Shown piece by piece: positions 1 to 39,342 of a stretch of 39,342 nucleotides of DNA. A program made the position numbers and the translations under genes. Origin of the DNA: Spirochaetota bacterium. Its GTDB lineage: Bacteria > Spirochaetota > Spirochaetia > DTKZ01. The notes beneath the pieces were generated by a model, which saw only the letters and a list, made by a program, of their open reading frames with translations, searched no databases and had not been told where the DNA came from. The stretch lies in NCBI GenBank assembly GCA_026418195.1, contig JAOABU010000058.1:1-39342 (forward strand), read 5' to 3'. Numbering within the stretch: position 1 is the stretch's first letter; every line of letters begins with the position of its first letter.

Positions 1-19
1 AGATGTGTATAAGAGACAG
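1..19. other. Tn5/Nextera mosaic-end adapter (artefact)
   Basis: The first 19 bases read AGATGTGTATAAGAGACAG, the Tn5 transposase mosaic end used in tagmentation libraries. It recurs as the exact reverse complement at the other end of the window. It is not genomic DNA of the organism, and the genome sequence starts at base 20. Confidence 0.97.
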
Positions 20-857
20 CATCCTCAGGTACCCGCAGCCCTTGTTCAGCTAGATAATGAATCACTCCTATCGCGATAGCATCGCTTCCACAAGCAATGG
101 CAGTGATCCCCTTCCCTATGATATCGAGCTCCTTGGCACGATCGTACCCTTCCTGTTCAGTAAAGTCCCCATAGAGGAAGAGAGATTCATCGAAAGGGAT
201 ACCATGCTGCTCGAGGACATCCCGATACCCTTTAAAATGTTCGCGGGCAGTCAGTACGGTTTCCATTCCACTAATCATTGCGATAGTTCGGTGCCCTCGA
301 TCGATTAAGTATTGGAGGATCGTGTGGGCTGCTTGTCGGTAATCGATAGTAATGAGGGGAAGATCGAGGATCTGGGGTGCTAGCCCTACGATCCGGATTC
401 CGTACTGATGGCTCCTTGTGACATACCTCTGCAGGATGGTACGATAGGAACGGACATCGATCCCTCCTCCGGCAAGGATCACTCCCTTGACCTTGTGTCT
501 CCAGAAGAGTTCCAAATAGTGGATCTCATTCTCCACGTTCCGTTCCGTATTACATACGAAGCATAGAAACCCTTTTTTCATAGCCTGTTCGGTTACACCT
601 TTTGCGATTTCTCCGAAGTATGGGTTGGCAATATCTCGAAGGATCAGTCCCAAAATGTTGTTGAATCCCTTTTTCAACATTTGGGCGGCACTGTCGGGCG
701 AATAGTTCAGTTCCTTGATGGCTTTTTCAATTCGTTCCCGTAGCTCGCGAGACACGGGATAGGAGGGATTGCTGATCACTCTGGAAACGGTGGAAACGGA
801 CGTGGAGGCGGCTTGGGCTACATCGCGGATTGATATCCTCTTTCCAGGGCGTTGCAC
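20..857 (-). CDS. LacI-family transcriptional regulator (C-terminus cut by contig end)
   Basis: The minus strand is open from a GTG at 857 to the adapter boundary, giving about 279 residues. The N-terminus carries a LacI-type helix-turn-helix (ISIRDVAQAASTSVSTVSRV), then a hinge helix region (PDSAAQMLKKG), then a periplasmic-binding-protein-like effector domain starting at NILGLILRDIANPYF and visible to its second half (TAIACGSDAIAIGV). About 50-60 C-terminal residues are missing because the contig ends. The GTG start lies only 7 nt after a good -10 box and has no Shine-Dalgarno sequence, so the mRNA is probably leaderless. It diverges from the operon at 1015, and both promoters carry related palindromes, so it most likely represses that operon and itself. 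The effector is unknown; the neighbouring enzymes suggest a sugar acid. Confidence 0.93.
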
Positions 858-864
858 AATTCTA

Positions 865-893
865 ATACTAGAGAACGTTTTACATTCTGTCAA
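865..893 (-). promoter_or_regulatory. Promoter of the LacI-family gene
   Basis: Read on the minus strand, TTGACA (888-893) and TAGTAT (865-870) are separated by exactly 17 nt. The expected transcription start falls at or beside the GTG start codon at 857. A LacI-like palindrome occupies the spacer (870-883), which suggests autorepression. Confidence 0.75.
870..883. promoter_or_regulatory. Putative LacI-type operator O2 (autoregulatory)
   Basis: On the minus strand this reads GTAAAACGTTCTCT. It matches the operator at 968-981 at 10 of 14 positions, including the central ACG core. It sits between the -35 and -10 boxes of the regulator gene, where binding would block RNA polymerase. Confidence 0.5.
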
Positions 894-929
894 GTAAAAT
901 AATCTAATTTTTAAAAGGAATTATTTTTG

Positions 930-958
930 TTGACAGCAAGAAAAAACGGGTTTATGAT
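930..958 (+). promoter_or_regulatory. Promoter of the reductase/TAXI-TRAP operon
   Basis: TTGACA (930-935) and TATGAT (953-958) have a 17-nt spacer, a near-consensus vegetative promoter. The predicted start is near 965, just before the operator at 968-981, giving a leader of about 50 nt before the GTG at 1015. Confidence 0.85.
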
Positions 959-967
959 ACTTTTAAC

Positions 968-981
968 AGAAAACGATTTCT
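968..981. promoter_or_regulatory. Putative LacI-type operator O1
   Basis: AGAAAACGATTTCT is an almost perfect palindrome (AGAAA-W-CG-W-TTTCT) with the central CG typical of LacI/GalR-family operators. It lies immediately downstream of the predicted transcription start, a classical repressing position. The divergent LacI-family gene is the obvious candidate protein. Confidence 0.7.
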
Positions 982-1014
982 ATATTTGCGACGGTTTATA
1001 GAAGGAAGACTTAG

Positions 1015-1911
1015 GTGGTAGAGAAAAGTCATAAACTAGTAGGTGTCCTAGGAACAGGGCTTGTAGGCTCTGCCCTTACAGAAGTACTCCTGGAGCAAGG
1101 GTACGAAGTTCATATTTGGAATCGAACCGAGGAGAAGATGGTGCCTTTAAAGGAGAAAGGTGCTCAGGTAGAACCCTCACCAAGTGCGGTAGCAAGTTCC
1201 TGTTCCACCCTCATCGTCTCGGTTATGACTACCGATGTGGTAGTTTCTCTCTGTGAAGGCTCTCAGGGAGTCCTATCGGCATCCCCCCTTCCTAGATACA
1301 TTTTAGACACTACTACAGGGGACCCTGAACAAACGATTGCCCTAGCCATGCGATTGAAACAGCGGGGTATCTACTACTTGGATTCTCCTATATCGGGATC
1401 CAGTCGCCAAATACGAGGTCGAAAGGGTGTATTCATGGTAGGGGGAGAGACGGATGCCTTTGAACAGTGTAAGAGTTTGTTCCATGCCTTAGCAGAGAAG
1501 GTATTCTATTTAGGTCCGGTAGGCAGTGGTTCCAAAGCAAAACTTGCCACAAACCTCGTACTAGGGTTGAACCGCCTAGCTTTCGCAGAAGGACTGGCGT
1601 TTGCCCAATCCCTTGGTTTGGATCTTTCTCGATTCTACGCCCTCATTCGGGAAACGCCAGCCTACTCAATGGCGATGGATGTAAAGGGGGAAAAGATGCT
1701 CAAAGGAGATTTTTCTCCCGATGCAAAGGCAGAACAACATTGGAAGGATCTAGGGATTATCCTGAAGTACGCGAAACAGGTAGGGATGCGACTTCCCCTC
1801 GGCCAGACCCACTATGACCTATTGAAAGAGATCATTCAGACAGGCTGGGGAGATCTGGACAACTCGGTGGTCTTTAAATACCTGCAGGAAAGGAAAGGCA
1901 GGATTGAGTGA
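1015..1911 (+). CDS. NAD(P)-dependent 3-hydroxyisobutyrate dehydrogenase / tartronate-semialdehyde reductase family protein
   Basis: The 298-residue protein has the beta-hydroxyacid dehydrogenase layout. An N-terminal Rossmann motif GVLGTGLVGSAL (residues 10-21) is followed by the substrate-loop motif DSPISGSS and the catalytic helix GSGSKAKLATN, in which Lys176 is the expected catalytic lysine and Asn180 the conserved asparagine. Enzymes of this family reduce or oxidise small beta-hydroxyacids such as tartronate semialdehyde or 3-hydroxyisobutyrate; the substrate cannot be told from sequence alone. The start is a GTG preceded by GAAGGAAG, about 8 nt upstream. It is the first gene of a LacI-controlled operon and its stop overlaps the next start in a GTGA arrangement, so the two are translationally coupled. 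Confidence 0.9.
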   Translation: MVEKSHKLVGVLGTGLVGSALTEVLLEQGYEVHIWNRTEEKMVPLKEKGAQVEPSPSAVASSCSTLIVSVMTTDVVVSLCEGSQGVLSASPLPRYILDTTTGDPEQTIALAMRLKQRGIYYLDSPISGSSRQIRGRKGVFMVGGETDAFEQCKSLFHALAEKVFYLGPVGSGSKAKLATNLVLGLNRLAFAEGLAFAQSLGLDLSRFYALIRETPAYSMAMDVKGEKMLKGDFSPDAKAEQHWKDLGIILKYAKQVGMRLPLGQTHYDLLKEIIQTGWGDLDNSVVFKYLQERKGRIE

Positions 1912-2738
1912 AACGGGCCTTCTGTAACGAGATTTTGCAACCCATTGGATCTTCCCGTAGGTGGATGGAAAGTCTGGAAACTGTTCGATCTCTGGGCTTT
2001 GAAGGGGTAGAAATCTCCCCTTTCACCATCGGAGATGACCCTACCCAGATGGATCCTGCCGAACTTCGATCCCTTCGGTTGCATTTGGAACATGTTGGTA
2101 TCCAATGCATCGGATTCCATTGGCTCTGGAGTACTCCCGTAGGGCTTATAGGATTGCACCCCGATCCTTCCATTCGGCGTAAGGCTTGGGAGACTTTGCG
2201 GGTGTTGGCCAGACAGTGTGCGATTTTAGGCGGACAGTTCCTCGTATTGGGATCAGGCAAACAGCGATCCTTCGAGGGGATCTCTACCCTACAAGCGAAA
2301 GGTATTTTTTTAGAAGAATTAAGTAAAACCCTTCCAGTGCTGGAAGAAACTGGTGTCTCCCTCTTGATTGAACCTCTTCCAAGGTCGAGCACGAACTTTC
2401 TCAACACTCTGGAAGAGGTGGTGAACATTCTAAAAGAAATCAATTCGCCTGTTCTGGGTACCCTCTTCGACTTTCACAATACTACCGACGAACTTTTACC
2501 ATGGGAAAGGTTGATAGAGAAATTCATACCGTGGATTCGACACGTACACTTCAATGGGATGGATGGAAGTGTCCCTTCTCAGGTGGATCCTAACTATACA
2601 TCTTTGTTTCGAACTCTACGTGAAAGAGGATATAAGGGATGGGTATCTGTGGAACTCTTTCGGGAGTTCACTGATCCTATAGGTGTGCTGAAACGTGTGA
2701 GGAATCTGCTGGAAGTGTATGAGGGAGTAGGTTTTTAG
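1908..2738 (+). CDS. Sugar phosphate isomerase/epimerase (xylose-isomerase-like TIM barrel)
   Basis: The 276-residue protein belongs to the AP-endonuclease-2/xylose-isomerase-like TIM-barrel superfamily. Diagnostic stretches are the start CNEILQPIGSSRRWMESLETV, the GFEGVEISPF strand, LLIEPLPRSSTNFLNT (metal-ligand Glu), LGTLFDFHN (Asp/His ligands), IRHVHFNGMDG and GWVSVELF near the C-terminus. Members isomerise or epimerise keto-sugars, or dehydrate inosose-type substrates. It starts at GTG 1908, overlapping the upstream stop by 4 nt. Together with the neighbouring reductase, SDR and TAXI transporter it probably takes part in breakdown of a sugar or sugar acid; hydroxypyruvate-isomerase-like activity is one option. 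Confidence 0.88.
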   Translation: MKRAFCNEILQPIGSSRRWMESLETVRSLGFEGVEISPFTIGDDPTQMDPAELRSLRLHLEHVGIQCIGFHWLWSTPVGLIGLHPDPSIRRKAWETLRVLARQCAILGGQFLVLGSGKQRSFEGISTLQAKGIFLEELSKTLPVLEETGVSLLIEPLPRSSTNFLNTLEEVVNILKEINSPVLGTLFDFHNTTDELLPWERLIEKFIPWIRHVHFNGMDGSVPSQVDPNYTSLFRTLRERGYKGWVSVELFREFTDPIGVLKRVRNLLEVYEGVGF

Positions 2739-2764
2739 GGTAATACACATGGTAACGATAGGAT

Positions 2765-2779
2765 CCCTTCGTAGAAGGG
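2765..2779 (+). other. Intercistronic hairpin before TAXI binding-protein gene
   Basis: CCCTTC and GAAGGG form a 6-bp stem with a 3-nt loop, about 40 nt before the binding-protein start. No T-run follows, so it is more likely an mRNA-stabilising or processing element than a terminator. Such elements often separate highly expressed binding-protein genes from their neighbours. Confidence 0.4.
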
Positions 2780-2818
2780 CATGAAAATACGAGAATCCTT
2801 AGACAAGGAGGGATAGAT

Positions 2819-3892
2819 ATGAAGAAGTTCACGTCTATCACGGCAATCAGTGTTCTATTGTGTTTGGTTGTAGTGTTCCTAGGCTGGTCCGGAGGTACCA
2901 AGGAAGAGAAGAAAGCTACTTCCTCTCCTGCTACTCAGGCACCTGCTCCGGGTCCCAAGCTTACCTCTCCGGTAACGATACGATTTGCAACCATGAGTCT
3001 AGGAACCAGTATGTATGTGTATGCATCCACCATTACCCAGTTGGTTCAACCGGAACTACCCAAAGGTTCCTCCTTCGATGTGCAAACTACTGGGGGTGGT
3101 GTGAGTGCACCCTACCTCATTGCTCAAGGGAAAGCGGATCTAGCATTGGGGAATGCGGCTCCAGCTAGGTGGGCGGTGGAAGGAACGGTACTGGGAAGGC
3201 CCAAAGCGGAAGGTGTGACTGCATTGGTAGGGGGGATGGATGCTCCCTATATCGTGATCATTTTTACCGACAAGTTCGTGAAGAAAACGGGGTTCTCCTC
3301 GGTAGCTGATATCGTCAAAGCAAAGTACCCTGTTCGTGTGGCAGTGAAAACCGTTGGTGGATTGGGCGAAGTGGCGTGCCGTCATGTGTTCGAGATCGCG
3401 GGAGCTACGTACAACGACATCAAATCGTGGGGTGGAACCGTGAGTCATGTGGCTCCTACCGAGATCGTGAGTATGTTGCGGGACGATAAAGCAGACATCA
3501 CGATTGATCATGTTCCTGAAGGCCAGGCTGCCATTACCGAGCTTACCATGACGACTTCGGTACAATTTTTCGGATTGACTGCGGTAGAACAGGACAAAAT
3601 GGCTCAACTTGGATGGGATAAGATCGTGATGCCCAAAGGAACCTGGAAAGGGCAGGATAAGGATCTTCTCACCATGAGCACAGGGATCGTGCTGCTTGCC
3701 TCTGCCTCCATGCCGGAGGAGGTAGCGTATTTGATTACCAAAAAAATCTGCGAAAACAAGAAAACCCTGGTGGATGCTCATGCGGCGATCTCTGTGTTCG
3801 ATCCGAAAACGGCATGGATGCCGGCAAAGGTCGGAGCTCCCTTACATCCTGGTGCTGCTCGTTATTACCGTGAAATGGGATACATGAAATAG
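2819..3892 (+). CDS. TAXI-family TRAP transporter solute-binding protein
   Basis: The 357-residue exported protein has a hydrophobic signal sequence at residues 7-24, then a low-complexity linker rich in Lys, Thr, Ala and Pro (about 26-45). The mature TAXI fold begins near VTIRFATMSLGTSMYVYA. Typical TAXI features are the GTSMY-like strand, the QTTGGGVSAPYLIAQGKADLALGNAA pattern and the C-terminal LHPGAARYYREMGY. The leader ends LGWSGGTKEE without a lipobox cysteine. The start is ATG with AAGGAGG close upstream. It delivers substrate to the fused permease 12 nt downstream. TAXI substrates are poorly known; the adjacent dehydrogenases and epimerase suggest a hydroxylated or sugar acid. Confidence 0.93.
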   Translation: MKKFTSITAISVLLCLVVVFLGWSGGTKEEKKATSSPATQAPAPGPKLTSPVTIRFATMSLGTSMYVYASTITQLVQPELPKGSSFDVQTTGGGVSAPYLIAQGKADLALGNAAPARWAVEGTVLGRPKAEGVTALVGGMDAPYIVIIFTDKFVKKTGFSSVADIVKAKYPVRVAVKTVGGLGEVACRHVFEIAGATYNDIKSWGGTVSHVAPTEIVSMLRDDKADITIDHVPEGQAAITELTMTTSVQFFGLTAVEQDKMAQLGWDKIVMPKGTWKGQDKDLLTMSTGIVLLASASMPEEVAYLITKKICENKKTLVDAHAAISVFDPKTAWMPAKVGAPLHPGAARYYREMGYMK

Positions 3893-3903
3893 GAAAGGTT
3901 TCT

Positions 3904-5739
3904 ATGAATACACGGAAGATCCTCCTGACAATTCTTGTCCTATCTTGGCTCGGGTACCAGATGTACCTCGCCCTAGTGACGCCCCTTCACCCCTTACTCC
4001 AGCAACCAATCCATCTCGTGTTTGCCCTGCTCGTTGTGCTCTGGTTCTATCCGATAGGAAAGGGGTACCTGCGTATCTTCGATATTCTCCTAGCGGTAAT
4101 TTTGCTGGGGGTGGGATATTACTTCATTCATGAAACCCAGCGCCTTCAACTCAGGATTCCCTACGTAGATTCTACCACTTCCCTCGATATCGTAATGATG
4201 CTTGTGGTTGTAGGAATCTTGCTGGAAGCGGTTCGGCGAGTGCTAGGGTATAACCTATTGATCTTCATGCTCCTTTTCATTGCCTACGCAGCATTTGGGA
4301 AGTACTTTCCTGGTTGGCTCAAGTTTGGGGGGATCGACCTTACCAATTTTACAGAACTCATGATCATGGGCCCCGATGGGATCTTCGGGATCCCCCTCGG
4401 GGTTTCCGCCAATTATCTTTTCTACTTCATCCTGTTCGGGGCCTTCTTTTCTGAGCTTGGGGGTGGGAAGCTCCTGATCGATTTAGGATTGAAGCTGGCA
4501 AAATCGCAGACAGGAGGCCCAGCTAAAGCGGCTGTCATTTCTAGCGGATTGATGGGTATGGTAAGTGGAAGCGCGGTAGCGAATGTCACGACTACAGGGG
4601 TTTTGACTATCCCCCTCATGAAAAAGGTAGGGTACAAGCCGGAGCAAGCGGCTGCCATCGAAGCGGTAGCTTCTACGGGGGGGCAGATTATGCCGCCCAT
4701 CATGGGAGTCGGGGCCTTTATCATGGCAGAGATGCTGGGAGTGAAGTATGCGAAGGTGGCTATCTCTGCCACAATCCCGGCATTGATCTATTACATTTCT
4801 GCTTTTTTGTTGGTGGATTTTTTGGCTCGAAAAAAGCGTTTGCATCAGGAACAGGTGGTATTCCAAGTGGATCCGATCCTTCCGAGGCTCTACCTCCTCA
4901 TCCCCGCTATCGTAGTGGTGTACTATATCCTTGCGGGTGCATCCCTCATGACTGCAGCGGTACGGGGAACAGCCTTAGCGATCTTGATCAATCTGATCCG
5001 GAAGAAGGATCGTCTTTCCATCGAGGGATACTTCAACTGTCTCCTGCAAGGAGTGAAACAGGCGGCGGTAATTGCGGTTCCTACGGCTTCGGCAGGATTG
5101 ATCATCGGAGTGGCGATTCAATCGGGTCTCGCTACGAAGACTTCCCATGTGATGGCTTCTTTAGGTGGAGGGAATCTTCCTCTCGCTCTTCTTATGTCCA
5201 CCATTGGGAACATTATACTGGGAATGGCGTTGCCTACCGTAGCGGCCTATGTTGTTTCTGCGATCTTGTTCGTTCCTACCTTGATCAAACTGGGAGTTCT
5301 GCCATTGGCTGCTCACATGTTCGTATTCTACTTTGGAATCATTGCCCAGATCACACCCCCTGTGTGTTTGGCCTCCTTTACGGCAGCAGGAATTGCGGGT
5401 TCAGATAGCTGGAAAACCGGATGGACCGCGTTTCTGTACGCTACGGTAGCTTTCCTAGTTCCTTTTGTGTTCGTTTACAAGCCTGGTTTGCTCCTAGTGG
5501 GGGATGTTCTTTCTATTGTGGAAGTCGTTCTGATCACCCTAATTGGGACATTTTTCCTAGTGGGATCGGTTTCCGGATTCCTATTCCTCGAATTACCCTC
5601 AATCTGGACTCGAATCCTACTATTTGCCGCAGCTGTACTCGTGATCCTTCCTGAAGTTCTTTCTACGGTAGCAGGGATTTTTATAGGAGGGGGAGTAAGC
5701 GTGATCCAATACCTGCGCTGGAAGCAGAACAAGGGGTAA
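3904..5739 (+). CDS. TAXI-type TRAP transporter fused permease (4TM + 12TM)
   Basis: This 611-residue polytopic protein combines the small DctQ-like and large DctM-like subunits, the usual arrangement in TAXI systems. Residues of about 1-120 hold the first four membrane segments, and the DctM part follows with the characteristic segments GGPAKAAVISSGLMGMVSGSAVANVTTTGVLTIPLMKKVGY and AAIEAVASTGGQIMPPIMGVGAFIMAEM. A second pseudo-symmetric motif is GNIILGMALPTVAAYVV with FYFGIIAQITPPVCLASFTAAGI. It imports the ligand of the preceding binding protein, coupled to a sodium or proton gradient. It starts 12 nt after the binding-protein gene with GGAAAGG as ribosome binding site. Length and topology are normal for the family. 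Confidence 0.95.
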   Translation: MNTRKILLTILVLSWLGYQMYLALVTPLHPLLQQPIHLVFALLVVLWFYPIGKGYLRIFDILLAVILLGVGYYFIHETQRLQLRIPYVDSTTSLDIVMMLVVVGILLEAVRRVLGYNLLIFMLLFIAYAAFGKYFPGWLKFGGIDLTNFTELMIMGPDGIFGIPLGVSANYLFYFILFGAFFSELGGGKLLIDLGLKLAKSQTGGPAKAAVISSGLMGMVSGSAVANVTTTGVLTIPLMKKVGYKPEQAAAIEAVASTGGQIMPPIMGVGAFIMAEMLGVKYAKVAISATIPALIYYISAFLLVDFLARKKRLHQEQVVFQVDPILPRLYLLIPAIVVVYYILAGASLMTAAVRGTALAILINLIRKKDRLSIEGYFNCLLQGVKQAAVIAVPTASAGLIIGVAIQSGLATKTSHVMASLGGGNLPLALLMSTIGNIILGMALPTVAAYVVSAILFVPTLIKLGVLPLAAHMFVFYFGIIAQITPPVCLASFTAAGIAGSDSWKTGWTAFLYATVAFLVPFVFVYKPGLLLVGDVLSIVEVVLITLIGTFFLVGSVSGFLFLELPSIWTRILLFAAAVLVILPEVLSTVAGIFIGGGVSVIQYLRWKQNKG

Positions 5740-5746
5740 GTCCTAT

Positions 5747-6487
5747 ATGGACATTCCGAAGATTGTAGTTCTTACGGGTGCTTCGGGCGGCATCGGTCAG
5801 GTCTGTTTGGAAGCGTTTGTGCGACGAGGTTGCCGGGTGATCGCTGTGGACATGAATATAGAGACCCTCGAAAGACTCGTATGGGAAAAAGGATGGGAAG
5901 AATCGGTCGAAGTGGTTCGGACCGATTTAAGACGCGAATCCGATATCGACGACCTTGTCCGGGTTATTGGAGAAACTTGGGACCATGTAGATGTTCTGGT
6001 GAACAATGCGGGCATCGTAAAGCGAACGCCTACGGATACAACTTCCCTGGAAGAATGGAACGAAGTATTGGCCGTGAACTTGACGGGAACCTTTCTCATT
6101 ACCAAAGCCTTGCATCCTCTCCTGCAACGGTCGAAGCAGGGGAGGATTGTGAACCTCTCCTCTCGAGCTGCAGGCCGTCCTCATCTCAATGCATCTCCTG
6201 CGTATGGAGCCACCAAAGCAGCTCTCATTTACCTAACCCGACACTGGGCGGCGGAATGGGCTAGGGATGGGATTCGATGCTTTGCCATTGCACCAGGACC
6301 TGTGCGAACTCCCATGTTCGATACCCTGGATCCCCTACAACGGGATAAAACCCTTCAAGATCTTCCATTGGGTCGGTTGATCGAACCAGAAGAAGTGGCT
6401 TCTCTGGTTCTCTATGCGGCGTTAGATTGTCCAGAGGTAATGACGGGACAGACCTTTCATTGTAACGGTGCCACGTACTGGACATAA
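5747..6487 (+). CDS. Short-chain dehydrogenase/reductase (SDR)
   Basis: This 246-residue classical SDR has the TGASGGIG cofactor motif at residues 10-17, the NNAG motif, a catalytic Ser at about 138/139, Tyr153 and Lys157 (AYGATKAAL), and the PGPVRTPMF segment after the active site. The Asp at the end of strand 2 (VIAVDMN) favours NAD(H). The substrate is not determined. Its place as the last gene of the LacI/TAXI operon suggests oxidation of the imported hydroxyl compound or an intermediate formed by the epimerase. It starts 7 nt after the permease stop with a weak purine-rich ribosome binding site (AAGGGG). Automatic annotation as 3-oxoacyl-ACP reductase would be misleading here. Confidence 0.9.
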   Translation: MDIPKIVVLTGASGGIGQVCLEAFVRRGCRVIAVDMNIETLERLVWEKGWEESVEVVRTDLRRESDIDDLVRVIGETWDHVDVLVNNAGIVKRTPTDTTSLEEWNEVLAVNLTGTFLITKALHPLLQRSKQGRIVNLSSRAAGRPHLNASPAYGATKAALIYLTRHWAAEWARDGIRCFAIAPGPVRTPMFDTLDPLQRDKTLQDLPLGRLIEPEEVASLVLYAALDCPEVMTGQTFHCNGATYWT

Positions 6488-6529
6488 CTAAAATAGGAGC
6501 AGGAAATATTTTCCCTGTGTTCCAGGTAT

Positions 6530-6552
6530 TGAGAAAAATATTCTCAGTTTTC
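6530..6552 (+). terminator. Weak candidate terminator after the SDR gene
   Basis: TGAGAA (6530-6535) and TTCTCA (6541-6546) form a 6-bp stem with a 5-nt loop, followed by GTTTTC. The stem is AT-rich, so it is a weak call. A second short dyad, GGAAA-TAT-TTTCC, lies just upstream at 6502-6514. Together they separate the operon from the kinase gene. Confidence 0.35.
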
Positions 6553-6606
6553 AATGGGATTCCCATAAGATAGGAGGGAATCCATTTCTCTTCTTGGCAT
6601 TCTTTA

Positions 6607-6615
6607 TGCTATATT
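6607..6615 (+). promoter_or_regulatory. Extended -10 promoter just before the sensor kinase
   Basis: TGC-TATATT matches an extended -10 (TGn plus hexamer). It ends 6 nt before the ATG at 6622, so transcription would start at or next to the start codon. No good -35 box is visible. A GG-N10-GC pair (6596-6597 and 6608-6609) in TTGGCATTCTTTATGC also fits a weak sigma-54 -24/-12 promoter, which would predict almost the same start. Confidence 0.4.
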
Positions 6616-6621
6616 TCCTGT

Positions 6622-7971
6622 ATGCGAATCCAAAAAGTACGGGAAGAGGTGTTGTTCTACACAATTACGATCGCTACCTTTCTGCTTCTAGCTATCCTTT
6701 CCGTACTGTTTCTCCATAGAGAACAGGTGCATAACCGTCAGATGTTAGAGATCGATACTATCCGCTTGGCGACTGATCTCATAGAACTTCTGCGACAACG
6801 CTCCTCTTTAGAACCTTCCGATCTTCGTTCCGACATTGTGGGATTCGGTCTGTATGGAGCAAACGGAAAAGTTTTGCATCGTTTCGGGACAGCTCCCGAG
6901 GATATCCTCCCTTGGATCACCAATTCTGACCAACCCAGAAATCGACTAAATCGGGTGGAGTTCAAGGGAAACAGATTGGTGATCCTTCGGACTCTAGGCG
7001 TACCGTTCATGGGTAGGGAGCAGATGCGAAACATGATGCGAGGGAGGATGAAGGACATGATGATGCCATTTCCCGTGGAGCCGCTCCCCCCTGCAGGGAG
7101 AGTCGTGTACCTGGAACTGGACATTCGAGAATGGCAGATGTCCCAACGACTCATTCAGTATGGCTTCTATCTTGTTCCCCTGCTCCTTGTCCTGATCTTC
7201 ATAGGAACTACGATTCTGTATAGAAAAAACCTGGCTTATCGGCAGAATGAATTGCGGAATCGAGAGTTGGTGCAACTCGGGGAAGCGGCTAGAACCCTTG
7301 CTCATGAAATCAAGAACCCTCTAGGGGCCATACGTATCCAGACGGCTACCCTGCAGAAGGTGCTCCCAGCATCCTATCAACGCAACCTCCAGGTCATTAC
7401 CGAAGAGGTGGATCGACTGCGACTTCTGGTAGACAAGGTGGGCGACTTCCTCAAGAATCCTCTCGGGGATCCAGAACCAGTGGATGTGAACACCATGATT
7501 CAGGATCTTCTTCCTCGGTTCCCCATCTCTATTTCCTTTGTTCCCAAATCCGCTGAACCATTGAGAGTCTGGGTCGATCGAAATCGGTTCCGAACTGTTT
7601 TGGAAAATATTCTTCGAAACGCAGTAGAAAGCTTCCCTTCGGTGGAGGGTAGTCTGAAAGACATAGAGCCATCCACAGAAACGAGCTGTGAAAAGGTGAT
7701 CATCGAAACGAACAGAAGGATGGAGCGAATAGAAATTCGTGTGCTGGACCGGGGTACGGGACTACCCACAGGGGCAAGGGATCGGATCTTCGAGCCGTTC
7801 TTTACGACAAAACCGACGGGTTCAGGGATCGGTTTGGCGATTTCTAAACGATTTGTGGAGGCTGCGGGAGGTACGTTAGAGGTGCTTCCCCGTTCAGGGG
7901 GAGGAACGGAGGCAAGGATCCTTCTTCCCATATATCGCGAGGTGAAACATGCGGATTCTAGTGATCGATGA
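6622..7971 (+). CDS. Two-component sensor histidine kinase with Met-rich extracytoplasmic segment
   Basis: The 449-residue membrane kinase has a transmembrane segment at about 13-31, an extracytoplasmic sensor region to about 180, and a second membrane segment at about 181-202. A HisKA domain follows with the H-box AARTLAHEIKNPLGAI (His228), then a HATPase_c domain with the N-box (ENILRNAVESF), DRGTGLP and TKPTGSGIGLAI. There is no HAMP or PAS domain. Residues 130-148 (MGREQMRNMMRGRMKDMMM) contain eight methionines, reminiscent of Met-rich copper-binding segments. It overlaps the response-regulator gene by 23 nt and is therefore its partner. No Shine-Dalgarno precedes the ATG and no other in-frame start exists before a TAG at 6571. 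Confidence 0.93.
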   Translation: MRIQKVREEVLFYTITIATFLLLAILSVLFLHREQVHNRQMLEIDTIRLATDLIELLRQRSSLEPSDLRSDIVGFGLYGANGKVLHRFGTAPEDILPWITNSDQPRNRLNRVEFKGNRLVILRTLGVPFMGREQMRNMMRGRMKDMMMPFPVEPLPPAGRVVYLELDIREWQMSQRLIQYGFYLVPLLLVLIFIGTTILYRKNLAYRQNELRNRELVQLGEAARTLAHEIKNPLGAIRIQTATLQKVLPASYQRNLQVITEEVDRLRLLVDKVGDFLKNPLGDPEPVDVNTMIQDLLPRFPISISFVPKSAEPLRVWVDRNRFRTVLENILRNAVESFPSVEGSLKDIEPSTETSCEKVIIETNRRMERIEIRVLDRGTGLPTGARDRIFEPFFTTKPTGSGIGLAISKRFVEAAGGTLEVLPRSGGGTEARILLPIYREVKHADSSDR

Positions 7972-9331
7972 CGAGAAGAACCTTCGGGAGTCTATCGTCG
8001 AGTACCTTTCCCTGGAAGAGATAGAAGCTGTGCCCGCTTCTTCTGGAGAGGAAGGTCAGACCCTTTTGCAGAAGGAAGTGTTTGATGCAGTAGTATTGGA
8101 TCTCAAAATGCCAGGAATTTCCGGGATCGATCTTCTTCAATGGATTCGAAATTCAGGACCCGAAGTTCCTGTGATCATGATGTCCGCTTTTGGGGACGTA
8201 CAGGATGCGGTGAAAGCAATGAAACTGGGAGCAAAGGATTATCTGGTGAAACCTTTTGATCCAGCAGAGCTAGTGCTTCGGTTGAAACGGATAGGGGAAG
8301 AGCAGTCCCTCCGGAGGAAAGTCCTAGCTCGAGGCGAGGGGGAAGGTTGGATTGGCGAAAGTCCGTCCATCCTGCAGATCCGAAGATTAGTGGAAAAGGT
8401 GGCCCCCACCCTATCGACCATCCTTATCACAGGAGAAAGTGGCACCGGTAAAGAAGTGTTGGCTCGCGAAATTCACCGACTCTCTGCCCGTAAGTCTGGG
8501 CCCTTCGTACCCGTTAACCTAGGGGGGATCCCTGACACTCTGGTAGAGAGTGAGCTCTTTGGGTACGAGCGGGGAGCCTTTACAGGGGCAGATCGTAGGA
8601 AGGAAGGGATGTTCGAAATCGCTTCATCGGGAACTCTATTCCTCGACGAGATCGGGGATATGCCCATCCATCTTCAAGTGAAACTGTTAAGGGCTATCCA
8701 GGAACGCAAGATCCAGCGGTTAGGAGGAACCGGTTTCATCCCCATCGATGTGCGGATCATTGCAGCTACCAATCGAGATTTGGAATCCAAGGTGAGGGAA
8801 GGAACCTTTCGGGAGGATCTGTTTTACCGGCTGAATGTAATTCGTATCCACCTCCCCCCCCTTCGGGAACGGCCTGAGGACATTCCTCTATTGGCAGTTC
8901 ATTTTCTGGAAAAGGTAGGGAAGACTATTGGGATTCGGCCGAAACGGTTTTCTCCGGAAGCCTTGGAGGTCCTGCAGCGATACAGTTTCCCGGGAAACAT
9001 CCGGGAGTTAGAGAATATGATCGAGAGAGCCTGTATTCTTGCCGAAGGAGATACGATTCTTCCTAGGGATCTGGGCATACTCCCAATGGCGCAGGGGAAC
9101 CTCAAGGGTGATATTGGTTCTTCTGCTTCCGTTCAGGTTGCTTTGAAACCAGAACCCTTACAACAACCGAATTATCTTGAAAAGACTCTCAATATCAAAG
9201 ATCTGGAACGGGAAGCGATTCTAGAGGCTCTGCGTAAGAACCATGGGAACCGAACCCAAGCTGCCAAAGAGCTGGGATTCACCCGTCGGACCCTACTGAA
9301 CAAAATCAAAGAGTATGGAATCAATGAGTAG
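7949..9331 (+). CDS. NtrC-family sigma-54-dependent response regulator
   Basis: The 460-residue protein has three domains. The receiver has acidic pocket D7-D8, phospho-acceptor Asp51 (VVLDLKMPG) and the PF-Lys at KPF. The AAA+ domain has Walker A GESGTGKE (about 162), the sigma-54-contacting GAFTGA loop (about 209), Walker [11 protein letters not shown] (about 230) and arginine-finger region [11 protein letters not shown]. The C-terminal Fis-type helix-turn-helix is [26 protein letters not shown]. It activates sigma-54 promoters after phosphorylation by the kinase encoded immediately upstream, which it overlaps. The intact GAFTGA loop indicates a real sigma-54 activator. Its targets are not obvious; only one weak sigma-54-like site was seen, in front of the kinase gene. 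Confidence 0.96.
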
Positions 9332-9337
9332 AGGATC

Positions 9338-9366
9338 TTGCCTACCCGTATCACAGTGCCTATAAT
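9338..9366 (+). promoter_or_regulatory. Promoter of the aminotransferase gene
   Basis: TTGCCT (9338-9343) and the perfect -10 TATAAT (9361-9366) are separated by 17 nt. The predicted start near 9373 leaves a leader of about 38 nt before the ATG at 9411. The promoter begins directly after the response-regulator stop codon. Confidence 0.75.
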
Positions 9367-9410
9367 CGGAACCCAGTTCAGTCGCTAAACGATCTGTAGG
9401 GGGTTAGACC

Positions 9411-10622
9411 ATGCGATTCGATCCGTTCCTTGCGACTCGTACGTCCCGAATGGGGGCTAGCGCAATTCGTGAAATCCTAAAGGTGGTCTCTGCCCCTGGA
9501 ATGGTATCGTTGGCTGGTGGAATACCGGCAAAAGAAAGTTTCCCTATGGAAATCATGGAGGAGCTTTTTTCTCAAGTTCTCCGTAGGTATGGTTCAAACG
9601 CATTTCAGTACGACCTCACGGAAGGGTTTCCTCCCTTGCGGGAGGCGTTGGTCCCCTTTCTTGCAGATCGGGGAATACGGGTAGAAGCAAAGCAGATTCT
9701 GGTTACCACCGGTTCGCAGGGAGTGCTAGATGGGGTGGCCAAGATCCTGATCTCGCCCGGCGATGGCATCGCTGTAGAAGCTCCTACGTATTTAGGAGCC
9801 ATACAGGCCTTCAATCCCTATGAACCCCGGTATGTACGGTTAGAGACAGATGAGGAAGGAGTAGTACCAGAATCCCTCGATGAGGTGCTACATAAAAAGA
9901 ACGTTAAGTTTGTATATCTGGTACCAACCTTTCAGAACCCTACGGGGAAGACTCTCTCCGTAAAGCGGAGGATGGAGATTGCCCAAATCATATGCCAACA
10001 TAGAGCTCTTTTGGTGGAAGATGACCCATACAGCATGTTACGGTATAGGGGAGAACCTCTTCCGCCCATCTATACCTTTGCACCCGAGAACACCGTATAT
10101 ATCAGTACTCTTTCAAAGGTATTCGCTCCTGGTCTCCGGATCGGTTTCTTTCTAGCCCCCCCTCCGCTGGATCGCTGGCTTGTGCTGGCAAAACAAGGGG
10201 TGGATTTGCACACGAGTACGCTGAATCAGGCCCTTGCAGCTGAGTATATCGGCGGGGGATATTTAGCGAAACAAGTGCTAAAAATCGTTTCCCTCTATGC
10301 ACCGAGGCAGGAGGCGATGCTGAAGGCAATGGAGAAATATTTTCCTTCCTCATTCAACTGGACCAAACCAGAGGGAGGGATGTTCATTTGGGCTGAGGGC
10401 CCGAAAGAACTGGATTTGGAACAGGTCTACTACAGGGCTATCGAGCGGAAAGTAGCCTATGTACCGGGGAAGTTCTTTTTTACCGAACCTGGGGAGGGGA
10501 TGTCTACTATGCGGTTGAACTTCACCTGTTCGGATGCCCCTACCCTGGAGAAAGCCATCCGCACATTAGGGGATGTATTAGCGGAAGCTGTCGTTCCAAA
10601 ACGGAAAGTCCATGCTGTTTGA
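9411..10622 (+). CDS. PLP-dependent class I/II aminotransferase (2-aminoadipate/MocR-domain type)
   Basis: The 403-residue fold-type I aminotransferase has the expected Schiff-base Lys236 in STLSKVFAPGLRIGF. Other markers are VSLAGGIPAKESFP near the N-terminus, QYDLTEGFPPLREAL, VTTGSQGVLDGVAKIL, PTFQNPTGKTLS and VEDDPYSMLRY. This pattern is that of the LysN/2-aminoadipate and aromatic or branched-chain aminotransferases related to the MocR C-terminal domain; it has no GntR DNA-binding domain. The substrate is not fixed by sequence. The ATG has AGGGGG 7 nt upstream. Its 3' end overlaps the DedA gene by 11 nt, so the two are co-transcribed although no functional link is known. Confidence 0.9.
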   Translation: MRFDPFLATRTSRMGASAIREILKVVSAPGMVSLAGGIPAKESFPMEIMEELFSQVLRRYGSNAFQYDLTEGFPPLREALVPFLADRGIRVEAKQILVTTGSQGVLDGVAKILISPGDGIAVEAPTYLGAIQAFNPYEPRYVRLETDEEGVVPESLDEVLHKKNVKFVYLVPTFQNPTGKTLSVKRRMEIAQIICQHRALLVEDDPYSMLRYRGEPLPPIYTFAPENTVYISTLSKVFAPGLRIGFFLAPPPLDRWLVLAKQGVDLHTSTLNQALAAEYIGGGYLAKQVLKIVSLYAPRQEAMLKAMEKYFPSSFNWTKPEGGMFIWAEGPKELDLEQVYYRAIERKVAYVPGKFFFTEPGEGMSTMRLNFTCSDAPTLEKAIRTLGDVLAEAVVPKRKVHAV

Positions 10623-11247
10623 TCTCTTTAGCGGCCTTGTAAACTATTATCTCGATCATATCGGGTATGGGATGGTAGTTCTCCTTATGACCATCGAGAG
10701 TTCCTTCATCCCATTTCCTTCGGAGATCGTGATTCCACCTGCAGCCTGGCGAGCAGCGGAAGGAGAGCTTCATCTTGTGGGAGTGATCCTAGCGGGAATT
10801 ATAGGGAGCATCCTAGGAGCCTTGATCAATTATGTCCTAGCTGCTAGCCTAGGCCGTACCCTCCTGTATCGATTTGCCGAGACCAAAGCTGCTCGATTCC
10901 TGTTGATCGATCGTAAAGCAGTGGAGCGAGCAGAGGAGTTTTTTCGAAAGTATGGGAATATCTCCACTTTTATCGGCCGTTTAATTCCTTCGGTACGGCA
11001 ACTCATTTCTCTTCCTGCGGGATTGGTTCGGATGGATCTTCGCCCCTTCCTGCTTTTCACTACCCTTGGCTCAGGAATATGGAACGTGATCCTAGCCCTA
11101 TTGGGGTATTACCTGTACGGTCAAAAGGAACGGTTGGAACTATACTACCGTGAGATTTCAATAGCGTTTCTAGGGTTAGGGGTATTGTTTTTTGGGTATC
11201 TCATGTGGCGGGCATTTGGGAAGGATGCAAAGAAAAAGAAAGGTTAG
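10612..11247 (+). CDS. DedA family integral membrane protein
   Basis: The 211-residue membrane protein shows the DedA/SNARE-associated (VTT) signature. It has an N-terminal re-entrant region with the acidic motif IESSFIPFPSEIVIPPAAW, a GSILGALINYVLAASLG helix, and the motif FFRKYGNISTFIGRLIPSVRQLISLPAGLVRMDLRPFLLFTTLGSGIWN containing the conserved arginines. It ends in a Lys-rich cytoplasmic tail. Members act as lipid scramblases or transporters, including undecaprenyl-phosphate and phosphatidylethanolamine flippases, and depend on the proton-motive force. The start overlaps the aminotransferase end by 11 nt. The specific lipid is unknown. Confidence 0.94.
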   Translation: MLFDLFSGLVNYYLDHIGYGMVVLLMTIESSFIPFPSEIVIPPAAWRAAEGELHLVGVILAGIIGSILGALINYVLAASLGRTLLYRFAETKAARFLLIDRKAVERAEEFFRKYGNISTFIGRLIPSVRQLISLPAGLVRMDLRPFLLFTTLGSGIWNVILALLGYYLYGQKERLELYYREISIAFLGLGVLFFGYLMWRAFGKDAKKKKG

Positions 11248-11261
11248 CAATCCAACGCCTC

Positions 11262-11291
11262 TTGCAAAAGCACTTCTGGCTTTAGTATAGT
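11262..11291 (+). promoter_or_regulatory. Candidate promoter of the Ldh-family gene
   Basis: TTGCAA (11262-11267) and TATAGT (11286-11291) are spaced by 18 nt in the gap after the DedA stop. The predicted start near 11298 gives a leader of about 49 nt before the GTG at 11347. Confidence 0.5.
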
Positions 11292-11346
11292 GCCCACATA
11301 TTGTTTCGTATAGAGAAATCCTGGTTTGGATTGTAAGGAGTCCCGG

Positions 11347-12366
11347 GTGGAAGGATCGATTCGAAGAGCGTTGCCAGAGGAACTGAAACGACTCACGGCA
11401 AAGCGACTTCAGGAAGCGGGTGTGAGCGCAGAAGATGCCGAGATCGTTGCCGACGTACTTGTATTCGCCGATCTACGGGGTGTGCATTCCCATGGAGTAT
11501 TGCGGGTAGAGCATTACGTGAACCGCATCCGGCGCGGAGGGATCAATGTACACCCCTCGTATGAAGTGCAATGGCTGAAACCTTCGGTAGGCCTCTTGGA
11601 TGCCCAGGGAGGTCTAGGACATGTGTCTACCAAAATCGGTACTGAAGCTGCAATTGAAAAAGCTCGCACAGAGGGAATCGCCCTTGTGGGGATCAAGAAC
11701 AACAGTCATTGTGGAGCCCTCGCCTACTATATTCAGATGGCCCTCAATGCGAAAATGGCAAGCATTTCCTGCGTGCACACCGATATCCGAATGGTACCCT
11801 ATGGGGGCGCAAAGCCCTACTTTGGAACGAATCCCTTCGCTTTCGGCTTTCCGGGGACTCGGGATTCCATCCTTTTAGACATGGCTACCAGCGAGATCGC
11901 CTGGGGCAAGGTTCTCACCGCACGGGAAAAGGGGCTACAACTACAGGAAGGTTGGGCTGTGGACCGGGACGGACACCCAACTACCGACCCCTTTCAAGCG
12001 GAATACCTGACACCTTTTGGGGGTCCCAAGGGATATGGGATAGCGGTGATGGTTGAAGCCTTGACGGGACTCTTAATCGGAGGTGTATTCGGCCCTCACC
12101 TGAATCGGATGTACGAAGACCTGGATTCTTACCGTGATCTTTCCAACTTCATCCTTGTGATCGATCCTGCTGTGTTCGATCCAAAGGGAGGATTCCTGGA
12201 ACGGACACAGCGAATGATCGAAGAGGTGCGAGCCCTTCCGCCTGCTGCGGGATTCGAACAAGTGATGCTTCCTGGTGAGATTGAATCCCGTACGCAACAG
12301 AGGTATGAGAGGGAAGGGATTCCTATCCCAGAAGCAGTGTATCGATACCTATCGGGAAGCTATTGA
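11347..12366 (+). CDS. Ldh-family (malate/L-lactate/sulfolactate-type) oxidoreductase
   Basis: This NAD(P)-dependent oxidoreductase of 339 residues belongs to the Ldh_2 family, unrelated to classical Rossmann lactate dehydrogenases. Family marks are HSHGVLRVEHYVNRI, VGIKNNSHCGALAYYI with the catalytic-region His, PYGGAKPYFGTNPFAFGFP, LDMATSEIAWGK and PFGGPKGYGIAVMVEALTGLL. Members oxidise 2-hydroxyacids such as malate, L-lactate, ureidoglycolate, sulfolactate or 2,3-diketogulonate. A TTG at 11326 in the same frame is a less likely start, because AAGGAG lies 6 nt before the GTG at 11347. It stands alone between a promoter-like sequence and the hydrogenase terminator. Given its surroundings, a sugar-acid or lactate role is plausible. 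Confidence 0.9.
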   Translation: MEGSIRRALPEELKRLTAKRLQEAGVSAEDAEIVADVLVFADLRGVHSHGVLRVEHYVNRIRRGGINVHPSYEVQWLKPSVGLLDAQGGLGHVSTKIGTEAAIEKARTEGIALVGIKNNSHCGALAYYIQMALNAKMASISCVHTDIRMVPYGGAKPYFGTNPFAFGFPGTRDSILLDMATSEIAWGKVLTAREKGLQLQEGWAVDRDGHPTTDPFQAEYLTPFGGPKGYGIAVMVEALTGLLIGGVFGPHLNRMYEDLDSYRDLSNFILVIDPAVFDPKGGFLERTQRMIEEVRALPPAAGFEQVMLPGEIESRTQQRYEREGIPIPEAVYRYLSGSY

Positions 12367-12440
12367 AAAAGTTTCTATAGGGTGCCTATGGACAGGGGCA
12401 TTCCAGGAACGGCCAGTAATATATCCAAATACAAATTGAA

Positions 12441-12467
12441 AAGCCGCCCGTTTTTGCCGGGCGGCTT
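12441..12467 (-). terminator. Terminator of the hydrogenase operon
   Basis: AAGCCGCCCG and CGGGCGGCTT form a perfect 10-bp GC-rich stem with a 7-nt loop. Read on the minus strand it follows the hydA stop by 12 nt and is followed by TTTTC. On the plus strand no T-run follows, though the hairpin may still weakly stop transcripts from the Ldh-family gene. Confidence 0.88.
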
Positions 12468-12478
12468 AATGGACTAAC

Positions 12479-14320
12479 TTAATACACCCCTCGTTCCTTG
12501 TAATGGGTGTGAAGGAGTTCGTGGGATACGTGGCTCAAGGGTTCTTTCAAGAATTCTTTGTACAGTTGCTGGATGGCGGGATTCTCGTGAGATTTCCGAA
12601 TTCCTTTTCGTGAGTCCTCTCGATAGATAGATTCGGCTCTTTTTTTCCGTATTTCCGTGTCCGTTGGTATGGGTTGCCCTCCTCCTCCTAAACACCCGCC
12701 GGGACATGTCATGATCTCGATAAAGGTGTATGGAGATTCTCCCTTTTCGATCTGTTCCAGAAGAGTTCGAGCGTTCTTCAGAGTATGGGCTACTGCCACT
12801 TTCAGCTTTGTACCGTTTAGGTCTACCTCCGCAGTTTTAATTCCTTCTAGCCCACGAACAGCCTGGAACTCCACGGAAGGTAGGTGTTTCTTGGTTACCA
12901 CTTCGTAGGCGGTGCGAAGAGCCGCTTCCATCACCCCACCGGTAGCACCGAAGATTACTGCCGCCCCTGTAGAGCGCCCAAGAGGATCATCGAACTCTTC
13001 CTCTTCTAGTGCATCGAATTTAATGGATGCCTGCTTTAGCATTCGAGCGAGTTCCCGGGTAGTGAGAGCATAGTCCACATCGTAGAACTTGTCTTTCTCC
13101 AGAAGGTTCAGCCGAGCTTGCCAGTAGTGGAAGGCCCCCATCATCTCGGGTCTTTTGGCTTCGTATTTTTTGGCAGTACAAGGCATGATAGAGACTACCA
13201 CCATGTCCCGAGGATCGATTCCCATCTTCTCCGCATAGTAGGTCTTGGCAACTGCACCAAACATCTGCTGGGGGGATTTACAGGTGGAAACATGGGATAA
13301 AGACTTGGGATAGAAGTGTTCGATGAACTTGATCCAACCAGGGGAGCAAGAGGTGATCATGGGAAGGTTCCCCCCGTTGGTCAATCGTTGGATCAGTTCG
13401 TGCCCTTCCTCCATAATGGTAAGGTCGGCAGTGAACTGGGTATCGAAAACCTTGGAAAACCCCAACCGCCTGAGGGCTGCTACCATCTTTCCTGTTACCA
13501 GAGCCCCCCATTCCATCCCCATCGCTTCCCCAAGCCCTACCCGTATGGCGGGAGCTGTCTGTACCACCACCACCTTCTTGGGGTCCTGAAGGGCTTTCCA
13601 TACCTCGGCCGTATGATCCTTCTCGACGATCGCAGCGGTAGGACAGACCAGGGCGCACTGACCGCAATTGGTACAGGCCACGTTCCCTAGTCCTTTGAAG
13701 AAGAACGTGGCTACCTGACTTTTTGTACCCCGGCCCATGATATCGATAGCGTTCACTCCCTGTATCTCAGAACAAACGGCTACGCACCGGCCACATAGGA
13801 TGCATTTGTTGGGATCCCGTACCAGTGCTTCTGACGTAGTGTCTAAGGGAAAAGGTTTTTTCCGGGTTTGAGTGAACCGAATGCTCTCGATCCCTAAGAG
13901 AGAGGCAATGCTCTGAAGCTCGCAATTCTGGTTTCGCAAGCAGGAGAGGCAATCCTTCGGATGGTTGGCAAGGAGGAGTTCCACGTTGGTGCGTCGGGCT
14001 GCAAGCACTCTATGGGAAGCTAGCTGAATATCCATCCCCTCGGTTACCTTAGTTACGCAGGAGCGGAGGAGGGACTTCGCGCCTTTTACCTCTACCACGC
14101 ACACGCCACAGGAAGCGTTGGAACACACTTCAGGAAGATGGCAGAGGGTGGGAATCGAGTATCCCAAAGAAGAGACTGCTTCCAGAATCGTTTTTCCTTT
14201 GGGAACGTAGTAGCTTTTCCCATTTACTGTGATGGAACACGTAGCGACCCCCTTAGGAGTGCCAGCTGCTACCTTGCCGGTAACCAAGCCTTCTTCTTTT
14301 TTCACTGTGGTCTGTTCCAT
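12479..14320 (-). CDS. hydA: NAD-linked [FeFe] hydrogenase catalytic subunit HydA
   Basis: The 613-residue protein has the full modular HydA layout. An N-terminal [2Fe-2S] domain (TLCHLPEVCSNASCGVC...C) is followed by a His/Cys3 cluster domain (HPKDCLSCLRNQNCEL), two [4Fe-4S] motifs (CILCGRCVAVC and CTNCGQCALVCP), and the H-cluster domain. That domain carries L1 TSCSPGW, L2 MPCTAKKYE and L3 EIMTCPGGCLGGGGQP, then the small-subunit tail (SIYREDSRKGIRKSHENPAIQQLYKEFL). All H-cluster cysteines are present, so it should be active in H2 evolution or uptake. The ATG at 14320 is chosen because GGAGG lies 7 nt upstream; a longer in-frame reading into the upstream gene is unlikely. It lies 4 nt after the NuoF-GltD gene and forms a HydABC-type complex with it and the NuoE-like subunit. 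Confidence 0.97.
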   Translation of the reverse strand: MEQTTVKKEEGLVTGKVAAGTPKGVATCSITVNGKSYYVPKGKTILEAVSSLGYSIPTLCHLPEVCSNASCGVCVVEVKGAKSLLRSCVTKVTEGMDIQLASHRVLAARRTNVELLLANHPKDCLSCLRNQNCELQSIASLLGIESIRFTQTRKKPFPLDTTSEALVRDPNKCILCGRCVAVCSEIQGVNAIDIMGRGTKSQVATFFFKGLGNVACTNCGQCALVCPTAAIVEKDHTAEVWKALQDPKKVVVVQTAPAIRVGLGEAMGMEWGALVTGKMVAALRRLGFSKVFDTQFTADLTIMEEGHELIQRLTNGGNLPMITSCSPGWIKFIEHFYPKSLSHVSTCKSPQQMFGAVAKTYYAEKMGIDPRDMVVVSIMPCTAKKYEAKRPEMMGAFHYWQARLNLLEKDKFYDVDYALTTRELARMLKQASIKFDALEEEEFDDPLGRSTGAAVIFGATGGVMEAALRTAYEVVTKKHLPSVEFQAVRGLEGIKTAEVDLNGTKLKVAVAHTLKNARTLLEQIEKGESPYTFIEIMTCPGGCLGGGGQPIPTDTEIRKKRAESIYREDSRKGIRKSHENPAIQQLYKEFLKEPLSHVSHELLHTHYKERGVY

Positions 14321-14324
14321 GTGT

Positions 14325-17300
14325 TTACCTCCTCTCCATCGTAACAGAGCGAACATCGCATCGTAGACACCGTTCGGCTTCGAGTCGAGCTTGTTCGCCG
14401 GAATACCCGAGATTGATTTCCATGAAGTTGCTGATCCGCTCAGCAGGAGGAATCTCCTTAGGTCGGTTCTGCGGGATCGATTCAGGATTGAACGGTATCT
14501 CATCTTTATAGAAGAACTTCACAAAGAGGCGATGGAATCGCTTTTCCTTCATGAGGTAGGTGTCTATCGATTCAGCAGCTTTCTTTGCTAATCCCATGGC
14601 TTCCGCTGCGGTGGCAGGACCGGTAACTGCATCTCCTCCCGCAAATATGTGTGAGGGGCCTGCGTTTAACGTGATAGGATCCGCTTTTACGGTACCGTCC
14701 TTATTCACCTTTACGCCGTAGGCTTTCAGGAACTCGGAATCTACCTTTTCTCCCACCGCAATCACCACTGTGTCACAGGGAATAATTTTTTTCTTTCCCG
14801 TGGGGATTGGTTTTCTTCTACCAGAAGAATCCACATCTCCTAATTCCATCTTTTCGATTTCCAGCCCCGTTACATGGCCCTTTTCTCCCAGAATCCGCTT
14901 GGGTGCCGAGAGGTATAGGAACTCGATTCCCTCTTCTTCTGCTCCTTTTAGTTCCTGCGGATTTGCCGGAAGAGCGTCCCTGTCTCTTCGGTATACGACG
15001 GTGACTTTGGAACCTAACCGAAGGGCTGTCCGAGCCACGTCAATCGCAACGTTCCCTCCCCCGATGATCACTACATGGTTTCCGAATCGTTTCACTTTGC
15101 CTAGGGCAAACTTTTCCAGGAGCTCATACCCGGGATGGACTCCTTTATGATCCTTGCCAGGAATCTCGAGGTCCATATCTTTCCCAGCTCCAACGGCAAC
15201 GAACACTGCGTCCGAATTTTCGTCGATTTCTTCCAGAGAAATATCCTTTCCTACCCGTGTGTTCATTCGGAACTTCACGCCGAGTTTTTTTAGCAGTGAG
15301 ATTTCTTTGTCCAGCACATCCTTGGGAAGTCGGTAATCGGGAATTCCGTACCGCATGATGCCTCCCGCTTTGGGATGATCGTCATACACGGTCACATCGT
15401 GTCCCAAGCGAACCAGGTAGAAGGCTGCCGTGAGTCCTGCTGGTCCTGCACCGATGATGGAGATCCGCTTGCCTGTTTTGGGTAATTTTTCTTTCAGTAG
15501 CTTGGCGTAGATTTCCCGTTCCTTACCCATCTTGTAGATTGTATCGGCTAGGTACCGATGAATCTCTCCCTGGTGAACAGGTTCATCGATGGTATCCCTA
15601 CGGCAACGCATCTGGCAGTGGAAGTGACAGATCCGACCAACCGTTCCAGGTAAGGGATTATCGCGAAGGGTGGTTTCGAACGCTTCCTCAAGTCTCCCTT
15701 CTTTCAGTAGCTGCAGGTACGCGGGGATGTTCATGTGAAGGGGACAACTGTTTTCGCAGAGAGCGATAAAGAGTTTCTCGCAAATTCCCGCATCGCATCG
15801 CTTGTCGTGGATATGGGCTAGGTATTCTTCCCGAAAGTAACTTAAAGTGGTAAGTATAGGATTGGCGCTCGTTTGCCCTAACCCGCACAGACTGGAATCT
15901 TTGATGATCTTTGCCAGTTCTTCTAGTTTTACCAGGTCCTCTTCCGTTCCTTCCCCTCGGGTGATGCGGGTAAGGATCTCTTGAGCTTGGGACAACCCTT
16001 CTCGACAGGGAGTACACTTTCCACAGGATTCGGAAGTAGTGAACTCTACAAAATACCGCGCCGTGTCCACCATACAGTTGTCGCTATCTAGGACCACCAT
16101 TCCTCCCGAACCCATGATGGCTCCCAAAGAGTTGAGAGACTCATAATCTACCGTTGAATTGAACAGGGTTGCGGGAATGCACCCTCCCGAAGGACCACCT
16201 GTCTGAACCGCCCGGATCTTTTTCTTTTTCCCGGCACCTTCACCCATGGTATACACGATCTGCTCCAAGGGGGTTCCCAAAGGTAGTTCCACCAAACCGG
16301 TATTCTTTACTTTTCCCACCAAAGAAAAGACTTTAGTTCCCGGGCTTCCGGTAGTGCCAATAGATGAAAACCAATCGGCACCTTTCGCGATAATGGCAGG
16401 AACGTTGCAGAGGGTTTCCACGTTGTTGATGGTAGTGGGTTTTCCATTGTAGCCCTTCTGGGCAGGAAAGGGAGGTCGAGGAACCGGTCTTCCAGCCTTC
16501 CCCTCAGCGGAGGCAATTAAAGCAGTCTCCTCACCGCAGACGAACGCTCCTGCACCTTCTACTAGTTCGATATCGAAACTGTAGCCGGAACCAAGGACAT
16601 CTTTTCCTAGTATACCGTACGTTCGAGCCTGCTCAACGGCAATGCGGAGTCGTTCTACGGCTAGAGGGTACTCGGCTCGTACGTAGATAAACCCTGTGTG
16701 CGCACCCATCGCGTACGCACCAATGATCATTCCTTCGATCAAGGCGTGGGGATCACTCTCAATTTCGTTCCGGTTCATGTAAGCACCAGGATCCCCTTCG
16801 TCTGCATTACACACGATGTACTTCTCGGGAGAGTTTTCCTGGCGCATCAATTCCCATTTCTTTCCGGTGGGGAAGCCGGCGCCTCCACGACCGCGGAGCC
16901 CGGAATCTTTGATTTCCTGAATGATACGGGCAGGAGTTAGTTGGAATAGGGCTTTTTCGAGGGAAGAGTACCCTCCAACGGCAAGGTACTCTTCGATATC
17001 GGTGGGATCGATCAACCCAGCATCCCGAAGAACTACCTTCTGTTGTCCTTTGAAAAAGGAAACTTCGTTCCATCGTGGAGTACCTGGGAAGCCTGCGCCA
17101 AACTGGATTTTCGATGTCAGGAAATCCCAATCTTCAATCTTGCATAAGGCTCTTCTTCGAAGGTATCCCTCATCCCCCTGCTGCACCGCTTTTAAGATTT
17201 TGGGCGCTTCCTTCTTCTCAACCCTGTGGAGGATAAGGAGAGGTTTGCCGGGGAGGTAAATGTTTACTAAAGGCTCTGCAGAACAGTACCCAAAACAGCC

Positions 17301-17498
17301 TGTTTTTTTTAACCGTACAGGTTTGGAACCATTGGTCCGGATCGCTTGCTCGAGAACCTTGAATAGCTCATCCGCACCGTTTCCTATTCCACAGGTTCCA
17401 TACCCAATAGCAATGTAGGCAGTATCGGGAAGTAGTTTCTTTCGTGCACTGGCTCGAACCGTTTCTAAGGTAGACTGGACAGTAGTGGAGTTATTCAT
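14325..17498 (-). CDS. hydB: HydB/NuoF-like subunit fused to a GltD/NfnB-like NAD(P)H oxidoreductase
   Basis: This unbroken 1057-residue protein joins two enzymes. Residues of about 25-110 form a thioredoxin-like [2Fe-2S] domain (TCGIGNGA, GCFGYC). About 130-560 form the NuoF domain with RGRGGAGFPTGKKW (FMN/NAD site), GAGAFVCGEETALIAS, an SLBB-like region and the [4Fe-4S] motif SCGKCTPC plus SSLCGLGQ. From about 567 a GltD-like part begins: Cys-rich CDAGIC...CENSCPLHMNIP and GRICHFHCQMRC, FAD motif IIGAGPAGLTAAF (about 677), second nucleotide motif IIGGGNVAIDVA with VVYRRDRDALPA (about 808-840), and a C-terminal FAGGDAVTGPATAAEAM followed by EAERCLRC. The usual C-terminal ferredoxin domain of HydB appears replaced. 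The YRR signature suggests NADP(H). It overlaps the upstream NuoE-like gene by 8 nt. Confidence 0.93.
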   Translation of the reverse strand: MNNSTTVQSTLETVRASARKKLLPDTAYIAIGYGTCGIGNGADELFKVLEQAIRTNGSKPVRLKKTGCFGYCSAEPLVNIYLPGKPLLILHRVEKKEAPKILKAVQQGDEGYLRRRALCKIEDWDFLTSKIQFGAGFPGTPRWNEVSFFKGQQKVVLRDAGLIDPTDIEEYLAVGGYSSLEKALFQLTPARIIQEIKDSGLRGRGGAGFPTGKKWELMRQENSPEKYIVCNADEGDPGAYMNRNEIESDPHALIEGMIIGAYAMGAHTGFIYVRAEYPLAVERLRIAVEQARTYGILGKDVLGSGYSFDIELVEGAGAFVCGEETALIASAEGKAGRPVPRPPFPAQKGYNGKPTTINNVETLCNVPAIIAKGADWFSSIGTTGSPGTKVFSLVGKVKNTGLVELPLGTPLEQIVYTMGEGAGKKKKIRAVQTGGPSGGCIPATLFNSTVDYESLNSLGAIMGSGGMVVLDSDNCMVDTARYFVEFTTSESCGKCTPCREGLSQAQEILTRITRGEGTEEDLVKLEELAKIIKDSSLCGLGQTSANPILTTLSYFREEYLAHIHDKRCDAGICEKLFIALCENSCPLHMNIPAYLQLLKEGRLEEAFETTLRDNPLPGTVGRICHFHCQMRCRRDTIDEPVHQGEIHRYLADTIYKMGKEREIYAKLLKEKLPKTGKRISIIGAGPAGLTAAFYLVRLGHDVTVYDDHPKAGGIMRYGIPDYRLPKDVLDKEISLLKKLGVKFRMNTRVGKDISLEEIDENSDAVFVAVGAGKDMDLEIPGKDHKGVHPGYELLEKFALGKVKRFGNHVVIIGGGNVAIDVARTALRLGSKVTVVYRRDRDALPANPQELKGAEEEGIEFLYLSAPKRILGEKGHVTGLEIEKMELGDVDSSGRRKPIPTGKKKIIPCDTVVIAVGEKVDSEFLKAYGVKVNKDGTVKADPITLNAGPSHIFAGGDAVTGPATAAEAMGLAKKAAESIDTYLMKEKRFHRLFVKFFYKDEIPFNPESIPQNRPKEIPPAERISNFMEINLGYSGEQARLEAERCLRCDVRSVTMERR

Positions 17499-18015
17499 GT
17501 TTCTTCCCCCCTTTGGCCAGTTTTTCGATGATTCCCTTCATCCGAGCGGTAGTCATTCGACTGTAGATGACCCCATCGATAGAAACTACCGGTGCCAAAG
17601 CGCATTGACCAAAACACGCAACTGTTTTGATCGTGAACTTCTTGTCTTTGGTAGTGAAGGTATTTTCGCCAGTCTCCAGAAATGCTGAACCATCTAGCAG
17701 GCAAGATAGATCTTCCAGAAGGACTCTGGATCCCCGAGTATGGCATGCAGTACCCCTGCAGACAAGGATGATATGCTCTCCCTGGGGCTGCAGGTTGAAG
17801 AAGGAGTAGAAGGTTGCCAGGCTATAGATGCGCGAGAGGGGTGTGCCTGTGTGCTTGCTGATGAGTTGCAGGGTTTCTTCGGGTAGATACTTGTGTGGAT
17901 TCGATTCCTGGACGGTTTCCAGGATCCCCAGTAAAGCACCCGGCTTGCCTTGGAATCGGTTGATAATTTCGAGGATCTGCTGTTCCGAAGCTGCCGGCAT
18001 CACGGATGTGTTCAT
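17491..18015 (-). CDS. hydC: NuoE/HydC-like [2Fe-2S] subunit of the hydrogenase complex
   Basis: The 174-residue protein matches the NuoE 24-kDa family. It has an N-terminal helical region (ILEIINRFQGKPGALLGILETVQE), YLPEETLQLISKHTGTPLSRIYSLATFYSFF, and a thioredoxin-like domain with the four [2Fe-2S] ligands in CRGTAC and CFGQC. It passes electrons between the NuoF flavin and HydA. The ATG at 18015 is chosen because GGAGG lies 4 nt upstream; an upstream in-frame ATG at 18075 would coincide with the predicted transcription start. It is the first gene of the three-gene hydrogenase operon and overlaps the next gene by 8 nt. Confidence 0.94.
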   Translation of the reverse strand: MNTSVMPAASEQQILEIINRFQGKPGALLGILETVQESNPHKYLPEETLQLISKHTGTPLSRIYSLATFYSFFNLQPQGEHIILVCRGTACHTRGSRVLLEDLSCLLDGSAFLETGENTFTTKDKKFTIKTVACFGQCALAPVVSIDGVIYSRMTTARMKGIIEKLAKGGKKHE

Positions 18016-18083
18016 AAAACCTCCATGTACGGCTAAGTCTTCGTTGTCGAATCCCTCGGTTGTGGTACGCAGCAACGATTTTT

Positions 18084-18111
18084 ATTGTATCTGTAGTACA
18101 TTCTATGTCTA
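18084..18111 (-). promoter_or_regulatory. Promoter of the hydrogenase operon
   Basis: On the minus strand TAGACA (18106-18111) and TACAAT (18084-18089) are spaced by 16 nt. The predicted start near 18077 gives a leader of about 60 nt before the ATG at 18015. One of three direct repeats overlaps the -35 box. Confidence 0.6.
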
Positions 18112-18171
18112 GATTTTTATTTTGTGAAGATCTTTTTTTATTCTATGTGAATAATTTTCGATTCTATGTGA
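18101..18171. repeat. Three direct repeats TTCTATGTSW upstream of the hydrogenase operon
   Basis: TTCTATGTCT at 18101-18110, TTCTATGTGA at 18141-18150 and TTCTATGTGA at 18162-18171 share the core TTCTATGT in the same orientation. Start-to-start distances are 40 and 21 nt, close to four and two helical turns. The sites therefore lie on roughly one face of the DNA, and the proximal one overlaps the -35 box. This looks like tandem binding sites for a regulator of the hydrogenase operon or of the divergent ABC gene. Confidence 0.55.
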
Positions 18172-18246
18172 TATTTATCTCTTATTAATTTAAATTCGAG
18201 ATAAAAAGTGAAAAAAATACAAGTATGTAGAGACTTCCATTTCCCC

Positions 18247-18276
18247 TTGTGTTTCACCCTCCTGTTTTCCTATAAT
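18247..18276 (+). promoter_or_regulatory. Promoter of the ModF-like gene
   Basis: A perfect -10 TATAAT (18271-18276) lies 18 nt after TTGTGT (18247-18252). It ends only 8 nt before the ATG at 18285, so the transcript should begin at or within 1-2 nt of the start codon. No Shine-Dalgarno sequence is present. Confidence 0.65.
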
Positions 18277-18284
18277 CCTCTTCC

Positions 18285-19931
18285 ATGTATTCCCATCCAG
18301 ACATCCTCGTGCAAAGCCTCCATTGTGACATTTGGGCCAAGGATGCCTTTGGTCCTTCGTCCTGGGGTCTTCCGTTCGGCCCTGAACCGGTATTAAAGGA
18401 CTTTTCCTGGACCTGGCACTCAGGAGAGGTCTGGGCGATTCTCGGCTCCAGCACTAGCGGTAAGGATGCTCTTGCCTATGCTCTCGTGGGACAGGCCGTT
18501 GTTCGCCCTCGGCAAGGGGAGGGTTCCTGGGTAAACAGATTCAGAGAAAATGGAGGGAAGGGTATTGTCTTTTCCTTCGAAGAAGCGGAAAAAGCTTTAC
18601 GGTATTCTTTTCGTTTCGATGAGAGTGATTTCGTGGATGGGGGGCAACATCCTGGCCTCACGGTAGAAAGATTCCTGGAAATCGAGAAGGATCGATCTAT
18701 CGCGACGCGTACTCAGCATGGAATTAGGGATCTTTCCCTCCTCTGGGATGAACTTGGGTTAGAATCCTTACGAAATCGAGGCCTGAAATATCTTTCTACG
18801 GGTGAACTCCGCAAGGTGCTCCTGTTTAAAGCCCTGATAGAATATCCTTCTCTCCTCATCTGCGTAGATCTCTGGGAAGGATTGGATATCCAAGCCAGAC
18901 AAGAGGTGACTCACTTTTTTCAGAGAATGATCACGGATCAGGAGGTATTACCGGAACCTGCCTATACTTCTAGGGAATCTTCCAAAGGGAACATTCTAAA
19001 ACTCGATTCATTCCCAGCGGTGCTTTTTCTCTGCGATCGGGAGGATCAAATTCTGCCCTCGGTTACTCATGTTCTTCGATTGAAGGATGGAAGGGTAGAA
19101 CAGATTGATCCGTTGAAAAAGAATAGGACGGTTCAAGCCATACCCGAGTTTAGCTACTCTACGATAGGCTCGGTTCCTGTCAAACGCCCGTTGAACGAAC
19201 CATGCTTGATCCATATGAAGAATGTTCGCGTGGTGTATGAGGATCGTGTAGTGTTCGATGGTTTCGATTTTGAATTGTATGCAGGAGAGCACTGCTTCAT
19301 TCAGGGGCCCAATGGATGTGGAAAATCTACCCTAGTGAAACTGATCACGGGGGATCATCCCCAGGGATGGGTGAACGAGATCGAGGTGGCAGGTATCAAG
19401 CGAACCCTAGGGGAAAGGATGCAGGATATACGGATGCAAACCAGTCTGGTTTCTCATGAATTGCATCGGTCCTTTCTTTCATTGGAGGATATTTCAATCC
19501 TTGAGGTGGTTCTTTCAGGATTTTTCGCAACTGTGGGCGTCTATGAACCGGTAGGAGAGGAACGAATCGCAGAGGCACAAGAAGCTCTTCGGTTATGTGG
19601 ACTGTCCGGGTATGAGAATAGAATGTTTCGAGAACTACCTTGGGGGATCCAGCGCTTGGTGTTAGCAGCAAGAGCTTTTGTTCGGCGTCCTCCCCTGATG
19701 ATTCTAGATGAACCGTGCACCGGTTTGGACGAGGAGCACAGGGAGATACTCCTAAGAACCCTCGAACGGATCGCTGAAGAATCGCAACCTTTAGGCAGAC
19801 CTACGATCCTGTTGGTCTCCCATGACCCAAAGGAGCGGTTATCCTGCATAAAGGCACACCTCCTTTTCTATCAGGATGGATATACGCGGAATGGGCAACC
19901 TCAATACCGGTGGAAGATGTATAGAGGGTAA
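18285..19931 (+). CDS. modF: ModF-like tandem ABC ATPase
   Basis: The 548-residue soluble protein holds two ABC ATPase domains and no membrane segment. The N-terminal domain is degenerate: Walker A reads GSSTSGKD (Asp in place of Ser/Thr), the signature is LSTGELRKVLL, and the Walker B aspartate is followed by Leu instead of the catalytic Glu (LLICVDLWEGLD). The C-terminal domain is canonical with GPNGCGKST, LPWGIQRLVLAARA and MILDEPCTGLDEEH, and its ITGDHPQG segment and the FATVGVYEPV stretch resemble E. coli ModF. ModF-type proteins are linked to molybdate genes in some bacteria, but their role is unclear and no modABC genes occur here. It is divergent from the hydrogenase operon. Confidence in the family is higher than in any molybdate function. 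Confidence 0.8.
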   Translation: MYSHPDILVQSLHCDIWAKDAFGPSSWGLPFGPEPVLKDFSWTWHSGEVWAILGSSTSGKDALAYALVGQAVVRPRQGEGSWVNRFRENGGKGIVFSFEEAEKALRYSFRFDESDFVDGGQHPGLTVERFLEIEKDRSIATRTQHGIRDLSLLWDELGLESLRNRGLKYLSTGELRKVLLFKALIEYPSLLICVDLWEGLDIQARQEVTHFFQRMITDQEVLPEPAYTSRESSKGNILKLDSFPAVLFLCDREDQILPSVTHVLRLKDGRVEQIDPLKKNRTVQAIPEFSYSTIGSVPVKRPLNEPCLIHMKNVRVVYEDRVVFDGFDFELYAGEHCFIQGPNGCGKSTLVKLITGDHPQGWVNEIEVAGIKRTLGERMQDIRMQTSLVSHELHRSFLSLEDISILEVVLSGFFATVGVYEPVGEERIAEAQEALRLCGLSGYENRMFRELPWGIQRLVLAARAFVRRPPLMILDEPCTGLDEEHREILLRTLERIAEESQPLGRPTILLVSHDPKERLSCIKAHLLFYQDGYTRNGQPQYRWKMYRG

Positions 19932-19943
19932 CCTCTTTGTTTC
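19923..19943 (+). terminator. Short terminator-like hairpin overlapping the ModF-like stop
   Basis: AGAGG (19923-19927) and CCTCT (19932-19936) form a 5-bp stem with a 4-nt loop, followed by TTGTTTC. The stem overlaps the stop codon, and its shortness makes this a weak call. Confidence 0.35.
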
Positions 19944-20004
19944 ATCGTTGATATTTCTTCTTGTTTCAGTTTTGCAACATTGTTTTTTCCTATGTTCATT
20001 CAAA

Positions 20005-20033
20005 TTGGCGAAAACCCATAAACCAGTTACGAT
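20005..20033 (+). promoter_or_regulatory. Candidate promoter of the aldolase/TRAP operon
   Basis: TTGGCG (20005-20010) and TACGAT (20028-20033) have a 17-nt spacer. A second candidate is the extended -10 TGG-TATGAT at 20114-20122, which has no well-spaced -35. The 240-nt gap after the ModF-like gene must hold the operon promoter, but the sequence does not decide which is used. Confidence 0.35.
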
Positions 20034-20171
20034 GGATGCATAGCTCTTTTCCCATTATAGAATTGAAGTTGCTTTGTTTTTTGAATCCTTGAACGGGGGC
20101 CTGGAGCTATTCCTGGTATGATCCTTGCTTATCTAGAAGGTATAACGAACTTGAAGGAAGGAGTTTTTTCA

Positions 20172-20939
20172 ATGAAAAGTAATCTAAAAGAACGTCTACG
20201 GAAAGGTGAAAACCTTCTAGGTACTATGATCACCGTATTCGAGAATCCCGAACTAGTGAAAATGCTAAAGGTTTGTGGGTTCGATTTCTTCATTGTAGAT
20301 TGCGAGCATGGATCCTTCGACTACAGCCAGGTAGCCCTCATGTTTGCTATGGCTAGGGAATGCGGGATTCCACCTATGATCCGCATACCCGAAGCGAGGC
20401 GGGAAGTGGTGTTAAAGTCCATGGAGATGGGTGCGGCAGGAATCCTATTACCCCAGGTCGAATCCATTCAACAAGCAAAAGACCTGATCATGTACTCCAA
20501 GTATGCACCTATGGGGAACCGGGGAGTAGCCCTCATGCGAGCCCATACGGGATGGGAAAAAACCCCTCCTGCTTCCGAATACATGGCCCAACAGAATGCG
20601 GATAGCATCTTGATGGCTCAGATCGAGTCTCCTGCGGGAGTGGCGATTGTGGATCAATTGATAGCCCTGGATGGGATTGATGTACTTTTTGTAGGCCCCA
20701 ACGATCTTACCCAGAGTCTAGGGATTCTGGGACAGAAAGAGCATCCAAAGTTCCTCGAAGCAATGGAGAAAATCATTACGGCTGCGAAACGAGCGGGGAA
20801 ATTCTCGGGAATCCATTTGATGAGCACAGAAGAATTGAAACCCTGGATTGCAAAAGGAATGAGTTGTAACCTCTGGTCCAACGACGTGAACATGCTGATG
20901 AGCGCTGCTCGTGAGGGAATTGCTCAGCTGAAAAAATAA
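20172..20939 (+). CDS. HpcH/HpaI aldolase family protein
   Basis: The 255-residue protein is a class II pyruvate-type aldolase of the HpcH/HpaI family. Marks are FFIVDCEHGSFDYSQV (catalytic His region), PPMIRIPE, GILLPQVESIQQA, LMAQIESPAGV (metal-ligand Glu) and FVGPNDLTQSLG (metal-ligand Asp). Members cleave 2-keto-3-deoxy sugar acids, or 4-hydroxy-2-oxo acids, into pyruvate plus an aldehyde such as tartronate semialdehyde. The ATG at 20172 is preferred over the in-frame ATG at 20118 because GGAAGGAG lies 8 nt upstream and the resulting length is normal. It opens an operon with a D-2-hydroxyacid dehydrogenase and a DctP-Q-M TRAP system, which fits uptake and cleavage of a sugar acid. Confidence 0.92.
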   Translation: MKSNLKERLRKGENLLGTMITVFENPELVKMLKVCGFDFFIVDCEHGSFDYSQVALMFAMARECGIPPMIRIPEARREVVLKSMEMGAAGILLPQVESIQQAKDLIMYSKYAPMGNRGVALMRAHTGWEKTPPASEYMAQQNADSILMAQIESPAGVAIVDQLIALDGIDVLFVGPNDLTQSLGILGQKEHPKFLEAMEKIITAAKRAGKFSGIHLMSTEELKPWIAKGMSCNLWSNDVNMLMSAAREGIAQLKK

Positions 20940-20951
20940 CGGAGAAACAAG

Positions 20952-21914
20952 ATGGGATACACGGTTTTGATACCACAGGACATTGTGGAAGAAGGAAAGA
21001 AGTACCTTCGAGACCGAGGGTACACGATCAAAATGGGTTCGGGAGCTACGGTAGAGGCCATCAAGAAAGACGTGGTGGACTGCGATGCTATTTTGGCAAG
21101 AACCGCTCCATTTCCCCGAGAAGTGATCGAAGCTGCTCCAAGACTAAAGGTGATCGGTCGTCATGGGGTAGGGGTGGATAATATCGATGTAGAAGCTTGC
21201 ACGGAGAGGGGGATTTGGGTTACCTATGCTCCGGAATCCAACGCAAGTTCGGTAGCGGAATACACCATTGGAATGATCGTGGCCTTGGCTAGAAATTTCG
21301 TTCGGGGAGACAAGGCTACACGCTCCAACGACTGGGAGTTCCGGAATCGGGTGAAAGGATCGGATCTGGCGGGAAAAACTTTGGGAGTGATCGGAGCAGG
21401 CCGAGTAGGTTCCTTGGTAGCCAAGAAGGCTCGATTTGGTTTAGAGATGGAAATTCTTGCCTACGATCCCTACATAAAAGAAATCAAAGGGCTCCCGGAG
21501 GCAACCCTAGTTTCAGAGCTGGAACATGTATTCCGGACTGCTGATTTCGTAAGCCTCCATCTACCCGCAACGAAGGAAACCCGTGGCCTGATCGGCAAGA
21601 AGTATTTCGACCTCATGAAACCTACTGCGTACCTGATCAATGCCGCCCGCGGAGATGTAGTGGTGGAGAAAGACCTGTACGAAGCATTGAAAGCAGGGAG
21701 GATCGCAGGGGCTGGGTTGGATGTGTTCGATCCAGAACCTCCCAAGCCAGACAACCCTCTCTTTACCTTGGAGAATGTAATTTTAAGCCCTCACAATGCC
21801 GCCTTGACCACCGAGTGCATGACCCGAATGGCCCTGCATGCCGCTATGGGGATTGACGACGTGTTGTCGGGTCGACGACCCAAATGGCCTGTGAATGAAC
21901 CAAAGAGAAAGTGA
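20952..21914 (+). CDS. D-2-hydroxyacid dehydrogenase (SerA/GhrB-like)
   Basis: The 320-residue NAD-dependent dehydrogenase has catalytic-domain features LKVIGRHGVGVDNID and SNASSVAEYTIGMIVALARNF, the nucleotide motif LGVIGAGRVGS, INAARGDVV with the catalytic Arg, GLDVFDPEPP with the catalytic Glu, and SPHNAAL with the catalytic His. It lacks the ACT domain of full-length phosphoglycerate dehydrogenases. Likely reactions are reduction of hydroxypyruvate, glyoxylate or another 2-keto acid. It lies 12 nt after the aldolase gene, so it probably handles the aldehyde-derived or keto-acid product. Confidence 0.92.
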   Translation: MGYTVLIPQDIVEEGKKYLRDRGYTIKMGSGATVEAIKKDVVDCDAILARTAPFPREVIEAAPRLKVIGRHGVGVDNIDVEACTERGIWVTYAPESNASSVAEYTIGMIVALARNFVRGDKATRSNDWEFRNRVKGSDLAGKTLGVIGAGRVGSLVAKKARFGLEMEILAYDPYIKEIKGLPEATLVSELEHVFRTADFVSLHLPATKETRGLIGKKYFDLMKPTAYLINAARGDVVVEKDLYEALKAGRIAGAGLDVFDPEPPKPDNPLFTLENVILSPHNAALTTECMTRMALHAAMGIDDVLSGRRPKWPVNEPKRK

Positions 21915-21923
21915 TGGGCGCGG

Positions 21924-21945
21924 GAGCTAACCGAGCCGTTGGCTC
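21924..21945 (+). other. Intercistronic hairpin before dctP
   Basis: GAGCTAAC and GTTGGCTC pair at 8 positions counting one G-U type mismatch, with a 6-nt loop. No T-run follows. It sits 30 nt before the binding-protein gene and may stabilise its mRNA. Confidence 0.35.
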
Positions 21946-21976
21946 AAATCAATAGAGATTCAAGGGAGGTAGGTAG

Positions 21977-22993
21977 ATGAAGACGAAATTGTTTTCCTTC
22001 GTTCTATCGTTTCTTCTAGCGGGTGCTCTCATGGCAGGAGGGACCAAGGAGGGATCCGGGAAAGTCGAAACACCAAAGACGTATCAGATTTCCATATCCT
22101 ATGGAGGCAGTGAAGGAGCGGAGGACGATATTTGTGCAAAAGAGTTCAAGAAACGAGTCGAAGAAAAGTCAAAGGGCAGACTGACGGTAAAGTTGTACGG
22201 GAATGAGCAACTAGGTAAGGAAGTAGATGTAGTGAACCAACTCCAGTTAGGTTCCATTGACATGGCCATCATGGGGACTACCGTCCATGAGCAGGCTGCT
22301 CCGGAGTATAATATTTGGAGCGCTTACTACATCTTCAGGAGTGGAAAGGAAATCATGTCCGTTTTAAATGGCCCCATCGGGCAGAAAGTCCAAGAAGCCA
22401 TGCTGAAAAACAAGGGGATACGGATTATAGGATATGGACTCAGGGGCCCCCGTCACCTTACCTCTAACCGTCCCATTAAAACAGCTTCTGACGTGAAAGG
22501 GTTGAAGATCCGAATACCCCTTCAGCCTATCTATGTGGAGAGCTGGAAAGCTTTGGGGGCTTTCCCTCAAGCGATTGCTCTGGGTGAGTTGTACATGGCA
22601 TTAAAGCAGGGAATTGTGGAAGCCCAAGAAAATCCATTATCCTTCATCTATTCCCTTGCTTTCTATGAAGTGCAAAAGTACGTGAATCTAACGGGTCATC
22701 AACGGGCTTTCTTCACCTATGTGCTGAGCGATAAAACGTATCAAAGGTTCGATCCAGAGATGCAGAAGCTTATCCTCGAAGAAGGAAAGTTTATTACCCA
22801 GTTCCACAACGATCTTCAGGATAAAAGTGAGGCCGATTATCGAAAAAAATTGGAAGACAAGGGGATGACGTTCGTAGAGGTGGACCAGCAATCCTTCCAG
22901 AATGCCTTGAAGGATATTCCTGCCAAGTTTTCCCAGAAATGGGTTCCCAACCTCTATGAAGATATCTTGAAAGAGATTGCCAAAGCTCGATAG
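21977..22993 (+). CDS. dctP: DctP-type TRAP transporter solute-binding protein
   Basis: The 338-residue exported binding protein has a signal sequence at residues 1-21 ending LAGALMAGG, followed by the Gly/Thr/Lys/Glu start typical of spirochaetal binding proteins, with no lipobox cysteine. The DctP fold is shown by AKEFKKRVEEKSKGRLTVKLYGNEQLGKEVDVVNQLQLGSIDMAIM, the conserved-Arg segment GLKIRIPLQPIYVESWKALGAFPQAIALGELYMALKQGIVEAQENPL, and a helical C-terminus. The Arg in KIRIP and the QENP segment imply a carboxylate ligand, probably the sugar acid degraded by the upstream enzymes. The ATG has GGGAGG upstream. A strong hairpin follows the gene and probably lowers expression of the permease genes relative to it. 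Confidence 0.94.
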   Translation: MKTKLFSFVLSFLLAGALMAGGTKEGSGKVETPKTYQISISYGGSEGAEDDICAKEFKKRVEEKSKGRLTVKLYGNEQLGKEVDVVNQLQLGSIDMAIMGTTVHEQAAPEYNIWSAYYIFRSGKEIMSVLNGPIGQKVQEAMLKNKGIRIIGYGLRGPRHLTSNRPIKTASDVKGLKIRIPLQPIYVESWKALGAFPQAIALGELYMALKQGIVEAQENPLSFIYSLAFYEVQKYVNLTGHQRAFFTYVLSDKTYQRFDPEMQKLILEEGKFITQFHNDLQDKSEADYRKKLEDKGMTFVEVDQQSFQNALKDIPAKFSQKWVPNLYEDILKEIAKAR

Positions 22994-23022
22994 AAGTTGA
23001 GGGTAGGTATCTGTAAAGGGAT

Positions 23023-23058
23023 AGAAGCCGTTGCTCGGAAGCAACGGCTTCTTTCTTT
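23023..23058 (+). terminator. Intra-operon attenuator/terminator between dctP and dctQ
   Basis: AGAAGCCGTTGCT and AGCAACGGCTTCT form a perfect 13-bp stem with the loop CGGA, followed by TTCTTT. It lies between the binding protein and the membrane subunits. Partial termination there would give the usual excess of binding protein over permease. Confidence 0.85.
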
Positions 23059-23087
23059 GAAGCTTAGGGTGGGAGGCTGATTTTACA

Positions 23088-23543
23088 ATGGAAGATAAGA
23101 TTGTACGGTTTCTTGAAAAGACCTTAGGTGTCCTGTTGGCAGCCATGGTCGTCCTGCTCTTCCTACAAGTGGTAACTAGGTATATTTTTCGGGGCCATTT
23201 GCTATGGGCAGGTGAAATGGCGGTGTGGACTTTTGTATGGATCAGTTATCTAGGATCCGTTGTCCTTTACATTAAGAAGAAACACATTGTGGTAGATCTT
23301 CTCAGCGCGATTCTTCCCAAACGGATCAATCGTGTGATGGAGGGGGTTGCTTCCGTTTGTGTTGTTGTCTTCTTGTCATTGCTCTTTTACCATTCAATCC
23401 CGGTTGTTGTTTCCTATTCGAAACAGCAAGCTACCTCCATCGGTATTTCCAAACTGTTTCTTTTTTCGTCCCTAACCGTGTCGTGTGCTCTGATGCTTCT
23501 GTACTCCCTATACCGTATGGTACGTCATTTGAGGAGACGATAA
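23088..23543 (+). CDS. dctQ: TRAP transporter small permease subunit DctQ
   Basis: The 151-residue membrane protein has four predicted membrane segments (about 12-32, 45-65, 83-105 and 122-142). The DctQ features are LFLQVVTRYIFRGHLLWAGEMAVWTFVWISYLGSVV and the KKKHIVVDLL loop. It partners the DctM protein that starts 2 nt after its stop. The ribosome binding site GGGAGG is about 11 nt before the ATG, a rather long spacing, which together with the upstream hairpin suggests moderate expression. Confidence 0.92.
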   Translation: MEDKIVRFLEKTLGVLLAAMVVLLFLQVVTRYIFRGHLLWAGEMAVWTFVWISYLGSVVLYIKKKHIVVDLLSAILPKRINRVMEGVASVCVVVFLSLLFYHSIPVVVSYSKQQATSIGISKLFLFSSLTVSCALMLLYSLYRMVRHLRRR

Positions 23544-23544
23544 T

Positions 23545-24822
23545 ATGCTGGCTACTGTACTGTTGATCATGCTGATCGGTTTCTTGCTCGGAATTCCCGT
23601 TGCGTTTTCTCTCGGAATAGCTGCACTCTCCTATTTCCTCCTAGATCCCGTGCTCCCCTTAGTGAATATTCCCCTGAGGTTTGTTACGGGAACGGAATCA
23701 TATGAGTTGATGGCCATACCCCTCTACATGCTGGCGGGAAATATCATGAATTCGACCGGAATCACAGATAGGATCTTCCGTTTCACCCGAACTCTGGTCG
23801 GACATTTTACGGGAGGAACAGCTCATGTGAACATTCTAGCAAGCCTCATCTTTTCCGGAATGTCGGGATCCGCATTGGCGGATGTAGGGGGATTGGGAAA
23901 GATAGAAATCAAGGCAATGGTGGATGAAGGGTACGATAGGGAGTTCAGTGCTGCAGTAACAGCCGCTTCTGCCACCATAGGTCCGATTTTCCCCCCGAGT
24001 ATCCCCATGGTGTTGATTGGGGGAGTAGCGGGTATTTCAATCGGTAAACTCTTTGTGGGAGGTATCATCCCTGGAATTCTGCTTGCGGTATACATGATGG
24101 TAGTGGTGTATTTCCTTTCGAAGAAACGGCACTACCCCCGTTCCGAGCGAGCATCTTTCTCTCAGATTGTACGCGAGTTTACACGAGCCTTTCCTGCGTT
24201 GACGACCCCAGTCGTGATTCTAGGGGGTATTCTGGGAGGAATCTTTACCCCTACTGAAGCTGGAGTGATTGCCGTGATCTATGCATTATTCATTGGAACC
24301 GTAATCTATAAAGAAACGAATGTTAAAGAGCTTTTCAACATGTTCATCGAAACGGCAAAAGACACTGCCAATATCATGATTATCGTAGGTGCTGCTTATG
24401 CACTGGCATGGGTCTTTTCAAGAGAACAGGTAGGATTACTCCTTACCCAGGCGATCACGAACCTTTCCACAAATCCGACTATTGTAATGATCCTGATCAT
24501 CATTGGGTTCCTTATTGCGGGGTGTTTCATGAATCCCTCTGCGAATATTATCATTTTTATTCCTATGCTGATGCCGTTGGTGAAGAGCGTGGGGATCGAT
24601 CTAGTACTGTTCGGAGTAGTTTCAACCCTCACTCTGATGATCGGACTCATGACGCCTCCGGTGGGGTTAAGCATGTTCATCATCTGCGAGATAGCGCAAA
24701 TTACGACAGCGCAGTTCATGCGTGGTATGGGGTGGTTTTTCGTTGCTCTTCTAGCGGTCGTGGCAACCATGCTCCTCATCCCCTCAACCGTCACTTGGTT
24801 GCCTCGGATTTTGATCGGGTGA
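23545..24822 (+). CDS. dctM: TRAP transporter large permease subunit DctM
   Basis: The 425-residue polytopic protein has the family hallmarks: YELMAIPLYMLAGNIMNSTGITDRIFRF, SLIFSGMSGSALADVGGLGKIEIKAMVDEGYDREFSAAVTAASATIGPIFPPSIPMVLIGGVAGISIGKLFVGG, and the pseudo-repeat LMIGLMTPPVGLSMFIICEIA. It forms the transport channel with DctQ and uses an ion gradient, usually sodium. It starts 2 nt after dctQ, with GGAGA as ribosome binding site. The length is normal for the family. Confidence 0.96.
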   Translation: MLATVLLIMLIGFLLGIPVAFSLGIAALSYFLLDPVLPLVNIPLRFVTGTESYELMAIPLYMLAGNIMNSTGITDRIFRFTRTLVGHFTGGTAHVNILASLIFSGMSGSALADVGGLGKIEIKAMVDEGYDREFSAAVTAASATIGPIFPPSIPMVLIGGVAGISIGKLFVGGIIPGILLAVYMMVVVYFLSKKRHYPRSERASFSQIVREFTRAFPALTTPVVILGGILGGIFTPTEAGVIAVIYALFIGTVIYKETNVKELFNMFIETAKDTANIMIIVGAAYALAWVFSREQVGLLLTQAITNLSTNPTIVMILIIIGFLIAGCFMNPSANIIIFIPMLMPLVKSVGIDLVLFGVVSTLTLMIGLMTPPVGLSMFIICEIAQITTAQFMRGMGWFFVALLAVVATMLLIPSTVTWLPRILIG

Positions 24823-24856
24823 AGAAGCACGCTGGATTTTCTCAGGGAGGTTTCTG

Positions 24857-25990
24857 ATGACTGGTTTCGAACGGGTACGGTTAGCACTTTCCCATCGTGA
24901 GGCAGACCGGGTTCCCACTGGAGAGAATCAGGTAAACGGCAAGCTCGCTCAAGAAATTCTAGGTCGTACTACCTACTATTCTACCGGATGGGAGGAACTC
25001 CAAGCTTTGTGGCAGGGGAAAAGGGATGAGGTCGTAGAAGACTATGGCCGGACAATCGTGGAATTAGCGGAAGTCTTGGAATGGGACTATGTTCGGGTTC
25101 CCTTCGTTCCCAAGAGGAAAGAGTATACGATGCCCAAGATGACTGGCCCATACTCCTGGATCGACGAGACCGGGAAAGAGATCCGATTCAATCCAGATGC
25201 AGGAAATATTCTCGAACAAGCTTCGTTTCCCGTGCACATAACGGTAGAGGACCTACCCGATCCGGATTCCCTTTTCGAGGTAGACCCTTCCCAATTGGAT
25301 GCCCTTCGGTATGTGGTACGGAAACTCAAAGGTAGGTGCTTCATAGTGGGGCGGGCCCCGTTCGATGGAACATTTCCTTGGCAGCAAACGGTAGGAATGG
25401 AAGAGTTCCTCGTACGGATGATCACGGATCCCCAATTCGTGGAGAAAGCGATTGACCTGTATGTGACTCGGAATATCAAGATTCTGGAAGCCTTTCTAGA
25501 TGCCGGAGCGGATGCAGTAATGACGACGGATGATTACTGCGATAACCGGGGACCTATCATGGGGGTAGAACTGTTTCGGAAGTTTATCGTGCCCGGGATC
25601 TGCCGTCAGGTGGAGGCAGTGCACCGGAAAGGGGGGATTTTCATAAAGCACACGGATGGATACCTTTGGGACATATTGGATGATCTCATCGATTGCGGCA
25701 TTGATGCATGGCATGGAATCCAGACGAACATCGGAATGGATCTAGCAACGCTAAAACTACGGTATGGGAATCAGCTTTGCTTTTTTGGAGGAGTGAATTG
25801 CGATACACTGATCGAAGGAACTCCCGATCAGGTACGAAAAGAAGTACGAGAAGCGATCCAGGGTGCGGCAAGAGGGGGTGGACTGGTGGTGACTACAAGC
25901 AACGTGCTTCAGCCTGGGGTTAAACTAGAAAACTATCGGGCCATGCGAGAAGCGATCCGTGAATATGGTGTATACCCCATTCAGTTGTAG
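24857..25990 (+). CDS. Uroporphyrinogen decarboxylase-like (URO-D fold) protein
   Basis: The 377-residue protein has the URO-D TIM-barrel fold but not the RQAGR motif of HemE, so it is not a heme-pathway enzyme. Visible features are LSHREADRVPTGE, the MGVELFRKFIVPGICRQVEAVHRKGGIFIKHTDGYLWDILDDLIDCGIDAWHGIQ region and FFGGVNCDTLIEGTPDQVRKEV. In corrinoid methyltransferases (MtaA/CmuA type) the corresponding motif is HxCG with a second Cys; here it reads HTDG with a Cys in GGVNC. Zinc binding is therefore uncertain. It is the last gene of the aldolase/TRAP operon, 34 nt after dctM with GGGAGG upstream. Its place suggests a decarboxylation or methyl-group step on the imported compound, but the function is unknown. 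Confidence 0.85.
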   Translation: MTGFERVRLALSHREADRVPTGENQVNGKLAQEILGRTTYYSTGWEELQALWQGKRDEVVEDYGRTIVELAEVLEWDYVRVPFVPKRKEYTMPKMTGPYSWIDETGKEIRFNPDAGNILEQASFPVHITVEDLPDPDSLFEVDPSQLDALRYVVRKLKGRCFIVGRAPFDGTFPWQQTVGMEEFLVRMITDPQFVEKAIDLYVTRNIKILEAFLDAGADAVMTTDDYCDNRGPIMGVELFRKFIVPGICRQVEAVHRKGGIFIKHTDGYLWDILDDLIDCGIDAWHGIQTNIGMDLATLKLRYGNQLCFFGGVNCDTLIEGTPDQVRKEVREAIQGAARGGGLVVTTSNVLQPGVKLENYRAMREAIREYGVYPIQL

Positions 25991-26028
25991 ATATTGTTCT
26001 TTTTTTCACAGTATAGGGAATTACCCGC

Positions 26029-26057
26029 TTGATTCTATTTTTTTATTTTTGTATATT
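26029..26057 (+). promoter_or_regulatory. Promoter of the lipoprotein gene
   Basis: TTGATT (26029-26034) and TATATT (26052-26057) are separated by a 17-nt, almost pure A/T spacer. The predicted start near 26064 leaves a leader of about 77 nt before the ATG at 26141. Confidence 0.65.
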
Positions 26058-26074
26058 GAGGACAAGGTCATGAA

Positions 26075-26107
26075 ATATAAGTCTCTTTCTCACAGATAGA
26101 CTTATAT
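26075..26107 (+). promoter_or_regulatory. 5'-UTR hairpin before the lipoprotein gene
   Basis: ATATAAGTCT (26075-26084) and AGACTTATAT (26098-26107) form a perfect 10-bp AT-rich stem with a 13-nt loop inside the predicted leader. It may stabilise an abundant lipoprotein mRNA or act as a thermosensitive structure. It also overlaps a 9-codon ORF at 26070-26099. Confidence 0.45.
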
Positions 26108-26140
26108 ATATAAATTTATACTTCTTTCAGAGGAGGATGT

Positions 26141-26701
26141 ATGAAGTATCTAAAAGTAATTCTTGCAGCGCTGGCAGTCGTTGCACTGTTGGTGGCCTGT
26201 GGTCCCAAGTTGCCCCAGGCAGAGGTAGATGCGGCTACGAAGGCTTTCGAAGAAGCAAAGGCAGCAAAAGCTGAAGCCTACGCTCCAAACGAGTTCAAAG
26301 CGGCTTCGGATGCTTACAACAAGCTTCAGGAAAACTTGAAGGCCAAAGATTATGGGAAGACGAAAGATCTTGCCACCGCTCTTCAGAACGCTTCCAACAA
26401 AGCTAAAGAGGCAGCTAAGGCGAGTATGGAGGCCGCAAAGGCAGGGGTTGCAAAATTGGCTGAGGAGATCACCGCTCTTCTGCCCGATGTAAAGGTCCAG
26501 CTTGGGAAAGCGGAAAAAGCGGGAGCACGGGCAAAAGTCGATGTGAAACCGATCAAGGAACTGGTGAACTCCGCGGAAAAGACCGTATCTGACGCAAAAG
26601 CCTCCAGCGATTACCTGGACGCGAAGAACAAACTCACTTCGCTGAAAGAGGATCTTGAAAAAGCTCAAAAAGCTCTGAATGACGCGGGGTTCAAAAAGTA
26701 A
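26141..26701 (+). CDS. Ala/Lys-rich coiled-coil lipoprotein (DUF4398-like)
   Basis: The 186-residue protein has a lipoprotein signal peptide with lipobox LVAC and the lipidated cysteine at about residue 21. The mature part is very rich in Ala, Lys and Glu and predicted to be helical coiled-coil (QAEVDAATKAFEEAKAAKAEAYAPNEFKAASDAY and similar). The A-Y-A-P-x-E-F/Y-x-x-A-x-D/E pattern resembles the DUF4398 helical domain frequent in spirochaetal lipoproteins, though I assign this from memory of the pattern. It has a strong promoter, a strong ribosome binding site (GAGGAGG) and its own terminator, so it is probably an abundant, separately transcribed envelope protein. Molecular function is unknown. 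Confidence 0.85.
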   Translation: MKYLKVILAALAVVALLVACGPKLPQAEVDAATKAFEEAKAAKAEAYAPNEFKAASDAYNKLQENLKAKDYGKTKDLATALQNASNKAKEAAKASMEAAKAGVAKLAEEITALLPDVKVQLGKAEKAGARAKVDVKPIKELVNSAEKTVSDAKASSDYLDAKNKLTSLKEDLEKAQKALNDAGFKK

Positions 26702-26736
26702 TCCCTTTCAATTGATGGGAAACAGTTTTTCACTGT

Positions 26737-26768
26737 AAGCCGCCCTTCTTGAAGGAGCGGCTTTTTTA
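26737..26768 (+). terminator. Terminator of the lipoprotein gene
   Basis: AAGCCGC-CCTTC pairs with GAAGG-A-GCGGCTT (one bulged A), giving a 12-bp stem with a 2-nt loop followed by a run of Ts. It lies between convergent genes; the T-run on the plus strand shows it mainly serves the lipoprotein. Confidence 0.9.
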
Positions 26769-26771
26769 TTC

Positions 26772-28454
26772 TTAAAGCATTAAGGTAATGATAAACGAAG
26801 TTCCTATGCCGCGTTCGTACCGAATCGTTCCTTTCATCTGTTCGACAAGTATACTTACCAGCTGCATGCCGAAACCAGAAGCATTTTCGATAGAAAACGA
26901 TTCTGGAAGTCCCACTCCATCGTCTGAAAAGACCAATGTTACCAACTCACCACTTCGATGTATGGTAATTCGTATCAGCCCTTCTTGACGGCCAGGAAAG
27001 GCGTGTTTGATCGCATTGACCAGAAGTTCGTTCAGGATGATCCCCAATAAAGAGAGGACTCGAGCAGAAACCACTATATCCTCGAGGTTGAGTTCCAATT
27101 TGATCTTCACTAGAGGCTGAAAGATCCCAATGATTTCATGAATTAAGGGAGGCAAGTAATCCCGGACTGAACCCTCCGTAAGGGAGGAAGAGCGGTATAA
27201 TTTATCGTACAGAAAGCTCATGCTCCGCACACGAGTTGCCGCATTTTCAAGAGCTTCCGAAGCTTTCTGATCGTTTAACATCATACCCTGTATGGAAAGC
27301 ATCGACTGCACGGTATTCATGTTGTTCTTGATCCGATGATGTACCTCGCGTAAGATCAGATTTTTCTCCTCTACTAGATTCTCTGCTTGCTTACGTAAAC
27401 GATCGGACTCGCGCAACGATGCGGAGAGTTGTTCCTCCGAGTGTTTTTTATCCGTGATATCGGTAATGCAGGCAATGATGGTATCCACATCATTGATGGT
27501 AATGACCTCTGCGGAAATTTCTCCGATGATCGTGCCCCCGGACTTCACCCGAAATGGGAAAACCATGCCCCGTACGCGACCGTCCCGTCTCAATGCGTTG
27601 GCGAAGGTATCCCTATGTTCCGCTGAGGTCCATATGTTGAGTTCTGTTGTGGTTTTCCCTATGGCTTCGGATGCGGAATATCCACTTAACCGTTCGAACG
27701 TGCTATTTACATCGAAGATCTTTCCATCTTGCAAACGGGTTAACAGGATCGCTTCAGCGGTGGAGTGAAACGCTTTGAAGAATTTTTCTTCCTGTTTTTG
27801 TAGATCCATGAATAGATGCTGGTTTATCATGATAAGGAGGCTGTAAGCTAACAGTATCGATAAGGCTTGATAGGCTATCAGTACGATGGCATTCCATACA
27901 CTAGCATGCATGAAATCCAGAGTTTGTTCTGGGAAGAACCCTTGCTGCAGGATTCTAGAAAGGCTAAAAAGGGTAAACAGAACGAACACTACTCCCGGAG
28001 CTTTTGTCATGTTCCGCTGGGTAGGAGAAGCTTTTAACAGCAACAACCAGGCGCACAGACCGCTCAAAAGCATCACGGCAACTGCATGGTTCACGAGCCG
28101 TACAGCAAGATTAGGTTGCACATAGGTGAAGTAGAACTGAACTACCGTGAATGCGACCAACACGAAAAGAGGGAACAGTAGGGAAATCCGGTAACCTAGG
28201 AAACGGGATATCCCTATGAAGGCGAGTACTGCACCGAGGATGGTAAGAAAGTTTGCGAAAACCACCGTGATGAGGTCAGGGGCCATCCCCCGCAGTCCGA
28301 TGAGCAAAACCCCAAAGGTCTGCAAGAGAAGATCGGCAAACCAATACCCTGTACCTGAAAACCGTTTCCGGCTGTTCTGCCAAAGTAGGCCTAGCATTAG
28401 AGTCGAAGCAGCGTATACGATAAAACCATTGAATAGGATCGTTCGAATATCGAT
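26772..28454 (-). CDS. Membrane PAS sensor histidine kinase (HisKA_2 type), apparent AUC start
   Basis: The protein has six to eight N-terminal membrane segments (to about residue 225), a PAS domain (FHSTAEAILLTRLQDGKIFDVNSTFERLSGYSASEAIGKT), a short coiled-coil, the HisKA_2 box LREVHHRIKNNMNTVQSMLSIQ, and a C-terminal HATPase_c domain (LNELLVNAIKHAF, DDGVGLP, GFGMQLV, GTSFIITL). The first ATG (28397) would cut off part of the first membrane segment and leave no ribosome binding site. The frame stays open 19 codons further to a perfect AAGGAGG. An ATC at 28454, with ideal 7-nt spacing and followed by DIRTILF, is the best start. No response regulator is adjacent; it diverges from the symporter operon. 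Confidence 0.88.
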   Translation of the reverse strand: MDIRTILFNGFIVYAASTLMLGLLWQNSRKRFSGTGYWFADLLLQTFGVLLIGLRGMAPDLITVVFANFLTILGAVLAFIGISRFLGYRISLLFPLFVLVAFTVVQFYFTYVQPNLAVRLVNHAVAVMLLSGLCAWLLLLKASPTQRNMTKAPGVVFVLFTLFSLSRILQQGFFPEQTLDFMHASVWNAIVLIAYQALSILLAYSLLIMINQHLFMDLQKQEEKFFKAFHSTAEAILLTRLQDGKIFDVNSTFERLSGYSASEAIGKTTTELNIWTSAEHRDTFANALRRDGRVRGMVFPFRVKSGGTIIGEISAEVITINDVDTIIACITDITDKKHSEEQLSASLRESDRLRKQAENLVEEKNLILREVHHRIKNNMNTVQSMLSIQGMMLNDQKASEALENAATRVRSMSFLYDKLYRSSSLTEGSVRDYLPPLIHEIIGIFQPLVKIKLELNLEDIVVSARVLSLLGIILNELLVNAIKHAFPGRQEGLIRITIHRSGELVTLVFSDDGVGLPESFSIENASGFGMQLVSILVEQMKGTIRYERGIGTSFIITLML

Positions 28455-28477
28455 GATAATACCTCCTTATATAAATA

Positions 28478-28506
28478 ATTATATTGGATTACAGAACCTA
28501 GCACAA
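28478..28506 (-). promoter_or_regulatory. Promoter of the PAS sensor kinase
   Basis: On the minus strand TTGTGC (28501-28506) and a perfect -10 TATAAT (28478-28483) are 17 nt apart. The predicted start near 28471 gives a leader of about 15-20 nt containing AAGGAGG (28462-28468). This supports translation starting at about 28454 rather than at the ATG at 28397. Confidence 0.75.
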
Positions 28507-28533
28507 TGTATCGATATCCGGTTTTTTGTTGAC

Positions 28534-28556
28534 TTTTCTGAAAATATATCAGAAAA
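28534..28556. promoter_or_regulatory. Operator-like dyad between kinase and symporter genes
   Basis: TTTTCTGA (28534-28541) and TCAGAAAA (28549-28556) form a perfect 8-bp inverted repeat with a 7-nt spacer. Centre-to-centre geometry of about 1.5 turns suits a dimeric helix-turn-helix protein. It lies in the divergent promoter region, upstream of the symporter genes and about 28 nt upstream of the kinase -35 box. Confidence 0.6.
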
Positions 28557-28592
28557 TTTAGCGAAATCTATACTCTGTAAGGAGGTTCAACC

Positions 28593-28835
28593 ATGGGGCT
28601 AGTCGTATTCCCAAAAGGCTGGTCATCCAAACAAAAGAAGAGTGCCATGTTTTGGGTTCTCTTCTTTACCGTTGTGTTTCTCGCAAACATTTGGCCATTG
28701 TATCTAGTGGCGAATAGTGTGACGCCTTTTGTACTCGGAATGCCTTTCTCGATGTTCTGGATCATCCTTTGGATCGTGATTGGATTCATCGGATTGGTAG
28801 TGATGTATCGCTCTGAATATGGAGAGAAAAAATGA
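28593..28835 (+). CDS. DUF3311 small membrane protein
   Basis: The 80-residue protein has two membrane segments (about 18-40 and 50-72) and the DUF3311 pattern: ANIWPLYLVANSVTPFVLGMPFSMFWIILWIVIGFIGLVVMYRSEY. DUF3311 proteins are typically encoded directly before a sodium:solute symporter and are thought to be an accessory subunit. That is the arrangement here, with an ATGA overlap. The ATG follows AAGGAGG at good spacing. Confidence 0.88.
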   Translation: MGLVVFPKGWSSKQKKSAMFWVLFFTVVFLANIWPLYLVANSVTPFVLGMPFSMFWIILWIVIGFIGLVVMYRSEYGEKK

Positions 28836-30304
28836 GTGCTGCAGGTGCTGTAATATTCGTCGTATTGGTCTATTTAATAGTGATTTTGATTACCGGGATT
28901 CAAGCGGGTAGGCACAAGGAGAACTCAATCCAGGAGTATGTAGCCGCTAGCCGGACATTGAACTTCTTTATTATGTATTTTCTTATGGGGGGTGCTATAT
29001 TCAGTGCTTTCGCCTTCTTGGGTGGTCCAGGATGGGCGTACTCCCGGGGAGCGGCTTCGTACTATATTCTGGCCTATTGCGCAATGGGGCTTTTACCATG
29101 GTTGATCTGGGGACCCCGAGCCTATCGGTTAGGGAAGAGGTACGGATACGTAACACAGGCAGAACTTGTCGCAGACCGATTTCAGTCCAAGACCCTCTCT
29201 GCTCTCATGGCTGTCGTGAGTATCCTCGCTTTCATTCAGTACATCGCTCTTCAGTTGAAGGGGATGGCGTATGTATTGAACGTCACGACAGGGGGATATA
29301 TTCCCTTCTGGTTGGGAGCTCTTATATCCTATGGAGTTGTGTTGATCTACGTACTGACCAGTGGAGTACGGGGCGTGGCATGGACGAACGTGGTGCAAGC
29401 CATCATGATGATCGTGATGGCCTGGGGATTGGGTCTGTACCTTCCCTTCAAACTTCATGGTGGTATTGGGCCCATGTTCCAGAAGATCTACGCGAGTATG
29501 CCCAAGCACCTCGTCATCGGCCCCCCCGGTATTTCTTGGGCCGCCTATAGCTCTGCGATTGCTGTCTCTGTCTTGGGATTCACCATGTGGCCCCATCTGT
29601 TCATGAAGGCCTATGTTACCGATTCGGAAAAGACTCTCAAGCAGACGGTCGCCTTCTACCCAACCTTTGCCATCATTATGGTTCCGGTATTGTTCATTGG
29701 ATTCGCCGGAATCGGGGTAGTACCCAAGGAAAGCCTCAAATCGGCGGACGAGATTCTACCTACCATGATCATGACCATGAAGCTTTCCCCAATCCTTCTC
29801 GGTTTCTTTGCTGCGGCTACCCTTGCGGCAGCCATGTCTTCTGCCGACACGATCACCCATGGGGCCGCTTCGGTGTACACAATGGATTTTCATAAGAAAC
29901 TATTCAATCCTCAGTTGGATGATAAAAAGGCAGTACTCGTTACACGGATTGCGGTTCTTATCTTTACCAGCGTCGCGTATTATATTGCCGTGTTTGGGGC
30001 CCAAACTCTAGTCGCGTTACTCCTTGGAGCTTATGGATCCATCGTGCAATTCCTACCTCTCGTGTTTGCTACCTTCTTTTGGCCTAGAGCGACGAAACAG
30101 GGAGCTATTGCCGGGCTTGTAGTAGGTGTAGCGGTAAATACCTACTTCCAGCTCTTCGCCAAGCCCTGGTTCGACATCCATGCGGGTATTTGGGGGCTTT
30201 TAGTGAATATCGTGGTATTCATCTTGGTCAGCTACATTACTCCTGCTCAACCGGAGGATCATGTAAACCGGTTCACCTACGGGTCCATGGAAAAGATCGA
30301 TTGA
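28832..30304 (+). CDS. Sodium:solute symporter (SSS family)
   Basis: The 490-residue membrane protein has about 13 predicted segments and SSS-family features. These are EYVAASRTLNFFIMYFLMGGAIFSAFAFLGGPGWAYSRGAASYY at the first core helices, the SGVRGVAWTNVVQAIMMIVMAWG helix, and the AAATLAAAMSSADTITHGAASVYTMDF segment that carries the conserved Na2-site serines. It would import an organic solute with sodium. The overlap with the DUF3311 gene and the M20 amidohydrolase 107 nt downstream suggest the substrate is an N-acylated amino acid, a peptide-like conjugate or a breakdown product, but this is inference. The start overlaps the upstream stop in ATGA. Confidence 0.95.
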   Translation: MSAAGAVIFVVLVYLIVILITGIQAGRHKENSIQEYVAASRTLNFFIMYFLMGGAIFSAFAFLGGPGWAYSRGAASYYILAYCAMGLLPWLIWGPRAYRLGKRYGYVTQAELVADRFQSKTLSALMAVVSILAFIQYIALQLKGMAYVLNVTTGGYIPFWLGALISYGVVLIYVLTSGVRGVAWTNVVQAIMMIVMAWGLGLYLPFKLHGGIGPMFQKIYASMPKHLVIGPPGISWAAYSSAIAVSVLGFTMWPHLFMKAYVTDSEKTLKQTVAFYPTFAIIMVPVLFIGFAGIGVVPKESLKSADEILPTMIMTMKLSPILLGFFAAATLAAAMSSADTITHGAASVYTMDFHKKLFNPQLDDKKAVLVTRIAVLIFTSVAYYIAVFGAQTLVALLLGAYGSIVQFLPLVFATFFWPRATKQGAIAGLVVGVAVNTYFQLFAKPWFDIHAGIWGLLVNIVVFILVSYITPAQPEDHVNRFTYGSMEKID

Positions 30305-30346
30305 AGGTTCTAATCACTTAGGATACACTGCCACTACAAACAACAC

Positions 30347-30374
30347 GCGTACTTCCTGCTTGGGGGAAGCACGC
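30347..30374 (+). other. Inverted repeat between symporter and M20 genes
   Basis: GCGTACTTCC (30347-30356) and GGAAGCACGC (30365-30374) match as inverted repeats at 9 of 10 positions with an 8-nt loop. No T-run follows. It may be an mRNA hairpin that separates expression of the two genes, or a binding site. Confidence 0.4.
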
Positions 30375-30411
30375 TCCGTATGATTTTACCAATTCAGAAA
30401 AGGAACAGCCT

Positions 30412-31581
30412 ATGGATTTTAGGAAAGAGATTTCGGGGTTGGAGAAAAGTCTTATTCAGTGGCGACGAGAGTTCCACCAGATTCCCGAAATCGCTATGGA
30501 GGAGGAGAAAACAGCTTCCGCTATCGCAGAGAAACTACGAGGATGGGGGCTTACCGTACACACTGGCGTAGGTAGAACAGGGGTGGTGGGAATCCTGCAG
30601 GGGAGACAACCCGGGAAGACTCTTGGAATCCGTGCCGACATGGATGCCCTTCCCGTTACGGAAGAAACAGGACTTCCTTTTACTTCCACACATCCTGGAC
30701 GCATGCACGCTTGCGGGCACGATGGTCATATCACCATTGCTTTAGGCACCGCAAAACTTCTTTCCCATTTCCGGGACCAACTGAAAGGTACCGCTGTATT
30801 CTTATTTCAACCAGCGGAAGAAACCCTCAATGGTGCACAGGCTATGCTTTCCAGCGAGATCCTGAAAAGAGTGCGTTTAGATGCCGTGGTAGGTCTGCAC
30901 ATTTGGCCTGATCTACCCTTAGGAAAGATTGCCGTTCGGGGAGGGCCCGTAATGGCAGCGGTGGACAGATTTTCGGTGAAGATCCTAGGGAAAGGAGGGC
31001 ATGGGGCAATTCCTCAGAAGTCAGTGGATCCCATCGTTATAGCCTCAGAAGTAGTGCTTGCCCTGCAACGGATCGTGAGCCGGGAAATCGATCCTCTGAA
31101 ACCTGCAGTCCTAACCGTGGGGCGGATCCAGGGGGGAACAACCTTCAATGTGATCCCCGATTGGGTGGAACTGGAAGGAACGGTACGTACCTTTGACCCA
31201 GATGTGCGTTCTCTGGTTGCCCAGAGGATAGAGGAAATGCTCAAAGGAATTACCTCTGGATCCCGGGCAACCTACAACTTAAATTACGAGTTCGGGATCC
31301 CAGCGGTTCAAAATGACGGGAAATTAGCCAGTTGGATTCAGGGTGTGTTGAGGAAGAGCCTAGGGGAGGACTCGGTGGTAGTGGACCTTCCCCCATCGAT
31401 GGGAGGGGAAGATTTTGCCCTGTTCCAAGGAAAAGCCCCGGGAGTCTATATGTTCCTCGGAACGAATAGCGAAGAAAATCCCCTCTATCCGATCCATCAT
31501 GCAAAGTACTCCATCGATGAACGAGTGTTGCCCATAGGTGTGAAGATTTTCTGTGAAATCGCTACAGAGTTTTTAGCCTAG
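30412..31581 (+). CDS. M20 family amidohydrolase (N-acyl-amino-acid hydrolase/HipO type)
   Basis: The 389-residue cytoplasmic metallopeptidase-like hydrolase has the M20D signature. Marks are WRREFHQIPEIAMEEEKTA, LGIRADMDALPVTEETGLPFTSTHPGRMHACGHDGHITIALG (metal ligands in MHACGHDGH), FLFQPAEETLNGAQAML, GLHIWPDLPLGKI, GKGGHGAIPQKSVDPI in the dimerisation domain, and PPSMGGEDFALFQGKAPGVYMFLG. Members hydrolyse N-acyl or N-carbamoyl amino acids or aryl-acyl conjugates such as hippurate. It follows the sodium symporter, so the transported compound may be its substrate. AGGA precedes the ATG at about 8 nt. Confidence 0.94.
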   Translation: MDFRKEISGLEKSLIQWRREFHQIPEIAMEEEKTASAIAEKLRGWGLTVHTGVGRTGVVGILQGRQPGKTLGIRADMDALPVTEETGLPFTSTHPGRMHACGHDGHITIALGTAKLLSHFRDQLKGTAVFLFQPAEETLNGAQAMLSSEILKRVRLDAVVGLHIWPDLPLGKIAVRGGPVMAAVDRFSVKILGKGGHGAIPQKSVDPIVIASEVVLALQRIVSREIDPLKPAVLTVGRIQGGTTFNVIPDWVELEGTVRTFDPDVRSLVAQRIEEMLKGITSGSRATYNLNYEFGIPAVQNDGKLASWIQGVLRKSLGEDSVVVDLPPSMGGEDFALFQGKAPGVYMFLGTNSEENPLYPIHHAKYSIDERVLPIGVKIFCEIATEFLA

Positions 31582-31678
31582 AACAAAATACGATACTCCT
31601 CGATTCTCCAAGTTCCGCCACCTACCCAAGCTTTAGGACCTACGAACACCCCGTTCACCAGAGTAGGATGGTTTAAGC

Positions 31679-31707
31679 TTGACAGGGGATCTATTCAGGT
31701 TCATACT
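31679..31707 (+). promoter_or_regulatory. Promoter of the nagA/TRAP operon
   Basis: TTGACA (31679-31684) is followed after 17 nt by CATACT (31702-31707). The predicted start near 31714 falls inside the palindromic operator at 31711-31737. The leader before nagA would be about 88 nt. Confidence 0.65.
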
Positions 31708-31710
31708 CTT

Positions 31711-31737
31711 GTTATACGACTTACGATGTCGTACAAC
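31711..31737. promoter_or_regulatory. Putative GntR/FadR operator upstream of nagA
   Basis: GTTATACGAC-N7-GTCGTACAAC is an inverted repeat with 9 of 10 positions matching between arms. It covers the predicted transcription start of the nagA operon. The second gene of that operon encodes a FadR-type GntR regulator, so autoregulated repression relieved by an amino-sugar metabolite is likely. Confidence 0.65.
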
Positions 31738-31801
31738 CATCGGTAATGTAGGTTTGAGATATTTCTCCATTGGGAGTTCAAGGACCCTGGGGAGGTGATG
31801 A

Positions 31802-32959
31802 ATGCGGTATCGAGGTATTTCCTTAGATACGGGAAAAGCACTGGAGATTCGAATAGAACAGAGTGTGATCCGCGAAGTACGAGAAATCGAGTTTTCAAAG
31901 GATCTTCCCTACCTAACGATAGGTTTTTTTGATCTCCAGATTAACGGACACCGAGGGATCGACTATAGCGGAGAAGATCTGACCCCAGAGAAGGTTCTGG
32001 AAGTCTGCCATTCTGTAGCGAGAACAGGGACTACTCGCCATCTTGCCACGATTATTACCCGGCCTAGGGAACGTATCCTGGCCAACCTCCGAGTCCTCAC
32101 AGAAGCCCGAAAACAGTACCCGTTTGTGAGGGATAGTATCGTAGGAGTGCATCTAGAAGGACCGTTCATCTCTGAAGAGGATGGTCCTCGGGGAGCCCAT
32201 AACAGAGATTTTGTTCGAGATCCCGATATTGGTGAGTTCGAGGAGTGGCAGGATGCTGCCGAGGGAACCATTCGACTTGTGACCCTTGCCCCTGAACGGA
32301 AAGGAGCCATCCCCTTTATCCAACATCTTCGCCAGCGAGGGGTAGTAGCAGCTATCGGACACACGGGAGCGTCGGCGGAAATCATCCAGGAAGCTATACG
32401 ATCAGGAGCTTCCCTCTCCACACATTTAGGGAATGGTAGTCATGCCCAGATTCCTCGTCTTAGGAACTATATATGGGAACAACTTGCCGCAGATGAACTG
32501 TATGCGAGCTTTATCTGCGACGGTTTCCACTTACCCCCTTCAGTGATGAAAGTCTTTACCCGAGCAAAGGGGATAGAACGGATCATACTGGTGAGTGATG
32601 TAGCGTTTCTGGCCGGATTGAAGCCGGGATTTTACAAATGGGGGCACCTGGATGTAGAGCTTCATCCGGATGGTCGAATCACCCAAGTAGGAACTCCATT
32701 CTTTGCGGGTGCGGGTCATCTGCTAGATCGAGGGATTGCCCAGTTCGTAAAGCACACGGGATCCAGTCTTTCGATGGCGATTCGGACATGTACGGTGAAC
32801 CCTGCCAAACTCACGGGGATTCCGGAATCTTTTTTCAACTTGAAGGTAGGTGTTCCTGCTCATTTGGTACTATTTGACCATCCCAAGGAAGACGATACCC
32901 TCCGGATTCATAAAGTGGTAGTGAATGAGGAAGAGTTGGATGGAGCTAAAAAGTCTTAA
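31802..32959 (+). CDS. nagA: N-acetylglucosamine-6-phosphate deacetylase (NagA family)
   Basis: The 385-residue amidohydrolase-superfamily protein matches NagA. Marks are FFDLQINGHRGIDYSGEDLTPE near the N-terminal metal region, VHLEGPFISEEDGPRGAHNRDFV (metal-ligand Glu), VAAIGHTGASAEIIQEAIRSGASLSTHLGNGSHAQIPR (His ligands), ASFICDGFHLPPSVM (catalytic-site His), VSDVAFLAGLKPG with the catalytic Asp, and TVNPAKLTGIPE at the C-terminus. It removes acetate from N-acetylglucosamine-6-phosphate or a related amino sugar phosphate. It is the first gene of an operon with a GntR regulator, a TRAP transporter and a SIS-domain protein. The ATG has GGGGAGG 6 nt upstream. Because the rest of the operon is not a normal GlcNAc system, the actual substrate may be another N-acetyl sugar. 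Confidence 0.9.
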   Translation: MRYRGISLDTGKALEIRIEQSVIREVREIEFSKDLPYLTIGFFDLQINGHRGIDYSGEDLTPEKVLEVCHSVARTGTTRHLATIITRPRERILANLRVLTEARKQYPFVRDSIVGVHLEGPFISEEDGPRGAHNRDFVRDPDIGEFEEWQDAAEGTIRLVTLAPERKGAIPFIQHLRQRGVVAAIGHTGASAEIIQEAIRSGASLSTHLGNGSHAQIPRLRNYIWEQLAADELYASFICDGFHLPPSVMKVFTRAKGIERIILVSDVAFLAGLKPGFYKWGHLDVELHPDGRITQVGTPFFAGAGHLLDRGIAQFVKHTGSSLSMAIRTCTVNPAKLTGIPESFFNLKVGVPAHLVLFDHPKEDDTLRIHKVVVNEEELDGAKKS

Positions 32960-33674
32960 GGATCAGAACCTCTATCAAGCTGCTCAGGAACGGATCAAAG
33001 AATACATCGTAGCCTCTGGTATGAATGTAGGCGATCCACTTCCTACGGAGATGGAACTAGCGGAAAAATTGAACATCAGCCGTACCATAGTTCGAGAAGC
33101 TTTAAAAGGGTTAGAAGCGTTGCAGATCATTGGGGTGAAGCATGGAGTGGGCCGATTCTTAAAAAGTTTCAATCTAGAAGCGATTCTACAGAATTTGTCT
33201 TACAGCATCGAAATGAACGTGAAGGATTTTAGGGAAATTCTGGAGGTAAGGATCTGCCTTGAGGAAGCTTTTCTGGAAAGAGAAACACCTAGATTTTCCG
33301 CTTCCGATTTAGAAGACCTGGAATCGATCCTCCATCAGTTGGAGGTGGCCACTCAGACCGACAACAAAGAGACTGAGTTGATAGAACTCCACACAGCATT
33401 TCATCTACGATTGTACAAGAATGCTAACAATTCCTTCCTTCTCAATTTGATTAGGATCTTCTCTACCATTCAGAAGAACCTTACCTATCTCAAACGGTAT
33501 CGAACGCTGGATAAGAAGGCCTTTGTAGAGGATCATCGAAAAATCCTAGAAGCCCTTCGAAAGAAGGATGGGAAATTAGCGAAGGAACGTCTTCTGGAAC
33601 ATTTCGCAGAGCCCCTTCATTGGGCTCATTTGGAATACAGCGCCGTAGGCGTTGATGGCGAAAGAGTTCGTTAG
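32940..33674 (+). CDS. FadR-subfamily GntR transcriptional regulator
   Basis: The 244-residue protein has an N-terminal winged helix (YQAAQERIKEYIVASGMNVGDPLPTEMELAEKLNISRTIVREALKGLEALQIIGVKHGVGRFL) and a C-terminal FCD ligand domain with the metal-site residues expected in ELHTAFHLRLYKNANNSFLLNLI and EDHRKILEALRKKDGKLAKERLLEHF. It overlaps the end of nagA by 20 nt. The ATG at 32940 is preferred to the one at 32925 because GAGG lies 9 nt upstream. It probably binds the palindrome at 31711-31737 and controls its own operon in response to a sugar-derived acid or phosphate. Confidence 0.93.
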   Translation: MELKSLKDQNLYQAAQERIKEYIVASGMNVGDPLPTEMELAEKLNISRTIVREALKGLEALQIIGVKHGVGRFLKSFNLEAILQNLSYSIEMNVKDFREILEVRICLEEAFLERETPRFSASDLEDLESILHQLEVATQTDNKETELIELHTAFHLRLYKNANNSFLLNLIRIFSTIQKNLTYLKRYRTLDKKAFVEDHRKILEALRKKDGKLAKERLLEHFAEPLHWAHLEYSAVGVDGERVR

Positions 33675-33690
33675 GAAACAGGAGGATTGT

Positions 33691-34680
33691 ATGAAGCGTG
33701 CTGGGTTGATGGTACTGATCAGTATCGTTCTGGTATGTGGGCTTTTTGCTCGGGGTGCGCAGGAAAAGATGGTGCTCCGGTTAGGACACATACGGGACAC
33801 GAATCATCCTACTCATTTAGCGGCTCTGAAGTTTAAGGAGTTGCTAGAAGGGGAATCAAAGGGAAGATTCGAAGTGAAAATCTATCCCAACAGTCAATTG
33901 GGAGGCCCCAAAGAAATGTTTGCGCAAATGCAAACAGGGGATCTGGAAATGGTGTATGGAGGGATCAATACCTTTGCTTGGATAAAGGGGGGAGAAGCGT
34001 TTGAAATCACAGCTATTCCTTTTTTGTTTAACTCGTACGAACATATGCGAAAGTTCCTTCTTTCCGACTACTGGAAACCAGTGATCCAAAAGGCAGAAGC
34101 TGCTACAGGTATCAAGATTGTAAACATCAATGGGGACACCGCACCGAGAGGACTTACCACAAGAGACAGGGAAGTAAAAACAGCGGATGACTTTAAGGGC
34201 CTGAAGATCCGCACCGCTGCGAGTCCCACAGTACTGAAAGCGATGCAAACCCTAGGAGCGCTGCCGCAGCAGATCCCTTTCAGTGAACTGTACATGGCTC
34301 TGAAAACGGGAGTAGTGGACGCACAGGAGAACGGGGTTATAGTGGTGGCAACCGCGAGCCTATTTGAAGTTCAGGGTTACTACATCAAGACCGATTACAT
34401 TCGAGATATCGAAACCTTCTATATGCCTGTGAGCCTGTGGAATAAACTCCCGAAAGCAGACCAGGACATGATCTACAACGCAACAGAAGTAGCTGGGAAC
34501 TATGAAACAGAGTTGACCCAGAAACAGCTGAAAGACGCGTACGACTTGGTGAGCAAGAAGATGAAGGTAATCGTTCCTGACTTGGCTTCTATACAGAAGA
34601 AGCTGGAAGGAGCCTTCGATGAGTACGAAGGAACCAAGTGGCCCGTGGGAGCGTTGAAGAAAGTTCGCGAGATGCAGTAA
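33691..34680 (+). CDS. dctP: DctP-type TRAP solute-binding protein (nagA operon)
   Basis: The 329-residue exported binding protein starts at the ATG at 33691, with GGAGG at 5 nt; a longer reading from 33652 lacks a ribosome binding site and would bury the signal peptide. The signal sequence (about 1-20) ends GLFARGAQEK without a lipobox cysteine. DctP features are RLGHIRDTNHPTHLAALKFKELLEGESKGRFEVKIYPNSQLGGPKEMFAQMQTGDLEMV, the substrate-arginine segment GLKIRTAASPTVLKAMQTLGALPQQIPFSELYMALKTGVVDAQENG, and a helical tail. The conserved arginine indicates a carboxylate-bearing ligand, such as an N-acetylated sugar acid or sialic-acid-like compound. Confidence 0.94.
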   Translation: MKRAGLMVLISIVLVCGLFARGAQEKMVLRLGHIRDTNHPTHLAALKFKELLEGESKGRFEVKIYPNSQLGGPKEMFAQMQTGDLEMVYGGINTFAWIKGGEAFEITAIPFLFNSYEHMRKFLLSDYWKPVIQKAEAATGIKIVNINGDTAPRGLTTRDREVKTADDFKGLKIRTAASPTVLKAMQTLGALPQQIPFSELYMALKTGVVDAQENGVIVVATASLFEVQGYYIKTDYIRDIETFYMPVSLWNKLPKADQDMIYNATEVAGNYETELTQKQLKDAYDLVSKKMKVIVPDLASIQKKLEGAFDEYEGTKWPVGALKKVREMQ

Positions 34681-34702
34681 GACTAAACCAGAGGAATCAG
34701 TC

Positions 34703-35983
34703 ATGATTCTGTTATTATTTTTTCTGCTATTCCTCTTCATCGGTATCGGATTCAGTATCTGGACCGCAATGGGGTTGAGTGGCCTTATCTATATCCTGAT
34801 CCAAGGTCAAGTATCCCTCAAAGTTCTAGTTACCAACATGGTCACGGGGGTGGATTCTGCCACTCTCGTGGCTATCCCTTTTTTCATTCTGGCGGGCGAG
34901 TTAATGAACAAGTCCGGAATCACAAAACGTATCGCCGATTTTGCCGATTTCTTCGTGGGACGGTTCAAAGGTGGGTTAGCGTATGTTGCGATCGTGGTGA
35001 ATGTGATCATGGCCGGCATATCGGGCTCGGCCGTAGCAGACGCTAGCGCGGTGTCTTCCATCCTCCTTCCTGCCATGAAGGAGAAAGGATACGATCTTCC
35101 TTTTTCGGCGGCCATCAATGCCTCTGCCGCTGTAATCGGTCCCATTTTTCCTCCTAGCATCCCCATGATCTTCATAGGGGTGATCAGCGGAATATCGATC
35201 GGAAAACTGTTCCTCGGAGGGGTGATTCCTGGCTTAATGATGGGTGTGTTCCTTGCCATTACCGTGTTCATTGTCAGTCGGAGGAAGAACTATCCTCTCT
35301 CCACCCGGAGTTTTTCCATTCCTGAGTTTTTAGGCTTACTTCGGGACACGATCCTCGCCATCATCTCACCCCTCATCATCATCGCAGGGATCGTATTCGG
35401 GATCGTGACTCTGGTGGAAGTTGCTGTACTCGCCATCGTGTATATTCTTTTCATTTCTCTCTACGTGTATCGAAGTATATCGTACCGTGAGATCCTGGAA
35501 GTCCTTGCAAAGACTGCAGTGTTTTCCACTTCCATCATGATCATCTTTGCAGTCGTAGGAGTGTTTCAATACATTGTTGCTTTGGAACAGTGGGGGGAAA
35601 AATTAAAACTTCTTATCGCTAGCTGGCAGATGAGCAAGTGGACCTTCCTTCTTCTGGTGAACCTTTTCTTCATTTTTATGGGATGTATTCTGGATGCTAT
35701 ACCCGTGATGCTGATCTTCTTTCCTGTACTTTTGCCCACTGCGATTGGGTTGGGGATAGATCCTGCCCATTTTGGAGTGATAACCGTACTGAACCTTATG
35801 ATTGGGTTACTTACTCCTCCCATCGGAGCCCTCCTTTTTTTGGAAACAAAGATCGCAAACTTGCCCTTTGCAGTACTGGTGAAAGCGGTAACCCCTTACA
35901 CACTAACCCTTTTTGTTGTTCTGTTCCTTTGCACATATATACCAGAGTTGGTGTTATGGATTCCCAACCTGCTTTTAAAGTGA
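34703..35983 (+). CDS. dctM: TRAP transporter large permease subunit DctM (nagA operon)
   Basis: The 426-residue polytopic protein has the DctM hallmarks VAIPFFILAGELMNKSGITKRIADF, IMAGISGSAVADASAVSSILLPAMKEKGYDLPFSAAINASAAVIGPIFPPSIPMIFIGVISGISIGKLFLGG, and LMIGLLTPPIGALLFLETKIA. It lies 22 nt after dctP and before dctQ. P-M-Q order is unusual, since most DctPQM operons run P-Q-M. AGAGGA precedes the ATG. Confidence 0.95.
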   Translation: MILLLFFLLFLFIGIGFSIWTAMGLSGLIYILIQGQVSLKVLVTNMVTGVDSATLVAIPFFILAGELMNKSGITKRIADFADFFVGRFKGGLAYVAIVVNVIMAGISGSAVADASAVSSILLPAMKEKGYDLPFSAAINASAAVIGPIFPPSIPMIFIGVISGISIGKLFLGGVIPGLMMGVFLAITVFIVSRRKNYPLSTRSFSIPEFLGLLRDTILAIISPLIIIAGIVFGIVTLVEVAVLAIVYILFISLYVYRSISYREILEVLAKTAVFSTSIMIIFAVVGVFQYIVALEQWGEKLKLLIASWQMSKWTFLLLVNLFFIFMGCILDAIPVMLIFFPVLLPTAIGLGIDPAHFGVITVLNLMIGLLTPPIGALLFLETKIANLPFAVLVKAVTPYTLTLFVVLFLCTYIPELVLWIPNLLLK

Positions 35984-35991
35984 GGTGAAGG

Positions 35992-36468
35992 ATGTGGAAG
36001 CGAATTTCTGAGTACCTGACCGATGGAATCCAATGGACTTCCGGAGTGTTGTTCCTCGGTCTTCTGGTCCTCAATGTACTACGGATCTTTCTCAGGTATT
36101 TTTTCGGGATTTCCTGGCTTTGGGTTCCCGACCTTTCTCGTCTACTGTTCATCTGGATTGTGTTTCTGGGGAGTGCTTGTCTATACGGAGGAGGTGAACA
36201 TCTGGTGATGGATTATTTTATTTCCAAGCTTGATTATGGAATCGCTAGTAAGCTACGGCGATTCGTTTTGGCTGGAGAATGCGTTCTATTCATTGTTCTG
36301 ATGGGAGTGGGAATCCAAATGACGATAGTCCGGATGGGAATTCCCTTCGATACCTGGGATTTACCTACGGGTTACGCGTACCTGGCCGTACCCATTTCCG
36401 GAGCCATCATGATGTTCTTTTGCTTGGTTAACGGGATGCAATTGTTTGGTAAGGAGAAAAACATATGA
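35992..36468 (+). CDS. dctQ: TRAP transporter small permease subunit DctQ (nagA operon)
   Basis: The 158-residue protein has four predicted membrane segments and the DctQ pattern: RIFLRYFFGISWLWVPDLSRLLFIWIVFLGSACLYGGGEHLVMDYFI. It lies 8 nt after dctM and overlaps the SIS-domain gene in ATGA. GAGGTGAAGG serves as ribosome binding site. It is distinct in sequence from the DctQ at 23088, so the two systems are not a recent duplication. Confidence 0.9.
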   Translation: MWKRISEYLTDGIQWTSGVLFLGLLVLNVLRIFLRYFFGISWLWVPDLSRLLFIWIVFLGSACLYGGGEHLVMDYFISKLDYGIASKLRRFVLAGECVLFIVLMGVGIQMTIVRMGIPFDTWDLPTGYAYLAVPISGAIMMFFCLVNGMQLFGKEKNI

Positions 36469-37223
36469 ATAGGGAACTGCAACAGTACAAGGATGCCATA
36501 TTCAAAGCCATTGAACAGATTTCGGCAGAAGAACCCGTGATCCAGGAAGCGGCCAAGGTAATGGCCAAATCTATTGCAGAGGGAAACTTGATCCATGTGA
36601 TTGGTCCGGGCGGGCATTCCAATATGGCGGTGGAAGAAGTGCTCTGGCGGTCGGGTGGTCTAGTGCCCATAAACGCAATTCTGGATGCAGGTACGAACCT
36701 GATCCATGGAGCCAAGCGATCCAATTTTATTGAACGCACTCCAGGATATGCGCCAAAGGTTTTGGACGCGTATGGGGTAGGGAAGAAGCCCGGGGAAGTG
36801 ATTGTGATCGTGAATGCATATGGGATCAATGCCATGTGCATTGACACAGCGTTGGAAGCTCGAAAACGAAAGATGGTCTCCATTGGCATTACTTCTCGGG
36901 AGTTCGCAGATAGGCTCCCCAAAGACCACCCTTCCCGCCATCCATCTGGCAAGAACTTGTACCAGGAGGTGGATTACTTCATTAACTGCCACCTTCCCTA
37001 CGGGGATGCGGTAGTGGAGGTGGAGGGATGTGCACAAAAAGTTGGTCCTACGGCCACGATCTGCAATGTGGTTACCATCAATTTCCTCATGGTGGAAACA
37101 GTGAAGGCTCTTGTGTCCTTGGGAGTGAAGCCACCTGTATGGATGAGCGCGAACCTTCCCGGCGGGGATGAGGCGAATCGGGCCTACGAGGAAAAGTATA
37201 GGCCGTTGATCAAGCATCTATGA
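36465..37223 (+). CDS. SIS-domain (phosphosugar isomerase-type) protein
   Basis: The 252-residue soluble protein has a SIS domain. An N-terminal helix (ELQQYKDAIFKAIEQISAEEPVIQEAAKVMAKSIAEGNLIHVIGPGGHSNMAVEEVLWRSGGLVPINAI) is followed by a second Rossmann-like half containing VIVIVNAYGINAMCIDTALEARKRKMVSIGITS. It lacks a DNA-binding domain. SIS proteins bind phosphosugars as isomerases, deaminases or sensors. After deacetylation by NagA, an isomerase or deaminase step is expected, and this protein is the only candidate in the operon, but a catalytic assignment cannot be made from sequence. It is the last gene before a terminator. Confidence 0.88.
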   Translation: MNRELQQYKDAIFKAIEQISAEEPVIQEAAKVMAKSIAEGNLIHVIGPGGHSNMAVEEVLWRSGGLVPINAILDAGTNLIHGAKRSNFIERTPGYAPKVLDAYGVGKKPGEVIVIVNAYGINAMCIDTALEARKRKMVSIGITSREFADRLPKDHPSRHPSGKNLYQEVDYFINCHLPYGDAVVEVEGCAQKVGPTATICNVVTINFLMVETVKALVSLGVKPPVWMSANLPGGDEANRAYEEKYRPLIKHL

Positions 37224-37263
37224 GGGGTAGAGGAGCAGGTTCTATCAACCCTTCCCCTCTTTT
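37222..37263 (+). terminator. Terminator of the nagA/TRAP operon
   Basis: GAGGGGTAG (37222-37230) pairs with CTTCCCCTC (37251-37259) with one T-T mismatch, followed by TTTT. An inner hairpin GGTT-CTATC-AACC fits in the loop. It starts inside the SIS-gene stop codon, and the stop of the convergent minus-strand gene (37245-37247) lies in its loop. Confidence 0.75.
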
Positions 37264-37625
37264 GGGATGGAAAAGGAAGCGGAATCGAAGCCTTCCCCTC
37301 CCAACCAAAGGTCGATTTTAGTACCTTCCTGCGTCCGGGAAACATCCGCGTGCTTGACCTGCCACCCCACTAGATTGAGACGGGAACTTCCTAATAGATC
37401 ATGGCCTGCCATAATCCCGTAATATTCAGAGAGCTCGGGACGACGTTCAGGATTCAGGGCGGACCGTATGCTCTCCAGTTCTTTTTCTGATCTTGGATTA
37501 TTGTCCAAGATGGCTAGATGAAGTCCATCTTTTTCCCAGTGTAGGGAAATTACCATCCGTGAGGGGTTGGCATCCAGGATGAATCGGGCCATTTCTCCGA
37601 TTAAATGAAGAATGTATTCTTTCAT
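37245..37625 (-). CDS. Small GHKL/HATPase-like protein with degenerate N-box
   Basis: The 126-residue soluble protein starts at the ATG at 37625, with AGGAG 5 nt upstream overlapping the DUF1576 stop. A long reading frame upstream is only a shadow of DUF1576. The pattern GEMARFILDANPSRMVISLHWEKDGLHLAILDNNP, then YYGIMAGHDLLGSSRLNLVGWQVKHADVSRTQEGTKIDLWLG follows the strand-helix order of HATPase_c domains, with DNNP at the G1 position. The N-box Asn appears replaced (E-M-A-R-F), so ATP binding is doubtful. It is co-transcribed with the phosphatase and the DUF1576 protein, so an RsbW-like anti-sigma or partner-binding role is a reasonable guess, but not shown. Confidence 0.75.
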   Translation of the reverse strand: MKEYILHLIGEMARFILDANPSRMVISLHWEKDGLHLAILDNNPRSEKELESIRSALNPERRPELSEYYGIMAGHDLLGSSRLNLVGWQVKHADVSRTQEGTKIDLWLGGEGFDSASFSIPKEGKG

Positions 37626-37633
37626 AAGGTCTC

Positions 37634-38887
37634 CTAAGAGATTTTTTGCCTGGTTGTACGGTACCATTCGATAAGGGCGACAAACAAGGAGGCTGTCAGA
37701 CCACCCGAAAAGCCATTGTTGTAGAGATCTAGCCCTCCATGCCATGCGGCGGTTCGTTCTACCATTACAAGGTGCACGAAACCCGCTGCTATTCCAATCA
37801 CTACTCCGAATTGGCCTGCAAGGGGAGCGAGAGTTGTACCGAACAAAGCAGCTAAAATGGGACCGGGAGCCGCAAGATTCTTCCCAAAGATAAAACAACT
37901 GAGCATTACACCCATTACTACTGGCCAACAATTTCTTATATTTTTACCAAATGCTCCGAAGCCCATCAAGGTTAATAGCCCCCCTAAAACAGGACCGTTA
38001 AAGTCACCCTTTACTAAAAACACGTAGGCGCTACCCAGTAAACCCAAAAGCCCCATGTTCAGCAGAGCCCCTTCCGCTGAACCCTGGTCCACGAAGTCCG
38101 TTGGCAGTCGGCCCGGAAGCTTTTGTAGACTTATGAGGTCTGTTAAAGCCTTTTTGTAGTCTAGAAGGAAACTCCCCGCGATAAGAAACAGGGATATGGC
38201 GGGAATAAAGGCGATCAGCGCAAGGGAAGGTTCTTCGTTCCACACTACCTTAATGTCCATGTTGAGTTTCGAAGCGGAAAGTAGGGAAGCGGCAAAGAGT
38301 CCTAAAAAACCACAGGAAAAACCGATGTTGTACAGATTGTATCCCTGGTGCAGATGCAGCATGGATATGGCAATGGAGGGTAAACAAACACCCGCACCTA
38401 GACCTGAGATGACGCCGACAAGAACAGCATGTATGCCTGTTAATCCACTCTGAAAAACAAGAAAGGTTACCAGGGGGCCTAGGGCTGTGCCGAACATAGC
38501 CATCAATATATAGGCGGCAAAAGGTTTTTTAGCGATCCGGGCAGCGATGTAGACGCCTCCAATAATGGGGAGGCAATTCAGGGGAGTCTTTCCGAACAGG
38601 GCAAACCCCATCATGGTGAGGATTGCGGCGATGGTAGGTCCTGATAACTTGACCTTGTTGAGCTTTACCAAACCCAATCCTATGGCAGCCACAAGACCAC
38701 TATTCATAAGAGCAGCACCTACCCCTCCTAAAACGGTATAGTCCGCTATAAGACGGGCTGGTCGGGTTTGAAGGGCAATAAATCCTTTTATAGTGGAATC
38801 AAAACCCTGGACCGCGAATCCAAGAAGAATCGATCCCATAATGATGATCGAAAAAATCATGTAGAGAGCGGTTTCTTTTGTATTCAC
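37634..38887 (-). CDS. DUF1576 polytopic membrane protein
   Basis: The 417-residue membrane protein has about 11-12 hydrophobic segments and two pseudo-repeated halves. Each half has a motif of type H-x-G-x-x-L-Y-N-x-G-F (LHLHQGYNLYNIGFSCG and WHGGLDLYNNGFSGG) and a FGKTPLNC/FGKNIRNC segment. This matches the DUF1576 family of unknown function. The GTG at 38887 is chosen because GGAGG lies 7 nt upstream; the ATG at 38902 overlaps that ribosome binding site. It is encoded between a SpoIIE-like phosphatase and a GHKL-like protein, suggesting a sensor-transporter or signalling scaffold in the membrane. Confidence 0.85.
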   Translation of the reverse strand: MNTKETALYMIFSIIIMGSILLGFAVQGFDSTIKGFIALQTRPARLIADYTVLGGVGAALMNSGLVAAIGLGLVKLNKVKLSGPTIAAILTMMGFALFGKTPLNCLPIIGGVYIAARIAKKPFAAYILMAMFGTALGPLVTFLVFQSGLTGIHAVLVGVISGLGAGVCLPSIAISMLHLHQGYNLYNIGFSCGFLGLFAASLLSASKLNMDIKVVWNEEPSLALIAFIPAISLFLIAGSFLLDYKKALTDLISLQKLPGRLPTDFVDQGSAEGALLNMGLLGLLGSAYVFLVKGDFNGPVLGGLLTLMGFGAFGKNIRNCWPVVMGVMLSCFIFGKNLAAPGPILAALFGTTLAPLAGQFGVVIGIAAGFVHLVMVERTAAWHGGLDLYNNGFSGGLTASLFVALIEWYRTTRQKIS

Positions 38888-38937
38888 CGGTTCACCTCCC
38901 ATGCGGCATCATACAAGGGGATTTGGGAAACTGGCAA

Positions 38938-39323
38938 CTATATTTTTTGATTGCTCCCAGATATTGATCTAGGCGTATCTGTACCCATTTCATTGATGTA
39001 GTAAGACTTTGGGTTTCCTCTAAGCAGGAGAAGGGTTACGTCATCGGCTTGGGGAGCAGTTCCTCGAAAGGAATGGAAATCTTCCCAGATGCGCACCAGG
39101 GAAGATTGTAGAGATTGGGACATATCTTTTCCTAAATATGGCTTCAAGCGGGAAAGGGTATACAAGGACTTTTCTCGAGACTCCTGTTCTAACAAACCGT
39201 CACTGTATAAAAGGAAAATATCTAGGGGACGGAGGCTTAAGGTGAAAGAGCGCAATTGCAGTTCGCTCATGATTCCTAATGGGGAATTGGATATTGGAGA
39301 AGAGAGTGGTGCTAGTTTTCCGT
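38938..39323 (-). CDS. SpoIIE/RsbU-type PP2C phosphatase, N-terminus cut by contig end
   Basis: The minus frame is open from the adapter boundary and gives about 128 residues of the C-terminal end of a PPM/SpoIIE phosphatase domain. Diagnostic parts are SPLGIMSEL, the strand-rich LSLRPLDIFLLYSDGLLEQES with its metal-binding Asp, and APQADDVTLLLLRGN with the second Asp pair. Metal-ligand aspartates of the C-terminal half are present. The N-terminal sensory part and start lie beyond the contig. Reading from the internal ATG at 39270 would drop a conserved strand, so the gene is truncated by the contig edge rather than short. It is the upstream gene of the DUF1576 operon. Confidence 0.85.
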
Positions 39324-39342
39324 CTGTCTCTTATACACATCT
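39324..39342. other. Tn5/Nextera mosaic-end adapter (artefact)
   Basis: CTGTCTCTTATACACATCT is the exact reverse complement of bases 1-19 and is the Tn5 mosaic end. Genomic sequence ends at 39323. Confidence 0.97.

Follow-up and report, generated by a model that had tools for sequence, protein, structure and literature searches.

The membrane protein family DUF1576 and a small protein predicted to share the fold of the histidine-kinase ATP-binding domain form a real, undescribed gene pair, in which the dependence runs one way: DUF1576 manages without its partner, and no intact partner gene was encountered where DUF1576 is missing. The reading that we favour, with moderate confidence, is that DUF1576 is transporter- or channel-like and that the small protein regulates it from the cytosol, as a dedicated subunit docked close to residue Phe318. 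A literature search by both names of the family, DUF1576 and PF07613, found no publications in the collection searched, and the family is carried by about 30% of the sampled genomes from the class of the bacterium analysed here and by 10% of sampled Clostridia. The pairing provides a first partner for this orphan family, together with Phe318 as a one-residue candidate marker of contact, and DUF1576 proteins that occur alone offer natural controls that make the role of DUF1576 directly testable. If our reading is true, the ATPase fold of histidine kinases has found a new use here, in a subunit that regulates a membrane protein.

The window, by which we mean the whole stretch of DNA analysed, is one entire contig (G000:C6, 39,342 bases) from a spirochaete-like genome bin. 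Untrimmed Nextera mosaic-end adapter is present at both contig ends (1-19 and 39324-39342). At the right end, the minus strand encodes a phosphatase fragment, DUF1576, and then the small protein, with the following features:

39324..39342, no strand: Nextera transposase mosaic-end adapter, exact match to CTGTCTCTTATACACATCT with 0 expected; a sequencing artefact.
38938..39323, minus strand: SpoIIE/PP2C-type phosphatase, C-terminal fragment truncated by the contig end (PF07228 positions 102-190, E 1.6e-15); outside the conserved module.
37634..38902, minus strand: DUF1576 membrane protein of 422 aa with two homologous repeats (PF07613, 345 bits over two stretches).
38276..38797, minus strand: DUF1576 repeat 1 (PF07613 positions 4-177, E 2.8e-53).
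37667..38152, minus strand: DUF1576 repeat 2, predicted to be inverted relative to repeat 1 (PF07613 positions 4-177, E 7.1e-52).
37949..37951, minus strand: codon for Phe318 of DUF1576, a candidate docking residue (Phe in 90/91 proteins with a partner and 0/14 without).
37631..37635, minus strand: AGGAG ribosome-binding site of the GHKL-like gene, identified from the sequence.
37245..37625, minus strand: GHKL-like small protein of 126 aa with a predicted histidine-kinase catalytic-domain fold and lost ATP motifs (AlphaFold2 model, Foldseek search of the PDB and motif counts).

The phosphatase fragment is separated from DUF1576 by 35 nt, and the GHKL-like gene starts 8 nt past the DUF1576 stop codon (TAG, 37634-37636), which its ribosome-binding site overlaps, as an earlier note on this DNA had observed. 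The same note had described the three genes as an operon; their adjacency and tight spacing stand, but the arrangement is not conserved in relatives. Convergent with the DUF1576-GHKL module is a plus-strand run (28832-37223) with genes for a sodium/solute symporter-like protein, an M20-type peptidase, a NagA-like amidohydrolase, a GntR/FCD regulator, TRAP dctPMQ and a SIS-domain sugar isomerase-like protein, and this run looks like a cluster for amino-sugar uptake and breakdown.

The pairing of DUF1576 with the small protein recurs widely. Among the 81 loci recovered by similarity search, the window included, the small-protein gene lies directly 3' of DUF1576 in 77, and in the remaining four the sequence is cut 2-83 nt after DUF1576. 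Spacing is tight, with 32 of 74 pairs overlapping and 64 within 30 nt. Taken alone, the 77 of 77 loci had at first been read as obligate pairing, a reading refuted by five spirochaete and nine Clostridia genomes that carry DUF1576 by itself. These came to light in unbiased samples. Across 297 genomes from the class of the window, DUF1576 was found in 89 and the small protein in 78; 13 genomes had DUF1576 only, eight of them cut by contig ends and five genuine (G071, G203, G252, G266 and G272), such that the small protein accompanies DUF1576 in 76 of the 81 assessable genomes. Just two partner-only matches were obtained in this class, both of them short fragments (G140 and G222). In 391 genomes of the Clostridia, the class of Negativibacillus, DUF1576 occurred in 41, and all 29 small-protein matches fell in genomes that carry it; at the 40 loci inspected, the partner was directly downstream in 30, absent in nine and disrupted in one. 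Neither sample yielded an intact small-protein gene in the absence of DUF1576. Where some small-protein matches seemed to contain in-frame stops, we read the match as extending beyond the true stop. The conserved module of DUF1576 and a GHKL-like protein that the earlier note had perceived is thus borne out, as a conserved two-gene linkage with one-way dependence of the kind seen in a regulated transporter or channel pair.

Within-family distances of the two proteins are correlated (Mantel r 0.88, 54 pairs; r 0.83 when limited to the spirochaete type; 0 of 2000 permutations), as expected from joint inheritance of both genes. The module was further detected in bins of Fermentibacteria, Muiribacteriota and Neomarinimicrobiota. 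Its carriers include cultured, harmless species, among them Sphaerochaeta halotolerans and Proteiniclasticum ruminis.

Some loci exhibit variations in the arrangement or integrity of the pair. In a one-contig genome (L130, G007:C1:1586000-1591500), DUF1576 is broken across two reading frames and only part of the GHKL-like gene is present, so that both genes seem to be decaying together; the module is intact in a second genome of the same genus (G033). In a member of the Erysipelotrichaceae, a gene for a 301-aa nucleotidyltransferase-domain protein stands between DUF1576 and the GHKL-like gene (L106:5258-6160). Two contigs of Rectinema subterraneum carry an identical DUF1576-GHKL stretch (L097 and L098), perhaps an assembly duplication. 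Two small spirochaete genomes encode a very divergent DUF1576 subfamily (~30% identity) that is partnerless (L144:1007-2407 and L145:1952-3337).

The phosphatase is a chance neighbour of DUF1576, and the three genes are not one system. The earlier note had assigned it to the SpoIIE/RsbU type, and the SpoIIE domain match agrees, but the contig end leaves only the C-terminal half of that domain (profile positions 102-190 of 192); because Nextera adapter sits at the contig ends, we attribute the truncation to the assembly. The proposed recovery of the rest of the gene failed, as no other contig of the same genome contains an overlapping stretch. Co-transcription of the phosphatase with DUF1576 is possible in this strain. 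When 158 other loci, comprising 80 named DUF1576 relatives and further loci from whole-genome searches, were scanned with a SpoIIE profile, no SpoIIE phosphatase adjoined DUF1576; the sole match lay ~3.9 kb upstream of it (L077, E 4.5e-6), and since this true SpoIIE gene scored no better, the custom profile is only moderately sensitive and rare cases could be missed. The only other genome of the same genus that has DUF1576 (G049) carries an unrelated, divergently oriented dienelactone-hydrolase-like gene upstream, and in a genome of the same family (G114) the upstream gene is TRAP dctM. Furthermore, the upstream neighbour is on the opposite strand in 35 of 65 assessable DUF1576 relatives, and DUF1576 must therefore frequently be the first gene of its transcript; the other 30, on the same strand, are of mixed kinds among the 25 of 46 families listed, a further reason why a rare phosphatase neighbour could be overlooked. 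DUF1576 genes without the phosphatase, which the earlier note had named as a refutation of its linkage, thus exist elsewhere. The absence from the 158 loci, the context in G049 and the opposite-strand neighbours together lead us to reject the phosphatase as a part of the module, contrary to the linkage proposed in the earlier note.

They also bear on the mechanism offered there, in which an RsbU-type phosphatase, the GHKL-like protein as an RsbW counterpart, and DUF1576 would act in partner switching. Adjacency, a shared strand and the 35-nt spacing favour such a system in this one contig; set against the contexts of the relatives and a GHKL-like protein devoid of ATP motifs, we consider it scarcely credible. 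The note had itself remarked that no STAS or sigma factor gene was visible, and we likewise found none within reach of the module in the window. Elsewhere, no conserved third gene and no conserved STAS or sigma neighbour was seen at DUF1576 loci, nor any neighbour that would name a substrate, among the 25 of 46 upstream families listed. Recurring neighbours of DUF1576 are ordinary housekeeping genes in lineage-bound clusters, namely exonuclease I with an M48 peptidase, carbamoyl-phosphate synthase, ZIP and aldehyde dehydrogenase. A PADLOC search of the module for a defence-system identity gave no match.

The DUF1576 protein of the window is a clear member of its family, with its two PF07613 repeats scoring 180.9 and 176.4 bits against a cut-off of 25. 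Aligned with each other, the repeats are 35% identical (hhalign E 5e-38), and the H-x-G-x-x-L-Y-N motif, which the earlier note had read in a two-halved protein, recurs in both halves: as HQGYNLYN at residues 185-192 in the first, and as H377 with L-Y-N-N at 393-396 in the second. Invariant or nearly invariant polar residues form symmetric pairs (D54/D269, N67/N282, N109/N324, T139/T356, H185/H377, Y191/Y394 and N192/N395). The AlphaFold2 model is confident and all-helical (pLDDT 96.0, pTM 0.94). Each repeat has about seven helices, and Lys/Arg residues number ~12 per protein on one side against four on the other; helix count and lengths, taken with the positive-inside rule for charges, suggest inverted repeats with both ends of the protein in the cytosol. 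A Foldseek search of the PDB with this model returned no chain with E < 0.01, and a sequence search of solved structures with the DUF1576 and small-protein profiles gave nothing significant. Among the weak Foldseek matches, those ranking better by probability included the urea transporter 3m6e (probability 0.75, E 0.22, TM 0.31-0.40) and the Amt domain of the sensor kinase 6eu6 (probability 0.69, E 0.25, TM 0.33-0.35). We rejected DUF1576 as a relative of the urea transporter family PF03253, as profile-profile comparison with hhalign gave E 0.2-0.5 and the TM-score did not exceed 0.40. From architecture alone, DUF1576 may act as a transporter or channel, and the role that the earlier note had offered for it, to supply a sensed or transported signal, may apply.

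The small protein has no match in the Pfam, NCBIfam or PADLOC libraries, and the histidine-kinase ATPase profile PF02518 matched none of 55 members beyond E 0.09, a value reached by two. Profile comparison pointed towards GHKL, though weakly (hhalign E 0.0025, probability 12%), the best of 20 shuffles giving 0.035. The assignment of the small protein comes from fold comparison: in a Foldseek search of the PDB, the medium-confidence AlphaFold2 model (pLDDT 80.6, from 55 sequences) had as its best matches exclusively histidine-kinase catalytic domains, those of CpxA, PhoQ, DesK and VraS (probability 1.00, E 7e-4 to ~1e-3, TM ~0.5). The model thus indicates the fold of a histidine-kinase ATP-binding domain, and the motifs for ATP are gone from it. 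All 55 aligned members have Tyr or Phe in place of the N-box Asn, which extends across the family the loss that the earlier note had suspected in this one protein. No member has Gly at G1 position +2, the G2 glycines have disappeared and a GLGL-like lid is absent, leaving the protein without the N-box Asn, the G1 DxG and the glycine-rich G2 lid of an active GHKL ATPase or kinase. It is quite improbable, in our view, that the protein is nevertheless an active nucleotide-binding enzyme of unusual chemistry. Such an enzyme would account for Glu11 of the N-box, four residues before the Asn position and invariant in all 55 members, and for the G1 Asp (D41) present in 44 of 44 spirochaete-type members, but that Asp is absent from the Firmicutes type, and the substitutions at the N-box Asn and at G1 +2 are without exception.

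The most conserved motif among spirochaetes, R-P-E-L-x-x-Y-Y-G-x-M-x-G, lies in what would be the ATP-lid region, which is also the least certain stretch of the model (pLDDT 56-60, residues 61-80). Both features fit a loop that would become ordered on a partner.

To locate residues of DUF1576 that track with the small protein, we set 91 DUF1576 proteins that have the partner against 14 that lack it, the latter representing five lineages when parsimony is applied to a FastTree tree. Among the 50 columns with conservation of at least 95%, Phe318 alone separates the two groups: under two alignments, 90 of the 91 proteins with a partner have Phe here and none of the 14 without. The equivalent residue of repeat 1, Phe103, persists in 12 of those 14. 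In 600 resampling draws of five partnered clades, none yielded a column like Phe318. Next in discriminating power are Val381, Asn189, Leu266, Tyr188 and Arg265, and five of the six most discriminating columns, Val381 being the exception, map to predicted cytosolic loops, where a soluble partner would bind. The enrichment in these loops is significant at 85% and 90% conservation (Fisher p 0.003 at 90%), but not at 95% (p 0.26). Phe318 was picked post hoc out of numerous columns, and divergence is greater among the partnerless proteins (median identity 0.28-0.38 versus 0.42); we therefore treat the correlation as a strong lead, not proof, of a contact between DUF1576 and its partner. Because Phe318 is lost wherever the partner is lost, the two proteins probably dock. 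The 14 genomes with DUF1576 and no GHKL-like protein, which on their face count against the linkage drawn in the earlier note, share this loss, which makes them informative.

The membrane-core Asn, Tyr and His residues are retained in nearly all partnerless DUF1576 proteins, from which we infer that the DUF1576 core works alone. This bears on the nearest rival to our reading, that the small protein serves assembly or stability, as a subunit which holds DUF1576 oligomers together or aids folding, with no part in regulation. An obligate structural subunit would explain translational coupling and one-way dependence just as well, and the loss of ATP motifs also speaks for it; the retention of the polar core by 14 proteins from five lineages that lack the small protein argues against it, and the invariant Glu11 and the conserved lid-region loop suggest more than a passive clamp. 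On balance we judge a purely structural subunit rather unlikely.

A signalling output comes next among the rivals. Here DUF1576 would be a receptor, or transceptor, and the GHKL-like protein its output to another protein, in the manner of a split Amt sensor kinase. A GHKL fold adjoining a membrane protein is compatible with this, as are the matches of DUF1576 to 3m6e and 6eu6, and at two loci a Cache-HAMP hybrid histidine kinase is encoded 15-30 nt upstream of DUF1576 (L051:3526-5952 and L065:3499-5904). However, those matches reach TM-scores of just 0.31-0.40, the module includes neither a DHp nor a receiver domain, the N-box Asn, G1 Gly and G2 glycines are lost, and a conserved third gene is missing among the upstream families listed; we find the proposal improbable.

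In the mechanism that we favour, DUF1576 would be the working part of the pair, a polytopic protein of two inverted repeats and most likely a small-solute transporter or channel. The small protein, its Mg-ATP chemistry lost, would be retained as a docking module that binds the cytosolic face of repeat 2, at Phe318, Arg265-Leu266 and the Tyr188-Asn189 loop, and once docked it may tune or gate DUF1576, akin to GlnK on AmtB. More tentatively, DUF1576 may represent a transporter or channel fold absent from the PDB, controlled by a pseudo-enzyme of the histidine-kinase fold that acts as a plug or gating subunit, which would constitute a new form of transport control spread over spirochaetes, Clostridia and several candidate phyla.

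Among known systems, the closest parallel is that of AmtB and its PII plug protein GlnK, in which GlnK regulates the AmtB ammonium channel (PMC4274968) and pairing in genomes has been read as a functional link (PMC3831643, PMC4274968). Both cases join a membrane protein to a small cytosolic partner in a tight gene pair, and the DUF1576 partner is likewise thought to dock on the cytosolic side and regulate. However, DUF1576 shows no significant relation to Amt in the PDB or Pfam, its partner has a GHKL-like and not a PII fold, and regulation by that partner is a proposal. In Ks-Amt5, an ammonium sensor histidine kinase with an active kinase (PMC5764959), a transporter-like membrane part is similarly coupled to a histidine-kinase-type ATPase fold, but that kinase is complete and fused, whereas the DUF1576 partner is separate and has neither phosphoacceptor helices nor ATP motifs. 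With the catalytic (HATPase_c) domains of CpxA, PhoQ and DesK, the small protein shares the order of helices and strands, the N-box Glu and, in the spirochaete type, the G1 Asp; it differs in having only 10-19% identity at TM ~0.5 and in lacking the N-box Asn, the G1 and G2 glycines and a DHp domain. The urea transporters (PF03253) are inverted-repeat membrane proteins, as DUF1576 is predicted to be, and have a weak overall resemblance to it, but the repeats of DUF1576 comprise some seven helices each, and the Foldseek E is 0.22. Finally, the RsbU/RsbW/RsbV system resembles this contig in bringing together a PP2C-type phosphatase and a GHKL-fold protein, whereas the DUF1576 module has no STAS protein, sigma factor or conserved phosphatase, and its GHKL-like protein carries no kinase motifs.
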